NCBI GenBank assembly: GCA_029252265.1
Contig: JAQXBT010000029.1
Span: forward strand, 1-58,306
Direction of reading: 5' to 3'
DNA from: Flavobacteriaceae bacterium
Lineage (GTDB): Bacteria; Bacteroidota; Bacteroidia; Flavobacteriales; Flavobacteriaceae
DNA length: 58,306 bases
Below are positions 1 to 58,306 of the stretch, piece after piece. The notes beneath the pieces were generated by a model. The model saw only the letters and a program-made list of their open reading frames with translations, was not told the origin of the DNA and did no database searches. Numbering within the stretch: position 1 is the stretch's first letter; each line of letters starts with the position of its first letter. A program made the translations under genes and the position numbers.

Positions 1-30
1 GAATTTAATTCATTATCATATCCATATATT

Positions 31-3000
31 ATGGCAAAAAAGCAAGATAATATTACAGTACAGAGATTTAATAAAATCTCAATTGGTTTAGCCTCTCCAG
101 AGTCGATCTTAGGAGCGTCCCGTGGTGAAGTTCTTAAACCAGAAACAATTAACTATAGAACACATAAACCAGAACGTGATGGTTTGTTTTGTGAGCGAAT
201 TTTTGGCCCTGTAAAGGATTACGAATGTGCTTGTGGAAAATACAAACGTATTCGTTACAAAGGAATTATTTGTGATCGATGTGGTGTTGAAGTAACCGAA
301 AAGAAAGTTCGTAGAGATAGAGTTGGACATATCAACCTTGTAGTGCCGGTAGCACACATCTGGTATTTCCGTTCTTTACCAAACAAAATAGGTTACTTAC
401 TCGGATTACCATCGAAGCAATTAGACATGATCATCTATTATGAGCGTTATGTTGTAATTCAAGCTGGTACTGCTGTGAATGCTGAAGGTGAACCCGTTAA
501 AAAAATGGACTTCCTTACAGAAGAAGAGTATTTAAATGTTCTTGAAACTCAACCTCAAGAAAATCAATACCTCGACGATACAGACCCAACTAAATTTATT
601 GCTAAAATGGGTGCTGAGTGTTTAATCGATCTATTGTCAAGAATTGATCTTGATACTCTCTCTTTTGAATTGCGTAATAAAGCCAATACAGAGACGTCTA
701 AACAACGTAAAACAGAAGCATTAAAACGTTTACAAGTTGTTGAATCTTTAAGAGAATCAAACCTAAAACGTGAGAACAAACCGGAGTGGATGATTATGAA
801 AGCCATCCCAGTAATTCCACCCGAATTACGTCCGTTAGTTCCATTAGATGGAGGTCGTTTTGCAACCTCTGATTTAAATGATTTATACCGCCGTGTTATC
901 ATCCGTAATAACCGTCTAAAGCGTTTAGTTGAAATCAAAGCTCCTGAAGTCATCTTACGTAATGAAAAACGGATGCTTCAAGAATCTGTAGATTCACTGT
1001 TTGATAATACACGTAAGTCATCCGCAGTAAAAACAGACTCTAACCGTCCTTTAAAATCACTTTCAGATTCATTGAAAGGGAAACAAGGTCGTTTCCGACA
1101 AAATTTACTTGGTAAACGTGTGGATTATTCAGCACGTTCGGTCATTGTTGTTGGACCAGAATTAAAATTATTTGAATGTGGATTGCCAAAAAATATGGCT
1201 GCCGAATTATACAAGCCATTTGTCATTAGAAAACTAATTGAAAGAGGAATTGTAAAAACGGTAAAATCTGCTAAGAAAATTATAGATAAACGAGAGCCTG
1301 TAGTTTGGGATATACTTGAAAATGTTTTAAAAGGACATCCTGTATTACTAAACCGTGCGCCAACGTTACACCGATTAGGAATTCAAGCCTTTCAACCAAA
1401 ATTGATTGAAGGAAAAGCAATCCAATTACACCCATTAGTATGTACGGCTTTTAATGCCGATTTTGATGGGGATCAAATGGCAGTGCATTTACCACTTGGA
1501 CCAGAAGCAATATTAGAAGCCCAACTATTAATGTTAGCCTCTCATAATATATTGAATCCAGCCAATGGTGCTCCAGTAACGGTTCCTTCTCAGGATATGG
1601 TGTTGGGTCTTTATTACATGACGAAACTACGTAAATCGACTCCCGAAGTTAAGGTTTTAGGAGAAGGCTTAACGTTCTATTCTCCAGAAGAAGTCATCAT
1701 CGCTTACAACGAAAAACGTGTTGATTTAAATGCGCAAATTCGTGTAAGAACGGTTGATTTCAATGAACAAGAAGAGTTAATAACTCAAATTATAGAAACC
1801 ACAACAGGTCGTGTGCTTTTCAACGAAAAAGTACCGGCTGCTGCAGGGTATATCAATGAGGTTTTAACAAAAAAATCATTAAGAGATATTATCCACGGAA
1901 TTTTGAAAGTAACTTCGGTTCCTGAAACGGCTGATTTCCTTGATGAAATTAAGTCATTAGGTTACAACTTTGCTTTTAAAGGTGGATTGTCATTTAGTTT
2001 AGGAGATATTATTATCCCACCAGAAAAACATACGATGATTGATACTGCTAACAAGCAAGTAGATGGTATTATGACTAACTATAATATGGGACTTATTACC
2101 AATAACGAACGGTACAACCAAGTTATTGATATCTGGACCTCTACTAATGCTGAATTAACAGAGCTATCCATGAAGCGTATTCGAGAAGACCAACAAGGGT
2201 TTAACTCGGTATATATGATGCTTGATTCTGGAGCAAGGGGATCGAAAGAGCAAATTCGTCAGTTAACTGGTATGCGTGGTTTGATGGCTAAGCCTAAAAA
2301 ATCCAATGCAGGTGGTGGTGAAATTATTGAAAATCCAATTCTTTCTAACTTTAAGGAAGGGTTATCGATTCTTGAATACTTTATCTCTACGCACGGGGCT
2401 CGTAAAGGTCTTGCCGATACGGCATTAAAAACAGCAGATGCTGGTTACCTAACACGACGTTTGGTAGATGTTTCTCAAGATGTGATTGTCAATTCTGAGG
2501 ATTGTGGCACATTGAGAGGTATTTCAGTGAAAGCGTTAAAGAAAAATGAAGAAATTGTTGAAACTTTAGAAGAACGAATTGTGGGTCGTACGTCGTTAAA
2601 TGATGTTTATAACCCATTAACTGAAGAACTTCTAGTAGCTTCTGGCGATCACATTTCTGAAGTTGAAGCAAAAAAAATACAACAGTCTCCATTAGAAGCT
2701 GTTGATGTTCGTTCTCCATTAACATGTGAAGCTAAAACCGGAATTTGTGCGAAGTGTTATGGACGTAACCTAGCAACAGGTAAAATGGTTCAACGTGGGG
2801 AAGCAGTAGGAGTTGTGGCAGCACAGTCTATTGGTGAACCAGGAACTCAGTTAACATTGCGTACATTCCACGTTGGAGGTATTGCAGGTAACATTTCTGA
2901 AGAAAATAAATTAATCATCAAATTTGATGGAATTGCAGAAATCGAAGATCTTAAAACTGTTAAAGGTAAAGACAACGAGGGTAATGAAATTGATATTGTG

Positions 3001-4332
3001 ATTTCAAGAACTTCTGAAATTAAATTAGTTGACAAGAAAACAGGAATTATTCTAAGTACAAACAACATCCCTTACGGATCGTCAATTTTTGTAAAAAATG
3101 GTGACAAAGTTAAAAAGGATACGGTCATTTGTCAGTGGGATCCATATAACGGAGTTATTATTTCAGAATTCTCTGGAAAAGTTCGTTATGAAAATATCGA
3201 ACAAGGCGTTACATTCCAAGTTGAAATTGATGAACAAACAGGGTTCCAAGAAAAAGTTATTTCTGAATCTAGAAACAAAAAATTAATTCCAACCCTTTTA
3301 GTTGAAGATGCGAAAGGAAATCTTATAAGATCTTACAACTTACCATTAGGAGCCCATATTATGGTCGATGATGGTGAGAAAATTAGCTTAGGAAAAATCT
3401 TAGTTAAAATACCACGTAAGTCTGCCAAAGCAGGGGATATTACAGGAGGTTTACCTCGTGTAACAGAGCTTTTCGAAGCCCGTAACCCTTCTAATCCAGC
3501 GGTTGTAAGTGAAATTGATGGTGTGGTTTCTTTTGGAAAAATTAAAAGAGGTAACCGTGAAATCATCATAGAATCTAAATTAGGGGATATTAAAAAATAC
3601 CTTGTCAAATTATCGAATCAAATCTTAGTACAAGAAAATGATTTTGTAAAAGCAGGGATGCCATTGTCAGATGGTTCAATTACGCCTAATGATATCTTAA
3701 ACATTAAAGGTCCATCGGCTGTGCAACAATACTTAGTAAATGAAGTCCAAGAAGTTTACCGATTACAAGGGGTAAAAATCAACGACAAACATTTCGAAGT
3801 AGTCGTGAGACAAATGATGCGTAAAGTAAGAATCAAAGATTCTGGAGACACTATCTTCTTAGAAGATCAATTAGTTCACACGTCCGATTTCATTAAAGAA
3901 AACGATGAAATTTTTGGAAAGAAAGTGGTTGAAGCTGAAGGGGACTCTGCAAACTTTAAAGCAGGTCAGATTATTACGGCACGTGCTTTAAGAGATGAGA
4001 ATTCTTTATTGAAACGTGAAGATAAAGCAGTTGTGGTTGCTAGAGATGCAAGTCCTGCAACAGCGACTCCAATATTACAAGGAATCACAAGAGCATCGTT
4101 ACAAACTAAATCGTTCATTTCTGCGGCATCGTTCCAAGAAACTACGAAAGTTCTTAACGAAGCAGCCGTAAACGGTAAAATTGATACTTTAGAAGGCTTA
4201 AAAGAAAATGTAATTGTTGGTCATAGAATTCCAGCAGGAACAGGTCTTAGAGCGTACGAAAACATCATTGTTGGTTCTAATGAAGAATTTGACAAATTAA
4301 TCGAAGCTAAAGAAGAATTAAACTTTAACTAA
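31..4332 (+). CDS. rpoC: DNA-directed RNA polymerase subunit beta'
   Basis: Largest catalytic subunit of RNA polymerase. The 1433-residue protein is full length for the Bacteroidota form. An N-terminal zinc site is visible at C66, C68, C81 and C84, the absolutely conserved catalytic NADFDGDQM loop (three Mg-binding Asp) lies at residues 475-483, and a second Cys cluster (DCGT near 825 and [11 protein letters not shown] near 899) forms the C-terminal zinc site just before the G-loop region ([13 protein letters not shown]). Only 30 bases precede the start codon in the window; rpoB would be expected immediately upstream but is not visible. The DUF3467 gene follows after 5 bases and is probably co-transcribed, with the terminator at 4671-4700 closing the unit. 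Confidence 0.99.
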
Positions 4333-4337
4333 ACAAC

Positions 4338-4655
4338 ATGAGCAATCCACAAGATCCATCAAAAAAGGGACAGATTAATATTGAGCTAGATGATAAGGTA
4401 GCTGAAGGCACCTATTCTAACTTAGCCATTATCAATCATTCCGTCTCTGAATTTGTTGTAGATTTTGTTAGTATCATGCCAGGTACGCCAAAAAGCAAAG
4501 TGAAGTCACGGATTATTCTGACACCACAACACGCTAAACGGCTTGCCAAAGCATTACATGAAAATGTAAAGCGGTTTGAAAAAGCTCATGGAGAAATTAA
4601 AGATTATGAGCAACCACCAGTCCCTCTCAATTTCGGGCCCACAGGTCAAGCTTAA
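4338..4655 (+). CDS. DUF3467 family protein
   Basis: Small 105-residue protein of the DUF3467 family, function unknown. It opens with a short polar segment and then a compact beta-rich core (VAEGTYSNLAIINHS, then EFVVDFVSIMPG) followed by a helix (TPQHAKRLAKALHENVKRFEK) and a proline-rich tail. It starts 5 bases after the rpoC stop and ends at a strong terminator, so it almost certainly shares the rpoC transcript. In Bacteroidota this gene commonly sits beside rpoC, which suggests, but does not prove, a role near transcription or translation. Confidence 0.93.
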   Translation: MSNPQDPSKKGQINIELDDKVAEGTYSNLAIINHSVSEFVVDFVSIMPGTPKSKVKSRIILTPQHAKRLAKALHENVKRFEKAHGEIKDYEQPPVPLNFGPTGQA

Positions 4656-4670
4656 TTCTTATTAAATAAA

Positions 4671-4700
4671 AAAAATCCCACCGAAAAGTGGGATTTTTTT
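4671..4700. terminator. two-way intrinsic terminator between the rpoC unit and prfC
   Basis: Arms AAAAATCCCAC and GTGGGATTTTT flank a CGAAAA loop. Because the stem is bordered by an A run and a T run it can stop transcripts from both strands, serving the converging DUF3467 and prfC genes. Confidence 0.93.
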
Positions 4701-4715
4701 ATGCACTATTAGTTT

Positions 4716-6302
4716 CTAAAACTCAGACGTCAAATGGAATTTTATGGAAGGGTATTTTTGTTCGGTCATTTGAAGTGAAAATATGGAGTCTGCAAAAAAC
4801 ACAAGTTGCCCTTGTTTGTCCGTTGCTAAAAAGCGTTGTTTCACCCGTTTAAATTCAATAAATTCCGGGTGGTTCAGGGTTTCGGGCTCAATCCAACAGG
4901 CCTTATGGACATTCAAATTTTCATAACTACATTTGGCACCATATTCATGCTCTAATCGGTATTGAATCACTTCATATTGCAAAGCACCAACGGTTCCAAT
5001 GACTTTTCGACCGTTCAAATCTAAGGTGAAAAGCTGTGCAACACCTTCATCCATTAACTGATCAATTCCTTTAAATAATTGTTTTGATTTTAAAGGGTCT
5101 GCATTATTGATATATCTAAAATGCTCTGGAGAAAAACTAGGAACGCCTTTATAGTTTAAAACTTCACCTTCGGTAAGCGTATCTCCAATTTTGAAATTTC
5201 CAGTATCGTGTAAACCAACGATATCTCCTGGGTAGGAGATATCCACAATTTCTTTCTTTTCTGCGAAAAATGCATTTGGACTCGAGAATTTTAATTTTTT
5301 ATTGTGTCGAACATGAAGGTAGGGCGTGTTCCGTTTAAATTCGCCAGAAACAATTTTGATAAATGCTAAGCGATCCCGATGGTTTGGATCCATATTGGCA
5401 TGTATTTTAAATACAAAGCCCGTAAATTTAGCCTCATCTGGTTCTACCAGACGTTCTTCACTATGCTTTGGACGTGGCTTAGGGGCAATAGATACGAAAC
5501 AATCTAACAATTCGCGAACTCCAAAATTATTTAATGCAGAACCAAAGAATACAGGTTGTAAATCGCCATTTAAATAACCCTCTTTATTAAATTCGGGATA
5601 TATACCATCTACTAATTCTAGTTCTTCTCTGAGCGTATCCGCAGCCGTATCTCCAATAAGCGTATTTAGTGCAGGATCTGCTACATCCGAAATTTTAATG
5701 GTTTCCTCAATGTCTCGTTTACTATCTCCAGTAAATAAATTGATGTTCTTTTCCCAAATGTTATAAATTCCTTTAAAGTCATAGCCCATCCCAATTGGAA
5801 AACTTAATGGCACCACTTTTAGGTTTAGTTTTTGCTCGATTTCATCCAATAAATCAAAGGCATCTTTTCCTTCACGATCCATTTTATTTATGAATACAAT
5901 GATTGGAATGTTGCGCATTCGACACACTTTTACGAGTTTTTCAGTTTGTTCTTCAACCCCTTTTGCAACATCAATAACAACAATCACACTGTCAACTGCG
6001 GTGAGTGTTCTAAAGGTGTCTTCTGCAAAATCCTTGTGTCCAGGCGTATCTAAAATATTAATTTTGATACCATTATATTCAAAGGCTAAGACCGAAGTTG
6101 CGACTGAAATTCCACGCTGACGTTCAATTTCCATGAAGTCACTTGTGGCTCCTTTTTTAATTTTATTGCTCTTAACGGCCCCCGCTTCTTGAATAGCGCC
6201 TCCAAAAAGAAGTAACTTTTCAGTTAGGGTTGTTTTACCGGCATCGGGGTGCGAGACAATTCCAAAAGTTCGGCGGCGTTCAATTTCACTTAAAAAAGAC
6301 AT
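4716..6302 (-). CDS. prfC: peptide chain release factor 3
   Basis: Translational GTPase that recycles RF1 and RF2 from the ribosome after termination. The 528-residue length is usual. The G1 P-loop SHPDAGKT is at residues 17-24, the G2/switch I Thr follows in KSNKIKKGATSDFMEIERQRGIS, G3 is DTPGHKDF and G4 is NKMDRE. The C-terminal half holds the RF3-specific domain 3 (for example RFLATDKQGQLVFFADS). The gene stands alone, facing the rpoC unit. A TATCTTTG -7 element lies on its strand at 6319-6326, which would give a very short untranslated leader. Confidence 0.98.
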   Translation of the reverse strand: MSFLSEIERRRTFGIVSHPDAGKTTLTEKLLLFGGAIQEAGAVKSNKIKKGATSDFMEIERQRGISVATSVLAFEYNGIKINILDTPGHKDFAEDTFRTLTAVDSVIVVIDVAKGVEEQTEKLVKVCRMRNIPIIVFINKMDREGKDAFDLLDEIEQKLNLKVVPLSFPIGMGYDFKGIYNIWEKNINLFTGDSKRDIEETIKISDVADPALNTLIGDTAADTLREELELVDGIYPEFNKEGYLNGDLQPVFFGSALNNFGVRELLDCFVSIAPKPRPKHSEERLVEPDEAKFTGFVFKIHANMDPNHRDRLAFIKIVSGEFKRNTPYLHVRHNKKLKFSSPNAFFAEKKEIVDISYPGDIVGLHDTGNFKIGDTLTEGEVLNYKGVPSFSPEHFRYINNADPLKSKQLFKGIDQLMDEGVAQLFTLDLNGRKVIGTVGALQYEVIQYRLEHEYGAKCSYENLNVHKACWIEPETLNHPEFIEFKRVKQRFLATDKQGQLVFFADSIFSLQMTEQKYPSIKFHLTSEF

Positions 6303-6318
6303 AAAAAGATAATTTTGC

Positions 6319-6326
6319 CAAAGATA
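6319..6326 (-). promoter_or_regulatory. -7 element of prfC
   Basis: Minus-strand TATCTTTG matches the Bacteroidota TAnnTTTG consensus, 17 bases upstream of the prfC start. I found no TTG -33 element at the expected distance. Confidence 0.5.
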
Positions 6327-6365
6327 CTATTATTCACTAAAGAAGTGGAGTTGTAAGTTGATGGA

Positions 6366-7223
6366 TTAGCTATTTTTTTTAAAAATCACAATATCTTGAT
6401 ATTCTATTTTTTTATTTTTTTCGCCTTTCCAGAAACCATCAATAATTTTGACTAGAGTTAAATTTTCGGACTCAAGCATTTTTTTTAATTTATACTTATG
6501 AATGGCGATGTTAGCGGACTTCACCTTATCACTCATTAATTTATACCCTTCCTTTTTATTCGTAAAATCAAACCCTTTATTGCTAGGTAATAGGCTTTCT
6601 GAATCATCATCATACAGAAAAAATGTAGAAAATGCAATGCCGTTTGGTCTTAAAACTTTTTGGATTTCAGAAAAATAATTTTGTATTTCATCGATCTGCA
6701 TGTGCGTAAAAACTGAAAATGAGAAAATTTTATCAAAGTAATTTTCTTTATAAGGGAACGTAAACTCGCTGGCCTTCAATTTAGACTTGTTGTACAAATC
6801 ATTAAATAAAGAAATATATCGAAAATTAAAATTTGGATAATCTTTCTTAATTTTCGAATTACACCATTTAACTCCCAAAGGTACAACATCAAACCCTTCA
6901 TATTTTGCGGACTTATTGAGGTAAGTAGTTAAGGCAATAGCGGTCCGACCAATACCACTTCCGATGTCCAAAATACGATCACTTGGTTTTAAATCAATTT
7001 CCGACTTTAGCAACTCTAATTGCTGTTCGCCTTGTTTGATATAATCCTTGTAACTTGCAGGGGATCCAGTGTATATATAACCTCTTGGTGGTACGTATTT
7101 ATGGTAGTTTCCAGTAAGTCTATCATAAAAATCTATTGGTAAATAGTATATTTTTCTAATTAAAAATCGCTGGGCAGACGACATGGAATACCAAAAATTT
7201 CTTAGGGAACTGTTTTTTTTCAT
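6366..7223 (-). CDS. SAM-dependent methyltransferase, unassigned substrate
   Basis: Class I methyltransferase of 285 residues. The SAM-binding motif I (ILDIGSGIGRTA) is at residues 84-95, the acidic residue of motif II falls in KYEGFDVV, and a motif resembling IV-VI follows (NYFDKIFSFSVFTHM, then VLRPNGIAFSTFF). The first 60 residues are basic and aromatic and unlike a signal peptide. The gene is particularly rich in Lys and A/T compared with its neighbours, stands alone between prfC and the divergent idi gene, and could be a late acquisition. Substrate cannot be assigned; small molecules or surface glycans are possible. Confidence 0.85.
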   Translation of the reverse strand: MKKNSSLRNFWYSMSSAQRFLIRKIYYLPIDFYDRLTGNYHKYVPPRGYIYTGSPASYKDYIKQGEQQLELLKSEIDLKPSDRILDIGSGIGRTAIALTTYLNKSAKYEGFDVVPLGVKWCNSKIKKDYPNFNFRYISLFNDLYNKSKLKASEFTFPYKENYFDKIFSFSVFTHMQIDEIQNYFSEIQKVLRPNGIAFSTFFLYDDDSESLLPSNKGFDFTNKKEGYKLMSDKVKSANIAIHKYKLKKMLESENLTLVKIIDGFWKGEKNKKIEYQDIVIFKKNS

Positions 7224-7330
7224 TAACTATTTTTTAGTACACTAAAGGTACTTTATTTTTTAATATTTTTAGATTTAGGATTCAAAATGTTTTTTAGGAA
7301 GAAATTAGTAATTTTTTAATATTTAGTTAA

Positions 7331-7338
7331 TATTTTTG
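7331..7338 (+). promoter_or_regulatory. -7 element of the idi cluster, very close to the start codon
   Basis: TATTTTTG matches TAnnTTTG and ends only four bases before the ATG at 7343. If used, transcription would begin at or inside the start codon, giving a leaderless or nearly leaderless mRNA. No clear TTG lies at the -33 distance. Confidence 0.45.
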
Positions 7339-7342
7339 TCAT

Positions 7343-7882
7343 ATGATGGAAGAACAAGTCATTCTAGTTAATGAACAAGACGAACAACTAGGAACCATGC
7401 CCAAGATGGAGGCACATGAAAAAGCGGTATTACACCGGGCTTTTTCGGTTTTCATATTTAATGCTAAAAATGAATTGATGCTGCAACAACGAGCAGCACA
7501 TAAATACCATTCGCCACTTTTGTGGACCAACACTTGTTGTTCGCACCAACGTATGGGAGAGTCTAATATTGAAGCGGGCACCCGCCGATTACAAGAAGAG
7601 ATGGGCTTTGTGACTCCTCTGAAGGAAACGACTTCTTTCATTTACAAAGCACCGTTTGATAATGGACTTACCGAACACGAATTAGATCATATTATGGTCG
7701 GGTATTATGAAAACCCACCAATCATCAACCCTGAAGAAGTTGAAGCTTGGAAATGGATGCCTTTGGAAGTCGTAAAAGCGGATATAGAAATACATCCAAC
7801 TTCATATACTGAATGGTTTAAAATCATATTTGAAAAATTTTATGAACATATAAATACGACCAATGAAAGTTACTGTAAGTAG
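7343..7882 (+). CDS. idi: isopentenyl-diphosphate delta-isomerase, type 1
   Basis: Interconverts isopentenyl and dimethylallyl diphosphate in isoprenoid synthesis, upstream of quinones, undecaprenol and carotenoids. The 179-residue Nudix-fold protein shows the catalytic Cys in WTNTCCSH (C66 by alignment with the E. coli NSVCGH motif) and metal-binding H68, the Nudix-like segment GTRRLQEEMGF near residue 79, and the catalytic Glu region TEHELDHIMVG. Two consecutive ATG codons begin the frame, so the start could be 7343 or 7346. The last 20 bases overlap the following pterin synthase gene in another frame, implying translational coupling. Confidence 0.96.
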   Translation: MMEEQVILVNEQDEQLGTMPKMEAHEKAVLHRAFSVFIFNAKNELMLQQRAAHKYHSPLLWTNTCCSHQRMGESNIEAGTRRLQEEMGFVTPLKETTSFIYKAPFDNGLTEHELDHIMVGYYENPPIINPEEVEAWKWMPLEVVKADIEIHPTSYTEWFKIIFEKFYEHINTTNESYCK

Positions 7883-8273
7883 AAAAGCGCATTTTAATTC
7901 CGCACACAGATTGTATCGCCCCGACTGGAGTTTTGAAAAAAACGATGCCATTTTCGGAAAATGTAACAACCCTAATTTTCATGGACATAATTATGACCTA
8001 ACGGTGAGTGTAACCGGGGAAATCGATCCTGAAACTGGCTATGTTGTAGATGTAAAGATACTAAAGGATTTTATTAAATCTGAAATTGAAGATGCCTTCG
8101 ATCACAAAAATCTAAATGTAGATGTTCCAGAATTTAAAAATTTAAATCCCACTGCTGAGAATATTGTCGTTGTAATTTTCAATAAATTAAAGGCGGTTCT
8201 CGAACCAAATTTAGAACTATCAGTCACACTTTACGAAACGCCACGGAATTTTGTAACGTACTCTGGGGACTAA
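7863..8273 (+). CDS. 6-pyruvoyl-tetrahydropterin synthase / QueD family protein
   Basis: T-fold enzyme acting on 7,8-dihydroneopterin triphosphate, 136 residues. Zinc ligands are H15 (FNSAHR), H40 and H42 (HGH); the catalytic Cys is C34 (FGKCNNPN), D80-H81 form the charge relay (FDHKNL) and E125 binds the pterin (YETPRN). The spacing from Cys to HGH is C-x5-HGH, which from memory matches eukaryotic-type PTPS (GKCNNPNxHGHNY) more than E. coli QueD (C-x3-HGH). No queC, queE or queF is nearby, so automatic transfer of the queuosine name is not justified. The start overlaps the end of idi by 20 bases and manA follows after 4 bases. Confidence 0.9.
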   Translation: MKVTVSRKAHFNSAHRLYRPDWSFEKNDAIFGKCNNPNFHGHNYDLTVSVTGEIDPETGYVVDVKILKDFIKSEIEDAFDHKNLNVDVPEFKNLNPTAENIVVVIFNKLKAVLEPNLELSVTLYETPRNFVTYSGD

Positions 8274-8277
8274 TTTT

Positions 8278-9246
8278 ATGGAACCGCTATACCCTTTTAA
8301 ATTTCAACCGATTCTTAAAGATAAAATTTGGGGCGGTCAAAAACTTCAACACATTTTAAACAAACCAACTTCATCCATACAAGCTGGTGAAAGTTGGGAA
8401 ATTAGTGATGTTGAAGGCGATACTTCGATAGTTGCAAACGGTTTTTTAAAAGGAACGTCTCTCAAATCGCTTATAGAAACCTATACAGCAGAGTTGATTG
8501 GTCAAAAAAATTACCGTCAATTTGGAACAAAATTCCCCTTACTTATCAAATTTATTGATGCTAAATCTGATTTGTCAGTACAATTACATCCAAATGATGC
8601 CCTCGCAAAAGCACGCCACAATAGTTTTGGTAAAACCGAGATGTGGTATGTACTGCAAGCTGATCCTGGTTCAAATCTAATTGTTGGGTTTAATCAAAAG
8701 ATGTCTAAAGATTTATATTTAAATCATCTTGAAGCTAAGACGCTTCCAAGTATATTAAACTTTGATGCCGTTCAGACTGGAGATACCTACTTCATTGAAG
8801 TAGGCCGTATTCATGCCATTGGAGCGGGTATCTTATTGGCCGAAATCCAGCAGACGAGCGATATTACCTATCGCGTTTATGATTGGGATCGTTTAGATGC
8901 AGATGGCAATGAGAGGGAATTGCACAATGATATTGCATTGGAAGCTTTTGATTTTCAGATGCTCGATAATTTTCGAGTGAACTATAATAGAGACTCATCC
9001 GGCTCCGAACGACTCGTTTCCTGTCCTTATTTCACCACCAATGTTATTAAATTAAAAGGGGCTGTGTCAAAAGAAAATCGCTATGACTCCTTTATGATTT
9101 ATATGTGTACAGAAGGAAATGCAACTCTAGATGTCAATGGGTATTTAACAGAATTATCAATGGGAGAGACGGTTTTAATCCCTGCGTGTATTGAAACGTT
9201 TTCTATTTCTTCAAATCATGCTAAACTTTTAGAAGTTTATATTTAA
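8278..9246 (+). CDS. manA: mannose-6-phosphate isomerase, class I
   Basis: Interconverts mannose 6-phosphate and fructose 6-phosphate, feeding GDP-mannose and glycan synthesis. The 322-residue cupin protein has the zinc-binding QLHPND motif near residue 100, the Glu in KTEMWYVL, and the conserved catalytic segment GRIHAIGAGILLAEIQQTS, with the active-site Arg in the YRVYDWDR stretch. It is the short bacterial form, like B. subtilis ManA, and is the third gene of the idi cluster (4-base gap). Confidence 0.96.
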   Translation: MEPLYPFKFQPILKDKIWGGQKLQHILNKPTSSIQAGESWEISDVEGDTSIVANGFLKGTSLKSLIETYTAELIGQKNYRQFGTKFPLLIKFIDAKSDLSVQLHPNDALAKARHNSFGKTEMWYVLQADPGSNLIVGFNQKMSKDLYLNHLEAKTLPSILNFDAVQTGDTYFIEVGRIHAIGAGILLAEIQQTSDITYRVYDWDRLDADGNERELHNDIALEAFDFQMLDNFRVNYNRDSSGSERLVSCPYFTTNVIKLKGAVSKENRYDSFMIYMCTEGNATLDVNGYLTELSMGETVLIPACIETFSISSNHAKLLEVYI

Positions 9247-9261
9247 AATTACGTAATTTTG
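9245..9261 (+). promoter_or_regulatory. palindrome overlapping a -7 element
   Basis: A perfect 16-base palindrome (AAAATTACGTAATTTT, 9245-9260) starts inside the manA stop codon. Its right half is part of TAATTTTG (9254-9261), an exact TAnnTTTG -7 element 21 bases upstream of the next start codon. It could be an operator or chance in A+T-rich DNA. Confidence 0.45.
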
Positions 9262-9282
9262 CAAAAACAAAAATTATAAATT

Positions 9283-9549
9283 ATGGCTAACGTTAAGAAT
9301 TTAAAAAAAGATATTAATTACGTATTAGGAGATATAATCGAAGCAGTTTATATTTGGGAATATGCCAATACAGACAAGGATACCAAAAAAAGCGAAGCTA
9401 TAATTGATGAAGCTATCGCAACGTTTGATGTATTAATTGAAAAAGTAAATGCTAAAGGAGTTGAAAATAAAAAAGCACATTTCAAGTCGATTGCTAAAGA
9501 CCTTGAATCCAAAGGACAATCATTAATCGACAAGATTAATAAGCTCTAA
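9283..9549 (+). CDS. small helical protein of unknown function
   Basis: 88 residues, no signal peptide or membrane segment. It appears wholly alpha-helical with Lys/Glu/Asp-rich amphipathic stretches (KNLKKDINYVLGDIIEAVYIWEY, then AIIDEAIATFDVLIEKV and KAHFKSIAKDLESKGQSLIDKI). I recognise it as a type of conserved hypothetical protein found in flavobacteria, without known function. It has its own -7 element and converges on the DUF4369 lipoprotein gene, whose end is one base away. Confidence 0.8.
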   Translation: MANVKNLKKDINYVLGDIIEAVYIWEYANTDKDTKKSEAIIDEAIATFDVLIEKVNAKGVENKKAHFKSIAKDLESKGQSLIDKINKL

Positions 9550-9550
9550 A

Positions 9551-10240
9551 TCACTTCGATTTTCTAGTTTTAATATAGGCCTCCAAAATAATTCCATATT
9601 TAGAATTGGCAATTTTTGGAGGCAATACTTTGTTTATGGTATCCAAGTATTTTATGTTGGCATCATAAATTTCTGATACGGCTACAAAAGGTGCAACCTC
9701 ACTATCTTTATTATTAAGTGCGAAATTAATGGTGTATAAATAGCTGCGTTTAGTTAAGTTGTCTATTTTATTAAGCAGTTCGTCGGCGAGTTCAGTTTTT
9801 TTGTCCTTTTGCGCATTCAACTGTTGCTCAATCAATTCGAGCTTCTGATCTTTAAAACGTTTGATGTTTTTATTGTACGTTTCCAACAACTCTTGTTGAA
9901 TTCCACCTTCTATTTGAGCATCATACTTGAAACGTTTCAAAGTCGTATTTATTTTGGTCAGCCCCTTGTCAGCAAAAAATGAAATTCGTTTGGCGTTCAG
10001 GTCTTTCGATAAACTTAAAAATAACATTTCAGCTTCTTCTAAGTCACATCCCAGCTCAAAATCAGTGGTGCTATTCATGACCAAAGAATCTAAGGTCACA
10101 AAACCTGAGTCAACCACTTTTTGAAGATAGAGCGTTCCTTTTTGAAGTCCTTTTATAGTTCCGCTAACAGACGTATTTTTAAGGGTTTGTGAGCAAGACA
10201 TTATTAAGATCGTAAGGACAAAGTATAAACTAGTTTTCAT
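9551..10240 (-). CDS. DUF4369-domain lipoprotein
   Basis: 229 residues. A lipoprotein signal ends at C16 (ILIMSC), so the mature protein is probably lipid-anchored in the cell envelope. Residues 24-110 match the DUF4369 pattern seen in Bacteroidota thiol-disulfide proteins (VSGTIKGLQKGTLYLQKV, DSLV), but no thioredoxin CxxC follows. Instead there is a long charged helical part (KRFKDQKLELIEQQLNAQKDKKTELADELLNKI). It thus resembles the N-terminal half of TlpA-like lipoproteins without the redox domain. Function is unknown. It lies 31 bases downstream of the DUF819 gene on the same strand. Confidence 0.83.
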   Translation of the reverse strand: MKTSLYFVLTILIMSCSQTLKNTSVSGTIKGLQKGTLYLQKVVDSGFVTLDSLVMNSTTDFELGCDLEEAEMLFLSLSKDLNAKRISFFADKGLTKINTTLKRFKYDAQIEGGIQQELLETYNKNIKRFKDQKLELIEQQLNAQKDKKTELADELLNKIDNLTKRSYLYTINFALNNKDSEVAPFVAVSEIYDANIKYLDTINKVLPPKIANSKYGIILEAYIKTRKSK

Positions 10241-10271
10241 GGTTGATTTTTAGACTCAAATATAATTATTT

Positions 10272-11588
10272 TTAAGCTGATGCCGCTGCTAATTCTAAAA
10301 GTATTGTGCAACCAATCGCAGCAATCGTTCCAATGGCATAGCCTAAAACAGCTAACAACACCCCAACAGTCGCTAATGATGGATGAAATGCAGCAGCGAC
10401 AATGGGAGCAGAAGCAGCAGCTCCTACATTTGCTTGACTTCCAACCGCCAAAAAGAAATAGGGCGCTCTTATTAATTTTGCAACTACAATTAAAAGTACG
10501 GCGTGAATAGACATCCAAAGGACTCCAATGGCAATGAGTCCAGTATTGTCAAAGATTAAAGTTAAATCCATTTTCATTCCAATCGTTGCAACGAGGATGT
10601 AAATAAATACACTTCCAAATTTACTAGCTCCCGCCCCTTCATAATTTTTTGCCCTCGTAAATGAAAGACCAACCGCTACAAGCGTAGAAATACTGATCAT
10701 CCAAAAGAAAGAAGATCCTAAAAATGTAAAAATATTTCTTGAGGTTTCAGATTCAATAGTAGCGACATAATCATTAAAAAATGGGGCAAGAAAATTAGAA
10801 GAGATGTGCGCAAAACTAACGGTCCCAAAGGCGATTCCTACCATAATCATAATATCGGTGAGTGTAGGCGTCCGCTTCACACTTTCTGTAAATTTGGACA
10901 CCTTTTCTTTAAGTGTTTCAATCGCAGAGGTGTCTGCTTTAAGCCATTTATTAATTCGGTCCGATTTTCCAATCCCAATTAATAACAACGCCATCCAAAT
11001 ATTGGCAACAACGATATCTACAAATACCATCCCTCCAAATAACTTTTGATTATAGCCATAAATTTCAAGCATCGCAGTTTGATTGGCACCGCCACCAATC
11101 CAGCTCCCCGCTAAAGTTGAGAGGCCTCTCCAAACGGCATCTGGACCAATTCCACCAACTGTTTCAGGAGATACCAATGCAATTAGATAGATGGCAATAG
11201 GCCCGCCAATAATGATTCCAATGGTTCCAGTAAAAAACATAATTAATGCTTTCCAACCTAAATTAACAACGCCTTTTAAATCAATACTTAGAGTCATTAA
11301 TACCAAAGCGGCGGGTAATAAATACCGACTTGCTACATAGTATAAACTACTGTTGTGTTGAGATAATTCGCCACTAGGACTGAGTGTTTCCCATTCTGGA
11401 GCAATCCATCCTAAAGTTGTAAATAACGCAGGAATCATATAGGCCATAAACAGTCCTGGAACGATTTTATAAAATTTATGCCAAAATCCAGACGGACGAG
11501 ATTCTGTATAAAAAATTAATGCGATGGCTGACATAAGTATGCCAAAAACAATGGTGTCATCGGTGAATAAAGGCGTCGTGTCTATCAT
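10272..11588 (-). CDS. DUF819 family integral membrane protein
   Basis: 438 residues with about eleven hydrophobic segments and glycine-rich re-entrant regions (GLSTLAGSWIGGGANQTAM, VGSQANVGAAASAPIVAAAF) typical of the DUF819/YjcL family, which resembles secondary transporters of the bile-acid/sodium symporter type. The substrate is unknown. The loop at 235-255 is charged (LKEKVSKFTESVKRTP) and probably cytoplasmic. It may be co-transcribed with the lipoprotein gene downstream. Confidence 0.9.
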   Translation of the reverse strand: MIDTTPLFTDDTIVFGILMSAIALIFYTESRPSGFWHKFYKIVPGLFMAYMIPALFTTLGWIAPEWETLSPSGELSQHNSSLYYVASRYLLPAALVLMTLSIDLKGVVNLGWKALIMFFTGTIGIIIGGPIAIYLIALVSPETVGGIGPDAVWRGLSTLAGSWIGGGANQTAMLEIYGYNQKLFGGMVFVDIVVANIWMALLLIGIGKSDRINKWLKADTSAIETLKEKVSKFTESVKRTPTLTDIMIMVGIAFGTVSFAHISSNFLAPFFNDYVATIESETSRNIFTFLGSSFFWMISISTLVAVGLSFTRAKNYEGAGASKFGSVFIYILVATIGMKMDLTLIFDNTGLIAIGVLWMSIHAVLLIVVAKLIRAPYFFLAVGSQANVGAAASAPIVAAAFHPSLATVGVLLAVLGYAIGTIAAIGCTILLELAAASA

Positions 11589-11705
11589 GGTTATTTTCTA
11601 ATTTGATTCAAATATAAGTAAAATCGTTTTTGGCACGAATATTGGAAATTATATATGTGTATTGCCTAACGTTTGTTAGTAATATATTTTGGTTGGTTAG
11701 TAGTT

Positions 11706-11733
11706 AAAAGCATAATTTTATAATGATGCTTTT
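11706..11733 (-). terminator. possible terminator downstream of the alkB-like gene
   Basis: Arms AAAAGCAT and ATGCTTTT (8 bp) with a 12-base loop. On the minus strand only a four-base T run follows, so the terminator is weak. Confidence 0.4.
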
Positions 11734-11756
11734 TTCTTTTCGATTAAATTAGAGCG

Positions 11757-12359
11757 TTATTTTAGGAGTCTAAATGTCAAATTGATTCGTTTTCCTATCG
11801 GTTTTTTAGTTTTCGAAATTTGGTGAAGCCATTGGTGTTGTGTTTCGCCTTTCATAACTAATAAACTCCCATTTTGTAAATTGAGTTTGTACTTATGTGT
11901 TTTTATTTTTTTGTGTTTTAAATGAAATAGGCGTTCAGCACCAAAACTTACCGAGGCAATTACAGGGTTTATTCCAAGTTCTTTTTCATCATCGGCATGC
12001 CAGCCATTGCTGTCTTGACCATCTCTGTATAAATTTAATAAACAGGAAGAAAAAGTCATTTTTGTGGTTTCTTCAATCGTTGTCTTTATAGAACTTAAAA
12101 GAGGGGTGAAGGGGTGTGGTGTCATCGAGATGTTTGAATAACGGTACGCTGTTTTGTTGTTTGCATAAAAAGCAGTCAATCGGGGTTGTTTGTAAATTTT
12201 CCCATACACTTTGATATCGTCTTCTTGCCAAGGCGTGTTTTGATATAATTCTTCTAAAAGTATATTTGCGTCTTCCAATCCGAAAAATTGCGGATAGTAA
12301 TCAATTTCTGCGTCTTGTAATGGAAGCCTTATAATTTCGGGAGTATCAAATAGTGACAT
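11757..12359 (-). CDS. AlkB-like 2-oxoglutarate/Fe(II) dioxygenase
   Basis: 200 residues, matching AlkB-type DNA or RNA demethylases that remove alkyl groups by oxidation. Iron ligands are visible in NGWHADDE (HxD) and the distal His in TQHQWLH; the 2-oxoglutarate-binding Arg pair is in KRINLTFR. The nucleotide-recognition part carries RLTAFYANNKTAYRYSN, typical of ALKBH2/3-like bacterial proteins. It stands alone with a weak terminator downstream. The size and motifs support a repair role; the actual substrate is inferred. Confidence 0.92.
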   Translation of the reverse strand: MSLFDTPEIIRLPLQDAEIDYYPQFFGLEDANILLEELYQNTPWQEDDIKVYGKIYKQPRLTAFYANNKTAYRYSNISMTPHPFTPLLSSIKTTIEETTKMTFSSCLLNLYRDGQDSNGWHADDEKELGINPVIASVSFGAERLFHLKHKKIKTHKYKLNLQNGSLLVMKGETQHQWLHQISKTKKPIGKRINLTFRLLK

Positions 12360-12413
12360 ACTTATAGTTTGTTCGAAATTAGCTTAAGTTTTAATTGGAC
12401 GCAAAATATTTAA

Positions 12414-12445
12414 CAAAAAAAAGACTGCCTTTTCAGACAGTCTCT
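12414..12445 (-). terminator. htpG terminator
   Basis: Arms AGACTG and CAGTCT (12422-12427 and 12438-12443) with additional inner pairs; on the minus strand the stem is followed by a run of about eight T. It lies 32 bases after the htpG stop codon. Confidence 0.88.
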
Positions 12446-12476
12446 TTACTTTTTTAAAAACGCTTGAAAAAATAAA

Positions 12477-14390
12477 TTATTTTATCATTTCGTAGCTACG
12501 ATTAATAAAATTTGTTAAGGCCTCTCCCTTAAGAAGCCCCTGAGACAATTGTGCTAAATCTAAACTTTGAGTGATTAAGCGCTCTTGTTTTTTCTTGGTT
12601 TTTGTGTTTAAAATTTCACCAACCAGTTCCGAGTTAATGTTTACAATAAGGTTATACATTTCTGGCATATTTCCCATTCCAAACATACCGCCACCGCCGC
12701 CAGTTTGTTGCATCTCTTTCATTCGACGCATAAACTCGGGTTGTGTGATCATGAAGGGCGCAGAATTGCTATCCATAGTCTCTAGTTGTACCATGAATTT
12801 TTCTGAAGGCACCACTTCTTTTAAAATGGTTTCAAGGGTTGTTTTTTCTTCTTCACTAAGTTTAGAAATCGTTGCTTCATCTTTTTTAATCAAATTATCA
12901 ACATGATCCGAATCAACTCGAACAAACGATGTGTTTTCTTTCTCGCTTTCTAATTTTTGGATTAAGTGAGATACAATCGGTGAATCTAATAATAAAACTT
13001 CGTAGCCTTTTGTTTTTGCTGCTTCAATATAACTGTGTTGCTCATCTTTATTAGAAGCATACAAAATCACTAATTTATCATCCTTTTCTGTTTGGTTGGC
13101 TTTAATTTTGTTGTAAAGCTCTTCATACGTATAATACGTCCCGTCCACAGAAGGGTACAAGGCAAATGCTTCAGATTTTTCAAAGAATTTATCTTCAGAA
13201 AGCATCCCGTACTCAATCACGATTTTGATATCATCCCATTTAGATTCAAAATCGTCTCTGTTTGAATTAAAAAGGGATTTCATTTTATCTGCCACTTTTT
13301 TAGTGATGTACGAAGCGATTTTTTTGACAGCACCATCCGCCTGAAGATACGAACGAGACACATTTAATGGAATGTCTGGAGAATCAATCACCCCACGAAG
13401 CATGGTTAAAAACTCAGGGACAATTCCTTCAACATTATCTGTTACAAACACTTGGTTTTGATACAATTGGATTTTATCCTTTTGCATGTTCATATCATTG
13501 CCCATTTTTGGGAAATATAAAATCCCTGTCAAATTGAAAGGATAATCTACATTTAAATGAATGTTAAATAGTGGCTCTTCAAACTGCATAGGATACAGTT
13601 CGCGGTAAAAACTTTTATAATCTTCATCTTTCAAATCGGCAGGAAGCTTTGTCCAAGCTGGTGACGGGTTGTTAATGATGTTGTCTACCGTGACTTTTCG
13701 TTGAGGCTCCGTAGTTTCTTTACCATCTTTATCAGTAGTAGTTTCAGGGACATGCGTCTCATCATTTTCTTCTTTGGTTCCAAATTTAATTGGAATCGGC
13801 ATGAATTTATTGTATTTATTTAGAAGGGTTGTGATACGACCTTCTTCAAGGAATTCTGTAGAATCGTCAGCAATATGTAAAATAATTTCAGTCCCTCGTT
13901 CAGTTTTGTCCGACTCTTCAAGTGTGTATTGAGGGCTACCATCACAAGTCCAATGCGCTGCAGGTTCATCTTTAAAAGATTTTGTGATGATTTCAACTTT
14001 TTCAGCCACCATAAATGCCGAGTAAAAGCCTAATCCAAAATGACCAATAATCCCAGAGTCATCTAATTTGTCTTTATACTTATCTAAAAACTCTTCTGCT
14101 CCAGAAAAAGCAACTTCATTAATGTATTTTTGAACTTCCTCAGAAGTCATCCCTAAACCTTGATCAATAATATGAAGCTTTTTTCCTTCTTTATCGATTT
14201 TAATTTCAATTTTAGGCGTGCCATACTTTACACTGACTTCACCAATATTGGTGAGGTGCTTTAATTTTAGAGTTGCATCGGTTGCATTACTGACAAGCTC
14301 ACGCAAAAATATTTCGTGATCGCTATAGAGGAATTTTTTAATCAGTGGAAAAATATTATCTACGGATACATTAATCGTTCCTTTTGACAT
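12477..14390 (-). CDS. htpG: molecular chaperone HtpG (Hsp90)
   Basis: Homodimeric ATP-dependent chaperone, 637 residues from the chosen start. I begin at the ATG at 14390 because MSKGTINVSVDNIFPLI aligns with the family; the frame stays open 18 codons further upstream without resembling Hsp90. GHKL ATPase motifs are visible: ELVSNATDA with the Mg-binding Asn, the IIDQGLGMT loop, and GHFGLGFYSAFMVA. The middle domain has the Arg segment SRSYLQ, and the C-terminal dimerisation domain contains a Gly/Met-rich stretch (QQTGGGGGMFGMGNMPEM). A TGACA direct repeat lies upstream at 14456-14468, and a terminator follows. Confidence 0.97.
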   Translation of the reverse strand: MSKGTINVSVDNIFPLIKKFLYSDHEIFLRELVSNATDATLKLKHLTNIGEVSVKYGTPKIEIKIDKEGKKLHIIDQGLGMTSEEVQKYINEVAFSGAEEFLDKYKDKLDDSGIIGHFGLGFYSAFMVAEKVEIITKSFKDEPAAHWTCDGSPQYTLEESDKTERGTEIILHIADDSTEFLEEGRITTLLNKYNKFMPIPIKFGTKEENDETHVPETTTDKDGKETTEPQRKVTVDNIINNPSPAWTKLPADLKDEDYKSFYRELYPMQFEEPLFNIHLNVDYPFNLTGILYFPKMGNDMNMQKDKIQLYQNQVFVTDNVEGIVPEFLTMLRGVIDSPDIPLNVSRSYLQADGAVKKIASYITKKVADKMKSLFNSNRDDFESKWDDIKIVIEYGMLSEDKFFEKSEAFALYPSVDGTYYTYEELYNKIKANQTEKDDKLVILYASNKDEQHSYIEAAKTKGYEVLLLDSPIVSHLIQKLESEKENTSFVRVDSDHVDNLIKKDEATISKLSEEEKTTLETILKEVVPSEKFMVQLETMDSNSAPFMITQPEFMRRMKEMQQTGGGGGMFGMGNMPEMYNLIVNINSELVGEILNTKTKKKQERLITQSLDLAQLSQGLLKGEALTNFINRSYEMIK

Positions 14391-14455
14391 AATTATGATT
14401 GTTTTTAAGTTATATTTGAAGTGTATAGTCAAAAAAAATACCAAATATCAAAAAG

Positions 14456-14468
14456 TGACAAACTGACA
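14456..14468. promoter_or_regulatory. TGACA direct repeat between htpG and fabH
   Basis: TGACAAACTGACA, two TGACA units 8 bp apart; on the htpG strand it reads TGTCAGTTTGTCA. It lies about 66 bases upstream of the htpG start and just before the fabH -7 element, so it could affect either gene. Confidence 0.45.
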
Positions 14469-14476
14469 TTTTAGTT

Positions 14477-14484
14477 TATATTTG
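14477..14484 (+). promoter_or_regulatory. -7 element of fabH
   Basis: TATATTTG, an exact TAnnTTTG match 26 bases before the fabH ATG. The TGACA repeat occupies the region where a -33 TTG would be expected. Confidence 0.5.
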
Positions 14485-14510
14485 TTTCACTTTTCACATA
14501 AACAAACAGC

Positions 14511-15521
14511 ATGTATAACTCAAAAATCATAGGTTTAGGTCATTATGTGCCAGAAAACATTGTCACGAATGACGATTTGTCTAAAGTCATGGACACGACG
14601 GACGAATGGATTCAGGAACGCACTGGCATCAAAGAACGTCGATGGGTGAAACCAGGCGATGGACAATCAACCTTTACAATGGGTTTGGAAGCTGCCAAAA
14701 AGGCCATTTCAAACGCTGGGATCAACAAAGAAGACCTCGATCTTATTGTTTTTGCTACTTTAAGTCCAGATTTTTTTTTCCCAGGTCCTGGAGTTCAAAT
14801 TCAAGAAGCTTTAGAAATTGATACTGTTGCCGCCTTAGATATTAGAGCGCAATGTTCTGGATTTGTATACTCGATTTCTGTAGCCGATCAGTTTATTAAA
14901 ACAGGAATGTATAAAAATATTCTTGTGATTGGAAGTGAATTACAATCTCATGGAATTGATAAATCGACTCGAGGTCGCAGTATTTCAGTTATTTTTGGGG
15001 ATGGCGCTGGTGCTGCTGTATTATCACGTGAAGAAAATATTTCAAAAGGGATTCTTTCCACTCATATACACTCTGAAGGAAAGCATGCTCTTGAGCTAGC
15101 AACCGAAGCACCAGGAATGGGCACCCGTTGGGTGACCGATATTATTAAAGATAACGATGCTGAAGATTTAAGTTACCGTCCTTATATGAACGGTCAATTT
15201 GTGTTTAAACATGCTGTCAAACGTTTTAGCGAGGTGATTGCTGAAGGGTTACAAAAAAATAATTTAGAGGTGTCTGATATTGATATGTTAATTCCTCATC
15301 AAGCTAATTTGAGGATTTCTCAATTCATTCAAAAACGATTTGCGCTTTCTGACGATCAGGTTTATAATAACATTCAAAAATACGGCAATACAACTGCTGC
15401 CTCCATTCCAATCGCCTTGTCCGAAGCGCACGAACAAGGAAAAATTAAAGAAGGTGATACCGTTGTTTTAGCTGCTTTTGGCAGTGGATTTACCTGGGGG
15501 TCTGTGATTATAAAATGGTAG
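14511..15521 (+). CDS. fabH: beta-ketoacyl-ACP synthase III
   Basis: Thiolase-fold condensing enzyme of 336 residues that starts fatty acid synthesis by joining an acyl-CoA with malonyl-ACP. The catalytic triad is complete: C115 (AQCSGF), H263 (PHQANLR) and N293 (YGNTTAAS). The N-terminal TGIKERRW signature is present at residues 38-45. It is not next to other fab genes or rpmF-plsX, so it may be an additional KASIII copy or one for branched-chain primers; specificity cannot be read from the sequence. It converges with the receptor gene downstream (9-base gap). Confidence 0.95.
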   Translation: MYNSKIIGLGHYVPENIVTNDDLSKVMDTTDEWIQERTGIKERRWVKPGDGQSTFTMGLEAAKKAISNAGINKEDLDLIVFATLSPDFFFPGPGVQIQEALEIDTVAALDIRAQCSGFVYSISVADQFIKTGMYKNILVIGSELQSHGIDKSTRGRSISVIFGDGAGAAVLSREENISKGILSTHIHSEGKHALELATEAPGMGTRWVTDIIKDNDAEDLSYRPYMNGQFVFKHAVKRFSEVIAEGLQKNNLEVSDIDMLIPHQANLRISQFIQKRFALSDDQVYNNIQKYGNTTAASIPIALSEAHEQGKIKEGDTVVLAAFGSGFTWGSVIIKW

Positions 15522-15530
15522 TTTTTTGGG

Positions 15531-17993
15531 TTACAGAAATCCACCACCAGATTTTTCGTCATCTGTTCTGTTTTTACGCGACTTTGCACTGTATTTAGTA
15601 CTTCCAAATCGATAGGTGAGACCCAAATAAATGGTATTGCTTTCCCAGTTAAACTCGCCTTCTTGCACATAAGGGCTTGTGCCATCAAACCTAAATTTCA
15701 TGGTATTAAAAATGTCATTGTAGTTCAGGCTGATACTGCCTTTGCCTTCGTCAAAACTGAAGCGTGATCCGACATTCACAAAGTACATTGGTTTCACGTT
15801 AAACTGCAAATTTGAGTTTCGTCCTCTGTAAAAACCAAAGGCGGTGAGGTTAACTTTCTTACTAACTTTGAAACTGTTGTATAATCTAAAATTCCATGCG
15901 ACATTGTCAACTGAATTTGTTTCTGTGATGATATCCTTAATAACGGCAGTTTCAATTGGGGCGTTTAGCCGCTCTGCGATCCCCATAAGTGTTTGAGAAT
16001 ACAAATCAAAACTACCGTTTAAACTCCACCATTTTTTTGGTTTTAAGCTAGTCGATAATTCAACTCCAAAAGCAGTTGAATCGTCGAAATTATCATGGGT
16101 TAAAATCAAACGACCCGAATTCACGTCGGAACGATCAATAAGTAAAGCTCGGTTAATTTCATTTGAAATTTGTCTGCAATAAGTTCCAAAAGTAATACTA
16201 CCCCCTTTAATATTCCGGATGTAATTAAATTCAACCGAATTGGTAAATTGAGGTTGAAGATTGATGTTTCCATAGGAAGATACTAAGGGTGTACTCCATT
16301 CTTTAATAGGGTTTATTTGGCCAATCCCTGGACGGTCGATGCGTCTGCTATAATTAAGTTGAAAAGAATTTTTTTCAGAAGCTTCATACGTAATGTAAGC
16401 CGAAGGGTAGAGCTCGAAATAGTCATTTGAAAAACGATCTTCACTGATTTTATTTAACGGTTGACTTGCTTGAATCGCTAAGGCATTCACTTCTACATTT
16501 TCCAATCGCAATCCCAACTGATACGACCATTTGTCAATTTTTCGGTTATAATTTCCATAAAGTGCATAAATATCTCGTGTGTAATCAAAATTTGTATTTG
16601 GGGTTGGAATAAGTGCTCCTTCATCGTTAAAAGTATCCCCCGTAGATTCATATCCAATTAAAGAATTAAAGAGATTCGCTTGTACTCCAAGTTCTATTTT
16701 TGTGTGTTCGTCAATAGAATTCGCGTAGTCAAGATTGATCGTTGTTCGTTTCCGATCTGTTTTATTGAAGTCGATATAATCGGTGGTGCTGCCCACAGTG
16801 AATAAAAAGTCGGCAACACTCTTACTAGAGTAGGTGTTATGGTCAATTTCTAATTCTAGGTTATGCCCATCGTCATCAAAATCTATCTTATAATCAAAAT
16901 TGTATTGGCTGGTCGAATCATCGCCATCATCAAGCCAAAATTGAGTCTGATTGAATGAAGCATCGTTGGCATATATAGCATTTGATTCCCCGTCATTTTT
17001 GGAATCTGATGTATTCTGATTTGTGAAAATGGACAATGTATGTTTGTCGTTAATGTAATAATCTACCCCAAATTTCAATAAATGAGATTTGCTGTCATCG
17101 TTAAATTTAAACAATTGTTTGGAGCTGTTTTCGGGTCGCTGGATGATGCCATTATTTTTATTTTTAGAAATATTATTACTGTAATTTGCAAAAACATTAA
17201 ATTTCCCATTTCGGTAATTGGTGGTGAGGGCATTGTTTATTTTCGCTGTTTTTTCATAAGAAATACCCGTGCTAAAGTTCCCATTAAAACCCAGCATGGT
17301 ATTTTTATGTAAGATGATATTAATCAATCCACTCATCCCTTCGGGGTTGTATTTTGCAGATGGGTTGGTAATCAATTCGATGGATTTTATGGCAGTAGAC
17401 GGAATTTGTTTTAATAATTGAGCGGTTGGGATATTCGATAATTTTCCGTCGACCATAACTCGAACATTTGTATTTCCTCTCATGCTAATATCCCCTGTTT
17501 GTGTATCAACGCTTATTGAAGGGATGCCAACCATGAGCTCTGAAGCCGTCCCGCTGGCCGCTAAATCTTTTCCAATCGTAATCACTTTTCGGTCTACTTT
17601 TTGTTGAATACTTGACGTTTCAGCGATGACCGTGACTTCATCAAGAGTGGTGTTGTCTTCTTCTAAGGCAAGCGTTCCTAAATCAATCCTATTGGTGCTT
17701 TTATTAATCGTAATTTTGCGGTCTAACGTCTTATAACCAATATATTGAATGGAAACCGTAAAGGCACTTTCTTTAATATTCTTAATTTTAAAATAGCCCT
17801 CTTCATCTGTGATACCGCCGGTGATGATAGTTCCTGATGTGGATTTTAAAATAATATTGACATATGGAAGGGCTTGGTTGAGTTTTGAGTCGATCACGCG
17901 ACCGCTGATTTCTCCACCATCTATGGGGTTGCTCGCGTAAAGCGCTGGATTTAAAAACACAAACAGAGTAAGTAATACTGCAATTTTTTTCAT
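15531..17993 (-). CDS. outer-membrane TonB-receptor-like beta-barrel protein
   Basis: 820 residues. A Sec signal peptide (KKIAVLLTLFVFLNPALYA) is followed by a carboxypeptidase-regulatory-like domain at about 27-110 (SGRVIDSKLNQALPYVNI, DEEGYFKIKNI), a plug domain at about 120-230 (DISMRGNTNVRVMVDGK, SIELITNPSAKYNPEGMSG) and a long 22-strand-type barrel belonging to the outer membrane beta-barrel family 3. The C terminus ends in a charged tail after TYRFGSTKYS. No SusD partner is adjacent, so a glycan PUL role is unlikely; peptides, metals or a signalling role are open. It shares a short intergenic region with the divergent CoA-binding gene. Confidence 0.92.
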   Translation of the reverse strand: MKKIAVLLTLFVFLNPALYASNPIDGGEISGRVIDSKLNQALPYVNIILKSTSGTIITGGITDEEGYFKIKNIKESAFTVSIQYIGYKTLDRKITINKSTNRIDLGTLALEEDNTTLDEVTVIAETSSIQQKVDRKVITIGKDLAASGTASELMVGIPSISVDTQTGDISMRGNTNVRVMVDGKLSNIPTAQLLKQIPSTAIKSIELITNPSAKYNPEGMSGLINIILHKNTMLGFNGNFSTGISYEKTAKINNALTTNYRNGKFNVFANYSNNISKNKNNGIIQRPENSSKQLFKFNDDSKSHLLKFGVDYYINDKHTLSIFTNQNTSDSKNDGESNAIYANDASFNQTQFWLDDGDDSTSQYNFDYKIDFDDDGHNLELEIDHNTYSSKSVADFLFTVGSTTDYIDFNKTDRKRTTINLDYANSIDEHTKIELGVQANLFNSLIGYESTGDTFNDEGALIPTPNTNFDYTRDIYALYGNYNRKIDKWSYQLGLRLENVEVNALAIQASQPLNKISEDRFSNDYFELYPSAYITYEASEKNSFQLNYSRRIDRPGIGQINPIKEWSTPLVSSYGNINLQPQFTNSVEFNYIRNIKGGSITFGTYCRQISNEINRALLIDRSDVNSGRLILTHDNFDDSTAFGVELSTSLKPKKWWSLNGSFDLYSQTLMGIAERLNAPIETAVIKDIITETNSVDNVAWNFRLYNSFKVSKKVNLTAFGFYRGRNSNLQFNVKPMYFVNVGSRFSFDEGKGSISLNYNDIFNTMKFRFDGTSPYVQEGEFNWESNTIYLGLTYRFGSTKYSAKSRKNRTDDEKSGGGFL

Positions 17994-18085
17994 TTCTTTG
18001 GGTATAATTTAGGGGCTTTAGTTGGTTAGACGACCACAAAAGACTATTGTTACTATTTTTTTCAAATTAATTCATTTTTAACACA

Positions 18086-18451
18086 ATGTCAGAAACTAAA
18101 ACACTCGTTCTTGGGGCTTCATTAAATCCTGAAAGATATTCTAATATCGCGCTGCATAAATTGAACTCCAATACTATTGAAACCAAAGCATTTGGTTTAA
18201 AAAAAGGAACGGTTTGCGGAATCGAAATTGATACAGAGTTACAAACTTATAAAGACATTCATACGGTCACCTTATATTTAAATCCAAAAAGACAAGAAGC
18301 GTATTATGAGTATATCATCGGCCTAAAACCTGCGCGTGTGATCTTTAATCCCGGGACCGAAAATCCCGTATTTTATGAGCGGTTAAACCAGGCTTTTATC
18401 AGTTATGAAGTGGCATGTACCTTGGTCTTACTTTCGACGAATCAGTATTAA
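18086..18451 (+). CDS. CoA-binding (YccU-like) protein
   Basis: 121 residues with a Rossmann-type CoA-binding domain like that of succinyl-CoA ligase alpha: [15 protein letters not shown] supplies the nucleotide loop at residues 8-22, and [14 protein letters not shown] near 92 matches the YccU/DUF family. No catalytic His is seen, so it probably binds an acyl-CoA or nucleotide without being a ligase. Its last 24 bases overlap the 3' end of the converging symporter gene. Confidence 0.86.
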
Positions 18452-19885
18452 TCCTAAAAAAGTTAAGAGCCCATTAAGGGGGAGGAGTTCGTAGCCGATG
18501 ACATAGCCGCCTAAAAATCCTGAAGGTATTTTTCCAATTAAAAACACAATCGTCACTGAAGCGAGTGCAACCATCCAAACATACCGATCTTTGATCTTAT
18601 AATTTGTAAAGATTCCAAAAGAAAAGAGTCCCAAAAGAGGCCCGTAGGTGTAACCCGCGACGGTTAATAAGCTGTCAATAACGTTGGAGTTTAGGATGTA
18701 TTTAAAAGCGATGATGACCACCACTAAAAGTACACTCATTCCAATATGTGTTTTTTTACGAATTGATTTTTGCTCTTGTTCAGATTTATCTTTCAGATCC
18801 AAAATATCTACACAAAAAGAGGTCGTCAAGGATGTTAAAGCACTATCGGCACTACTGTAAGCAGCGGCAATCAATCCCAAAATAAAAGTAACACCTAGTG
18901 TAATTCCTAAACCACTGTTCAAAGCAATTTCTGGAAATAATAAATCTGTTTTAGGTTTGCCGTCTAGAAGTGGAATTGCGATATTATTTTTCTTGGCATA
19001 AATAAATAATAGCGCCCCAAGAAGCATAAATAAAAAGGTCACAAAAGTAAGTACAATGCTAAAGGATAGCATATTTTTCTGAGCGTCTTTTAGTGATTTG
19101 CAGGTTAGGTTTTTTTGCATCATGTCCTGATCCAATCCGGTCATACAAATGGTGATAAACAGACCGCCAAAAAAGGATTTAAGAAAGTAGTTTTTTTCTA
19201 GAATATTATCAGTATTAAAAATAGTGCTGTAGGATTTTAATTCATCAGAAGCCAGAAATTCTGTAAAACTCCAGCTCAAACTATCGGTGATAAAATAGAT
19301 GGACAATACCACTGCCGTGATCATAAATAAGGTTTGAAGCGTATCCGTCCAAACAATGGTTTTAATGCCGCCTCTAAAGGTGTAAATCCAAATTAGTAAA
19401 ATAGAAATGATGACCGTAATTTCGAAAGGGACATTCCACTCATTAAATACAAATTGTTGCAATACAATGGCGACTAAATACAATCGGAAGGCAGCGCCTA
19501 AAACTCGAGACACAAAAAAGAAAAAAGCCCCTGTTTTATGGCTTACAAACCCAAACCGTTGAAAAAGATACTCGTATATGGAGGTTAAATTTAATTTATA
19601 ATACACAGGAAGCAGCACAAAAGCGACCACCACATAGCCCACCATATAACCCAATACCACTTGAAAATAACTAAACTGAGAGGCATCCACCCAGCCAGGA
19701 ACCGATATAAAAGTAACCCCCGACAACGACGCGCCAATCATTCCAAAAGCCACCAGGTACCAGGGCGATTGTTTACCGGCTTTAAAAAAGTCCACATTGG
19801 AGTCGTTTTTCCCTGTCAAATATGAAATGAGAATTAATACTAGAAAATACCCTAAAAGGAGTGTAATAATTAAAAAAGAACTCAT
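18428..19885 (-). CDS. sodium:solute symporter (SSS family)
   Basis: 485 residues with about 13 membrane segments and the LeuT-like SSS pattern ([16 protein letters not shown] in the first broken helix, [55 protein letters not shown]). The last motif includes Ser residues that form the second sodium site in related transporters. The solute is unknown; sialic acid, sugars, proline and nucleosides are all in the family. The pseudogene stump of a secreted protein is divergent from it, about 50 bases away. Confidence 0.93.
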
Positions 19886-19938
19886 GTGCTGAAATAGTAT
19901 TGGTTACCTTTACAATATTAACCAATTATAGCTTTATT

Positions 19939-20466
19939 ATGAATAAATCAACCTTTATTTTAAGGGTTTTCTTATTGTCGTTTTTATCTATCGAAGCTCA
20001 AGACTATCTTGAGATGATGAACTCAAACCAATACACAGTTTTAGAAGTTCAAAATGCTGCCTAAGCCTATTTTGAAAACAGAGATACTGGTAGAGGAACT
20101 GGCTACAAAAGTTTTAAACGCTGGGAGTATGATGCGATTCGCATGCAAGATGACAATGGACTTTTAAAGTCACCTTCGTTTTATTATAAGGAGTTAGAAC
20201 GGTACAATTCCTATCAAAACAATGCGGCGCAATTAGGACGAATGAATACGATCCCTAACTGGGAACAATTAGGGCCATCCTATTGGAATCAAACTTCGGG
20301 TTGGAATCCAGGGGTTGGACGAATTACCAGTATAGCCATTGATCCCAACGATGAAGATCATGTCATTATTGGATCTCCAGGAGGCGGTGTTTGGAAAACC
20401 ACTAATGGTACTGCAACCTGGACTGCATTAACAGAGAATCTCTCCAATATTGAGGGAGATTACTAA
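19939..20466 (+). pseudogene. truncated remnant of a large secreted beta-propeller (BNR/VPS10-like) protein
   Basis: An ATG at 19939 begins a signal peptide (NKSTFILRVFLLSFLSIEAQ) and a typical N terminus, but codon 42 is TAA (20062-20064). The same frame then runs on to 20466 and encodes NWEQLGPSYWNQTSGWNPG, GRITSIAIDPNDEDHVIIGS and GGGVWKTTNGTATW, which is the opening of the sortilin/BNR-repeat propellers that flavobacteria export by the type IX system. Intact relatives usually run to several hundred residues or more with a C-terminal sorting domain; here the frame stops after one blade. Both the nonsense codon and the missing 3' end mark it as dead. A start at 20143 would give a 107-residue product without a signal peptide. 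Confidence 0.85.
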
Positions 20467-20545
20467 AAAATTAATTGTAAACTAATTCCTATTTCAAAGG
20501 TTTATAGGTTTTTAAAATTATGACATAAGTTCGCATAATTTTATC

Positions 20546-20553
20546 TAAATTTG
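20546..20553 (+). promoter_or_regulatory. -7 element of recR, close to the start codon
   Basis: TAAATTTG ends four bases before the recR ATG at 20558, so the transcript may be leaderless. No TTG is seen at -33. Confidence 0.42.
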
Positions 20554-20557
20554 TGTC

Positions 20558-21175
20558 ATGGAATTTTCATCAAAATTATTACAAAGTGCTGTGGACGAAG
20601 TTGCGCAATTGCCGGGTATCGGACGTCGGACTGCTTTGCGTCTCGTGTTGCATTTGATGCGTCAGCCTGAGTCGCAGACACTTCATTTGGCGGATGCCTT
20701 GCAAATGATGCGTCAGAACATTAACTTTTGTAAAAACTGCCACAATATTAGTGATTCAGAATTGTGTGAAATTTGCATCAATACCAACCGTCAACAAGAT
20801 GTGGTGTGTGTGGTAGAAGACATTAGAGATGTGATGGCCATTGAAAGCACCGCATCATATAGAGGTGTTTATCATGTGCTAGGGGGTAAAATATCTCCCA
20901 TGGATGGCGTCGGACCTCATGACTTAAAAATTAACAGCTTAATTGAAAAAATTCGCATAGGAAATACCAAAGAACTCATTTTTGCGTTGAGTTCTACGAT
21001 GGAAGGCGATACGACTAATTTTTATATTTTTAAACAAATTCAAGATACCAATGTAAAAATTTCAACGATTGCTCGTGGAATTTCTGTCGGAGACGAATTA
21101 GAATATGCAGACGAAGTCACGCTTGGACGTAGCATCACCAATAGAATTCCATTTGAACTCTCTCTTAAATCCTAA
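20558..21175 (+). CDS. recR: recombination mediator protein RecR
   Basis: Works with RecF and RecO to load RecA onto gapped DNA. The 205-residue protein has the helix-hairpin-helix [12 protein letters not shown] at about 18-29, a four-Cys zinc finger (CKNCHN, CEIC) near 55-72, the Toprim segment [15 protein letters not shown] and the C-terminal [15 protein letters not shown]. The length and motifs are standard. The glycosyltransferase gene starts 6 bases after its stop. Confidence 0.97.
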
Positions 21176-21181
21176 ATTATC

Positions 21182-22270
21182 TTGAAGCTATCAGTTGTCA
21201 TTCTAAATTATAATGTGCGCTACTTTCTGGAACTTTGCTTGCAAAGTGTAGAAGCAGCTTTAGTCGATATTCCTTCAGAAATTATTGTGATAGACAATAA
21301 TTCAAAGGATGACAGTTGCAAGATGGTAAAGGAACAATTCCCGTCAGTAGTTTTAATTCAGAACACATCAAACGTAGGGTTTTCAAAAGCCAATAATCAA
21401 GCAGTTAAAGTTGCCAAGGGTGCGTATGTTTGTATTCTAAACCCAGATACAGTGGTCGCGGAAGATACTTTTAAAACAATTCTCACCTTTGCAGATACAC
21501 AAACAAACTTAGGAATTATTGGCTGTCGATTGATTGATGGTTCTGGGAAATTCCTTCCTGAGAGCAAACGAAATATTCCTGTAGTTAAAATTGCGATCAA
21601 AAAAATACTTGGAAATTCTCAACTGTATTATGCGACTCATGTTAAGGAACATGAGACCGCAAAAGTTGAGGTTTTAGTGGGGGCATTTATGTTACTCAAA
21701 CGATCGTTATATAAGTCCTTAAATGGCTTCGACGAAGATTATTTTATGTACGGAGAGGACATCGATTTTTCTTATAAATCGCTTAATGAAGGCTATGATA
21801 ATTATTATTTTGGAGGCACCACCGTTATTCATTACAAAGGCGAAAGTACACGAAGAAATGAAAAGTATCTCAAACGGTTTTATGGTGCCATGCAGATTTT
21901 TCATCAAAAACATTTTAAATCTAATTTCTTTTCTGATTTCTTAGTTTCCGTAGTAATCAAACTATTAGTTCGATTAAAACCGTTAAAACGACAACAACCA
22001 GAAATTAGATATAAGTCGGTATTAATTTCATCAAATCCAGAAGCTCAATTAGTTGAAAAATTAAATCCAACGCTGATCACTTCAATAGATGAAGTAAGCG
22101 CAAGTTCTGAATTTATTTTTGATGCATCAACGATGTCGTTTAAGACGATTATTGATCAGATGCAGGTTTCTAAACCCAGACAGTCTATTTATAAAATTCA
22201 ACCCAGAAATTGCACCTATATCCTTGGGAGTAATTCAGCGGACAGTATCGGAGACGTAATACAATTCTGA
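21182..22270 (+). CDS. glycosyltransferase family 2 protein
   Basis: 362 residues, starting at a TTG codon. The start is supported because the GT-A fold begins at once (KLSVVILNYN) and no ATG precedes it after the recR stop. The nucleotide-sugar site shows DNNSKDDS at about 38-45, NPDT in place of DxD near 89, and the catalytic acidic stretch GFDEDYFMYGEDIDFSYK near 180-197, as in rhamnosyl- or galactosyltransferases of the WcaA/RfbF type. A C-terminal extension of about 90 residues (after residue 270) has no recognised domain. It probably adds sugars to surface polysaccharide or glycolipids. Confidence 0.92.
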   Translation: MKLSVVILNYNVRYFLELCLQSVEAALVDIPSEIIVIDNNSKDDSCKMVKEQFPSVVLIQNTSNVGFSKANNQAVKVAKGAYVCILNPDTVVAEDTFKTILTFADTQTNLGIIGCRLIDGSGKFLPESKRNIPVVKIAIKKILGNSQLYYATHVKEHETAKVEVLVGAFMLLKRSLYKSLNGFDEDYFMYGEDIDFSYKSLNEGYDNYYFGGTTVIHYKGESTRRNEKYLKRFYGAMQIFHQKHFKSNFFSDFLVSVVIKLLVRLKPLKRQQPEIRYKSVLISSNPEAQLVEKLNPTLITSIDEVSASSEFIFDASTMSFKTIIDQMQVSKPRQSIYKIQPRNCTYILGSNSADSIGDVIQF

Positions 22271-22280
22271 TATTTATAAG

Positions 22281-22307
22281 TTGTTTCATCTATTTTAGTT
22301 AATTTTG
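22281..22307 (+). promoter_or_regulatory. promoter of the E2/exonuclease/FAH/cinA operon
   Basis: TTG (22281-22283), 16 bases, then TAATTTTG (22300-22307); the spacing is one base shorter than the usual 17-23. The ATG at 22342 follows after 34 bases. Confidence 0.5.
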
Positions 22308-22341
22308 TAGTCTATATTAATTTACCTATTTGCATAAAACT

Positions 22342-23667
22342 ATGGCAAAATTTGAACTTAAATTACCCAAAATGGGTGAGAGTGTAGCCGAAGCCACGCT
22401 GACAGCATGGCTCAAAGAAGTAGGCGATACCATTGAAGCTGACGAAGCAGTTTTAGAAATTGCAACAGACAAGGTCGATAGTGAAATACCGAGTGAAGTT
22501 GAAGGCATCTTAATTCAGAAATTATTTGAAGTGGATGCGATTATTGAAGTTGGACAAACGATTGCCATTATTGAGACAGAATCTAGTTTTGAGACTGTCA
22601 ACGCGTCTATTCCAGACGTCATCCCATCTAAAGAACCAGTAGAAGCTGTGGAATTAGAATCCTCTATTGAAAAAGTTCAAGAGACCTTGACTTCGATAAC
22701 CTCAAATGATGCACGTTTTTACTCGCCCTTAGTAAAAAATATTGCTAAAAAAGAAGGCATTTCACAATTAGAACTGGATGCTGTTAAAGGCTCTGGACAA
22801 GAAGGACGAGTGACCAAACAAGATATATTATCCTATTTGTCAAATAAAACTAATTCGCCACAACCGAAGTCACAGCCAGTCGCACAAGAGCAGCAAGTGG
22901 ATACTAGTATCCTATCGCCACCTTCAATATCTGCCGTCACCCCAGTGGTTAGCCGTGGTGAAGATGAAATCATTGAAATGTCGCGGATGGGCAAGTTAGT
23001 TTCTAAGCATATGACGAATTCACTTCAAACGGCGGCACATGTGCAGTCTTTTATTGAAGTAGATGTGACTAAGATATGGAACTGGAGGCTAAAAATTAAA
23101 GATGGTTTTAAAGCACGAGAAGGGCAAAACATCACTTTTACCCCAATATTTATGGAAGCTGTGGCACATGCATTAACCTTACATCCAATGCTGAATGTGT
23201 CGGTTCAAGATGGAAAAATAATCAAACGAAAAAACATCAATATCGGAATGGCTGCGGCTTTAGAAGATGGCAATTTAATTGTCCCCGTCATCAAAAACGC
23301 AGATCAATTAAACCTTATTGGGATGACAAAAAGAGTCAATGATTTAGCGATACGTGCACGAAATAATCAATTAAAACCAGATGATATTCAAGATGGAACC
23401 TATACAGTGACCAATGTCGGCGGATTTGGAAGTATCATGGGAACGCCTATCATCAATCAACCACAAGTTGGAATTCTTGCGCTTGGAGCCATCAGAAAAG
23501 TCCCAGCAGTGATTGAAACTAGTGAAGGCGATTTTATTGGAATTAGACAAAAAATGTTTTTATCACATTCTTATGATCATCGAGTGGTCAATGGAGCGCT
23601 TGGCGGTCAGTTTATAAAAACTGTAAAAGAATACCTCGAAGCATGGGATGAAACTCGAACACTATAA
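22342..23667 (+). CDS. dihydrolipoamide acyltransferase (E2) of a 2-oxo acid dehydrogenase complex
   Basis: 441 residues from the ATG at 22342 (a TTG four codons earlier is possible but adds nothing to the domain). The lipoyl domain occupies residues 1-78 with the lipoylated Lys in ATDKVDSE, a linker follows, then the E1/E3-binding domain (FYSPLVKNIAKKEGI, VKGSGQEGRVTKQDIL) and the acyltransferase domain from about 210. The active-site His is present in SYDHRVVNGALGG, but the family's HxxxDG Asp is Asn here. Most like branched-chain 2-oxo acid dehydrogenase E2 of flavobacteria; E1 genes are not in this window. It heads a compact four-gene operon. Confidence 0.93.
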   Translation: MAKFELKLPKMGESVAEATLTAWLKEVGDTIEADEAVLEIATDKVDSEIPSEVEGILIQKLFEVDAIIEVGQTIAIIETESSFETVNASIPDVIPSKEPVEAVELESSIEKVQETLTSITSNDARFYSPLVKNIAKKEGISQLELDAVKGSGQEGRVTKQDILSYLSNKTNSPQPKSQPVAQEQQVDTSILSPPSISAVTPVVSRGEDEIIEMSRMGKLVSKHMTNSLQTAAHVQSFIEVDVTKIWNWRLKIKDGFKAREGQNITFTPIFMEAVAHALTLHPMLNVSVQDGKIIKRKNINIGMAAALEDGNLIVPVIKNADQLNLIGMTKRVNDLAIRARNNQLKPDDIQDGTYTVTNVGGFGSIMGTPIINQPQVGILALGAIRKVPAVIETSEGDFIGIRQKMFLSHSYDHRVVNGALGGQFIKTVKEYLEAWDETRTL

Positions 23668-23669
23668 TT

Positions 23670-24446
23670 ATGCAACTAAACCTAAACAAATCCATTTGTT
23701 TCTTTGATTTAGAAACCACCGGTATCAGTATTACCAAAGACCGAATTGTTGAAATTTCTATTTTAAAAGTAAACCCCGATGGTTCAGAAGAAAAGAAAAC
23801 CTGGTTAGTAAATCCAGAAATGCCAATTCCGCCACAAGTCGTTGCAGTTCACGGTATCACCAATGAGAAAGTGGCCAATGCACCTACATTTAATACGCTT
23901 GCGAAAGAAGTTAATACGTGGATTAAAGACTCTGATTTAGGAGGCTTTAATTCTAACCGTTTTGACATTCCTTTATTGGCTGAAGAAATGCTAAGAGCAG
24001 GTATTGATTTTGATATGAAAAACAGGCAATCGGTTGATGTGCAAACGATTTTTCATAAAATGGAGCAACGCACTTTGACTGCAGCGTTTAAGTTTTACTG
24101 TGATAGAAGCCTCGAAGATGCGCATAGTGCGGAAGCCGATACCATGGCGACCTATGAAGTTTTAAAAGCACAACTAGATCGTTATGAAGATTTAGAAAAC
24201 GATACAAAATTTTTAGCCGACTTTAGTTCTCGAAAAAAAATTGCAGACTTTGCTGGTTTTATTGCATATGATAAAGACGGAGATGAATGTTTTTCTTTTG
24301 GAAAACATAAAGGTAAAAAAGTGACGGAAATTCTTGAAAAAGAGCCTGGGTATTTTGGGTGGTTACTTTCAGCAGATTTCCCACTTTACACCAAAAAAGT
24401 ATTAACAGCCATCAAATTACGGGCGTTTAATAATAAACTTCAATAA
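23670..24446 (+). CDS. DnaQ-like 3'-5' exonuclease
   Basis: 258 residues. The DEDDh exonuclease motifs are clear: FFDLETTG (Exo I, about 11-18), GFNSNRFDIPLL (Exo II, about 91) and the terminal HSAEAD (Exo III with the catalytic His, about 152). A C-terminal extension contains FGKHKGKKVTEILEKEPGYFGWLL, the pattern found at the C terminus of exodeoxyribonuclease X-like proteins. It is not the polymerase III epsilon subunit by context. It begins 2 bases after the E2 stop and its stop overlaps the next start (TAATG). Confidence 0.92.
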   Translation: MQLNLNKSICFFDLETTGISITKDRIVEISILKVNPDGSEEKKTWLVNPEMPIPPQVVAVHGITNEKVANAPTFNTLAKEVNTWIKDSDLGGFNSNRFDIPLLAEEMLRAGIDFDMKNRQSVDVQTIFHKMEQRTLTAAFKFYCDRSLEDAHSAEADTMATYEVLKAQLDRYEDLENDTKFLADFSSRKKIADFAGFIAYDKDGDECFSFGKHKGKKVTEILEKEPGYFGWLLSADFPLYTKKVLTAIKLRAFNNKLQ

Positions 24447-25057
24447 TGAAGCTCATTTGTATTGGGCGTAATTATGCGCAACACATTTCAGAACTCAAAA
24501 ATGAAAAGCCAAATGAACCGGTTATTTTTTTGAAACCTGATACTGCAATCCTTTTAAAAAAACAACCCTTTTTTATTCCCGATTTTTCTGATGAGGTGCA
24601 TCACGAAGTCGAAGTCTTAGTGAAAATAAATCGCGTTGGAAAATACATCGATTCAAAATTTGCTCATAAATACTACGATCAAATTGGTTTAGGGATTGAT
24701 TTTACGGCACGAGATCTTCAAAAGAAACTCAAAGAAAAAGGATTGCCTTGGGAAAAATCAAAAGCCTTTGACGGCTCGGCTGTCGTTGGTAAATGGATAT
24801 CAAAATCCAATTTTGAGTCTCTTAATAATCTTCAATTTAGTCTACATAAAAATGATGAAGTAGTCCAGTCAGCGAGTACCAATGAGATGCTTTGGAATAT
24901 TGACGATATCATTGCATACGTGTCTCAGTTTTTTACTTTAAAAATTGGAGATATTATTTTTACAGGAACCCCTTCTGGTGTGAGCCGGGTGCAACCGAAT
25001 GATTCTTTAAAAGGATATATTGGCGAGGAAGAATTTTTTTCAATCAAAGTCAAATAA
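24446..25057 (+). CDS. fumarylacetoacetate hydrolase (FAH) family protein
   Basis: 203 residues, the minimal FAH catalytic domain. Metal-binding acidic residues lie in HHEVEVLVKI and in the later IGLGIDFTARDLQ segment, with the conserved ending IIFTGTPSGVSRV. Family members hydrolyse or decarboxylate diketo acids, or tautomerise acylpyruvates such as oxaloacetate; the substrate here is not determinable. It sits in an operon with an exonuclease and cinA, which suggests a damaged-metabolite housekeeping role as inference. Confidence 0.92.
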   Translation: MKLICIGRNYAQHISELKNEKPNEPVIFLKPDTAILLKKQPFFIPDFSDEVHHEVEVLVKINRVGKYIDSKFAHKYYDQIGLGIDFTARDLQKKLKEKGLPWEKSKAFDGSAVVGKWISKSNFESLNNLQFSLHKNDEVVQSASTNEMLWNIDDIIAYVSQFFTLKIGDIIFTGTPSGVSRVQPNDSLKGYIGEEEFFSIKVK

Positions 25058-25060
25058 CAT

Positions 25061-26311
25061 ATGAAAGCAGAAATAATTACGATTGGAGATGAAATTTTAA
25101 TTGGTCAAATCGTGGACACTAATTCTGCGTTTATAGCTTCAGAATTGAATAAAATAGGCGTAACAGTGTATCAAATCACATCCGTTCAAGATGACAAAAC
25201 TCATATTTTGAAGGCGTTTGAAGCAGCTGAAAAACAGGTTGATATTGTAATTATCACTGGCGGACTTGGTCCCACAAAAGATGATATTACCAAAACTACC
25301 TTAGCCCAGTATTTTGATGATACCTTGGTGTATGATGAAGCAGTCTTAAAAAACATCAAGTACTTGTGGAAGCATTTTGTGAAACAACCCTTGTTACAGG
25401 TCAATATCGATCAATCGTTGGTGCTTTCTAAAGCCACAGCCCTCATGAATAAATCGGGAAGTGCACCTGGAATGTGGCTCGAAAAAAATAATACTATTTT
25501 CATATCATTACCCGGAGTGCCTTATGAGATGAAAGGCTTGATGAATGATGAGGTTTTGCCTAGAATCTCTGAAAAATTTGACCGTCCATTTATACTACAC
25601 AAAACACTTCTAACCTATGGGTTAGGGGAGAGTGTCATTGCCGATCGGATTAAGGATTGGGAAGCAGCCTTGCCAGAATCTATAAAACTTGCCTATTTAC
25701 CAAATTTAGGTAGAGTTCGATTGCGGTTGTCCTCAACAGGTTTCGATAAAGCAGCAATCACTGCGGGGGTCGACGCACAAGTTTCGAGCTTATTACCCTT
25801 AATAAATGATGTGTTTGTAGGGTTTGAAGAGCAATCGTCTATTGAACAAATCATTGGCAATCAACTTTTCAAACACGGAAAAACGCTTGCGGTAGCCGAA
25901 AGTTGCACTGGCGGTAAAATTGCAGAAAATATAACAGCACATCCAGGAGCCTCTGCCTATTTTAAAGGAGGGGTAGTGGCGTACTCAACTGCTATTAAAA
26001 TAAATGTTTTAAAAGTTGATTCTGAACTGATCGCTTCGAATTCCGTGGTCAGTATGGAAGTTGCTGAAGCGATGGCTCAAAATGTAAAAACCTTGTTTAA
26101 TTCAGATTACGGAATCGCAACCACAGGAAATGCAGGGCCTTCGAAAGGGGATTCGGACGAAGAAATAGGGACCGTTTGCATCGCAATTGCAACACCAGAC
26201 GGGGTTTTTTCACAGCAGTTTAACTTTGGAAAACAACGACTTAGGGTCGTTCAAAAAGCAGTGACGATGGCATTTACATTGTTTCAAAAAGAAATTTTCA
26301 AAAAATGCTAA
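25061..26311 (+). CDS. cinA: CinA family nicotinamide-nucleotide amidohydrolase / competence-damage protein
   Basis: 416 residues, full length with both domains. The N-terminal MoCF-like domain shows IGDEILIGQIVDTNS, TGGLGPTKDD and the ADP-ribose pyrophosphatase-type core; the C-terminal PncC-like domain shows the catalytic Ser/Cys region AESCTGGKIAENIT at about 279-292 and TTGNAGPS. Known members recycle NMN and ADP-ribose in the pyridine-nucleotide cycle. It ends the operon, 80 bases before rpmB. Confidence 0.95.
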   Translation: MKAEIITIGDEILIGQIVDTNSAFIASELNKIGVTVYQITSVQDDKTHILKAFEAAEKQVDIVIITGGLGPTKDDITKTTLAQYFDDTLVYDEAVLKNIKYLWKHFVKQPLLQVNIDQSLVLSKATALMNKSGSAPGMWLEKNNTIFISLPGVPYEMKGLMNDEVLPRISEKFDRPFILHKTLLTYGLGESVIADRIKDWEAALPESIKLAYLPNLGRVRLRLSSTGFDKAAITAGVDAQVSSLLPLINDVFVGFEEQSSIEQIIGNQLFKHGKTLAVAESCTGGKIAENITAHPGASAYFKGGVVAYSTAIKINVLKVDSELIASNSVVSMEVAEAMAQNVKTLFNSDYGIATTGNAGPSKGDSDEEIGTVCIAIATPDGVFSQQFNFGKQRLRVVQKAVTMAFTLFQKEIFKKC

Positions 26312-26319
26312 TATAAAGT

Positions 26320-26349
26320 TTGCGTACTTCTAAAGAATTCGTATTTTTG
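26320..26349 (+). promoter_or_regulatory. promoter of the rpmB-rpmG-DUF4295 operon
   Basis: TTG (26320-26322), 19 bases, then TATTTTTG (26342-26349) is a full match to the Bacteroidota TTG-N17-23-TAnnTTTG consensus. The leader to the rpmB ATG is about 35 bases. Confidence 0.75.
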
Positions 26350-26390
26350 CACCTCGTTTTGAAACAACAAAACAATTAAAGTTAAGAAAA

Positions 26391-26627
26391 ATGTCAAGAA
26401 TTTGTGAACTTACAGGTAAAAGAGCAATGTTTGGAAACAACGTTTCTCATGCCTTGAATAGAACTAAACGTAGATTTAATGTCAATTTAATCAAAAAACG
26501 TTTTTACATCCCAGAAGAAGATAACTGGGTAACATTGAAGGTGTCTACTGCAGCCTTGAAAACTATCAATAAAATTGGTATTCATGCAGCAATCAAAGAA
26601 GCAAAGTCTAAAGGTTTTTTAAAATAA
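26391..26627 (+). CDS. rpmB: 50S ribosomal protein L28 (bL28)
   Basis: 78 residues with the usual opening [20 protein letters not shown] and the basic core [10 protein letters not shown]. It is first in the operon rpmB-rpmG-DUF4295 and has the strongest promoter match in the window just upstream. Confidence 0.98.
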
Positions 26628-26650
26628 ACCAACGTTAAAAGCATTTTAAA

Positions 26651-26833
26651 ATGGCAAAAAAAGGAAATAGAGTTCAAGTAATATTAGAGTGCACTGAGCA
26701 CAAGGATTCTGGAAAAGCAGGAACTTCTAGATATATTACCACTAAGAATAAGAAGAATACACCGGATCGTATGGAGATTAAGAAATTTAATCCTATCCTT
26801 AAGAAAATGACGGTTCATAAAGAAATTAAATAA
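26651..26833 (+). CDS. rpmG: 50S ribosomal protein L33 (bL33)
   Basis: 60 residues: [38 protein letters not shown] and KEIK are diagnostic. Only one Cys is left of the four that bind zinc in C+ paralogues, so it is the zinc-free form. It lies 23 bases after rpmB and 47 bases before the DUF4295 gene. Confidence 0.98.
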
Positions 26834-26880
26834 CTAGAAATTTTACGCAAGTAAAATTTCAAATGTAACACATTTGAATC

Positions 26881-27030
26881 ATGGCAAAGAAATCAGTAGC
26901 ATCCTTACAAACAGGATCAAAGCGTTTAACAAAAGCGATCAAAATGGTGAAGTCTCCAAAATCTGGTGCTTACATTTTTGTAGAATCTATTATGTCGCCT
27001 GAAAAGGTAAATGAGTTCTTAAGTAAGTAA
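26881..27030 (+). CDS. DUF4295 protein, probable ribosomal protein bL38
   Basis: A 49-residue basic protein: it opens AKKSVASLQTGSKRLTKAIK, continues VKSPKSGAYIFVESIMSPEK and ends NEFLSK. It is Lys/Ser-rich, with the sequence character of a ribosomal protein, and sits directly after rpmB and rpmG in the same transcription unit. DUF4295 is confined to Bacteroidota. As I recall, the Flavobacterium johnsoniae ribosome structure showed an extra large-subunit protein named bL38; I believe this family is that protein, but the link should be checked. The terminator at 27059-27093 follows. Confidence 0.9.
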   Translation: MAKKSVASLQTGSKRLTKAIKMVKSPKSGAYIFVESIMSPEKVNEFLSK

Positions 27031-27058
27031 TTAAGAACCCTTTTTATCAAACATATTT

Positions 27059-27093
27059 AAAGCTGCTTTTTTATAAAGCGGCTTTTATTTTTT
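27059..27093 (+). terminator. terminator after the ribosomal protein operon
   Basis: Arms AAAGCTGCTTT and AAAGCGGCTTT (one G-T pair) around a five-base loop, followed by TATTTTTT. It separates the ribosomal genes from ftsY. Confidence 0.85.
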
Positions 27094-27113
27094 AGTTTAC
27101 TCACTTTTAATGT

Positions 27114-27121
27114 TATTTTTG
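27114..27121 (+). promoter_or_regulatory. -7 element of ftsY
   Basis: TATTTTTG, an exact TAnnTTTG match 22 bases before the ftsY ATG, just downstream of the terminator. Confidence 0.5.
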
Positions 27122-27143
27122 TAAATAGATACATAGTTGACTT

Positions 27144-28097
27144 ATGAGTTTTTTTAAAAACATTTTTTCATCCGACAAAAAAGCTACGCTTGATAAGGGT
27201 TTAGAGAAATCTAAAACCACTTTTTTTGATAAGCTAAGCAAAGTCGTTGTTGGAAAATCCACAGTGGATGCAGATGTATTAGATAACTTAGAAGAGATCC
27301 TCGTTTCTAGCGATGTAGGAGTGAATACCACTTTAAAAATTATTGACCGAATTGAAGCTCGCGTCTCCAAAGATAAATATGTTGGAACCGATGCTTTAAA
27401 TCTAATTCTAAGAGAAGAAATAGCCGGTTTATTATCAGAAACAAACTCTGGAGAAGAAACCAAGTTTTCGATCCCTTCAACACACAAACCCTACGTAATT
27501 ATGGTGGTGGGAGTGAATGGTGCTGGTAAAACCACAACTATTGGAAAACTCGCTTACCAACTTAAAAAACAAGGCTTAAGCGTCGTTTTAGGTGCTGCCG
27601 ACACGTTTAGAGCAGCTGCCATTGATCAGTTACAAGTTTGGGCGGACCGTGTTGGAGTTCCAATTATAAAACAATCGATGGGGAGTGATCCTGCTTCTGT
27701 AGCATTTGACACCTTGCAAAGTGCTGTGACTTCTAAAGCCGACGTTGTAATTATTGATACCGCAGGTCGTTTACACAATAAAGTTAATTTGATGAACGAA
27801 TTAACCAAAGTGAAACGCGTTATGCAAAAAGTTGTAGACCACTCACCACATGAAGTGTTGTTGGTTCTCGATGGTTCTACCGGGCAAAATGCATTTGAAC
27901 AAGCGAAACAATTTACCGCAGCGACCGAAGTAACAGCCTTAGCTATTACCAAATTAGATGGCACTGCCAAAGGCGGTGTAGTCATTGGAATTAGTGATGA
28001 ATTTCAAATTCCGGTTAGATATATTGGCGTTGGCGAAGGATTAGAAGATCTTCAAGTTTTTAATAAATATGAATTTGTAGATTCATTTTTTAAATAA
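27144..28097 (+). CDS. ftsY: signal recognition particle receptor FtsY
   Basis: Docks SRP-bound ribosomes at the inner membrane. 317 residues, the short form without a long acidic A domain. SRP-GTPase motifs are complete: G1 GVNGAGKTTTIGKLA at about 123-137, DTFRAAAIDQL (I box), DTAGR (G3) and TKLDGTAKGG (G4/G5 region). The N-terminal helices (KSKTTFFDKL, TVDADVLDNLEEILVSSDVG) form the N domain. rimO starts 23 bases downstream. Confidence 0.98.
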   Translation: MSFFKNIFSSDKKATLDKGLEKSKTTFFDKLSKVVVGKSTVDADVLDNLEEILVSSDVGVNTTLKIIDRIEARVSKDKYVGTDALNLILREEIAGLLSETNSGEETKFSIPSTHKPYVIMVVGVNGAGKTTTIGKLAYQLKKQGLSVVLGAADTFRAAAIDQLQVWADRVGVPIIKQSMGSDPASVAFDTLQSAVTSKADVVIIDTAGRLHNKVNLMNELTKVKRVMQKVVDHSPHEVLLVLDGSTGQNAFEQAKQFTAATEVTALAITKLDGTAKGGVVIGISDEFQIPVRYIGVGEGLEDLQVFNKYEFVDSFFK

Positions 28098-28120
28098 ATC
28101 ACAGTATTTAATACCACTAA

Positions 28121-29422
28121 ATGAGAACCAAAACACTTAAAAAAAATAAAATTAACGTCATCACTTTAGGCTGTAGTAAAAACGTCTATGATAGCGAAGT
28201 GTTAATGGGGCAGCTCAAAGCCAGTGGGAAAGAGGTGGTTCATGAAGAAGAAGGTAATATAGTGGTGATTAACACCTGTGGCTTTATTAATAACGCCAAA
28301 GAAGAAAGTGTGAATACCATCTTAGATTATATGCAAAAGAAAGAAGATGGCGACGTTGATAAAGTCTTTGTAACTGGCTGTTTGAGCGAACGTTATAAAC
28401 CAGATTTACAGAAAGAAATTTCCAATGTCGATCAGTATTTTGGGACAACCGAATTACCACAATTACTCAAAGCATTAGGCGCAGATTATAAGCATGAACT
28501 TATTGGTGAACGCCTAACGACCACGCCAAAAAATTATGCATATTTAAAAATTGCAGAAGGCTGTGATCGTCCGTGTAGTTTTTGTGCCATCCCTTTGATG
28601 CGAGGAAAACACAAGTCAACTCCTATTGAAAACTTAGTCATAGAAGCCGAAAAATTAGCAGCTAATGGTGTCATGGAATTGGTGTTGATTGCACAAGATT
28701 TAACATATTACGGATTAGATATTTATAAAAAACGAAACCTTGCCGAACTTTTAGAGGCTTTGGTGAAAGTAGAAGGTATTGAATGGATTCGTTTGCATTA
28801 TGCATTTCCAACAGGTTTCCCAATGGATGTGTTGGAGGTGATGAAACGCGAACCCAAAATCTGTAATTATCTTGATATTCCGCTACAACATATTTCAGAT
28901 AAAATCCTAAAAAGTATGCGTCGTGGGACTACTCAAGATAAAACAACTAAACTTCTTAAGCAATTTAGAGCAGCCGTCCCAGAGATGACCATCCGAACAA
29001 CCTTAATAGTTGGCTACCCAGGGGAAACAGAAGAAGACTATCAAACCCTTAAAGCATGGGTGGAAGCCATGCGTTTTGAGCGATTAGGGTGTTTTACATA
29101 TTCACATGAAGAAAACACACATGCGTTTAATTTAGAGGATGATGTTCCAGAAGACGTAAAATTAGCCCGAGCCAACGAAATCATGGAAATTCAATCTCAA
29201 ATTTCATGGGAATTGAACCAAGCTAAAATTGGCGAAACCTTTAAAGTAGTCATTGATCGTAAAGAAGGCGAATACTTTGTAGGGCGCACAGAATTTGATT
29301 CTCCAGATGTGGATAATGAAGTGTTAATCGATGCATCTAAAACCTATTTAAAAACAGGCGAATTTGCGACGGTTAAAGTCACAGAAGCTGCCGATTTTGA
29401 TCTGTATGCCGAAGTGGTTTAA
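28121..29422 (+). CDS. rimO: ribosomal protein S12 methylthiotransferase RimO
   Basis: Radical SAM enzyme that methylthiolates the conserved Asp of S12. 433 residues: the UPF0004 N-terminal cluster Cys are in LGCSKNVYDSE, NTCGFI and TGCLSERY; the radical SAM triad is C-x3-C-x2-C in EGCDRPCSFCAIPLMRG at about 146-162; a TRAM domain ends the protein (IDRKEGEYFVGRTEFDSPDVD). It probably shares a transcript with ftsY. Confidence 0.97.
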   Translation: MRTKTLKKNKINVITLGCSKNVYDSEVLMGQLKASGKEVVHEEEGNIVVINTCGFINNAKEESVNTILDYMQKKEDGDVDKVFVTGCLSERYKPDLQKEISNVDQYFGTTELPQLLKALGADYKHELIGERLTTTPKNYAYLKIAEGCDRPCSFCAIPLMRGKHKSTPIENLVIEAEKLAANGVMELVLIAQDLTYYGLDIYKKRNLAELLEALVKVEGIEWIRLHYAFPTGFPMDVLEVMKREPKICNYLDIPLQHISDKILKSMRRGTTQDKTTKLLKQFRAAVPEMTIRTTLIVGYPGETEEDYQTLKAWVEAMRFERLGCFTYSHEENTHAFNLEDDVPEDVKLARANEIMEIQSQISWELNQAKIGETFKVVIDRKEGEYFVGRTEFDSPDVDNEVLIDASKTYLKTGEFATVKVTEAADFDLYAEVV

Positions 29423-29505
29423 TGGATTAATCAAACCACTCTCAGTACAAAGCACTTCGAATTTCAATAGAAATAAAGTATCTTTACATCTATTAAGTAA
29501 TCACT

Positions 29506-31107
29506 ATGTCAACAGACTTTATTTCGTTCCGAGACACTGCCTATGTTTCTAAGCTGATCTGCGATTATGTAGAAAATCGCCCGGAATTACAGTCACTGTA
29601 TCATCGGTTTCCAAATTTAGAAAATTTTAAAGCACAATGTGAAGCTAAAAAATCCGAATTCAAATCTGAAAAAAGATTGGTTTTAGCAGAAGCATTAACA
29701 CAACAATATTCTGGTCTAACACCCTCTCAGTCGACCACGAAGGCGATTCAGTCTCTTACAAAAGAAAATACATTTACAGTGACTACAGGGCACCAATTAA
29801 ACCTAATGGGAGGCCCTTTGTATTTTTTATATAAGATTATTTCGACCATCAATTTAGCGAAAGAATTAAAAGCAAACGTTCCTGAAAATAATTTTATTCC
29901 CATTTTTTGGATGGCCACAGAAGACCATGATTTTGAAGAAATTAATCATTTTAATTTTCAAAACAAACGGTTCCAATGGTCGCAAAATACGTCTGGAGCG
30001 GTAGGCGTTTTAGATACTTCTGAGTTGTCTCAATTTGTCACTGTTTTTTCCAATATTTTGGGAGATTCAGTTCATGCTCAAACACTCAAAGAGCTCGTTA
30101 AAAATGCGTATTTAAACCATTCAAACTTAGCAGATGCTACTCGCTATTTGGTTCATTCCTTATTTGGGGAGGATGGTTTGCTAATCCTCGATGGAAATGA
30201 TACGGCTTTAAAACGATTATTTATTCCACAACTCACATCGGAGTTTACAAATCAACAAGCTTATAAGTCCGTTTCTCAAACCAATGAACAGTTAAAAGCG
30301 ATTGATCCTGAATATAAAATTCAAGTGAATCCACGAGAACTAAATTTATTTTATCTCAAGGATAATATTCGCGAGCGTATCGTTAAAAAGGAATCACATT
30401 TTTCCGTTTTAAATACCGATATACAATGGAGTTTAATGGAATTATTAGCAGAAGTAATGTCAAATCCAGAACGTTTTTCTCCAAATGTGATCATGCGTCC
30501 ATTGTATCAAGAAACTATTTTGCCAAATCTCTGTTATATTGGTGGTGGTGGTGAAGTATCGTATTGGCTTCAACTTAAATCCTATTTTGAAGCAGAACAC
30601 ATCACTTTTCCGATTTTATTACATCGAAACTCGGTGCTTTTAATTAGTGAAAAGCAGCACCAAAAATTAGATAAATTAAAGGTATCCATGTCTGAATTGT
30701 TTCAAAATAAACAAGCGCTGATTCAATCTCAAATCAAAAAAATATCATCTTTAGTTATGGATTTTTCAATTCAAAAATCACATCTAAAAAAACAATTTGA
30801 GGAACTTTATTTAATTGCCGATCAGACCGATAAGTCTTTTATAGGTACTGTCGCAGCTCAGGAAAAAAAACAACTCAAAGGTTTGGAAGCTTTAGAAAAG
30901 CGGCTTCTAAAAGCAGAGAAAAAATCGCATAAAGATTACATCAATCGTTTGGAAACGATCCACCTTGAGCTTTTTCCAAATGGCGGCTTGCAAGAGCGGT
31001 ACACAAATTTTACAGAATTTTACCTTGAGCATGGCGAAGAATTTATAAAACACCTAAAATTAGAGCTTGCACCACTAAATCAGAAATTTCATGTGTTAAC
31101 CCTTTAA
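29506..31107 (+). CDS. bshC: putative cysteine ligase BshC, bacillithiol synthesis
   Basis: 533 residues. BshC adds Cys to glucosaminyl-malate in the last step of bacillithiol formation. Diagnostic stretches are TTGHQLNLMGGPLYFLYKI near 92, IPIFWMATEDHDFEEINHF near 138, and the late LCYIGGGGEVSYWLQL near 344; a coiled-coil segment (about 385-490, KLKVSMSELFQNKQALIQ and later) precedes the C terminus. bshA and bshB are not in the window. It shows this organism can use bacillithiol as its low-molecular-weight thiol. Confidence 0.95.
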   Translation: MSTDFISFRDTAYVSKLICDYVENRPELQSLYHRFPNLENFKAQCEAKKSEFKSEKRLVLAEALTQQYSGLTPSQSTTKAIQSLTKENTFTVTTGHQLNLMGGPLYFLYKIISTINLAKELKANVPENNFIPIFWMATEDHDFEEINHFNFQNKRFQWSQNTSGAVGVLDTSELSQFVTVFSNILGDSVHAQTLKELVKNAYLNHSNLADATRYLVHSLFGEDGLLILDGNDTALKRLFIPQLTSEFTNQQAYKSVSQTNEQLKAIDPEYKIQVNPRELNLFYLKDNIRERIVKKESHFSVLNTDIQWSLMELLAEVMSNPERFSPNVIMRPLYQETILPNLCYIGGGGEVSYWLQLKSYFEAEHITFPILLHRNSVLLISEKQHQKLDKLKVSMSELFQNKQALIQSQIKKISSLVMDFSIQKSHLKKQFEELYLIADQTDKSFIGTVAAQEKKQLKGLEALEKRLLKAEKKSHKDYINRLETIHLELFPNGGLQERYTNFTEFYLEHGEEFIKHLKLELAPLNQKFHVLTL

Positions 31108-31120
31108 AAAATTCAATATT

Positions 31121-31154
31121 TTGGGGCTCATTTTATTTATAAATATTACTTTTG
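31121..31154 (+). promoter_or_regulatory. guaA promoter with a near-leaderless start
   Basis: TTG (31121-31123), 23 bases, TACTTTTG (31147-31154), a full consensus. The ATG at 31158 begins only three bases after the -7 element, so transcription would start at or within the start codon. Confidence 0.62.
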
Positions 31155-31157
31155 ACT

Positions 31158-32693
31158 ATGCAACACGATAAGGTATTAATTCTCGATTTTGGATCTCAAT
31201 ATACTCAACTTATAGCTCGACGCGTAAGAGAGCTCAATGTATATTGTGAAATTCACCCCTTCAATAAAATTCCAACCAACTTAGACGAATTCAAAGCCGT
31301 TGTGCTTTCGGGCAGTCCACAATCGGTGCGAGGTGATGACGCCTTACATCCCGATTTATCAAACATTCGCGGACTCAAGCCCATGTTGGCAGTTTGTTAT
31401 GGTGCTCAGTATTTAGCCCATTTTTCGGGTGGGATCGTCGCTCCATCAAATACAAGAGAATATGGACGTGCAAATTTATCTTACGTAAAAGAAAATGAAG
31501 CCTTTTTAAAAGGTGTGAGCGCAGGGAGTCAAGTTTGGATGAGTCATAGTGATACCATCAAAGAATTGCCAACGAACGGCGTTTTGTTAGCCAGTACACA
31601 TGATGTGGAAAATGCTGCTTATAAAATTGAAGGTGAATCAACATATGCGATTCAATTTCATCCTGAAGTCTATCATTCTACAGACGGAAAAAAAATATTG
31701 CAAAATTTCTTAGTTACGATAGCTGGTCTTCAACAAGATTGGACTCCAGATTCTTTTGTGGATGAGACTGTGGCCGCTTTAAAAACTAAAATTCAAGAGG
31801 ATAAAGTTGTTCTTGGATTGTCTGGTGGAGTTGATTCGACCGTCGCTGCTATTTTATTGCACAAAGCGATTGGAAAAAATCTCTATTGTATTTTTGTAAA
31901 TAATGGATTATTAAGAAAAGATGAGTTTTCGAGTGTCTTAACGCAATACGAAGGTATGGGGCTCAATGTCAAAGGTGTGGATGCTTCGGCACGCTTTTTG
32001 GATGCGCTTGCAGGACTCGAAGACCCAGAATTGAAACGTAAAGCCATTGGACGTGTGTTTATCGAAGTTTTTGATGACGAAGCTCAAATGATAAAAGATG
32101 TGAAATGGTTAGCGCAAGGAACAATTTATCCTGATGTGATTGAAAGTGTTTCTGCAACTGGGGGCCCTAGTGCCACGATTAAGAGTCACCATAATGTTGG
32201 TGGCTTACCTGATTTTATGAAATTACAAGTTGTAGAGCCATTGAGAGCTTTGTTTAAAGACGAAGTAAGACGTGTTGGTGCTTCGATGGGAATTGATTCT
32301 AAATTGTTAGGGCGTCATCCTTTTCCTGGCCCGGGATTAGCCATTCGAATTTTAGGAGATATTACTCCTGAAAAAGTTCAGATTTTACAAGAAGTAGATG
32401 CTATTTTTATAAATGGATTACGGGAATGGGATTTATATGACAAAGTTTGGCAAGCCGGCGCAATGCTCTTGCCAGTCAATAGCGTAGGAGTTATGGGCGA
32501 TGAGCGTACCTATGAAAAATGTGTGGCATTGAGAGCTGTTGAAAGTACGGATGGAATGACAGCCGACTGGGTCAATTTACCCTATGAATTTCTTCAGAAA
32601 ACCTCCAATGATATTATCAATAAAGTAAAGGGTGTCAATAGAGTTGTATATGATATAAGTTCAAAACCTCCAGCAACGATTGAATGGGAATAA
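31158..32693 (+). CDS. guaA: GMP synthase (glutamine-hydrolysing)
   Basis: Converts XMP to GMP using glutamine. 511 residues from the ATG at 31158; a TTG two codons earlier is less likely because family members start [15 protein letters not shown]. The class I amidotransferase domain has the catalytic Cys in AVCYGAQYL and His/Glu in FHPEVYHS; the ATP pyrophosphatase domain has the P-loop GLSGGVDST at about 220; the dimerisation domain ends KPPATIEWE. The LysM gene follows after 38 bases. Confidence 0.98.
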
Positions 32694-32731
32694 CCCCTGA
32701 AATCCTTTTTAGGAGCTTAGTAATATAGAGT

Positions 32732-34669
32732 ATGATAAAATTTTTAATTATTTCGGTGTTTTTTGTTTTTAGTGGTTTTGGCTTCGCTCAAAACCTAAAA
32801 ACACATCGTGTAAAAGTAGGGGAGTCTATCGAAAGTATTGCAAGGGTCTATAAAATCATGCCTGCTGATATTTATGCCTTAAATCCAGATGCAAAATCTG
32901 ATTTTTCTCAAAACATGGTTTTGATTATCCCTGAATCTGTTAATTCAGCAACCAATTCTTCATCTGAAATAAAAGAGCTAGTTTCTTATAAAGTATACAA
33001 AGTTAGACGAAAAGAAACCTTGTTTAGTATCGCTCAAAAATTTAATTTAACGGTTGAGGATATAAAAACGCACAATAAAAGGTTGTATTCAAAAAATTTA
33101 CGGTCTGGTAATAAGATTTACATTCCGATATATAAAATGGTACCAAGTCCATCCTCGATAAACTCAATCCAAACATACACTGTTTTACCAAAAGAAGGTA
33201 AATGGCGAATTGCGTATAAGTTTGGGATTTCAGTTCCTGAGTTAGAAGCACTCAATCCAACTATTGGACCAAATCTCAAAGAAGGTCAACAACTAAACGT
33301 TCCTAATATTGCTGTTTCAGATGAAAAAATTGTAAAAGAGACTCAATTTGGCTATTACGAAGTAAAGGCAAAAGATGGTTTTTTTAGACTCGAAAAAAAA
33401 TTAGGATTAACGCAAGCACGTTTAGAAGCCCTTAATCCTGAATTAGTTCAAAATGGATTAAAGTTAGGGATGGTTTTAAAAGTCCCAAAAGCAAGTGTTC
33501 AGTTTTTAACAACACAATCAGTTTCTGTCACTAAATTAACAGATCGTTTGGTCGATTTTTCTCCAAAAAAAATTGCTCTCCTACTGCCGTTCAAAACAAA
33601 AAGTATTGATTTTGATTCCCTTAAACTTGCAAAAAATCAACTAAAGAGGGATGGATATATTAATATTTCTACTGATTTTTATTCTGGAGTTGTGATGGCC
33701 ATTGATTCTGCAAAACGCCTCGGAATTTCAACAAAACTTGATGTGTTTGACACCAATGCAAAAACCACCGATCTTAACACGATATTGAGACAAACGGATT
33801 TTTCTGAATACAACGCAATTCTTGGGCCTATTACACTTGCAAATTTAGAATTAACAACTAAGTCTGTTCAAAATAAAAGTGTGCCTGTAGTGTCCCCTTT
33901 TGTGAAAACTGAAAAAGCATATTCTAATTTGTTTCAAACCATTCCAGATGATAGATGGTTACAAAACAAAATGATTAACTATGTCAAAAATGATACGATT
34001 CCCCATGAAACGCTTATTATTTATGATTCTCAAAATTCTGATACCGCAGACCGATTAAAATTGGCATTTCCAACAGCTAAACTTTTAACTCCTAACAATG
34101 ATCAAGACGGTAACGAACAATTCTATTTGATGTTAAAGGATGTTCAAGTTTTATTAAATGAAGGTAAAACAAATGTGTTTTTAGAAACTAATAATGAAGG
34201 CTTTGTCTCTAATGTTTCTAGTATGCTGAATGCGATGAATGGTGTTGTTGTCGTAACAGATGACCAAGGGGTTGAAACTAAAATTGAGCGTAATATAACG
34301 TTGATGACTACTTCTAAAAACAGAGCTTTTGACGGCGCAAATGTATCAAATTATGACTTGTCGAATTTGCATTTCCAATACCCCTCTGTTAATTTCAACT
34401 CTGATAATCTAGGTTTTTTTGGTCAACTTTACTTAAGCAAATTCGGAATTTTACCTAACAAATATGCCATTAGAGGTTTTGATTTAACAATGGATGTTCT
34501 GTTAAGGCTGTCTACCTACGGAACCTTATTAATGAATACACTAGATATTCAGACTGTTTATTTAGAAAATAAATTTCAATATATTCTCCAACCATTGGGT
34601 GGTTACAAAAATGAATCGGGCTACATCCTCAAACACGAAAATTTACATATTATTAAAGTTGTTGATTAG
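32732..34669 (+). CDS. LysM-repeat protein with a periplasmic-binding-protein fold
   Basis: 645 residues. A signal peptide (IKFLIISVFFVFSGFGFAQ) is followed by four LysM-like repeats at about 24-67, 84-135, 143-193 and 205-255 (for example VKVGESIESIARVYKI, VRRKETLFSIAQKFNL, EGKWRIAYKFGISVPELEALNP). From about 280 to the end it has a type I periplasmic-binding fold (KIALLLPFKTK, DFYSGVVMAIDSAKRLG, AILGPITLANLE, VPVVSPFVKTE). LysM units bind peptidoglycan; the rest resembles the receptor-like domain of LpoA-type regulators. No transport partners are near. Its stop codon overlaps that of the converging TPR gene. Confidence 0.9.
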   Translation: MIKFLIISVFFVFSGFGFAQNLKTHRVKVGESIESIARVYKIMPADIYALNPDAKSDFSQNMVLIIPESVNSATNSSSEIKELVSYKVYKVRRKETLFSIAQKFNLTVEDIKTHNKRLYSKNLRSGNKIYIPIYKMVPSPSSINSIQTYTVLPKEGKWRIAYKFGISVPELEALNPTIGPNLKEGQQLNVPNIAVSDEKIVKETQFGYYEVKAKDGFFRLEKKLGLTQARLEALNPELVQNGLKLGMVLKVPKASVQFLTTQSVSVTKLTDRLVDFSPKKIALLLPFKTKSIDFDSLKLAKNQLKRDGYINISTDFYSGVVMAIDSAKRLGISTKLDVFDTNAKTTDLNTILRQTDFSEYNAILGPITLANLELTTKSVQNKSVPVVSPFVKTEKAYSNLFQTIPDDRWLQNKMINYVKNDTIPHETLIIYDSQNSDTADRLKLAFPTAKLLTPNNDQDGNEQFYLMLKDVQVLLNEGKTNVFLETNNEGFVSNVSSMLNAMNGVVVVTDDQGVETKIERNITLMTTSKNRAFDGANVSNYDLSNLHFQYPSVNFNSDNLGFFGQLYLSKFGILPNKYAIRGFDLTMDVLLRLSTYGTLLMNTLDIQTVYLENKFQYILQPLGGYKNESGYILKHENLHIIKVVD

Positions 34670-35556
34670 AGCTCAATTCGGGATTTTAATTTTTTAATTT
34701 GAGATATTGCATGTTTATTCTCCGTATCTATTTCTAACACCTTTTCATACATTTTAAGTGCTTTCTCGTCCTCACCGTTAAGTGCTAATGCTTCACCATA
34801 ACTGTCATATACATTTGGAGTGTATTTAAATAAATAGGTATTGAGTTTAAAACAGACTAAGGCTTCTTTAATTCGATTACTACGATGTAGGACATAGCCT
34901 AATGTGTTTAGCTCCTTACTGTGGTTCGTCTTTTTTCTAAGTGTTTGGTAATGTGTGTTAAAGTTATTCTCGATGGATTCAATTGTCTCCGTATCAAATA
35001 ATTTAAACAAATAATTAGCACCTTCATAATTTGGGGCAGAGGGAAAACCTAGCGCTATTTGAGCAACATCTGTTACTAAATCATTTTTTGGAAATTCTAC
35101 AATACGTGCATATTCAACATCCTTAGATTTAAAAATAAACATTGGAACTCTGTGAACTTGTTGTCCTTTTTCTGTACCATCCGGGGATGTTTTATAACGA
35201 GCTTCATCATTGTAGAGAGCAATAAACCGAAGTCGACTTCTTTTAAGTCCAAGTTCATCCCATAACTTGACAAACCGAGGCACCCACTTCTTGCTATCGC
35301 CACACCAGGTACCTAAATAGATGTCTACCTTAGTGTTTTTAAGTTTAGATTTTATCTTTAAACGTTTTTCGGGGAGTTTAAATTCCGAATAGTTTTTATG
35401 GTACCAAACAGAATAAAGGCTATCGTGTTCTAAATAGGATACAGGAAATTCACCACATAAATGCGTATCGCCTTTGGCGTTTTTGTAAAAATTAATGTCT
35501 TGAGAATAGCTGTAAGTGAAATAGGTACATAGTACCAGAAATAGGGTTGATTTCAT
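34666..35556 (-). CDS. thioredoxin-fold protein with C-terminal TPR repeats
   Basis: 296 residues with a short signal sequence (KSTLFLVLCTYFTYSYS). The thioredoxin-like part at about 70-170 shows KVDIYLGTWCGDSKKWVP, i.e. WCGDS in place of the usual WCxxC: only one redox Cys is left at the site. The cis-Pro loop appears in VHRVPMFIF. After residue 200 two TPR-like units follow (LGYVLHRSNRIKEALVCFK, YGEALALNGEDEKALKMYE). It may bind or chaperone envelope proteins instead of oxidising them. It ends tail to tail with the LysM gene. Confidence 0.85.
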   Translation of the reverse strand: MKSTLFLVLCTYFTYSYSQDINFYKNAKGDTHLCGEFPVSYLEHDSLYSVWYHKNYSEFKLPEKRLKIKSKLKNTKVDIYLGTWCGDSKKWVPRFVKLWDELGLKRSRLRFIALYNDEARYKTSPDGTEKGQQVHRVPMFIFKSKDVEYARIVEFPKNDLVTDVAQIALGFPSAPNYEGANYLFKLFDTETIESIENNFNTHYQTLRKKTNHSKELNTLGYVLHRSNRIKEALVCFKLNTYLFKYTPNVYDSYGEALALNGEDEKALKMYEKVLEIDTENKHAISQIKKLKSRIEL

Positions 35557-35614
35557 AAGGTTAAGAATTTGGGGGTTCTTATTTCAAATGTATAAAATTC
35601 TAGCGTTTAAACAA

Positions 35615-36181
35615 CTAAATTGAATTGTTTTTCCATTTTATATTACAACCGATACTTGGTTTTTGATGACGAGTATTCGTATTTTTTTCAATTAAACATT
35701 GGATGGCATGCCTTAAATCGTTTCCATCGATTGATAGTCCGTTTCCAGGTCTTGAGTCATCTAGCTGCCCTCTGTAAGTTAATTTTAAATTGGCGTCAAA
35801 AAGGTAAAAATCTGGAGTACAAGCGGCGTCATATGCTTTTGCTACTAGTTGTGTTTCATCATATAAATAAGGAAAAGGATAATTCAATTTTTTGGCATGT
35901 GATTTCATAGCATCGGGGCCATCCTGTGGATATGCTTTTGCATCGTTACTTGAAATAGCGATCACACTAATTCCTTTAGTTTGAACCTCGTTAGCTAAAG
36001 CGACTAAGGCTTCATTTATATGAATAACAAACGGACAATGATTACAAATAAAGAGCACTAGAGTGCCTTTGGGTCCTTGTAAATTGTTTAATGTTTTCAT
36101 GGAATTTGAAACAGAATTCCATAATTCAAATCTTGGTGCTTCAGTTCCTAATGGAAGCATATTTGAAGGAGTTAATGCCAT
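35615..36181 (-). CDS. thioredoxin family protein (AhpC/TSA-like)
   Basis: 188 residues, no signal peptide, so probably cytoplasmic. The redox motif is CNHC followed by PFVIHINEAL at about 46-60, typical of a subgroup of peroxiredoxin-related thioredoxins; the cis-Pro is in ACTPDFYLFD. It carries the conserved DDSRPGNGLSIDGNDLRHAI stretch near 142. It lies 58 bases upstream of the TPR gene on the same strand and may be co-transcribed. The exact oxidised substrate is unknown. Confidence 0.9.
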   Translation of the reverse strand: MALTPSNMLPLGTEAPRFELWNSVSNSMKTLNNLQGPKGTLVLFICNHCPFVIHINEALVALANEVQTKGISVIAISSNDAKAYPQDGPDAMKSHAKKLNYPFPYLYDETQLVAKAYDAACTPDFYLFDANLKLTYRGQLDDSRPGNGLSIDGNDLRHAIQCLIEKNTNTRHQKPSIGCNIKWKNNSI

Positions 36182-36282
36182 TTATTAATGTTTATATTCA
36201 AATATATACAAAGATTTGAATTTTTCAGTTCGTGAATGACTTAAATTTCTATATCTTCATTGCCTGATTTATGACGATTGCT

Positions 36283-36618
36283 ATGAGTGAAACAATTACA
36301 TTTGAAGATTTTTCTAAAATTGACCTCAGAGTAGGGACGATCATTGAAGTGAGTGATTTCCCCAAAGCTCATAAACCAGCCTATATTCTCACCATAGACT
36401 TTGGGCTTCTGGGGATTAAAAAATCTTCTGCACAGATTACTGCTTTGTATTTAAAAAATGATTTATTGGGAAAGCAGATTGTAGCGAATGTTAATTTTAA
36501 AGAGAAACAAATCGCTAATATTAAAAGCCAATGTTTAGTTGTTGGCGCTGTAAAAGATGCGAAGGTAATTTTGTTGTCACCAGAAGAAAAGGTGCCCAAC
36601 GGAACTCCAATAAGATAA
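36283..36618 (+). CDS. csaA: tRNA-binding domain protein CsaA
   Basis: 111 residues from the ATG at 36283. An ATG four codons earlier (36271) is possible, but homologues begin near the sequence FEDFSKIDLRVGTI. The OB-fold EMAP-II/MetRS C-terminal-like domain is clear: SKIDLRVGTIIEV, IDFGLLGIKKSSAQIT, KQIVANVNFKEKQIANIKSQ. CsaA forms dimers and is described as a secretion-related chaperone and tRNA binder. The gene stands alone with no clear terminator. Confidence 0.93.
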   Translation: MSETITFEDFSKIDLRVGTIIEVSDFPKAHKPAYILTIDFGLLGIKKSSAQITALYLKNDLLGKQIVANVNFKEKQIANIKSQCLVVGAVKDAKVILLSPEEKVPNGTPIR

Positions 36619-36675
36619 TTTTGAAATTATTAAACAGCTAGGATGTAACGGTTTGTTTGTGATTAAAATAAAGCA

Positions 36676-37038
36676 TTATATATCATCAAAACTCACATCC
36701 GTAAAGCTATCTGCTGAATCATTTTTTTTGGAATCCTCTGATGGAAACTCTTCCTTAACATAGTCTTTTTGATGTCTGTCGCTAATGACTTCTTGTCCTT
36801 TTTCATTTACAATATAATCCGTCATTTCACTCAAAATCGCATTAAATTCTTTAAAATCTTCTTTGTACAAGTAAATTTTATGTTTCTTATAGTGAAATGA
36901 TCCATCGTCATTTGTAAACTTTTTACTTTCGGTAACAGTCAAGTAGTAATCCCCTGCTTTAGTGGCTCTTACGTCAAAAAAATAAGTACGTCTGCCGGCT
37001 CTTAAAACTTTTGAATAGATTTCTTCTTGTTGTTCCAT
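36676..37038 (-). CDS. DUF3276 / PUR-domain nucleic-acid-binding protein
   Basis: 120 residues. The PUR repeat (about 5-85) includes YSKVLRAGRRTYFFDVRATK, YYLTVTESKK and HKIYLYKEDFKEF, the single-stranded nucleic acid binding fold named after eukaryotic Pur-alpha. The C-terminal 35 residues are acidic and Ser-rich (SEDSKKNDSADSFTDVSFDD), resembling a flexible tail. Family members in Bacteroidota are conserved single-copy proteins without an assigned role. Confidence 0.92.
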   Translation of the reverse strand: MEQQEEIYSKVLRAGRRTYFFDVRATKAGDYYLTVTESKKFTNDDGSFHYKKHKIYLYKEDFKEFNAILSEMTDYIVNEKGQEVISDRHQKDYVKEEFPSEDSKKNDSADSFTDVSFDDI

Positions 37039-37172
37039 ATTTATCGTGTCAATAATAATAAGCTATTAAATTAATAGCCTTTAATACAATCAAAAGTCTA
37101 AAAAAAAAGTTAATACACCAACTAATTTTCTGTTTTCTTTTCGAGAAATTGATGTTTTGTGAAATTCACAAT

Positions 37173-38927
37173 CTAATTTGAAGTCTCTCTTAGCTGTTTT
37201 TGATAAAGCTCTTTGTAATAACCTTCAACATTAATAAGTTCGGAGTGCGTGCCTTGCTGGGTAATGATTCCATCATTTAAAACGATGATCGTATCGGCGT
37301 TTTTAGCGGATGAAATTCGGTGGCTCACAATGATCGTCGTTTTGTTTTTAGTGACTAATTCGATATTATTCAATATTTGTTCTTCAGTCTCTGTGTCAAC
37401 AGCCGAAAGACAATCGTCTAAAAGAAGAATTTGAGGATTTTTGATAAATGCTCGTGCAATAGAAACACGTTGTTTCTGACCGCCAGAAAGTGTGATGCCT
37501 CGTTCGCCTAATATGGTGTTATAACCATTTTTAAAATTGACAATATTATCGTGTACCACTGCTTTTTTAGCAGCTTCAATTACAGTGTTTTCAGAAGCAC
37601 TTCTGTCTCCAAACTTGATGTTATTTCTCAAACTATCTGAAAATAAAAATGGATCTTGAGGTACAAATCCGATACTGGTTCTCAAGTCGTTTAGATTTAG
37701 TTCTTCAATGTTTTTTCCATCGATTTTAATGGTTCCTTTATCAACATCATTTAGACGTCCAATAAGTTCTAAAATGGTCGATTTTCCAGAGCCTGTATTT
37801 CCAATAATAGCGAGTGTTTTTCCTTTTTCAACTCCAAATGAAATTCCTTTTAAGGCTTCAATGTTGGTGTCTTCATACCGAAAGTAAACGTCCTTAAAAA
37901 TAATAGTTCCTTCAATGGGTGTCTTGTTTTGATTGGTATTGAAGATGCTTGGTGTTTGTTTTAAAAACTCATTGATTCGTTTTTGAGAAGCTTCAGCTTC
38001 TTGCACCAATGAGGTGACCCATCCGAGAGAGGCGACTGGCCAGGTTAGCATATTCACATAAATAATAAATTCGGCAATGGTTCCTAGATTTTCAATTTGT
38101 CCGACCATATATTGTTTGCCACCAATATAAATCACCAAAAGATTACTAGCGCCAATTAAAAGAAGCATTAATGGAAAAAATAACGCTTGAATTTTAGATA
38201 ACTCTAAACGTTTTTTGCGTTGAGAGTTTGCTAAGTCCGAAAACGTCTGTTCGGTTTGAGCTTCTAAAGCATAGGCTTTGGTGATCCAAATTCCACTAAA
38301 AAACTCTTGTGTAGAAGAAGATAAAGTAGAAAGATGTGCTTGTACAATGGTACTTCTTTTATTAATAAGTTTGCTTAAATAATAGATTGATATTGATAAA
38401 AATGGGAGTGGTAATATGGTGTAAAGTGTGAGTGTAGTCGATTCTCGGTACATGTATAAAAGTGCAACAATAAAAAGTGTGAGCATGTTAATTGTATACA
38501 TGACTGCTGGGCCAATATACATGCGAACTTTACTCACATCTTCACTAATTCGACTCATTAAATCCCCTGTACGATTGCGTTTGTAAAAAGAGATCGATAG
38601 TTTTTGATAATGATCGTAAATTTCATTCTTTAAGTCAAATTCGACATGTCGCGATACATTTATAATCGTTTGACGCATCAAAAAGGTAAAGATTCCAGTT
38701 GCCACTGCCGCTCCAAATATATATAAGATATACAATGCAATTTCTTGTTCGAAATCACCAATAGTTGTAGGGTCTGTTAATTGGTTCGATATGAGTGTGA
38801 TCGATTTTCCAATGAGTTGAGGCGTAAATAATGCAAACACCTTAGATCCAATGGTAATAAGGATTCCCAAAATAATTCGATATCGATATTTTAAAAAATA
38901 TTTATTTAAATACTTAAGCTCTTTCAT
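37173..38927 (-). CDS. ABC exporter half-transporter
   Basis: 584 residues: an N-terminal six-helix exporter domain (about 1-310) and a C-terminal ATPase. Walker A is GNTGSGKST near 375, the signature LSGGQKQR near 480, and Walker B ILLLDDCLSAVD near 498, with the H-loop VSHR near 530. The residue after Walker B Asp is Asp in place of the catalytic Glu. It resembles MdlA/MdlB, BmrC/BmrD and MsbA-type proteins. No second half is beside it, so it would be a homodimer or pair with a distant gene. Substrate unknown (lipid, drug or peptide). Confidence 0.93.
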   Translation of the reverse strand: MKELKYLNKYFLKYRYRIILGILITIGSKVFALFTPQLIGKSITLISNQLTDPTTIGDFEQEIALYILYIFGAAVATGIFTFLMRQTIINVSRHVEFDLKNEIYDHYQKLSISFYKRNRTGDLMSRISEDVSKVRMYIGPAVMYTINMLTLFIVALLYMYRESTTLTLYTILPLPFLSISIYYLSKLINKRSTIVQAHLSTLSSSTQEFFSGIWITKAYALEAQTEQTFSDLANSQRKKRLELSKIQALFFPLMLLLIGASNLLVIYIGGKQYMVGQIENLGTIAEFIIYVNMLTWPVASLGWVTSLVQEAEASQKRINEFLKQTPSIFNTNQNKTPIEGTIIFKDVYFRYEDTNIEALKGISFGVEKGKTLAIIGNTGSGKSTILELIGRLNDVDKGTIKIDGKNIEELNLNDLRTSIGFVPQDPFLFSDSLRNNIKFGDRSASENTVIEAAKKAVVHDNIVNFKNGYNTILGERGITLSGGQKQRVSIARAFIKNPQILLLDDCLSAVDTETEEQILNNIELVTKNKTTIIVSHRISSAKNADTIIVLNDGIITQQGTHSELINVEGYYKELYQKQLRETSN

Positions 38928-39020
38928 TGAATCAAATATAGCCTTTCAAGGCGGCTTTTTTCTTAGGTTACAAAGATACTTGTTTTAAGCAAAAAAGACA
39001 TGGCGTAAAAAAACATTTTT

Positions 39021-39054
39021 TTGGAATTTTAGAACCAAATTAATACTATTTTTG
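39021..39054 (+). promoter_or_regulatory. promoter of the nusB-DUF1573-yajC operon
   Basis: TTG (39021-39023), 23 bases, TATTTTTG (39047-39054) gives the full consensus at its upper spacing limit. The untranslated leader to the ATG at 39134 would be about 70 bases. Confidence 0.65.
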
Positions 39055-39133
39055 CCAAGCAATTTTAATTGTATAAACGTTAAACAAAACTGGTCAATTC
39101 ATTTTGATTAAAAACAAATAAGTTCTTTACACC

Positions 39134-40078
39134 ATGCTGAACAGACGCCATATTAGAACCAAAGTAATGCAAGTGATCTACGCTCTTAAAAGATCGAAAG
39201 AGATTAATGTAGCATCTGAAGAAAAATTTCTTCAATCGAGCATGGAAAACATGTACGATCTCTATTTGTTATTACTTTCATTGCTTGTTAAAGTGCATGA
39301 AAAAGCGAAAGATCAACAAGAAAAATCGCAACAAAAACACCTTTTAACTTCGGAGGATCTAAATCCTAATATGAAGTTTATTAAAAACGAATTATTGGTT
39401 CAGTTGTCTGATAGTTTGGTTCTAAAGAATACACTTGAAAAACACAAAATTACAAATTGGGAATTAGATAATGAATATGTCGAAGTCATATCTAGAGCTA
39501 TTTTAGAGAGCAAAATATACACCACTTACATGGACTCTGAAGTGGCTTCGTATAAGAAAGATCGTCAGTTTGTAGTGGATCTTTTTAAAGAGGTAATTGC
39601 GCCCAACGAAAAATTATACAATTACTTAGAAGATCGAAATTTGACCTGGATCGATGATTTACCGGTTGTAAATACGGCATTGGTTAAACTTTTAAATAAA
39701 TCTAAAGAAGGGAACTCTGAGAATTTCTTCACACCACACTTATTCAAAGACGATGATGACAGAGAGTTTGGGGTCGCTTTATTAAAAAACACCATTGAAA
39801 ATCTTGAATCTTACACAGACGAAATTAGTCTAAAAACTCAGAATTGGGATAAAGATCGTATTGCTGATATTGATTTTGTATTGCTTCAAATGGCTATTTG
39901 TGAGTTTCAAGAATTCCCATCGATTCCTACTAAGGTGTCGATCAATGAATATATTGAGATTGCAAAAGAGTATTCGACTCCGAAAAGCAATGTGTTTATC
40001 AACGGCGTTTTAGATAAAATTGTTAAAGAGTACAACGAAAATAAAACCTTAAATAAGATAGGGCGTGGATTAATGTAA
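39134..40078 (+). CDS. nusB: transcription antitermination factor NusB, long form
   Basis: 314 residues, about twice the classic NusB length. The opening LNRRHIRTKVMQVIYALK matches NusB helix 1, and the C-terminal half carries the typical KDRIADIDFVLLQMAICEFQ and PTKVSINEYIEIAKEYSTPKS motifs. The middle is an additional helical insertion typical of Bacteroidota NusB. The protein binds boxA RNA with S10 in rRNA antitermination. It is first in an operon with a DUF1573 lipoprotein and yajC. Confidence 0.95.
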   Translation: MLNRRHIRTKVMQVIYALKRSKEINVASEEKFLQSSMENMYDLYLLLLSLLVKVHEKAKDQQEKSQQKHLLTSEDLNPNMKFIKNELLVQLSDSLVLKNTLEKHKITNWELDNEYVEVISRAILESKIYTTYMDSEVASYKKDRQFVVDLFKEVIAPNEKLYNYLEDRNLTWIDDLPVVNTALVKLLNKSKEGNSENFFTPHLFKDDDDREFGVALLKNTIENLESYTDEISLKTQNWDKDRIADIDFVLLQMAICEFQEFPSIPTKVSINEYIEIAKEYSTPKSNVFINGVLDKIVKEYNENKTLNKIGRGLM

Positions 40079-40151
40079 ATTTTTATTACATTTATGCTCT
40101 GGTTTTCATTTGAAAATTAAACCGAAATTATTAACTATAAATTATCAATTC

Positions 40152-40652
40152 ATGAAAAAATTAATTCTAACATTATCTGTTGCAGGACTTGTTTTCTTTA
40201 CTTCTTGTAAAGAAAATGCTACAAAAAAAATAAACACCGAAAACGTAACGAAAGCGGCTGAAAGAGATGCTCAAGCTATTGTTTTTCCAACAGTATCATT
40301 TGATAAGACTGAGTACGACTTTGGTCAAATTGTGAACGGAACTCCCGTTGAAACTACATTTTCATATACCAATACTGGAAATTCTCCTTTAGTGGTCACA
40401 AATATTAAAAGTACTTGTGGATGTACCGTACCTCAAGGTTGGAGTAAAGAGCCTTTGATGCCTGGAGAATCAGGGCAATTTTCTGTAAATTTTAACGGAA
40501 AAGGAGCGAACAAAATCTCTAAAACAATCACATTGACTACGAACACGGAAAAAGGAAATGAGCAAGTAAAAATTTCTGCTTTTATCGTTCCAGATCCAAA
40601 TGCACCGGCAAAGACTTCAGCTAAAACACCTGGTTTTGCACCCACTAAATAA
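40152..40652 (+). CDS. DUF1573-domain lipoprotein
   Basis: 166 residues from the ATG at 40152; an upstream in-frame ATG at 40110 would put 14 extra residues before the signal peptide and is rejected. The lipobox is VFFTSC with C19, so the mature protein is lipid-anchored. The DUF1573 Ig-like domain follows at about 55-150 (EYDFGQIVNGTPVETTFSYTN, VTNIKSTCGCTVPQGW, GQFSVNFNGKG). The gene sits between nusB and yajC, as often in flavobacteria. Function unknown; DUF1573 proteins are usually envelope-located. Confidence 0.92.
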   Translation: MKKLILTLSVAGLVFFTSCKENATKKINTENVTKAAERDAQAIVFPTVSFDKTEYDFGQIVNGTPVETTFSYTNTGNSPLVVTNIKSTCGCTVPQGWSKEPLMPGESGQFSVNFNGKGANKISKTITLTTNTEKGNEQVKISAFIVPDPNAPAKTSAKTPGFAPTK

Positions 40653-40680
40653 TATTAATAATTTATAATAATACGACACT

Positions 40681-40971
40681 ATGGAAGGTCTAAGTCAGTT
40701 TACACCCTTTATTTTAATGGCTGTAATAGTCTATTTTTTTATGATTGCACCGCAAATGAAACGTGCCAAAAAAGAAAAGGCATTTTCAGCAGAGCTAAAA
40801 AAAGGCGCTAAAGTAATTACTAAAAGTGGAATGTATGGTAAGATTGCCGAACTGAATGACAAAGACAATTCGTGCGTCATTGAAACTCTTGCTGGTAAAA
40901 TTAAATTTGATCGTTCCTCAATTTCAATGGAAATGAGCCAAAAACTCAGTTCTGTTGCTACTAAGAAATAA
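40681..40971 (+). CDS. yajC: preprotein translocase accessory subunit YajC
   Basis: 96 residues with one membrane helix (about 8-22, FILMAVIVYFFMIAPQ) followed by the family motif PQMKRAKKEK and KKGAKVITKSGMYGKIAEL. YajC associates with SecDF at the Sec translocon. It is last in the nusB operon and is closed by a strong terminator. Confidence 0.96.
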   Translation: MEGLSQFTPFILMAVIVYFFMIAPQMKRAKKEKAFSAELKKGAKVITKSGMYGKIAELNDKDNSCVIETLAGKIKFDRSSISMEMSQKLSSVATKK

Positions 40972-40987
40972 GATTTCAAATACACTT

Positions 40988-41020
40988 AAAAAAAGACCGC
41001 TATTTTAGCGGTCTTTTTTT
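40988..41020. terminator. two-way terminator between yajC and pepT
   Basis: A 15-bp stem of seven A-T pairs plus GACCGCTA/TAGCGGTC around a three-base loop. It serves both yajC and the converging pepT gene, whose stop codon overlaps its right edge. Confidence 0.95.
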
Positions 41021-42260
41021 ATAAATATTTTTTTTGAGTCAGCTCTGTAATTTTGCAAATCACTTCAGTTGCACTCAAAATACTTTCTAAGGGTACATAT
41101 TCATAACGGCCGTGAAAATTATGCCCACCCGCAAATATATTTGGGCATGGCAACCCCATAAAACTTAATTGCGAGCCGTCAGTACCACCTCGAATGGGCT
41201 TGATAAGCGGGGTAATGTTCAGCGCTTTCATTGCTTCCTCTGCAATATCAACAATGTGCATCACTGGGACGACCATTTCTTTCATATTGTAGTATTGATC
41301 ATTGATTTCAATTTCAAAAATAGAGCTTCCAAATTCTGAATTCAATGTGTCAACCAAATCAATAAGATATTGTTTTCGCGTTTCAAACTTTTTACGATCG
41401 TGATCTCTCACAATGTAGTGTAATAGGGTGTCTTCAACGTTGCCTTCCATACGTAGTAAATGATAGAACCCTTCATAGCCTTCGGTTTGTTCAGGAGTTT
41501 CATTTTTTGGAAGTGCTTCAATAAACTTAGTAGCATAATACATCGAATTAATCATTTTCCCTTTGGCATATCCAGGATGTACAATTTTACCTTTTATTTT
41601 AATTTTTGCACCTGCTGCATTGAAATTCTCATATTCTAATTCTCCAATTTGACTGCCGTCCATGGTATATGCCCAGTCGGCTCCAAATTTTTTGACATCA
41701 AATTTATGCGCACCGCGACCAATTTCTTCGTCTGGTGTGAACCCTACTTTAATTGTACCGTGCTCTATTTCAGGGTGTTGAATTAGATATTCCATGGCAC
41801 TCATAATTTCACAAACTCCAGCCTTGTCATCAGCGCCTAAAAGGGTTGTACCATCGGTTGTAATTAAGGTTTTTCCTTTGTATAATAATAAATCTTCAAA
41901 ATAATCAGGGGATAAAATAATGTTCTCGTCCTTATTTAATACGATATCTGATCCATCATAGTTTTCAATAATTTGTGGATTGACATGAGCAGCTGTAAAA
42001 TCTGGAGAGGTGTCAAAATGTGACACAAATCCTATCGTTGGAACTTGGTGCGACACATTGGAGGGGAGTGTAGCCATGATATAGGCATTCTTATCAATAG
42101 AAACTTCTTGCATTCCAATGGATTTAAGTTCTTCAGTAAGCTTGTTCGCTAAGTCCCATTGTTTTTCAGTACTTGGAGTTGATGTAGAATTGGGATCGCT
42201 TTCTGTGTCTATTTTCACGTAGCTAATAAATCGATTTAGAATGTGTTTTTTATCTAACAT
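41019..42260 (-). CDS. pepT: peptidase T (tripeptide aminopeptidase)
   Basis: M20B zinc peptidase removing the N-terminal residue from tripeptides; 413 residues. Metal-binding motifs are HFDTS, TLLGADDKAG, DEEIGRG with the catalytic Glu, and the late GGHNFHG. The substrate-binding IRGGTDGSQLS segment lies near 360. No signal peptide, so cytoplasmic. Confidence 0.97.
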   Translation of the reverse strand: MLDKKHILNRFISYVKIDTESDPNSTSTPSTEKQWDLANKLTEELKSIGMQEVSIDKNAYIMATLPSNVSHQVPTIGFVSHFDTSPDFTAAHVNPQIIENYDGSDIVLNKDENIILSPDYFEDLLLYKGKTLITTDGTTLLGADDKAGVCEIMSAMEYLIQHPEIEHGTIKVGFTPDEEIGRGAHKFDVKKFGADWAYTMDGSQIGELEYENFNAAGAKIKIKGKIVHPGYAKGKMINSMYYATKFIEALPKNETPEQTEGYEGFYHLLRMEGNVEDTLLHYIVRDHDRKKFETRKQYLIDLVDTLNSEFGSSIFEIEINDQYYNMKEMVVPVMHIVDIAEEAMKALNITPLIKPIRGGTDGSQLSFMGLPCPNIFAGGHNFHGRYEYVPLESILSATEVICKITELTQKKYL

Positions 42261-42373
42261 TTAGTTTTGTCTTTCCCCAAAAATAATTAACCCCATCTAA
42301 AGTGCCAAGAGTTCTTATTGGTTTCTTTTTTTGTATTTCTATTTAATGTATTTTTGTCCTCAAAATACGCTTC

Positions 42374-43417
42374 ATGTACAAATCGATCATTCGCCCAATC
42401 CTTTTTAAGTTTGATCCAGAGGTCGTTCATTATTTTACGTTTGATCTAATCAAACTATTATCAAAAATACCATTTGTCCCTTTTCTAATCAAACAACTTT
42501 TTCAGTTCAACCATCCTGCACTGGAACGTGAATTATTTGGGCTTCATTTTAAAAACCCAGTTGGCCTTGCGGCGGGGTTTGATAAAAATGCAGTGCTTTA
42601 TAATGAACTTGCTAATTTTGGATTCGGATTTATTGAAATTGGGACAGTCACTCCAAAACCTCAGGAAGGCAATCCCAAAAAACGATTGTTCAGACTTGAA
42701 GATGATAACGGGATTATCAACCGAATGGGGTTCAATAATGCGGGACTTGACGCAGCAATTGATCAATTAAAGAAAAATAAAAAACAACTTATAATAGGTG
42801 GTAATATTGGGAAAAATACCCAAACGCCTGTTGAAGGTTATACAGCGGATTATCTAGAATGTTTTAAGGCCTTACATCCGTATGTTGATTATTTTGTTTT
42901 AAATGTAAGTTGTCCTAATGTTGGGAGTCATGCCAAATTAAACGATAAGGATTATTTAGAGGAATTGATAAAAGCGGTCCAAACATTAAACGCCACTTTC
43001 AAGGTTTCAAAGCCAATTTTATTAAAAATTGCTCCGGATTTAAACGAGGCTCAATTAGATGAAATAATCGAACTCGTTCGGGTGACCAAAATTGAAGGGA
43101 TTATCGCCTCAAACACCTCTGTTTCAAGAACACATCTAAAAACACCTCAAACAAGCTTAGAAGCCATTGGAAATGGGGGCGTCAGCGGACAACCTATTAA
43201 AGATAAAAGTACGCAAGTCATAAAGTATTTGTCCGAAAAAAGTCAAAAAGCATTTCCAATAATTGGAGTTGGAGGAATCCATTCCGAACAAGACGCTTTA
43301 GATAAGATCGTTGCTGGGGCTGATTTGGTACAAATTTATACCGGTTTTATTTATGAAGGTCCTGCGCTTATAAAACGTATTAATAAAGCGATTTTAAAGG
43401 CTTCACTTAAGCATTAA
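42374..43417 (+). CDS. pyrD: dihydroorotate dehydrogenase (quinone), class 2
   Basis: Membrane-associated flavoenzyme of pyrimidine synthesis, reducing quinone. 347 residues with the N-terminal helix pair typical of class 2 ([20 protein letters not shown]). FMN and substrate motifs are present: [11 protein letters not shown], the catalytic Ser in FVLNVSCPN near 179, and [14 protein letters not shown]. It is followed after 5 bases by the LysE gene. A TATTTTTG -7 element lies at 42349-42356 with no TTG at the proper spacing. Confidence 0.97.
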
Positions 43418-43422
43418 TTAGT

Positions 43423-44046
43423 TTGAATTTCGAGATCTTAATTTCATTTATAATCGCTACAGCCACTTTGGCAATCGCTCCTGGTCCTGATGCTATGTTT
43501 GTGCTTATTCAGACAATAACTTATGGCAAAAAACAAGGCATAGCAGTTGTATGTGGGCTGATATCTGGATGTTTAATTCATACGACTTTGGTTGCGTTTG
43601 GTCTTTCGTCATTTATAAAATCTAATGCAGAACTGCTATTGGTTCTAAAGTTATTTGGAGTGGGATATATGCTCTATTTAGCATATGGAGCCTTCAAATC
43701 GACAAAAGTTTTAAATACAAATAAACAGGCTGTTAAATGTAAATCGTTATGGATGTTATTTAAACAAGGGTTTATTATGAACGTAATCAATCCAAAAGTT
43801 TCCATATTTTTCATGGCCTTTTTCCCAGCATTTTTATATAGCCAAACACAGTCCTTAGTACTTCAATTTTACACCCTTGGGTTTTTATTTATGTTGACAT
43901 CCTTCTTAATCTTTTCGATACTTGTCTTTTTTTCTAGCTCGGTTTCATCCATTATAAAAACGAACACCAAATTTGAATTTGTTATTAAATGGGCTCAAAT
44001 TTTAATGTTTCTAGGGATTGCATTTTTTATTTTATTCATAAATTAA
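43423..44046 (+). CDS. LysE/RhtB family amino acid exporter
   Basis: 207 residues starting at a TTG codon; the start is supported by the family opening with the first membrane helix (FEILISFIIATATLAIAPGPDA), where the APGPD motif is the LysE signature. Six hydrophobic segments are visible. It probably exports amino acids or homoserine lactone-like compounds; specificity is not readable. It lies close behind pyrD and ends 8 bases before a small unknown gene. Confidence 0.93.
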   Translation: MNFEILISFIIATATLAIAPGPDAMFVLIQTITYGKKQGIAVVCGLISGCLIHTTLVAFGLSSFIKSNAELLLVLKLFGVGYMLYLAYGAFKSTKVLNTNKQAVKCKSLWMLFKQGFIMNVINPKVSIFFMAFFPAFLYSQTQSLVLQFYTLGFLFMLTSFLIFSILVFFSSSVSSIIKTNTKFEFVIKWAQILMFLGIAFFILFIN

Positions 44047-44054
44047 ATTATCCT

Positions 44055-44297
44055 ATGGAAAAAATTAAACTTATTTGGGACTTTAGAGGGCCCGCTTGCG
44101 GTCGTACCGCAGCACATTTTGAGACCCATTTGATAGAATTTTTTAATTCAGAAAAACTAGAACTAATTCTCTCTGGAATTGAAGTCGTCAATGAGTTTCA
44201 CCACTATACGTATGCTGTGATTGATAAAAATAATTTAGGGGTTATCAAGTCCTCTCTTAAGCCAAACAGGGGACAGCTTTTTGAGACTTCAAAATGA
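44055..44297 (+). CDS. small conserved protein of unknown function
   Basis: 80 residues from the ATG at 44055, after the LysE stop at 44046; a start further upstream in the same frame would overlap LysE and lacks the family opening. The sequence begins EKIKLIWDFRGPACGRTAAH and has one Cys and several His (FETHLIEFF, EFHHYTYAVID). No known motif; it has the appearance of a conserved Bacteroidota hypothetical protein. The final codons lie within the first copy of an 11-base direct repeat. Confidence 0.8.
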   Translation: MEKIKLIWDFRGPACGRTAAHFETHLIEFFNSEKLELILSGIEVVNEFHHYTYAVIDKNNLGVIKSSLKPNRGQLFETSK

Positions 44298-44337
44298 TCC
44301 TATAAACTTCAAAATGGTTATATTTGATATATAACCA
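44286..44337 (+). promoter_or_regulatory. direct repeats and operator-like inverted repeat at the GLPGLI gene
   Basis: ACTTCAAAATG occurs twice, at 44286-44296 and 44306-44316, exactly 20 bases apart. Just after the second copy, TGGTTATAT and ATATAACCA (44315-44323 and 44329-44337) form a 9-bp inverted repeat that contains a TATATTTG -7 element (44319-44326). Together this looks like a regulated promoter for the gene starting at 44354. Confidence 0.55.
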
Positions 44338-44353
44338 ATTATAAGTCTCTGTA

Positions 44354-45181
44354 ATGAAGTCAAAACTTTTTAGTATTCTCGCCTTAGTATTTATTTTTTT
44401 AATCTCAACAAGTGTTAATCAAACACACGATGTTCAAGAATTTCAAGCTAAAGCTTATTATTTTTCAAAATCTAAAATGGATTTAGGAAAGTGGGGCGCT
44501 CGTCTTAGTGAGGCTCAAAAAAAAGAAGTAGAAGCCCGTATGAAAAACAGACTCGAAAAAAGTTATGTCTTATCGTTTAATAAAGAAGAATCTGTTTTTA
44601 ATGAGGAAGATCAGTTAGATGCCATTTCTGGAGCGACGGATTCTTGGGGTAAAAATTTCGCACCTGGTAGACAGTATAAAAATGTTAAAACAAATACGCA
44701 ACTTCAAGAGCAGGAGTTTTATGGAAAGAAATTTTTGATTAATGATGCGTTACAACCGATTGAGTGGCGTTTAGAATCCGAAACGAAACAAATCGGAAAC
44801 TATTCTTGTTTTAAAGCGACTGCCTCAATTCCTACGAATGACTTAACATGGTATTCCTTTTCTTGGGACAAATTGAGAAATACGAACGATTCGGACTCTA
44901 CACAGGTAAAGGAAATTAAATTAACCGAGGTAGAAGCTTGGTATGCACCTCAAATTCCAGTACGTCACGGACCTCTTGAGTACTGGGGACTTCCAGGATT
45001 GATTTTAGAAGTCAGTGCCGATAATACGACCATGCTCTGCTCAAAACTAGTTCTTAATCCTGAGGAGGTTATCGAGATTATTGCTCCCTCTAAAGGTAAA
45101 GAAGTTTCTAAAAACGAATACCAAGTAATCATCACTGAAAAAATGAAAGAATTTCGAAACAATCGAATGAGACAACGCTAA
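44354..45181 (+). CDS. GLPGLI family protein
   Basis: 275 residues with a signal peptide (KSKLFSILALVFIFLISTSVN). The family name motif is seen as EYWGLPGLILEVS near 217, and the preceding EVEAWYAPQIPVRHGP stretch is equally typical. The N-terminal part (AKAYYFSKSKMDLGK, RLEKSYVLSFNKEESVF) also matches. GLPGLI proteins are Bacteroidota-specific envelope proteins of unknown function. Direct repeats and an inverted repeat precede it, suggesting regulation. Confidence 0.94.
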   Translation: MKSKLFSILALVFIFLISTSVNQTHDVQEFQAKAYYFSKSKMDLGKWGARLSEAQKKEVEARMKNRLEKSYVLSFNKEESVFNEEDQLDAISGATDSWGKNFAPGRQYKNVKTNTQLQEQEFYGKKFLINDALQPIEWRLESETKQIGNYSCFKATASIPTNDLTWYSFSWDKLRNTNDSDSTQVKEIKLTEVEAWYAPQIPVRHGPLEYWGLPGLILEVSADNTTMLCSKLVLNPEEVIEIIAPSKGKEVSKNEYQVIITEKMKEFRNNRMRQR

Positions 45182-45466
45182 TTTTTATATAGTAACACTT
45201 ATCGCAAAGTTTAGTTTTTCTCTTGAGTTTATTGAAGTTTTGTAGTTGTTTTAGTCGTCATCCAAAATAGGATAATACAATTATATACTAAATTTTATCA
45301 AAACGTATGGAGCTTGCTTTATACATTTTTTTCATTAAATCGAAATTTATTTAAATTATTAATAGCAAATAAAGACTAGTTTTTAGAATATCGAAAAACT
45401 TAAGATGTTTTTGAGTCTTACTTATGCTTCATTTTAATTAATATTTATATTTACCCTTTATTTATG
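45182..45466. other. A+T-rich intergenic region before the arg leader
   Basis: Part of the 508-base interval between the GLPGLI gene and argA. I see no gene or stable hairpin. The only promoter-like sequence is TATATTTA at 45446-45453, one base off the TAnnTTTG consensus, without a TTG 17-23 bases upstream; it is a candidate -7 element for the arg operon. Confidence 0.4.
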
Positions 45467-45490
45467 TAACGATACAGTTGTTTATCGTTA
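45467..45490. repeat. 8-bp inverted repeat upstream of the arg leader peptide
   Basis: TAACGATA and TATCGTTA are perfect complements separated by eight bases (CAGTTGTT), 12 bases before the leader ATG. It could be an operator for a dimeric repressor or a hairpin in the 5' untranslated leader. Confidence 0.7.
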
Positions 45491-45502
45491 ACGAAATTTA
45501 TA

Positions 45503-45598
45503 ATGGACATACAAAATTTTAAAATATATATTACTCCACCGGCTAACTCTTTTAGCCCTGTAGTTGCACGTCCCCGTATTACTCGCCGTCGCCCTTAG
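45503..45598 (+). CDS. arginine-rich leader peptide of the arg operon (predicted)
   Basis: A 31-codon frame from ATG to TAG that is too short for routine gene finding. The peptide starts MDIQNFKIYITPPANSF and ends VVARPRITRRRP. Five of its last nine residues are Arg (positions 23, 25, 28, 29, 30), encoded by CGT and CGC only, in a genome where AT-ending codons dominate. It lies 91 bases upstream of the first arginine biosynthesis gene on the same strand. This is the classic arrangement of attenuation leaders (as in his, leu or trp operons), where ribosome stalling at scarce charged tRNA decides whether the operon is read. The assignment is inferred from sequence and context; I know of no described arginine leader of this type in this phylum. 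Confidence 0.78.
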   Translation: MDIQNFKIYITPPANSFSPVVARPRITRRRP

Positions 45599-45616
45599 GG
45601 TGTTTCTTTAGTTTCT

Positions 45617-45637
45617 GAACTTAGGTGTGTCCGGTTC
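45617..45637 (+). promoter_or_regulatory. possible attenuator hairpin of the arg operon
   Basis: GAAC (45617-45620) pairs with GTTC (45634-45637), extended by a T-G pair and GG/CC inside around a TGTGT loop; a T-rich tract (CTCTTTCAAACTTTTATTC) follows. A competing small stem AGTT/AACT (45610-45613 with 45618-45621) uses the same bases. Stems are short, so termination may instead be Rho-dependent. Confidence 0.35.
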
Positions 45638-45689
45638 CTCTTTCAAACTTTTATTCAACTTTTTTATTAATTATTTTAAATCTTAAATA

Positions 45690-46307
45690 ATGGAAATCAT
45701 TATTGCAGATAAATCTCATACGATTTTTTCCCAAACAATTTGTAAAGCCATTGAAGAGGCTGCACAAGTAAGAGGGACTGGGATTGCCAAGCGTTCTCCC
45801 GAGTACATCATTTCTAAAATGGAAACCAACAATGCTGTGATCGCTTTAGAGGGCGGTACTTTTGCAGGCTTTTGCTATATAGAAACTTGGAGTCACGATA
45901 AATTTGTGGCCAATTCAGGACTTATTGTGCATCCCGATTTTAGAAATCAAGGCTTAGCAAAAAAAATTAAACAGGTTGTTTTTGAGCACTCGAGAACCAA
46001 ATACCCAACCGCTAAAATATTTAGTATTACTACCGGACTAGCGGTGATGAAACTCAACTCTGCACTTGGCTACAAACCAGTTACTTTTTCGGAACTCACC
46101 GACGAACCTTCTTTTTGGAAAGGCTGTCAAACATGCAAGAATTATGATGTGCTTCAGCGCACGTCTCAAAGCATGTGTTTGTGTACAGGGATGTTATATG
46201 ATCCCAATTCCAAACCAGATAAAAATTCTGAAAAAGTAAAAGAAAAATCCTTTCTAAGACTAAAAAGTATCAAGCAAAGCTTGTTTCTTAAAAAACATAA
46301 AAAATGA
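45690..46307 (+). CDS. GNAT acyltransferase, probable first enzyme of arginine synthesis (argA-like)
   Basis: 205 residues. The GNAT acyl-CoA loop is HPDFRNQGLAKKI at 81-93, with the typical NSGLIV strand before it. Position at the head of a complete arginine operon, and the lack of another N-acylglutamate synthase gene here, indicate that it acylates glutamate (acetyl- or, given the argF' prediction, succinyl-CoA). After the GNAT fold comes a Cys motif, C146-x2-C149 and C163-x-C165 (GCQTCKN, SMCLCTG), and a Lys-rich tail, both absent from E. coli ArgA. The Cys pairs could bind metal or an effector. Its stop overlaps the argG start (ATGA). Confidence 0.82.
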   Translation: MEIIIADKSHTIFSQTICKAIEEAAQVRGTGIAKRSPEYIISKMETNNAVIALEGGTFAGFCYIETWSHDKFVANSGLIVHPDFRNQGLAKKIKQVVFEHSRTKYPTAKIFSITTGLAVMKLNSALGYKPVTFSELTDEPSFWKGCQTCKNYDVLQRTSQSMCLCTGMLYDPNSKPDKNSEKVKEKSFLRLKSIKQSLFLKKHKK

Positions 46308-47497
46308 AAAATTTAAAAAAATTAGTAATTGCCTATAGTGGTGGTTTAGATACGTCTTATTGCGCAGTATCGTTGTCAAAAGCAGGCTATGAGGTCCATG
46401 CCGTGAGTGTCAACACCGGAGGGTTTTCTAAAAACGACATCCAAACGATCGAAAAAAACGCCTATAAAATGGGGGTGTCTACATACAAAAATATAGAAGC
46501 TGTCACTACTTTTTATCAAAAAGTAGTCAAATATCTTATATACGGAAATGTATTAAAAAATAATACCTATCCATTATCCGTAAGCGCTGAACGAATTGTG
46601 CAAGCCATTGAGATTATCGAGTATGCGAAGTCAATTAATGCCCAATACATTGCACATGGTAGTACGGGTGCAGGAAATGATCAAGTACGTTTTGATATGA
46701 TTTTTCAAACACTTGCGCCAGGAATTGAAATTGTGACGCCTATAAGGGATCAAAAACTAACTAGGCAAGAAGAAATTTCTTACTTAAAATCTAATGGTAT
46801 CGATTTGGATTGGGAAAAAGCAAAGTATTCAATTAATAAAGGTCTGTGGGGCACGAGTGTTGGAGGCGATGAAACGCTCACCTCTGATTTAGCTCTGCCT
46901 GAGTCGGCCTATCCATCTCAATTAGAATCCGATGCGCCTCAAACGGTAACACTTACATTTACCAAAGGCGAGTTCACCGCATTAAATGGCGTTGAAAACG
47001 CTGCTGAAGTCAATATTCAACAGCTAAACGAAGTGGCCTCTAAGTATGCAATTGGTAGAGATATTCATGTTGGCGATACCATTGTTGGGATTAAAGGTCG
47101 TGTTGGTTTTGAGGCTGCGGCGGCACTCATTATTGTGAAAGCCCACCATCTGTTAGAAAAACATACCCTCACCAAATGGCAACTTCAACATAAAGACTAT
47201 TTATCAAATTTTTACGGGATGCATCTGCATGAAGGTCAGTATTTAGATCCCGTGATGCGCGATATGGAAGCTTTTTTAACTTCCAGTCAAAACAGTGTGT
47301 CGGGTGAAGTAGAAGTAGTGTTGAAGCCCTATCACTTTTCAATCAACGGAATTAAATCACCGCATGATTTAATGAATGCCAAGTTTGGAAGTTATGGCGA
47401 AGTTAATACCGGTTGGACCGCCGAGGAAGCCAAAGGCTTCATCAAAATTAACGGCAATCAAAACAAAATACATCAACAAGTAAATTCGGAATTATGA
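46304..47497 (+). CDS. argG: argininosuccinate synthase
   Basis: Joins citrulline and aspartate using ATP. 397 residues with the P-loop AYSGGLDTSYCA at about 8-19, the GSTGAGNDQVRFD citrulline/aspartate loop, and EMAFL-like DMEAFL near the end. The start overlaps the argA stop by 4 bases and its own stop overlaps argC (ATGA), indicating coupled translation. The second place in the operon, away from argH, is unusual compared with argGH operons elsewhere. Confidence 0.97.
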   Translation: MKNLKKLVIAYSGGLDTSYCAVSLSKAGYEVHAVSVNTGGFSKNDIQTIEKNAYKMGVSTYKNIEAVTTFYQKVVKYLIYGNVLKNNTYPLSVSAERIVQAIEIIEYAKSINAQYIAHGSTGAGNDQVRFDMIFQTLAPGIEIVTPIRDQKLTRQEEISYLKSNGIDLDWEKAKYSINKGLWGTSVGGDETLTSDLALPESAYPSQLESDAPQTVTLTFTKGEFTALNGVENAAEVNIQQLNEVASKYAIGRDIHVGDTIVGIKGRVGFEAAAALIIVKAHHLLEKHTLTKWQLQHKDYLSNFYGMHLHEGQYLDPVMRDMEAFLTSSQNSVSGEVEVVLKPYHFSINGIKSPHDLMNAKFGSYGEVNTGWTAEEAKGFIKINGNQNKIHQQVNSEL

Positions 47498-48471
47498 TAC
47501 AAGTAGGAATAATAGGAGGTGCAGGATATACCGCTGGTGAATTGATTCGATTGTTACTCGTACATCCTAAAGCTGAAATCAATTTTGTGTATAGCACTTC
47601 GAGTGCTGGCAAAAAATTAAGTGCCATCCATCAAGATTTGGTTGGCAACACCGATCACTGTTTTACCGATGTAATTAATACCAAAGTGGATGTTTTGTTT
47701 CTTTGTTTAGGACATGGAAATTCTAAAGTATTTTTAGAACAACATTCCTTTTCAAGCACGACTAAAATCATTGATTTATCTAATGATTTCCGACTGACAC
47801 AAGACTCAGTATTTCAAAACAAAGCGTTTGTATATGGATTGCCAGAATTAAATAAAACAGCGATTCAATCGGCAAAATACATAGCAAATCCAGGTTGTTT
47901 TGCAACGGCCATTCAATTGGCAATTTTACCTTTGGCAGCCAATGACTTAGTGCAAGATGCAATTCATGTCAATGCTGTGACCGGTGCCACTGGGGCAGGG
48001 ACCGCATTGTCACCAACCACCCATTTTACATGGCGAGTGGATAATTTTTCTCATTACAAAGCATTCAACCATCAACATTTAGGAGAAATCCATCAATCGG
48101 TCGATGGACTTCAAACAGATTTAAAAAGTGTTATTCACTTTATTCCCAACCGTGGCAATTTTTCAAGAGGAATTTTCGCCACTCTTTATACTAAATATGA
48201 CGGCACATTAGAGACCGCAAAAGCGCTTTTTAAAACCTATTATAATGACGCACAATTCACCATTGTTTCCGATGAGGTCATACATTTAAAGCAAGTAGTA
48301 AACACCAATAAATGCTTACTTCACTTGGAAGTGCATGACGGGAAACTACTCATAACAAGTGCCATCGACAATTTACTCAAAGGCGCCTCAGGCCAAGCCG
48401 TTCATAATATGAATTTAATGTTTGGACTCGAAGCGCATTTGGGATTACAACTAAAAGCTAATTATTTTTAA
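47494..48471 (+). CDS. argC: N-acyl-gamma-glutamyl-phosphate reductase
   Basis: NADPH-dependent reductase forming N-acylglutamate semialdehyde. 325 residues: Rossmann loop GGAGYTAGELIRLL at about 8-21, the catalytic Cys in NPGCFATA near 132, the HQHLGEI His segment, and the C-terminal NLLKGASGQAVHNMN. A stop-start ATGA overlap joins it to argG; proC follows after 12 bases. Confidence 0.97.
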   Translation: MIQVGIIGGAGYTAGELIRLLLVHPKAEINFVYSTSSAGKKLSAIHQDLVGNTDHCFTDVINTKVDVLFLCLGHGNSKVFLEQHSFSSTTKIIDLSNDFRLTQDSVFQNKAFVYGLPELNKTAIQSAKYIANPGCFATAIQLAILPLAANDLVQDAIHVNAVTGATGAGTALSPTTHFTWRVDNFSHYKAFNHQHLGEIHQSVDGLQTDLKSVIHFIPNRGNFSRGIFATLYTKYDGTLETAKALFKTYYNDAQFTIVSDEVIHLKQVVNTNKCLLHLEVHDGKLLITSAIDNLLKGASGQAVHNMNLMFGLEAHLGLQLKANYF

Positions 48472-48483
48472 AATTGACTACTT

Positions 48484-49278
48484 ATGAAAATAGCAATCAT
48501 TGGAACCGGAAATTTAGGAGGCTCAATCGCAAAAGGCCTTATTACAAATAATGCAATTACTACGTTATATCTCACTCGACGAAATGTAAAAGATTTAGCA
48601 GATTTTGAAGGGTATCAAAATGTGTTTCTAACATCTGATAACAAAGAAGCAATTCAAAAATCGGACATCATTATTTTGGCAGTCCAACCCGCTCATTTAG
48701 AAATTATATTGACGGAGATCCAACCATTTTTAACAGAAAAGCATGTGTTGATATCGACCATTACTGGTTTTTCTATTTCGAGAATTGAAAGTTTGGTTGG
48801 AACCAATCAGTTTGTCATTCGTGCGATGCCAAATACCGCCATCGCAGTCGGTAAATCCATGACCTGTTTGTGTAGCAATGACGTTGGTAAACAGCGTTTA
48901 GGAATTGCAGAAGCCATTTTTAATCGCTTAGGAACCACCATTACAATTCCAGAACAACAAATGCAAGCCGCAACGGTCGTTTGTGCAAGTGGTATTGCTT
49001 TTTGGATGCGTCTAATTCGTGCCACAACCCAAGCCGCTATTCAACTGGGGTTTGATGCTGCTGAAGCTCAAAATTTAGCAATGTTTACCTGCGAAGGTGC
49101 AGCGAATTTGCTTATTACGTCTGGCAATCACCCAGAACAAGAAATTGACCGAGTGACCACCCCAAACGGGTGTACCATAGAAGGACTTAATGAGATGGAA
49201 CACAAAGGATTAAGTTCGTCACTTATCCAAGGAATGGTCGCTTCTTTTGAGAAAATTAACAGTATAAAAGCCCACTAA
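48484..49278 (+). CDS. proC: pyrroline-5-carboxylate reductase
   Basis: Reduces pyrroline-5-carboxylate to proline with NAD(P)H. 264 residues with the Rossmann loop IIGTGNLGGSIAKGL at 4-18, AVQPAHLE, the VIRAMPNTAIAVGKSMTCL segment near 112, and the C-terminal TTPNGCTIEGLNEME signature. It is embedded in the arginine operon between argC and argD, 2 bases before argD, so proline synthesis would be co-regulated with arginine synthesis. Confidence 0.96.
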   Translation: MKIAIIGTGNLGGSIAKGLITNNAITTLYLTRRNVKDLADFEGYQNVFLTSDNKEAIQKSDIIILAVQPAHLEIILTEIQPFLTEKHVLISTITGFSISRIESLVGTNQFVIRAMPNTAIAVGKSMTCLCSNDVGKQRLGIAEAIFNRLGTTITIPEQQMQAATVVCASGIAFWMRLIRATTQAAIQLGFDAAEAQNLAMFTCEGAANLLITSGNHPEQEIDRVTTPNGCTIEGLNEMEHKGLSSSLIQGMVASFEKINSIKAH

Positions 49279-49280
49279 TT

Positions 49281-50405
49281 ATGAGTTTATTTGATGTTTA
49301 TCCACTCTTCGATGTAACGCCGGTAAGAGCCAAAGATGTTTATGTTTATGATGACAAAGGCACTCAGTATTTGGACCTTTATGGAGGTCACGCCGTGATT
49401 TCAATAGGGCATTCCCATCCTGTGTATGTCAATGCATTGACGAATCAACTTCAGAAAATTGGGTTTTATAGTAATGCGGTTCAGAATCCACTTCAAACAA
49501 AATTAGCCGATCGGATTGAACAAGTTTCGGGTTGTAAAGACTATACTTTGTTTATGTGTAGTTCTGGTGCCGAAGCCAATGAAAACGCCTTAAAATTAGC
49601 GTCATTTCACACGAATAAAGCAACAATACTCGCATTTGATAATTCCTTTCATGGGCGTACTTCTGCGGCGGTAGCCGCAACCGATAATCCAAAAATTGTT
49701 GCGCCTTTAAATGCCCAACAACAAGTTCGGTTTTTGCCGTTAGGAAATTTAGAATTGGTTGAGGCCACCTTAAAATCGGAACCTATTTGTGCCATTATTA
49801 TTGAGTGCATTCAAGGAGTTGGAGGTCTTGATGAAAGCACCACAGAATTTTATAAAGGACTGGAGTCCTTATGTCATAAATACAACACGGTTTTAATTGC
49901 CGATGAAGTACAATCGGGTTTTGGTCGATCTGGTGACTTTTTTGCATTTCAAAAACATGGATTAACGCCTCACATTATCTCGTTAGCGAAGGGTATGGGC
50001 AACGGATTCCCTGTCGGAGGGATTTTGATTCATCCATCCATAAAAGCGTCTTATGGCCTTTTGGGAACGACCTTTGGAGGAAACCATCTGGCGAGTACGG
50101 CAACCTTGGCCGTTTTGGATGTTTTAGAAGCTGAAAATTTGATGCTAAATACTCAAAAGATGTCTGAATATTTCACTCAAAAAGCCAAGTCGATCCCACA
50201 ACTCAAACAGCTCAAAGGGCGTGGTTTGATGCTCGGCCTTGAGTTTGATTTTCCAGTTGCCGCCCTTCGAAAAAAATTACTTTTTGATCACTTTTTATTT
50301 ACTGGAAGCTCCAAAAATCCAAACTTGATTCGAATTTTACCACCCCTCACAATTCAAGAAAAACATATTGATTTATTTTTTAATGCTTTAGCACAAGAAT
50401 TATGA
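49281..50405 (+). CDS. argD: N-acylornithine aminotransferase
   Basis: PLP-dependent class III aminotransferase forming N-acylornithine from the semialdehyde. 374 residues; the PLP Lys is in SLAKGMGNG near 236, the Asp in ADEVQSGFGRSG, and SSGAEANENALKLA binds the cofactor phosphate. It ends with an ATGA overlap into argF'. Succinylornithine and acetylornithine aminotransferases cannot be told apart from motifs. Confidence 0.96.
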   Translation: MSLFDVYPLFDVTPVRAKDVYVYDDKGTQYLDLYGGHAVISIGHSHPVYVNALTNQLQKIGFYSNAVQNPLQTKLADRIEQVSGCKDYTLFMCSSGAEANENALKLASFHTNKATILAFDNSFHGRTSAAVAATDNPKIVAPLNAQQQVRFLPLGNLELVEATLKSEPICAIIIECIQGVGGLDESTTEFYKGLESLCHKYNTVLIADEVQSGFGRSGDFFAFQKHGLTPHIISLAKGMGNGFPVGGILIHPSIKASYGLLGTTFGGNHLASTATLAVLDVLEAENLMLNTQKMSEYFTQKAKSIPQLKQLKGRGLMLGLEFDFPVAALRKKLLFDHFLFTGSSKNPNLIRILPPLTIQEKHIDLFFNALAQEL

Positions 50406-51337
50406 ACCACTACATAACTATTAACGACCTCCCATCTATTTCATCTGCTGTAGCCGAGGCGATTGCTTTAAAGTCTGATGCATATAAACATCGAAGTTTA
50501 GGGGCACAAAAAACCTTAGTGATGTTGTTTTTTAATGCCAGTCTTCGCACGCGATTAAGCACCGAAAAAGCCGCGAAGCAGTTAGGAATGGACGTGATTG
50601 TTTTAAATGTGACGGATGCCTGGCAACTAGAATTTGAATCGGGTGTGGTTATGCAACTTGACAAATCGGAACACGTCAAAGAAGCTGCTCAAGTGATTTC
50701 TCAGTATTGTGATATTTTAGCCGTGCGAGCGTTTCCGTCTCTAACAGATAAAGACAAGGATATATCAGAATGGATTATCAAAAGTTTTGTCAATTATGCG
50801 ACGGTTCCAATCGTGAATATGGAAAGCGCAACAGGACACCCACTTCAGGCCTTAGCCGATGCGATTACGATTGAAGAATTAAAAACTAAAAAAACTCCTA
50901 AAGTCGTGCTTTCATGGGCACCACATCCCAAAGCATTGCCACATGCAGTAGCCAATTCGTTCATCGAAATGATGCAATCTATTGAAGTTGATTTTAGCAT
51001 CACGCACCCAGAAGGCTACGACTTAAATCCCGAAATTGTAAAAGACTCTAAGGTTATATACAACCAAGAAGAGGCTCTAAAAGAAGCTGATTTTGTCTAT
51101 GTTAAAAATTGGAGTAATTATAAAGAGTATGGAACAATTACTTCTGAAGATTCCAGCTGGATGATGACTAAAGAAAAATTAGGCACTGCCAAATTTATGC
51201 ATTGTTTACCGGTTCGACGAAATGTGGTGGTCGAAGATGCGGTGTTGGATAGTGACCAATCGGTGGTAATTGCACAATCCAATAATCGAACTTTTGCAGC
51301 GCAACTCGTCTTGAAAAAAATTCTTGAAAATGGATAA
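50402..51337 (+). CDS. argF': N-succinylornithine (or N-acetylornithine) carbamoyltransferase
   Basis: 311 residues. Carbamoyl phosphate motif SLRTRLST at 47-54, HPLQALADAI, and HCLPVRRN near 280. The sequence matches the Bacteroides fragilis SOTCase family, not standard ornithine carbamoyltransferase (no SMG loop; has the MESATGHPLQ and SWAPHPKALPHAV stretches). The specificity position (P90 in B. fragilis SOTCase, E92 in Xanthomonas AOTCase) is S89 here (DKSEH). Published mutants of AOTCase with Ser at this place gain SOTCase activity, so succinylornithine is the predicted substrate. The stop overlaps the argB start region. Confidence 0.92.
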   Translation: MNHYITINDLPSISSAVAEAIALKSDAYKHRSLGAQKTLVMLFFNASLRTRLSTEKAAKQLGMDVIVLNVTDAWQLEFESGVVMQLDKSEHVKEAAQVISQYCDILAVRAFPSLTDKDKDISEWIIKSFVNYATVPIVNMESATGHPLQALADAITIEELKTKKTPKVVLSWAPHPKALPHAVANSFIEMMQSIEVDFSITHPEGYDLNPEIVKDSKVIYNQEEALKEADFVYVKNWSNYKEYGTITSEDSSWMMTKEKLGTAKFMHCLPVRRNVVVEDAVLDSDQSVVIAQSNNRTFAAQLVLKKILENG

Positions 51338-52118
51338 TTTAAAACCACTCAAAATCATCAAGATCGGAGGAAATGTGATTGATGATGCAGCAGCACTTTC
51401 GTTATTTTTAAACCTATTTTCATCCATTGAAGGTCCTAAAATTCTGGTTCATGGTGGCGGAAAATCAGCCACCGCATTAGCCCAGAAAACGGGGTTAGAG
51501 GTTCAAATGATTAATGGCAGACGGATCACTGACGCCGCAACTTTAGATCTCATTACGATGGTCTATGCGGGAAAAATCAACAAAACGATTGTTGCTCAAT
51601 TACAAGCCTTGGATTGTAATGCACTTGGATTTACTGGTGCAGATGCTAATACCATCACTTCAATTAAACGCCCGGTATCAAGCATAGATTACGGGTTTGT
51701 AGGTGATGTTAAAAACGTAGAAACGTCGATTTTAGAAGTGTTACTAAATCAGGGTGTTTCACCCGTTTTTTGTGCGATAACCCATGATAAAAACGGACAA
51801 CTATTAAACACCAATGCAGATACGATTGCTTCTGAGTTAGCCATTGCGTTTGCAACTAAATTTAACGTTGAATTGTATTATTGCTTCGAAAAAAAGGGTG
51901 TTTTAAAAAATATTAATGACGACGATTCTGTCATTCAAACGATCACGAAATCCTCCTATAAAAAATTATTAGACGCCCAATTAATTTTTTCTGGGATGCT
52001 CCCAAAATTAAATAACTGTTTTCATGCCTTAGACCATAAGGTTTCTAAAGTGTGTATCGGAAAACCAGAAATGTTGCTTGATTCAAAAGCAATTTTCACA
52101 ACGCTTACAATACTATGA
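51330..52118 (+). CDS. argB: acetylglutamate (N-acylglutamate) kinase
   Basis: 262 residues from the ATG at 51330, which lies inside the last codons of argF' (8-base overlap); a TTG two codons earlier is unlikely. The amino acid kinase fold is plain: KIIKIGGNVIDD at 8-19 with the catalytic Lys, HGGGKSATALA, NGRRITDAATLD and CNALGFTGADAN. The protein starts at the first beta strand, without the N-terminal helix of hexameric, arginine-inhibited kinases, so it resembles the arginine-insensitive E. coli enzyme. The stop overlaps argE (ATGA). Confidence 0.96.
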   Translation: MDNLKPLKIIKIGGNVIDDAAALSLFLNLFSSIEGPKILVHGGGKSATALAQKTGLEVQMINGRRITDAATLDLITMVYAGKINKTIVAQLQALDCNALGFTGADANTITSIKRPVSSIDYGFVGDVKNVETSILEVLLNQGVSPVFCAITHDKNGQLLNTNADTIASELAIAFATKFNVELYYCFEKKGVLKNINDDDSVIQTITKSSYKKLLDAQLIFSGMLPKLNNCFHALDHKVSKVCIGKPEMLLDSKAIFTTLTIL

Positions 52119-53179
52119 CCCTAGAAAATTTAACAGCCTCTGCCATTCAATTATTAAAAGACTTAATTGAAATCCCTTCATTTTCATCTGAAGAAGACTT
52201 GACCGCCGCCCGTATTGAGCGCTGGTTTCAACAGTATGACATTCCGTTTCAACGCTCTCAAAATAATATTTGGGCAACCAATGCCGATTTTGATGCGTCC
52301 AAACCAACCCTCCTTTTAAATTCACATCACGATACCGTAAAACCGAATAATGGCTACACAAAAGATCCCTTCAATGCGCAAGTAGAAGATGGAAAACTGT
52401 TTGGACTTGGGAGTAATGATGCAGGTGGTTGTTTGGTGTCATTGCTGGCAACTTTCACGCATTTCTACGCCCAAAAAAATCTAAATTACAACTTAGTTAT
52501 TGTCGCCTCCGCAGAAGAAGAGAGTAGCGGGGCTGCTGGTTTAAATAGCATGCTGTCCATCATTCCCAAAATTGATGTGGCCATTGTCGGAGAACCGACC
52601 TTAATGCAACTCGCGGTGGCCGAAAAAGGCTTGGTGGTTTTTGATGCACTCGTTAAAGGCACGCCTGGGCACGCTGCGCACCCGAATGACGATAACGCCA
52701 TTTATAATGTGATTGAGGTGTTACAATGGTTCAAAGAGTACCAATTTGAAAAAGATTCCGTGTCCTTAGGCCCTGTAAAAATGACGGTCACACAAATCAA
52801 TGCAGGCAAGCAACATAATGCGATTCCAGCAGGGGTAGAGTTGGTGGTGGATGTGCGAGTGAATGATCAATATAGTAATAAAGAGATTGTGGCTATTCTT
52901 CAAAAAGATGCGCCTTGTGATTCGATTATACCAAGAAGTTTACGTCTAAACTCCTCCTCAATTCCTGTAGACCATCCATTGATTCAGGCTGGTATTGCGT
53001 TAGGACGCGACCCCTATGGGTCACCAACGTTATCCGATCAATCGGTTTTGAGTTGCCCGTCTCTAAAATTAGGGCCCGGCGATAGTACGCGCTCACACAC
53101 CGCAGATGAATTCATTTACGTCAACGAACTCGAAGAAGGTGTTGCATTATATATTCAATTATTAACTAAAATATTATAA
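52115..53179 (+). CDS. argE: N-acylornithine/N-acylcitrulline deacylase (ArgE-like M20 peptidase)
   Basis: 354 residues. Zinc-binding motifs NSHHDTVKP near 68, GLGSNDAGG near 99 and the catalytic AEEESSGAAG near 130 identify an M20 family amidohydrolase. With a carbamoyltransferase acting on an N-acylated substrate, the natural reaction here is removal of the acyl group from N-acylcitrulline to give citrulline for ArgG. Its presence instead of argJ shows a linear pathway without acyl recycling. argH follows after 2 bases. Confidence 0.94.
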   Translation: MTLENLTASAIQLLKDLIEIPSFSSEEDLTAARIERWFQQYDIPFQRSQNNIWATNADFDASKPTLLLNSHHDTVKPNNGYTKDPFNAQVEDGKLFGLGSNDAGGCLVSLLATFTHFYAQKNLNYNLVIVASAEEESSGAAGLNSMLSIIPKIDVAIVGEPTLMQLAVAEKGLVVFDALVKGTPGHAAHPNDDNAIYNVIEVLQWFKEYQFEKDSVSLGPVKMTVTQINAGKQHNAIPAGVELVVDVRVNDQYSNKEIVAILQKDAPCDSIIPRSLRLNSSSIPVDHPLIQAGIALGRDPYGSPTLSDQSVLSCPSLKLGPGDSTRSHTADEFIYVNELEEGVALYIQLLTKIL

Positions 53180-53181
53180 GT

Positions 53182-54456
53182 ATGAAACTTTGGGATAAAG
53201 GCATTTCAATTGATAAATTTATTGAAAAATTCACGGTAGGAAATGATCGAGAGATCGATCTTAAAATTGCAACTTATGACATTCAAGCCTCGTTGGCACA
53301 TGCACAAATGTTGGTTAAAATTGGGCTGCTAAATTCGGAAGAACTCACAGCGATTGAAGTGGTGCTTGATGCGCTCCAATCCCAGCTAAGCGAAGGCACT
53401 TTTGTGATTGATGCCCAGTTTGAGGACATCCATTCAAAACTCGAATATGAGCTCACCAAAGCGTTGGGGGATGCGGGTAAAAAAATCCATACCGCGCGCT
53501 CCAGAAATGATCAAGTTTTGGTGGCCTTACAATTGTATTACAAGGCCAATTTAGGGTTGATTCAACATAAAACCAAAACGTTTTTTGAAACTTTAATTGC
53601 TTTAGCAGACACGCATAAATCAGCCTTATTGCCTGGTTATACGCATTTGCAAGTGGCCATGCCCTCGTCTTTTGGATTGTGGTTTTCGGCTTATGCCGAA
53701 TCGCTTATCGATGATGTCTATGTTTTGCAAGCCGCTCAAAAAGTGGTCGATCAAAATCCGTTAGGGTCGGCAGCAGGTTATGGGAGTTCGTTTCCAATAG
53801 ATAGAGAGTTTACGACCAAAGCCCTTGGTTTTAAAACGCTCAAATACAATGTGGTCGCGGCACAAATGAGTCGTGGAAAAAATGAACGCATTATCGCATC
53901 TGGGTTGGGAAATTTAGCCAATACCCTTGGTAAAATGGCGATGGATATTTGTTTGTATATGAGTCAAAATTTTGATTTTATTGGGTTTCCAGAAGCATTG
54001 ACAACGGGAAGTAGTATCATGCCTCACAAGAAAAATCCCGATGTTTTTGAATTGATTCGAGGGAAGTGTAACAAACTCCAGAGTTTAGAAACGGAGATGC
54101 TTTTGATTACCAATAATTTGCCGAGTGGCTACCACCGCGATTTTCAGTTATTAAAAGAAAATATGATTCAGGGTTTTGAAGAGTTGGAAGCGATTTTAGA
54201 TATTTTTAATTATGCCATTCAGCAAATACAAGTGAAAAAAATTGATTTGAAAGATCCTAAGTACCAATACTTATTCACCGTGGACAGTATTAATACCTTG
54301 GTGATGCAAGGGGCGTCGTTTAGAGAAGCCTACCAGATTATTGGCGCACAAGTACAGGAAGGAACTTATAAATCCGATACCAGCATCCCACACACCCATT
54401 TAGGGAGTATTCACAATTTGGCATTGGATGAAATTAGTGCTAAATATCCTGTGTAG
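53182..54456 (+). CDS. argH: argininosuccinate lyase
   Basis: Releases arginine and fumarate. 424 residues; the fumarase-superfamily signature GSSIMPHKKNPD with the catalytic Ser loop lies near 277, HTARSRNDQV near 103 and TRHLQ-like GYTHLQVAMPSS near 151. It is about 35 residues shorter than E. coli ArgH but complete in motifs and ends with ISAKYPV, so I regard it as intact. It closes the operon; no clear terminator follows. Confidence 0.96.
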   Translation: MKLWDKGISIDKFIEKFTVGNDREIDLKIATYDIQASLAHAQMLVKIGLLNSEELTAIEVVLDALQSQLSEGTFVIDAQFEDIHSKLEYELTKALGDAGKKIHTARSRNDQVLVALQLYYKANLGLIQHKTKTFFETLIALADTHKSALLPGYTHLQVAMPSSFGLWFSAYAESLIDDVYVLQAAQKVVDQNPLGSAAGYGSSFPIDREFTTKALGFKTLKYNVVAAQMSRGKNERIIASGLGNLANTLGKMAMDICLYMSQNFDFIGFPEALTTGSSIMPHKKNPDVFELIRGKCNKLQSLETEMLLITNNLPSGYHRDFQLLKENMIQGFEELEAILDIFNYAIQQIQVKKIDLKDPKYQYLFTVDSINTLVMQGASFREAYQIIGAQVQEGTYKSDTSIPHTHLGSIHNLALDEISAKYPV

Positions 54457-54670
54457 CAGTCGTGGGTTTTTTGTATAAATGCCAGGTTTTTGACTGTCTG
54501 TGTCAAATAAATAAGACTGTCTTAAAACAAATACAACTGTCATTTTGAATTTAATTAAGAATCTCGAATGATTGAAAATCAATTGTTATGAGAAGCTGAA
54601 ACGTACTTGTCTACCGATAGGCTGGTTCTGCTTGACAAGGAAAAGATCCTTATGTTGTAGCTAGCAGTTG
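54457..54670. repeat. intergenic region with repeat-like elements
   Basis: Three ACTGTC copies occur at 54493, 54516 and 54536. From about 54540 the text (TGTCATTTTGAATTTAATTAA, then GAATCTCGAATG) resembles the interspersed intergenic repeats common in flavobacteria, and CTTGTC/GACAAG (54606-54611 with 54634-54639) bracket a CTACCGATAG core. It may be a degraded copy of such a repeat. No gene is seen. Confidence 0.4.
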
Positions 54671-54985
54671 CTAATTCCTTTTTAATTTTATTGGATTCTG
54701 TCGAGTGTCAAAAATGTCAACTATTTTTATAGTCTCAATCTCCTCATTTAAAGCGTAAATTATTTTGTAATTAGTAACTATTAGACGTCTATAATTTTGT
54801 TTTCTACCTTCTAAAAGTTCCTCTTTATCTCCAATTAAAGGGTTTTTAACAAGCACTTCGACATTATCTCGGATTTTAAACATTATACTATGAGCAACTT
54901 TTTTATTAACTTTTTTTGCATAGTAGTTAAATATCTCATCAAGTTGGTATTCTGCAAAATTTGACCAAATTATTGTGTAATTCAT
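54671..54985 (-). CDS. RelE/ParE family toxin
   Basis: 104 residues. The RelE/ParE fold is recognisable: YTIIWSNFAEYQLDEIFNYYAKK, PLIGDKEELLEGRKQNYRRLIV and IVDIFDTRQNPIK. Such toxins either cleave mRNA on the ribosome or poison gyrase; conserved catalytic residues are not decisive here, and the YRRLIV and DTRQ features fit ParE-like members somewhat better. Its ATG overlaps the antitoxin stop by one base (TAATG), the usual coupling. Confidence 0.88.
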   Translation of the reverse strand: MNYTIIWSNFAEYQLDEIFNYYAKKVNKKVAHSIMFKIRDNVEVLVKNPLIGDKEELLEGRKQNYRRLIVTNYKIIYALNEEIETIKIVDIFDTRQNPIKLKRN

Positions 54986-55206
54986 TAGCTGTATTTTGCA
55001 AAAACTTCATCGTGGATTTTAACTTTCCCAGTTTCAAAATCTTTTTCTGATTTGTCAATACGGTTATTCAATTCATCTATATTCATCGGATGAAAATCAT
55101 CTTTATTTCCGGATTTCAGAATGCTTTCAAAAAGAGAAATCATTTCCTCACTTTGCAGTTTTAAAAATGCTTGTACAAATTCTATTTTTCGTGTTTGTAT
55201 GTCCAT
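54985..55206 (-). CDS. antitoxin of the RelE/ParE pair
   Basis: 73 residues, first gene of the pair. It is helical and charged (TRKIEFVQAFLKLQSEEMIS, IDELNNRIDKSEKDFETGKV) and resembles small Bacteroidota antitoxins that accompany ParE-like toxins; the C-terminal half would neutralise the toxin. No DNA-binding motif is obvious, so autorepression is unproven. Confidence 0.83.
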   Translation of the reverse strand: MDIQTRKIEFVQAFLKLQSEEMISLFESILKSGNKDDFHPMNIDELNNRIDKSEKDFETGKVKIHDEVFAKYS

Positions 55207-55255
55207 AATTACAAATTTACAAAATTAATTTTTTATAACATTTTAATTACCCAAA

Positions 55256-56338
55256 TCACAACTCCTTCGTGAGTGACTTGACAATCTTATTATCCGCTAA
55301 AAACGCTTTTAAAATTACTTTTAGGGCAGTGTAGGTTGGCACGGCCAAAATCATTCCGGTAACGCCAAAAAGAATCCCGCCGATGATGATGGTTAGGAAT
55401 ATTTCGAGGGGGTGCGACTTCACACTTTTCGAAAAAATAATGGGCTGACTTACAAAATTATCGATGAGTTGTGCAAAAATATATCCGATTAACACATAGG
55501 TGGCCTTCGGCAGAATTTCAGTTTGAAAATCCAATCCGAGATTGCTGCTCATTGTTAAAAATAGCAGTAAAAAACAACCAATGATGGGCCCCACGTAAGG
55601 GATGAGATTTAAGAGGGCGCATAAAAAAGCAATGACGACGCTGTTTTCGATTCCAAAAATCATTAAAATAACTGAGTAGATAATAAACAAGATGGTAATT
55701 TGAAACACCAGTCCAATAAAGTAGCGCGATAACAAATGCTTGATGGTTCCTAAGGATTTTCTCAACTTGGTCTCATTCTTTTTATCAGTTAATACATAGA
55801 TTGAGTTTTCCATGATTTGAGTGTCTTTCATCAAGAAAAAGGTGATGAATGCCACAGAAAACAATCCGATGCTAAATGTTCCAATCGTTCCAACGATTTC
55901 ATTTAAAAAGTTAGGGATGACGTCGATTCTATCAAACAAATCGGACTGTTTAATCTCGTCTAGGACATCAATGCCATGCGATAAAAAAAATGCATTACTC
56001 TGGTTCATTAAATCCTGTACCGTTTGTTGAAGTTTTTCCATATTTAATAGGGAAAGATTTTCGCCTTGTTTCACAACCAATGGAATGAAAAGACTGATGA
56101 GTCCCATGAATATTAAAAAGAATACTGCCATGGTAGCGACGACTGCCAATGCATTTGGAAATTTTAATTTCTGTTTTAAAAATAGGTTAATCGGTCTGCC
56201 TACAAGGGCAATCACAGAGGCGATGGCAATATAAACCAGCACCGACTGAATTTTATATAAAAACAACAGGAGTAAAAGAATACCGACTACGATCGCAATG
56301 GTTTTTAAAACGCCTTTAGTAATGGAACTTGAAGTCAT
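55256..56338 (-). CDS. AI-2E family transporter
   Basis: 360 residues with about eight membrane segments; the family pattern appears in VLVYIAIASVIALVGRPIN near 31 and the later LIPYVGPIIGCFLLLFL and FVSQPIIFSKSVKSHPLEIF. Members include TqsA-like proteins, often called autoinducer-2 exporters, and Na+/H+ antiporters, so the name does not prove quorum signalling. A large periplasmic-type stretch (about 85-150) separates the early helices. Confidence 0.93.
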   Translation of the reverse strand: MTSSSITKGVLKTIAIVVGILLLLLFLYKIQSVLVYIAIASVIALVGRPINLFLKQKLKFPNALAVVATMAVFFLIFMGLISLFIPLVVKQGENLSLLNMEKLQQTVQDLMNQSNAFFLSHGIDVLDEIKQSDLFDRIDVIPNFLNEIVGTIGTFSIGLFSVAFITFFLMKDTQIMENSIYVLTDKKNETKLRKSLGTIKHLLSRYFIGLVFQITILFIIYSVILMIFGIENSVVIAFLCALLNLIPYVGPIIGCFLLLFLTMSSNLGLDFQTEILPKATYVLIGYIFAQLIDNFVSQPIIFSKSVKSHPLEIFLTIIIGGILFGVTGMILAVPTYTALKVILKAFLADNKIVKSLTKEL

Positions 56339-56479
56339 TAATTTTAAAATTTTGTATAAATGTAGCGAAAATTTAAAAACTAATCACTAATTCCTGCTTC
56401 ACTTTGTGAGTCACTTTTAGAAAGTCATTATACGCGATTCAGTGTGGTGTTAATGAGTATGAACCTTAATTTGCCATGA

Positions 56480-57562
56480 TTATTTTATTTTAAGACTATA
56501 CGCTAGTGGGGTTACGCCTATTAGTTTTTTAAAGACTCTAAAAAATGTTTGATGGGAATTATAGCCACACTCTTTGGATAGCGAATTGATCGTATGCTTC
56601 TCCAGATAACCATTATCAATTCGTGTCGTAGCGTATTTAATTCTATAAAAATTTACAAACGAATTAAAGTTTCCGAACTCCGAATGGTTTAAAATTTCTC
56701 TAATTTGTGGTTCATTTAAGTTAGTATGAAAGACCATTTTACTTAAAGAAAAATTAGGATCCAAAAACAATAGTTTTGAGACTAAAATCGTTTTTAAATA
56801 CCCGTAATTTTCATGTTCTTGTTTATTTAACTTGAGTTCTTGTTTTGAGTGTGAAAGCTTGGGTAAATAGCTTAAAGTTTTTGGGCTTAAGGTTAAAAAC
56901 AAAAATTCAGATAAATATAATACTTGAATGATGTTACTAAAGAATTCGTTCATAACACTGCCTTTGAGTAGCACGGCAATAATGATACTAAGTGATAAAT
57001 TTAGGGTAATAACGCTCCAATACATTATAAACCAGTTCCTAAAAAGTATGATTTTTGTAGTCTTAATTTCTAGTTTTTTATATCCATCTAAAAATCTTTT
57101 TAAAATAATCAACATTGTAATGAGACTAAAGATCACAAATGAAATGGCATAGTCTCTATAGTATAAGGTTAAAGTCCCATTTTCTATATAGCTGAAATTT
57201 CGATCATAAAATTTTGGTTCTAAAAATCGAAACCCAAAGTGATTCAAAACGAAAAGCACCAATATGATTAAACAAAAAGTGGCAAGGATTTTAGGAAACC
57301 TAGATTTATTTCTAAATATGGTTTCAGCAAAAAGATATAGATATAACAGACCTAGGTATTTAATTAGAAGTGTTGTTTCTATGGGGAATGGCAAGAAATT
57401 TCCAAGTGATAACAATCCTAAAAAATTTATAACAAGGTTAAATATGATGTGTGCCACAAAATAGGAGAGGTAGCCCTTATTCTGTTTCGTCTTTGAATTT
57501 CTTAGGTGTATAACTAAAACAATCAAAAAAACCATTAGTAACAATGAAATTGTAACTTTCAT
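56480..57562 (-). CDS. membrane-bound AraC-type transcriptional regulator
   Basis: 360 residues. Six to seven hydrophobic helices fill residues 1-235, then a cytoplasmic AraC-type DNA-binding domain runs from about 258 to 360: NYGYLKTILVSKLLFLDPNFSL, the first helix-turn-helix region SLSKMVFHTNLNEPQIREIL and the second SLSKECGYNSHQTFFRVFK followed by GVTPLAYSLK. This is a one-component sensor layout frequent in flavobacteria; the ligand is unknown. It is divergent from the secreted-protein gene at 57726 and may regulate it. Confidence 0.9.
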   Translation of the reverse strand: MKVTISLLLMVFLIVLVIHLRNSKTKQNKGYLSYFVAHIIFNLVINFLGLLSLGNFLPFPIETTLLIKYLGLLYLYLFAETIFRNKSRFPKILATFCLIILVLFVLNHFGFRFLEPKFYDRNFSYIENGTLTLYYRDYAISFVIFSLITMLIILKRFLDGYKKLEIKTTKIILFRNWFIMYWSVITLNLSLSIIIAVLLKGSVMNEFFSNIIQVLYLSEFLFLTLSPKTLSYLPKLSHSKQELKLNKQEHENYGYLKTILVSKLLFLDPNFSLSKMVFHTNLNEPQIREILNHSEFGNFNSFVNFYRIKYATTRIDNGYLEKHTINSLSKECGYNSHQTFFRVFKKLIGVTPLAYSLKIK

Positions 57563-57725
57563 TTATTGTTTAATATTTTTACTGTAAAGATAAACAAATC
57601 TATCTCAATATTTTTTTTTATGCGCACATATTCTATTTTTTGAGACTATTTGATTGGGAGTATTGGAAAATCAACTCGGAAAAAATTTAATTTTACATAC
57701 TAATATTTAACCAATTTAACTTAAG

Positions 57726-58306
57726 ATGAAAAAACTACTACTATTGTTATTGCTTCCTTTGTTGTCATTTTCACAACAGAAAATTACCAAGGTTACTTTT
57801 AATCAAGGCGATGAACTGAGATTGGGTGCTGAGCCTGAAGAATTGATTCGAATATCCGTTCACACGACTGAAGCGATTGCGAATGCAAACATCCTTATAT
57901 CGAATGCTGGTTGGGGTTACGGACTGGAATCTGAACCAATGAGTTCAGAATCAACGACGGAATTTTATTATGATTACGTTATTCCTGCCGACAGTTCGCT
58001 TACCAATGGGGCACTGAATATTTCGTTTATAGTGGACGAATTAGAGGTTTACAACGTAAAATTTGCGGTTGCTGATGATCGTCAACCGGAAGGTCAGGGA
58101 AATTCATTCAGACCCTATGAAATTACTTCAGTCGCTAATTTGAGTTGGGTTTTTGACAGCCATCCTAGCAACACAGGCGCTAATTTCGAACAGACACAGG
58201 ATTTGGATTTACAGGGCTATAATTGGATGAGTAAAACAGACTTTAATTACCCAAATTTTGGTCAAAGTAGTACAACTCTAAACTACTTTAATTATAATGG
58301 TGGTGG
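57726..58306 (+). CDS. secreted protein, beginning only (runs off the window)
   Basis: The frame is open from the ATG at 57726 to the window edge (193 codons). A signal peptide (KKLLLLLLLPLLSFSQ) is followed by an Ig-like beta domain (KVTFNQGDELRLGAEPEELI to about 130) and then, from about 137, the segment TSVANLSWVFDS with FEQTQDLDLQGYNW, which matches the opening of GLUG-type beta-helix repeats in Bacteroidota surface adhesins. I therefore expect a long repeat protein, likely exported by the type IX system, but its C terminus is not visible. Confidence 0.8.
   Translation, partial: MKKLLLLLLLPLLSFSQQKITKVTFNQGDELRLGAEPEELIRISVHTTEAIANANILISNAGWGYGLESEPMSSESTTEFYYDYVIPADSSLTNGALNISFIVDELEVYNVKFAVADDRQPEGQGNSFRPYEITSVANLSWVFDSHPSNTGANFEQTQDLDLQGYNWMSKTDFNYPNFGQSSTTLNYFNYNGG

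Follow-up and report, generated by a model that had tools for sequence, protein, structure and literature searches.

A predicted arginine leader peptide, widespread among Flavobacteriaceae, is accompanied by a new conserved RNA element

The window, a 58,306-nt stretch of DNA from a marine Flavobacteriaceae bacterium (GenBank assembly GCA_029252265.1, contig JAQXBT010000029.1), carries a nine-gene arginine operon, all on the forward strand, which begins with a gene for an argA-like GNAT acetyltransferase and ends with argH (Table 1). The GNAT gene is the first gene of the operon, which the leader presumably controls, and the carbamoyltransferase gene of the operon (argF') is of the N-acetylornithine type. 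Upstream of the GNAT start at 45690 lies a 508-nt interval (45182-45689) that, leader frame aside, contains no gene. The leader frame has five Arg among its last nine residues and stops 91 nt short of the GNAT gene; its coordinates, its 31-codon length, the five Arg, the 91-nt gap and the 508-nt interval, all given in an earlier note on this DNA, were rechecked and are correct. A GLPGLI-family protein (TIGR01200) is encoded at 44354-45181, 5' of the interval. At the other end of the operon, directly past argH on the opposite strand, a 104-residue frame (54671-54985) shows by eye a likeness to RelE/ParE-type toxins.

Table 1. Coordinates of the leader region and the arginine operon in the window
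Feature	Position	Strand	Description
Candidate promoter -7 box, TATATTTA	45446-45453	+	Near the Bacteroidota consensus TAnnTTTG; from sequence and congener alignment
Arginine leader frame, MDIQNFKIYITPPANSFSPVVARPRITRRRP-stop	45503-45598	+	Proximal type; 31 codons; frame and Arg codons conserved
Hairpin 0, GGCTAACTCTTTTAGCC	45541-45557	+	Within the coding region; pairing among congeners
Covariance model R1 match	45587-45641	+	Scores 51.7 bits; spans hairpins 1 and 2 and the U-rich linker between them
Hairpin 1, CGCCC-TTA-GGGTG	45590-45602	+	Stop codon in and beside the loop; terminator-like by simple scan
Hairpin 2, GAACT-TA-GG-TGTGT-CC-GGTTC	45617-45637	+	Covarying outer stem, bulged A, UGNGU loop
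GNAT acetyltransferase gene (argA-like)	45690-46307	+	Operon gene 1
argG-argC-proC-argD-argF'-argB-argE-argH	46304-54456	+	Downstream operon genes

The leader frame is real and not a product of chance. When the 300 nt upstream of the GNAT gene were shuffled in blocks of two bases, the 12 C-terminal residues of a leader frame never contained five Arg in 20,000 shuffles and contained at least four in 0.09% of them, which together with the conservation of the frame rules out a chance origin. Frameshifts between close strains had been named as one observation that would count against a leader; the 31-codon frame is instead kept in all 13 same-genus loci (GNAT-anchored, comprising those with a full upstream region, window counted), and it ends in RRRP in 12 of them and in RCRP in the other. 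Among these congeners, pN/pS by Nei-Gojobori counts was 0.29 over codons 18 to 28 compared with 0.76 over codons 2 to 20, and the Arg codons 25 and 28 have undergone synonymous changes only. This conservation of the frame suggests that the leader is translated.

The same holds beyond the genus. Eighty loci were fetched from named genomes by GNAT similarity alone, the leader playing no part in the choice; the genera include Winogradskyella, Gelidibacter, Polaribacter, Tenacibaculum, Lacinutrix, Psychroflexus, Zobellia, Flagellimonas, Nonlabens and Christiangramia, among others. All 80 loci proved to have a leader frame whose last 12 residues include two Arg or more (8% of shuffles), and in 53/80 they include four or more (0.13% of shuffles). 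The search of relatives that the earlier note had proposed thus bears out its central claim, an Arg leader peptide ahead of an arg operon, which is strongly supported: the Arg codons persist and the rest of the peptide, mostly 26 to 31 codons long, turns over between genera. Across 123 distinct peptides, counting back from the C terminus, Arg makes up 11 to 61% at positions -4 to -10, compared with 0 to 3% at most positions between -13 and -26. The leaders also differ in codon choice from the operon of the window, with CGY (CGT/CGC) making up 253 of 312 leader Arg codons (81%, last three codons excluded) versus 25 of 62 Arg codons in that operon. The codons of the final Arg-Arg-Pro are conserved as nucleotides, so that the conservation of the terminal Arg could partly be an RNA constraint. 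The codons from -4 upstream sit outside hairpin 1, and the Arg enrichment there is therefore not due to that fold.

A candidate promoter was found upstream of the frame; a transcription start downstream of 45598 would have counted against the leader. In the genus of the window the candidate -7 box reads TATATTTA/G and stands about 50 nt upstream of the ATG of the leader, and congeners L004 and L011 carry TATATTTG at the same place. A perfect TAnnTTTG box is positioned 13 to 17 nt upstream of the leader ATG in 34 loci, which implies that their transcripts should begin at or just before the ATG. Leader and operon would thus be carried on one transcript.

We considered whether the peptide itself could be the sensor, with free arginine or a related metabolite binding the ribosome together with the peptide and arresting it at Arg-Arg-Pro-stop, much as TnaC and SpeFL act. 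A C-terminal Pro before the stop slows release, as in TnaC, and RRP directly precedes the stop in 117 of the 123 distinct peptides. However, the positions that would lie in the exit tunnel turn over across genera, only the last few residues being conserved, the length of the peptide varies, and the conserved CCG/CCT-TAR codons are equally explained by hairpin 1. Recognition of the nascent chain is accordingly an improbable account, albeit the best of the alternatives to Arg-codon sensing.

The earlier note was right about the peptide and overlooked a conserved RNA element around it. Hairpin 1 follows directly on the Arg codons and reads CGCCC-UUA-GGGUG in the window and CGCCC-GUAA-GGGUG in most genera, with compensatory changes in loci of the L021 type. 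A U-rich, G-poor linker joins it to hairpin 2, which consists of an outer stem of 5 to 7 pairs, a bulge whose last base is A, inner GG/CC pairs and an invariant loop, UGNGU. Psychroflexus and relatives (L230, L237, L255 and L276) carry a compensatory substitution of the inner pair, GA/UC for GG/CC. Of the cells in alignment A5, 95.8% pair, and 26 cells in hairpins 1 and 2 have changed on both sides, compared with 2.8 in shuffles (0/500), counts that are biased towards the structure since alignments of this kind are fitted to it; sliding the partners lowered every measure. Hairpin 2 was also followed by hand, free of any structure fit, and a stem of at least 5 pairs was seen in 85 of 86 cases, with GG/CC replaced by GA/UC in four. 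A further hairpin, hairpin 0, lies within the coding region and pairs in 92% of cells among congeners versus at most 54% with slid partners. The genera with tandem leaders described below have a well-supported counterpart, similarly spaced and unrelated in sequence, and hairpin 0 is weak in the single-leader group.

No known RNA family could be assigned to the element. The curated models of Rfam, including Bacteroid-trp, Flavo-1 and T-box, gave no match over the window at gathering score, and a search of 45182-45720 at E values up to 10 returned implausible matches only. The conserved RNA element around the leader is absent from Rfam and is new, and its hairpin 2 is small and has a loop that does not vary.

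The distribution of the element was followed with R1, a covariance model built from eight sequences. R1 matched 78 of the 80 GNAT-selected loci and, among 299 Flavobacteriaceae genomes, 199 at E ≤ 1 and about 174 at E ≤ 0.01; among 395 genomes across the phylum, matches at E ≤ 0.01 were confined to Flavobacteriaceae. Every one of the 134 elements located by regular expression stands directly upstream of an arg operon on the same strand, the next gene being GNAT in 132 and argG in two. A close search of 15 genomes gave no strong R1 match other than the arg copy; the element occurs once per genome, and in the genome of the window GGTGNGTCC has a flanking stem of at least 5 pairs in the arg copy only. 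The idea that hairpin 2 serves other operons as a site of attenuation was rejected, because only the arg copy is stemmed in the genome of the window and the weak extra R1 matches in the 15 genomes all have E > 0.018. Comparison among relatives shows the coding frame, the conserved Arg codons, hairpins 1 and 2, and the restriction of the element to the arg operon.

Twenty genomes, nearly all chosen because they lack an R1 match, were checked for argG. Ten of the 20 (G022, G025, G027, G029, G033, G063, G078, G079, G082 and G581) had no match to argG and may be arginine auxotrophs. Genus g146, which we guess to be Flavobacterium, does contain argG, with no R1 element and with a different, Arg-poor leader. 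Its loci L277 to L280 have a leader frame of the type MNKISLHITSLSRTNSPITSPEVRTLSL-stop, with two or three Arg and with CGG codons; a perfect TACTTTTG box stands immediately before it. In other Flavobacteriales families, L027, L028 and L030 have Arg-bearing frames ahead of the arg operon and no hairpin 2.

In many genera the proximal leader is preceded by another, distal one that is likewise rich in Arg and about 22 to 24 codons long (e.g. MKNLKNKIRCTIPGLPVRSRRRF-stop; L016 to L020, L051, L080, L101, L110 and others). The distal leader comes with a separate -7-like box, a U run follows its stop after about 35 nt, and the 5' arm of its terminator-like stem lies within the peptide codons. The arms differ by genus and remain paired (ATACGT/ACGTAT, ATAGAGT/ACTCTAT, AATAGTG/CACTATT), with a mean helix of 9.8 pairs compared with 7.0 in shuffled controls, the real helix exceeding its control in 40 of 45 cases. 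The distal leader therefore looks like a plain intrinsic-terminator attenuator. The proximal leader in these genera resembles that of the window, starting at GTG, TTG or ATG and mostly running for 30 to 31 codons, and the two leaders appear to share a transcript.

Might the RNA element be the regulator, as an arginine riboswitch or a protein-binding leader, and the short frame its by-product? In favor of this, the bulge, inner pair and loop of hairpin 2 are invariant and confined to the arg operon, and hairpin 2 has no role in simple stalling models. However, the Arg enrichment reaches codons -4 to -12, beyond hairpins 1 and 2, and start codon, promoter spacing and frame are all kept. In addition, many genera have the independent Arg-rich distal leader, and in the other families (L027, L028 and L030) Arg-bearing frames occur without hairpin 2. 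This explanation is even less probable than arrest by the nascent chain.

ArgR-type repression had been taken as the usual assumption for this phylum, and this does not hold here: a search with PF01316, the ArgR family, gave no match in any of 60 Flavobacteriales genomes, G000 (88.9% complete) among them, and matched 9 of 14 control genomes, one of them a Bacteroides. The absence of ArgR means that some other control is expected, and the conserved DNA does sit downstream of the promoter, but a DNA operator for an unidentified repressor in place of ArgR is very improbable, as the arms of hairpin 2 vary with paired changes on both sides, a pattern that suits a stem in RNA and does not suit a DNA site of fixed sequence.

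Arg sensing by the leader is strongly supported by the comparison of sequences, and ribosome-mediated control of the arg operon from its 5' leader through the Arg codons is the reading that we favor, with a probability of roughly 0.8. The element is probably a switch that turns the arg genes on when ribosomes run short of arginine, in cells in which ArgR was not found. What follows, from the stalling to the sense of the response and its output, is our inference. Transcription would begin upstream of the leader frame and a ribosome would translate the 31-codon peptide, its progress over the Arg codons at the 3' end reporting the supply of charged tRNA-Arg. With arginine plentiful, the ribosome would reach the stop codon and depart, and hairpin 1, which bears the stop, would fold. 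With arginine scarce, the ribosome would stall at the CGY codons and cover the 5' arm of hairpin 1, leaving hairpin 2 exposed; with hairpin 1 blocked in this way, expression of the nine downstream genes would rise.

The output is probably premature transcription termination. The earlier note had proposed that stalling controls read-through into the operon; the Arg leader stands, and the read-through is a predicted step, as no convincing intrinsic terminator was found after the leader in the window. Hairpin 1 of the window is terminator-like by a simple scan, but its stem is short, at 5 pairs, and relatives do not consistently share the U-rich tail. Hairpin 2 was rejected as an intrinsic terminator since no consistent U run follows it. 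Because no consistent intrinsic terminator was found, we suggest that termination is possibly Rho-dependent; alternatively, the output may run through translation or mRNA decay. A scan for an antiterminator or another covarying pairing alternative to the hairpins, which was noisy, found none, and among long-range covarying pairs only hairpins 0 and 2 stood out in the noisy scan. We therefore say that the leader works like a classical terminator/antiterminator attenuator, not that it is one. RNAalifold proposed for the congeners that loop 2 pairs with the region of the first Arg codons. This was rejected as a general feature: 96 loci have A at the variable position of the loop, and in 66 of these the true base pairs worse than a swapped one.

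Ribosome stalling alone does not explain the invariant loop of hairpin 2. The loop contains an anti-Shine-Dalgarno-like AGGUG, with no start codon at a suitable distance, and T-box-like capture of a tRNA 3' end by GGU is unlikely given the change from GG/CC to GA/UC. Tentatively, the leader could receive two arginine inputs, codon sensing by the peptide frame and a separate arginine-specific RNA signal at hairpin 2, recognized by a protein or ligand, with the stop-codon loop as the switch point. We regard this extension as doubtful; if true, it would make the arg leader a two-input, ArgR-independent control system not seen elsewhere.

Flavobacteriaceae are abundant in the sea and in soil, and we found no account of how they control arginine synthesis. 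A leader peptide with an RNA element in most of the genera tested offers a concrete, testable answer, and arginine biosynthesis would join the amino-acid operons thought to be leader-controlled, in a phylum with barely described cases. In the open-licence literature we found no description of an arginine leader of a biosynthetic operon, the work there concerning twin-arginine, speF and carA.

The Bacteroid-trp RNA motif is associated with tryptophan genes. This motif (RF01692) is a structured, probably cis-regulatory RNA of Bacteroidota (PMC2864571), and it differs from the present element in giving no match to the window. According to a paper of 2010, leader-peptide systems were known until then from Proteobacteria and Actinobacteria only, to which the paper added Firmicutes (PMC2965389). 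One proposal comes from the same family: for Flavobacterium psychrophilum, leader-peptide attenuation by short peptides upstream of amino-acid biosynthesis operons has been proposed, and the elements named in the main text of that paper include pheA and hisG and not arginine (PMC9723704). The novelty asserted in the earlier note is narrower for this reason, the part that stands being that no description for arginine was found. In Pseudomonas aeruginosa the carA leader likewise encodes a leader peptide before a gene serving arginine synthesis, although in another operon and another phylum; pyrimidine control is reported to act possibly via attenuation and arginine control at transcription (as cited in PMC4997734).

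The leader orf34 of Salmonella speF is a precedent for Arg codons: ribosome pausing at low arginine changes the folding of the RNA and the output of the gene, with Rho and mRNA decay involved (PMC6386406). Like the leader of the window, orf34 is a short frame with consecutive Arg codons, and its use of Rho and decay rather than an intrinsic terminator is a precedent for a Rho-type output here; unlike it, orf34 is gammaproteobacterial and controls ornithine decarboxylase, not arginine biosynthesis (PMC6386406). The orf34 peptide is conserved as a domain, DUF2618, and we saw no resemblance to the two hairpins of the window.

In the his, trp, leu, thr and phe leaders of Proteobacteria a frame rich in the end product precedes the biosynthetic operon and the regulatory codons are conserved. 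The leader of the window resembles these classical attenuators in that the end-product codons near its 3' end are conserved and the rest of the peptide is not. It differs in using Arg, in having no clear terminator/antiterminator pair, in carrying its stop codon in a hairpin loop and in having the additional, invariant hairpin 2. The distal leader of the related genera is closer to the classical attenuators than the element of the window, and the tandem arrangement provides a natural comparison between a distal, terminator-like leader and a proximal hairpin leader responding to the same signal.
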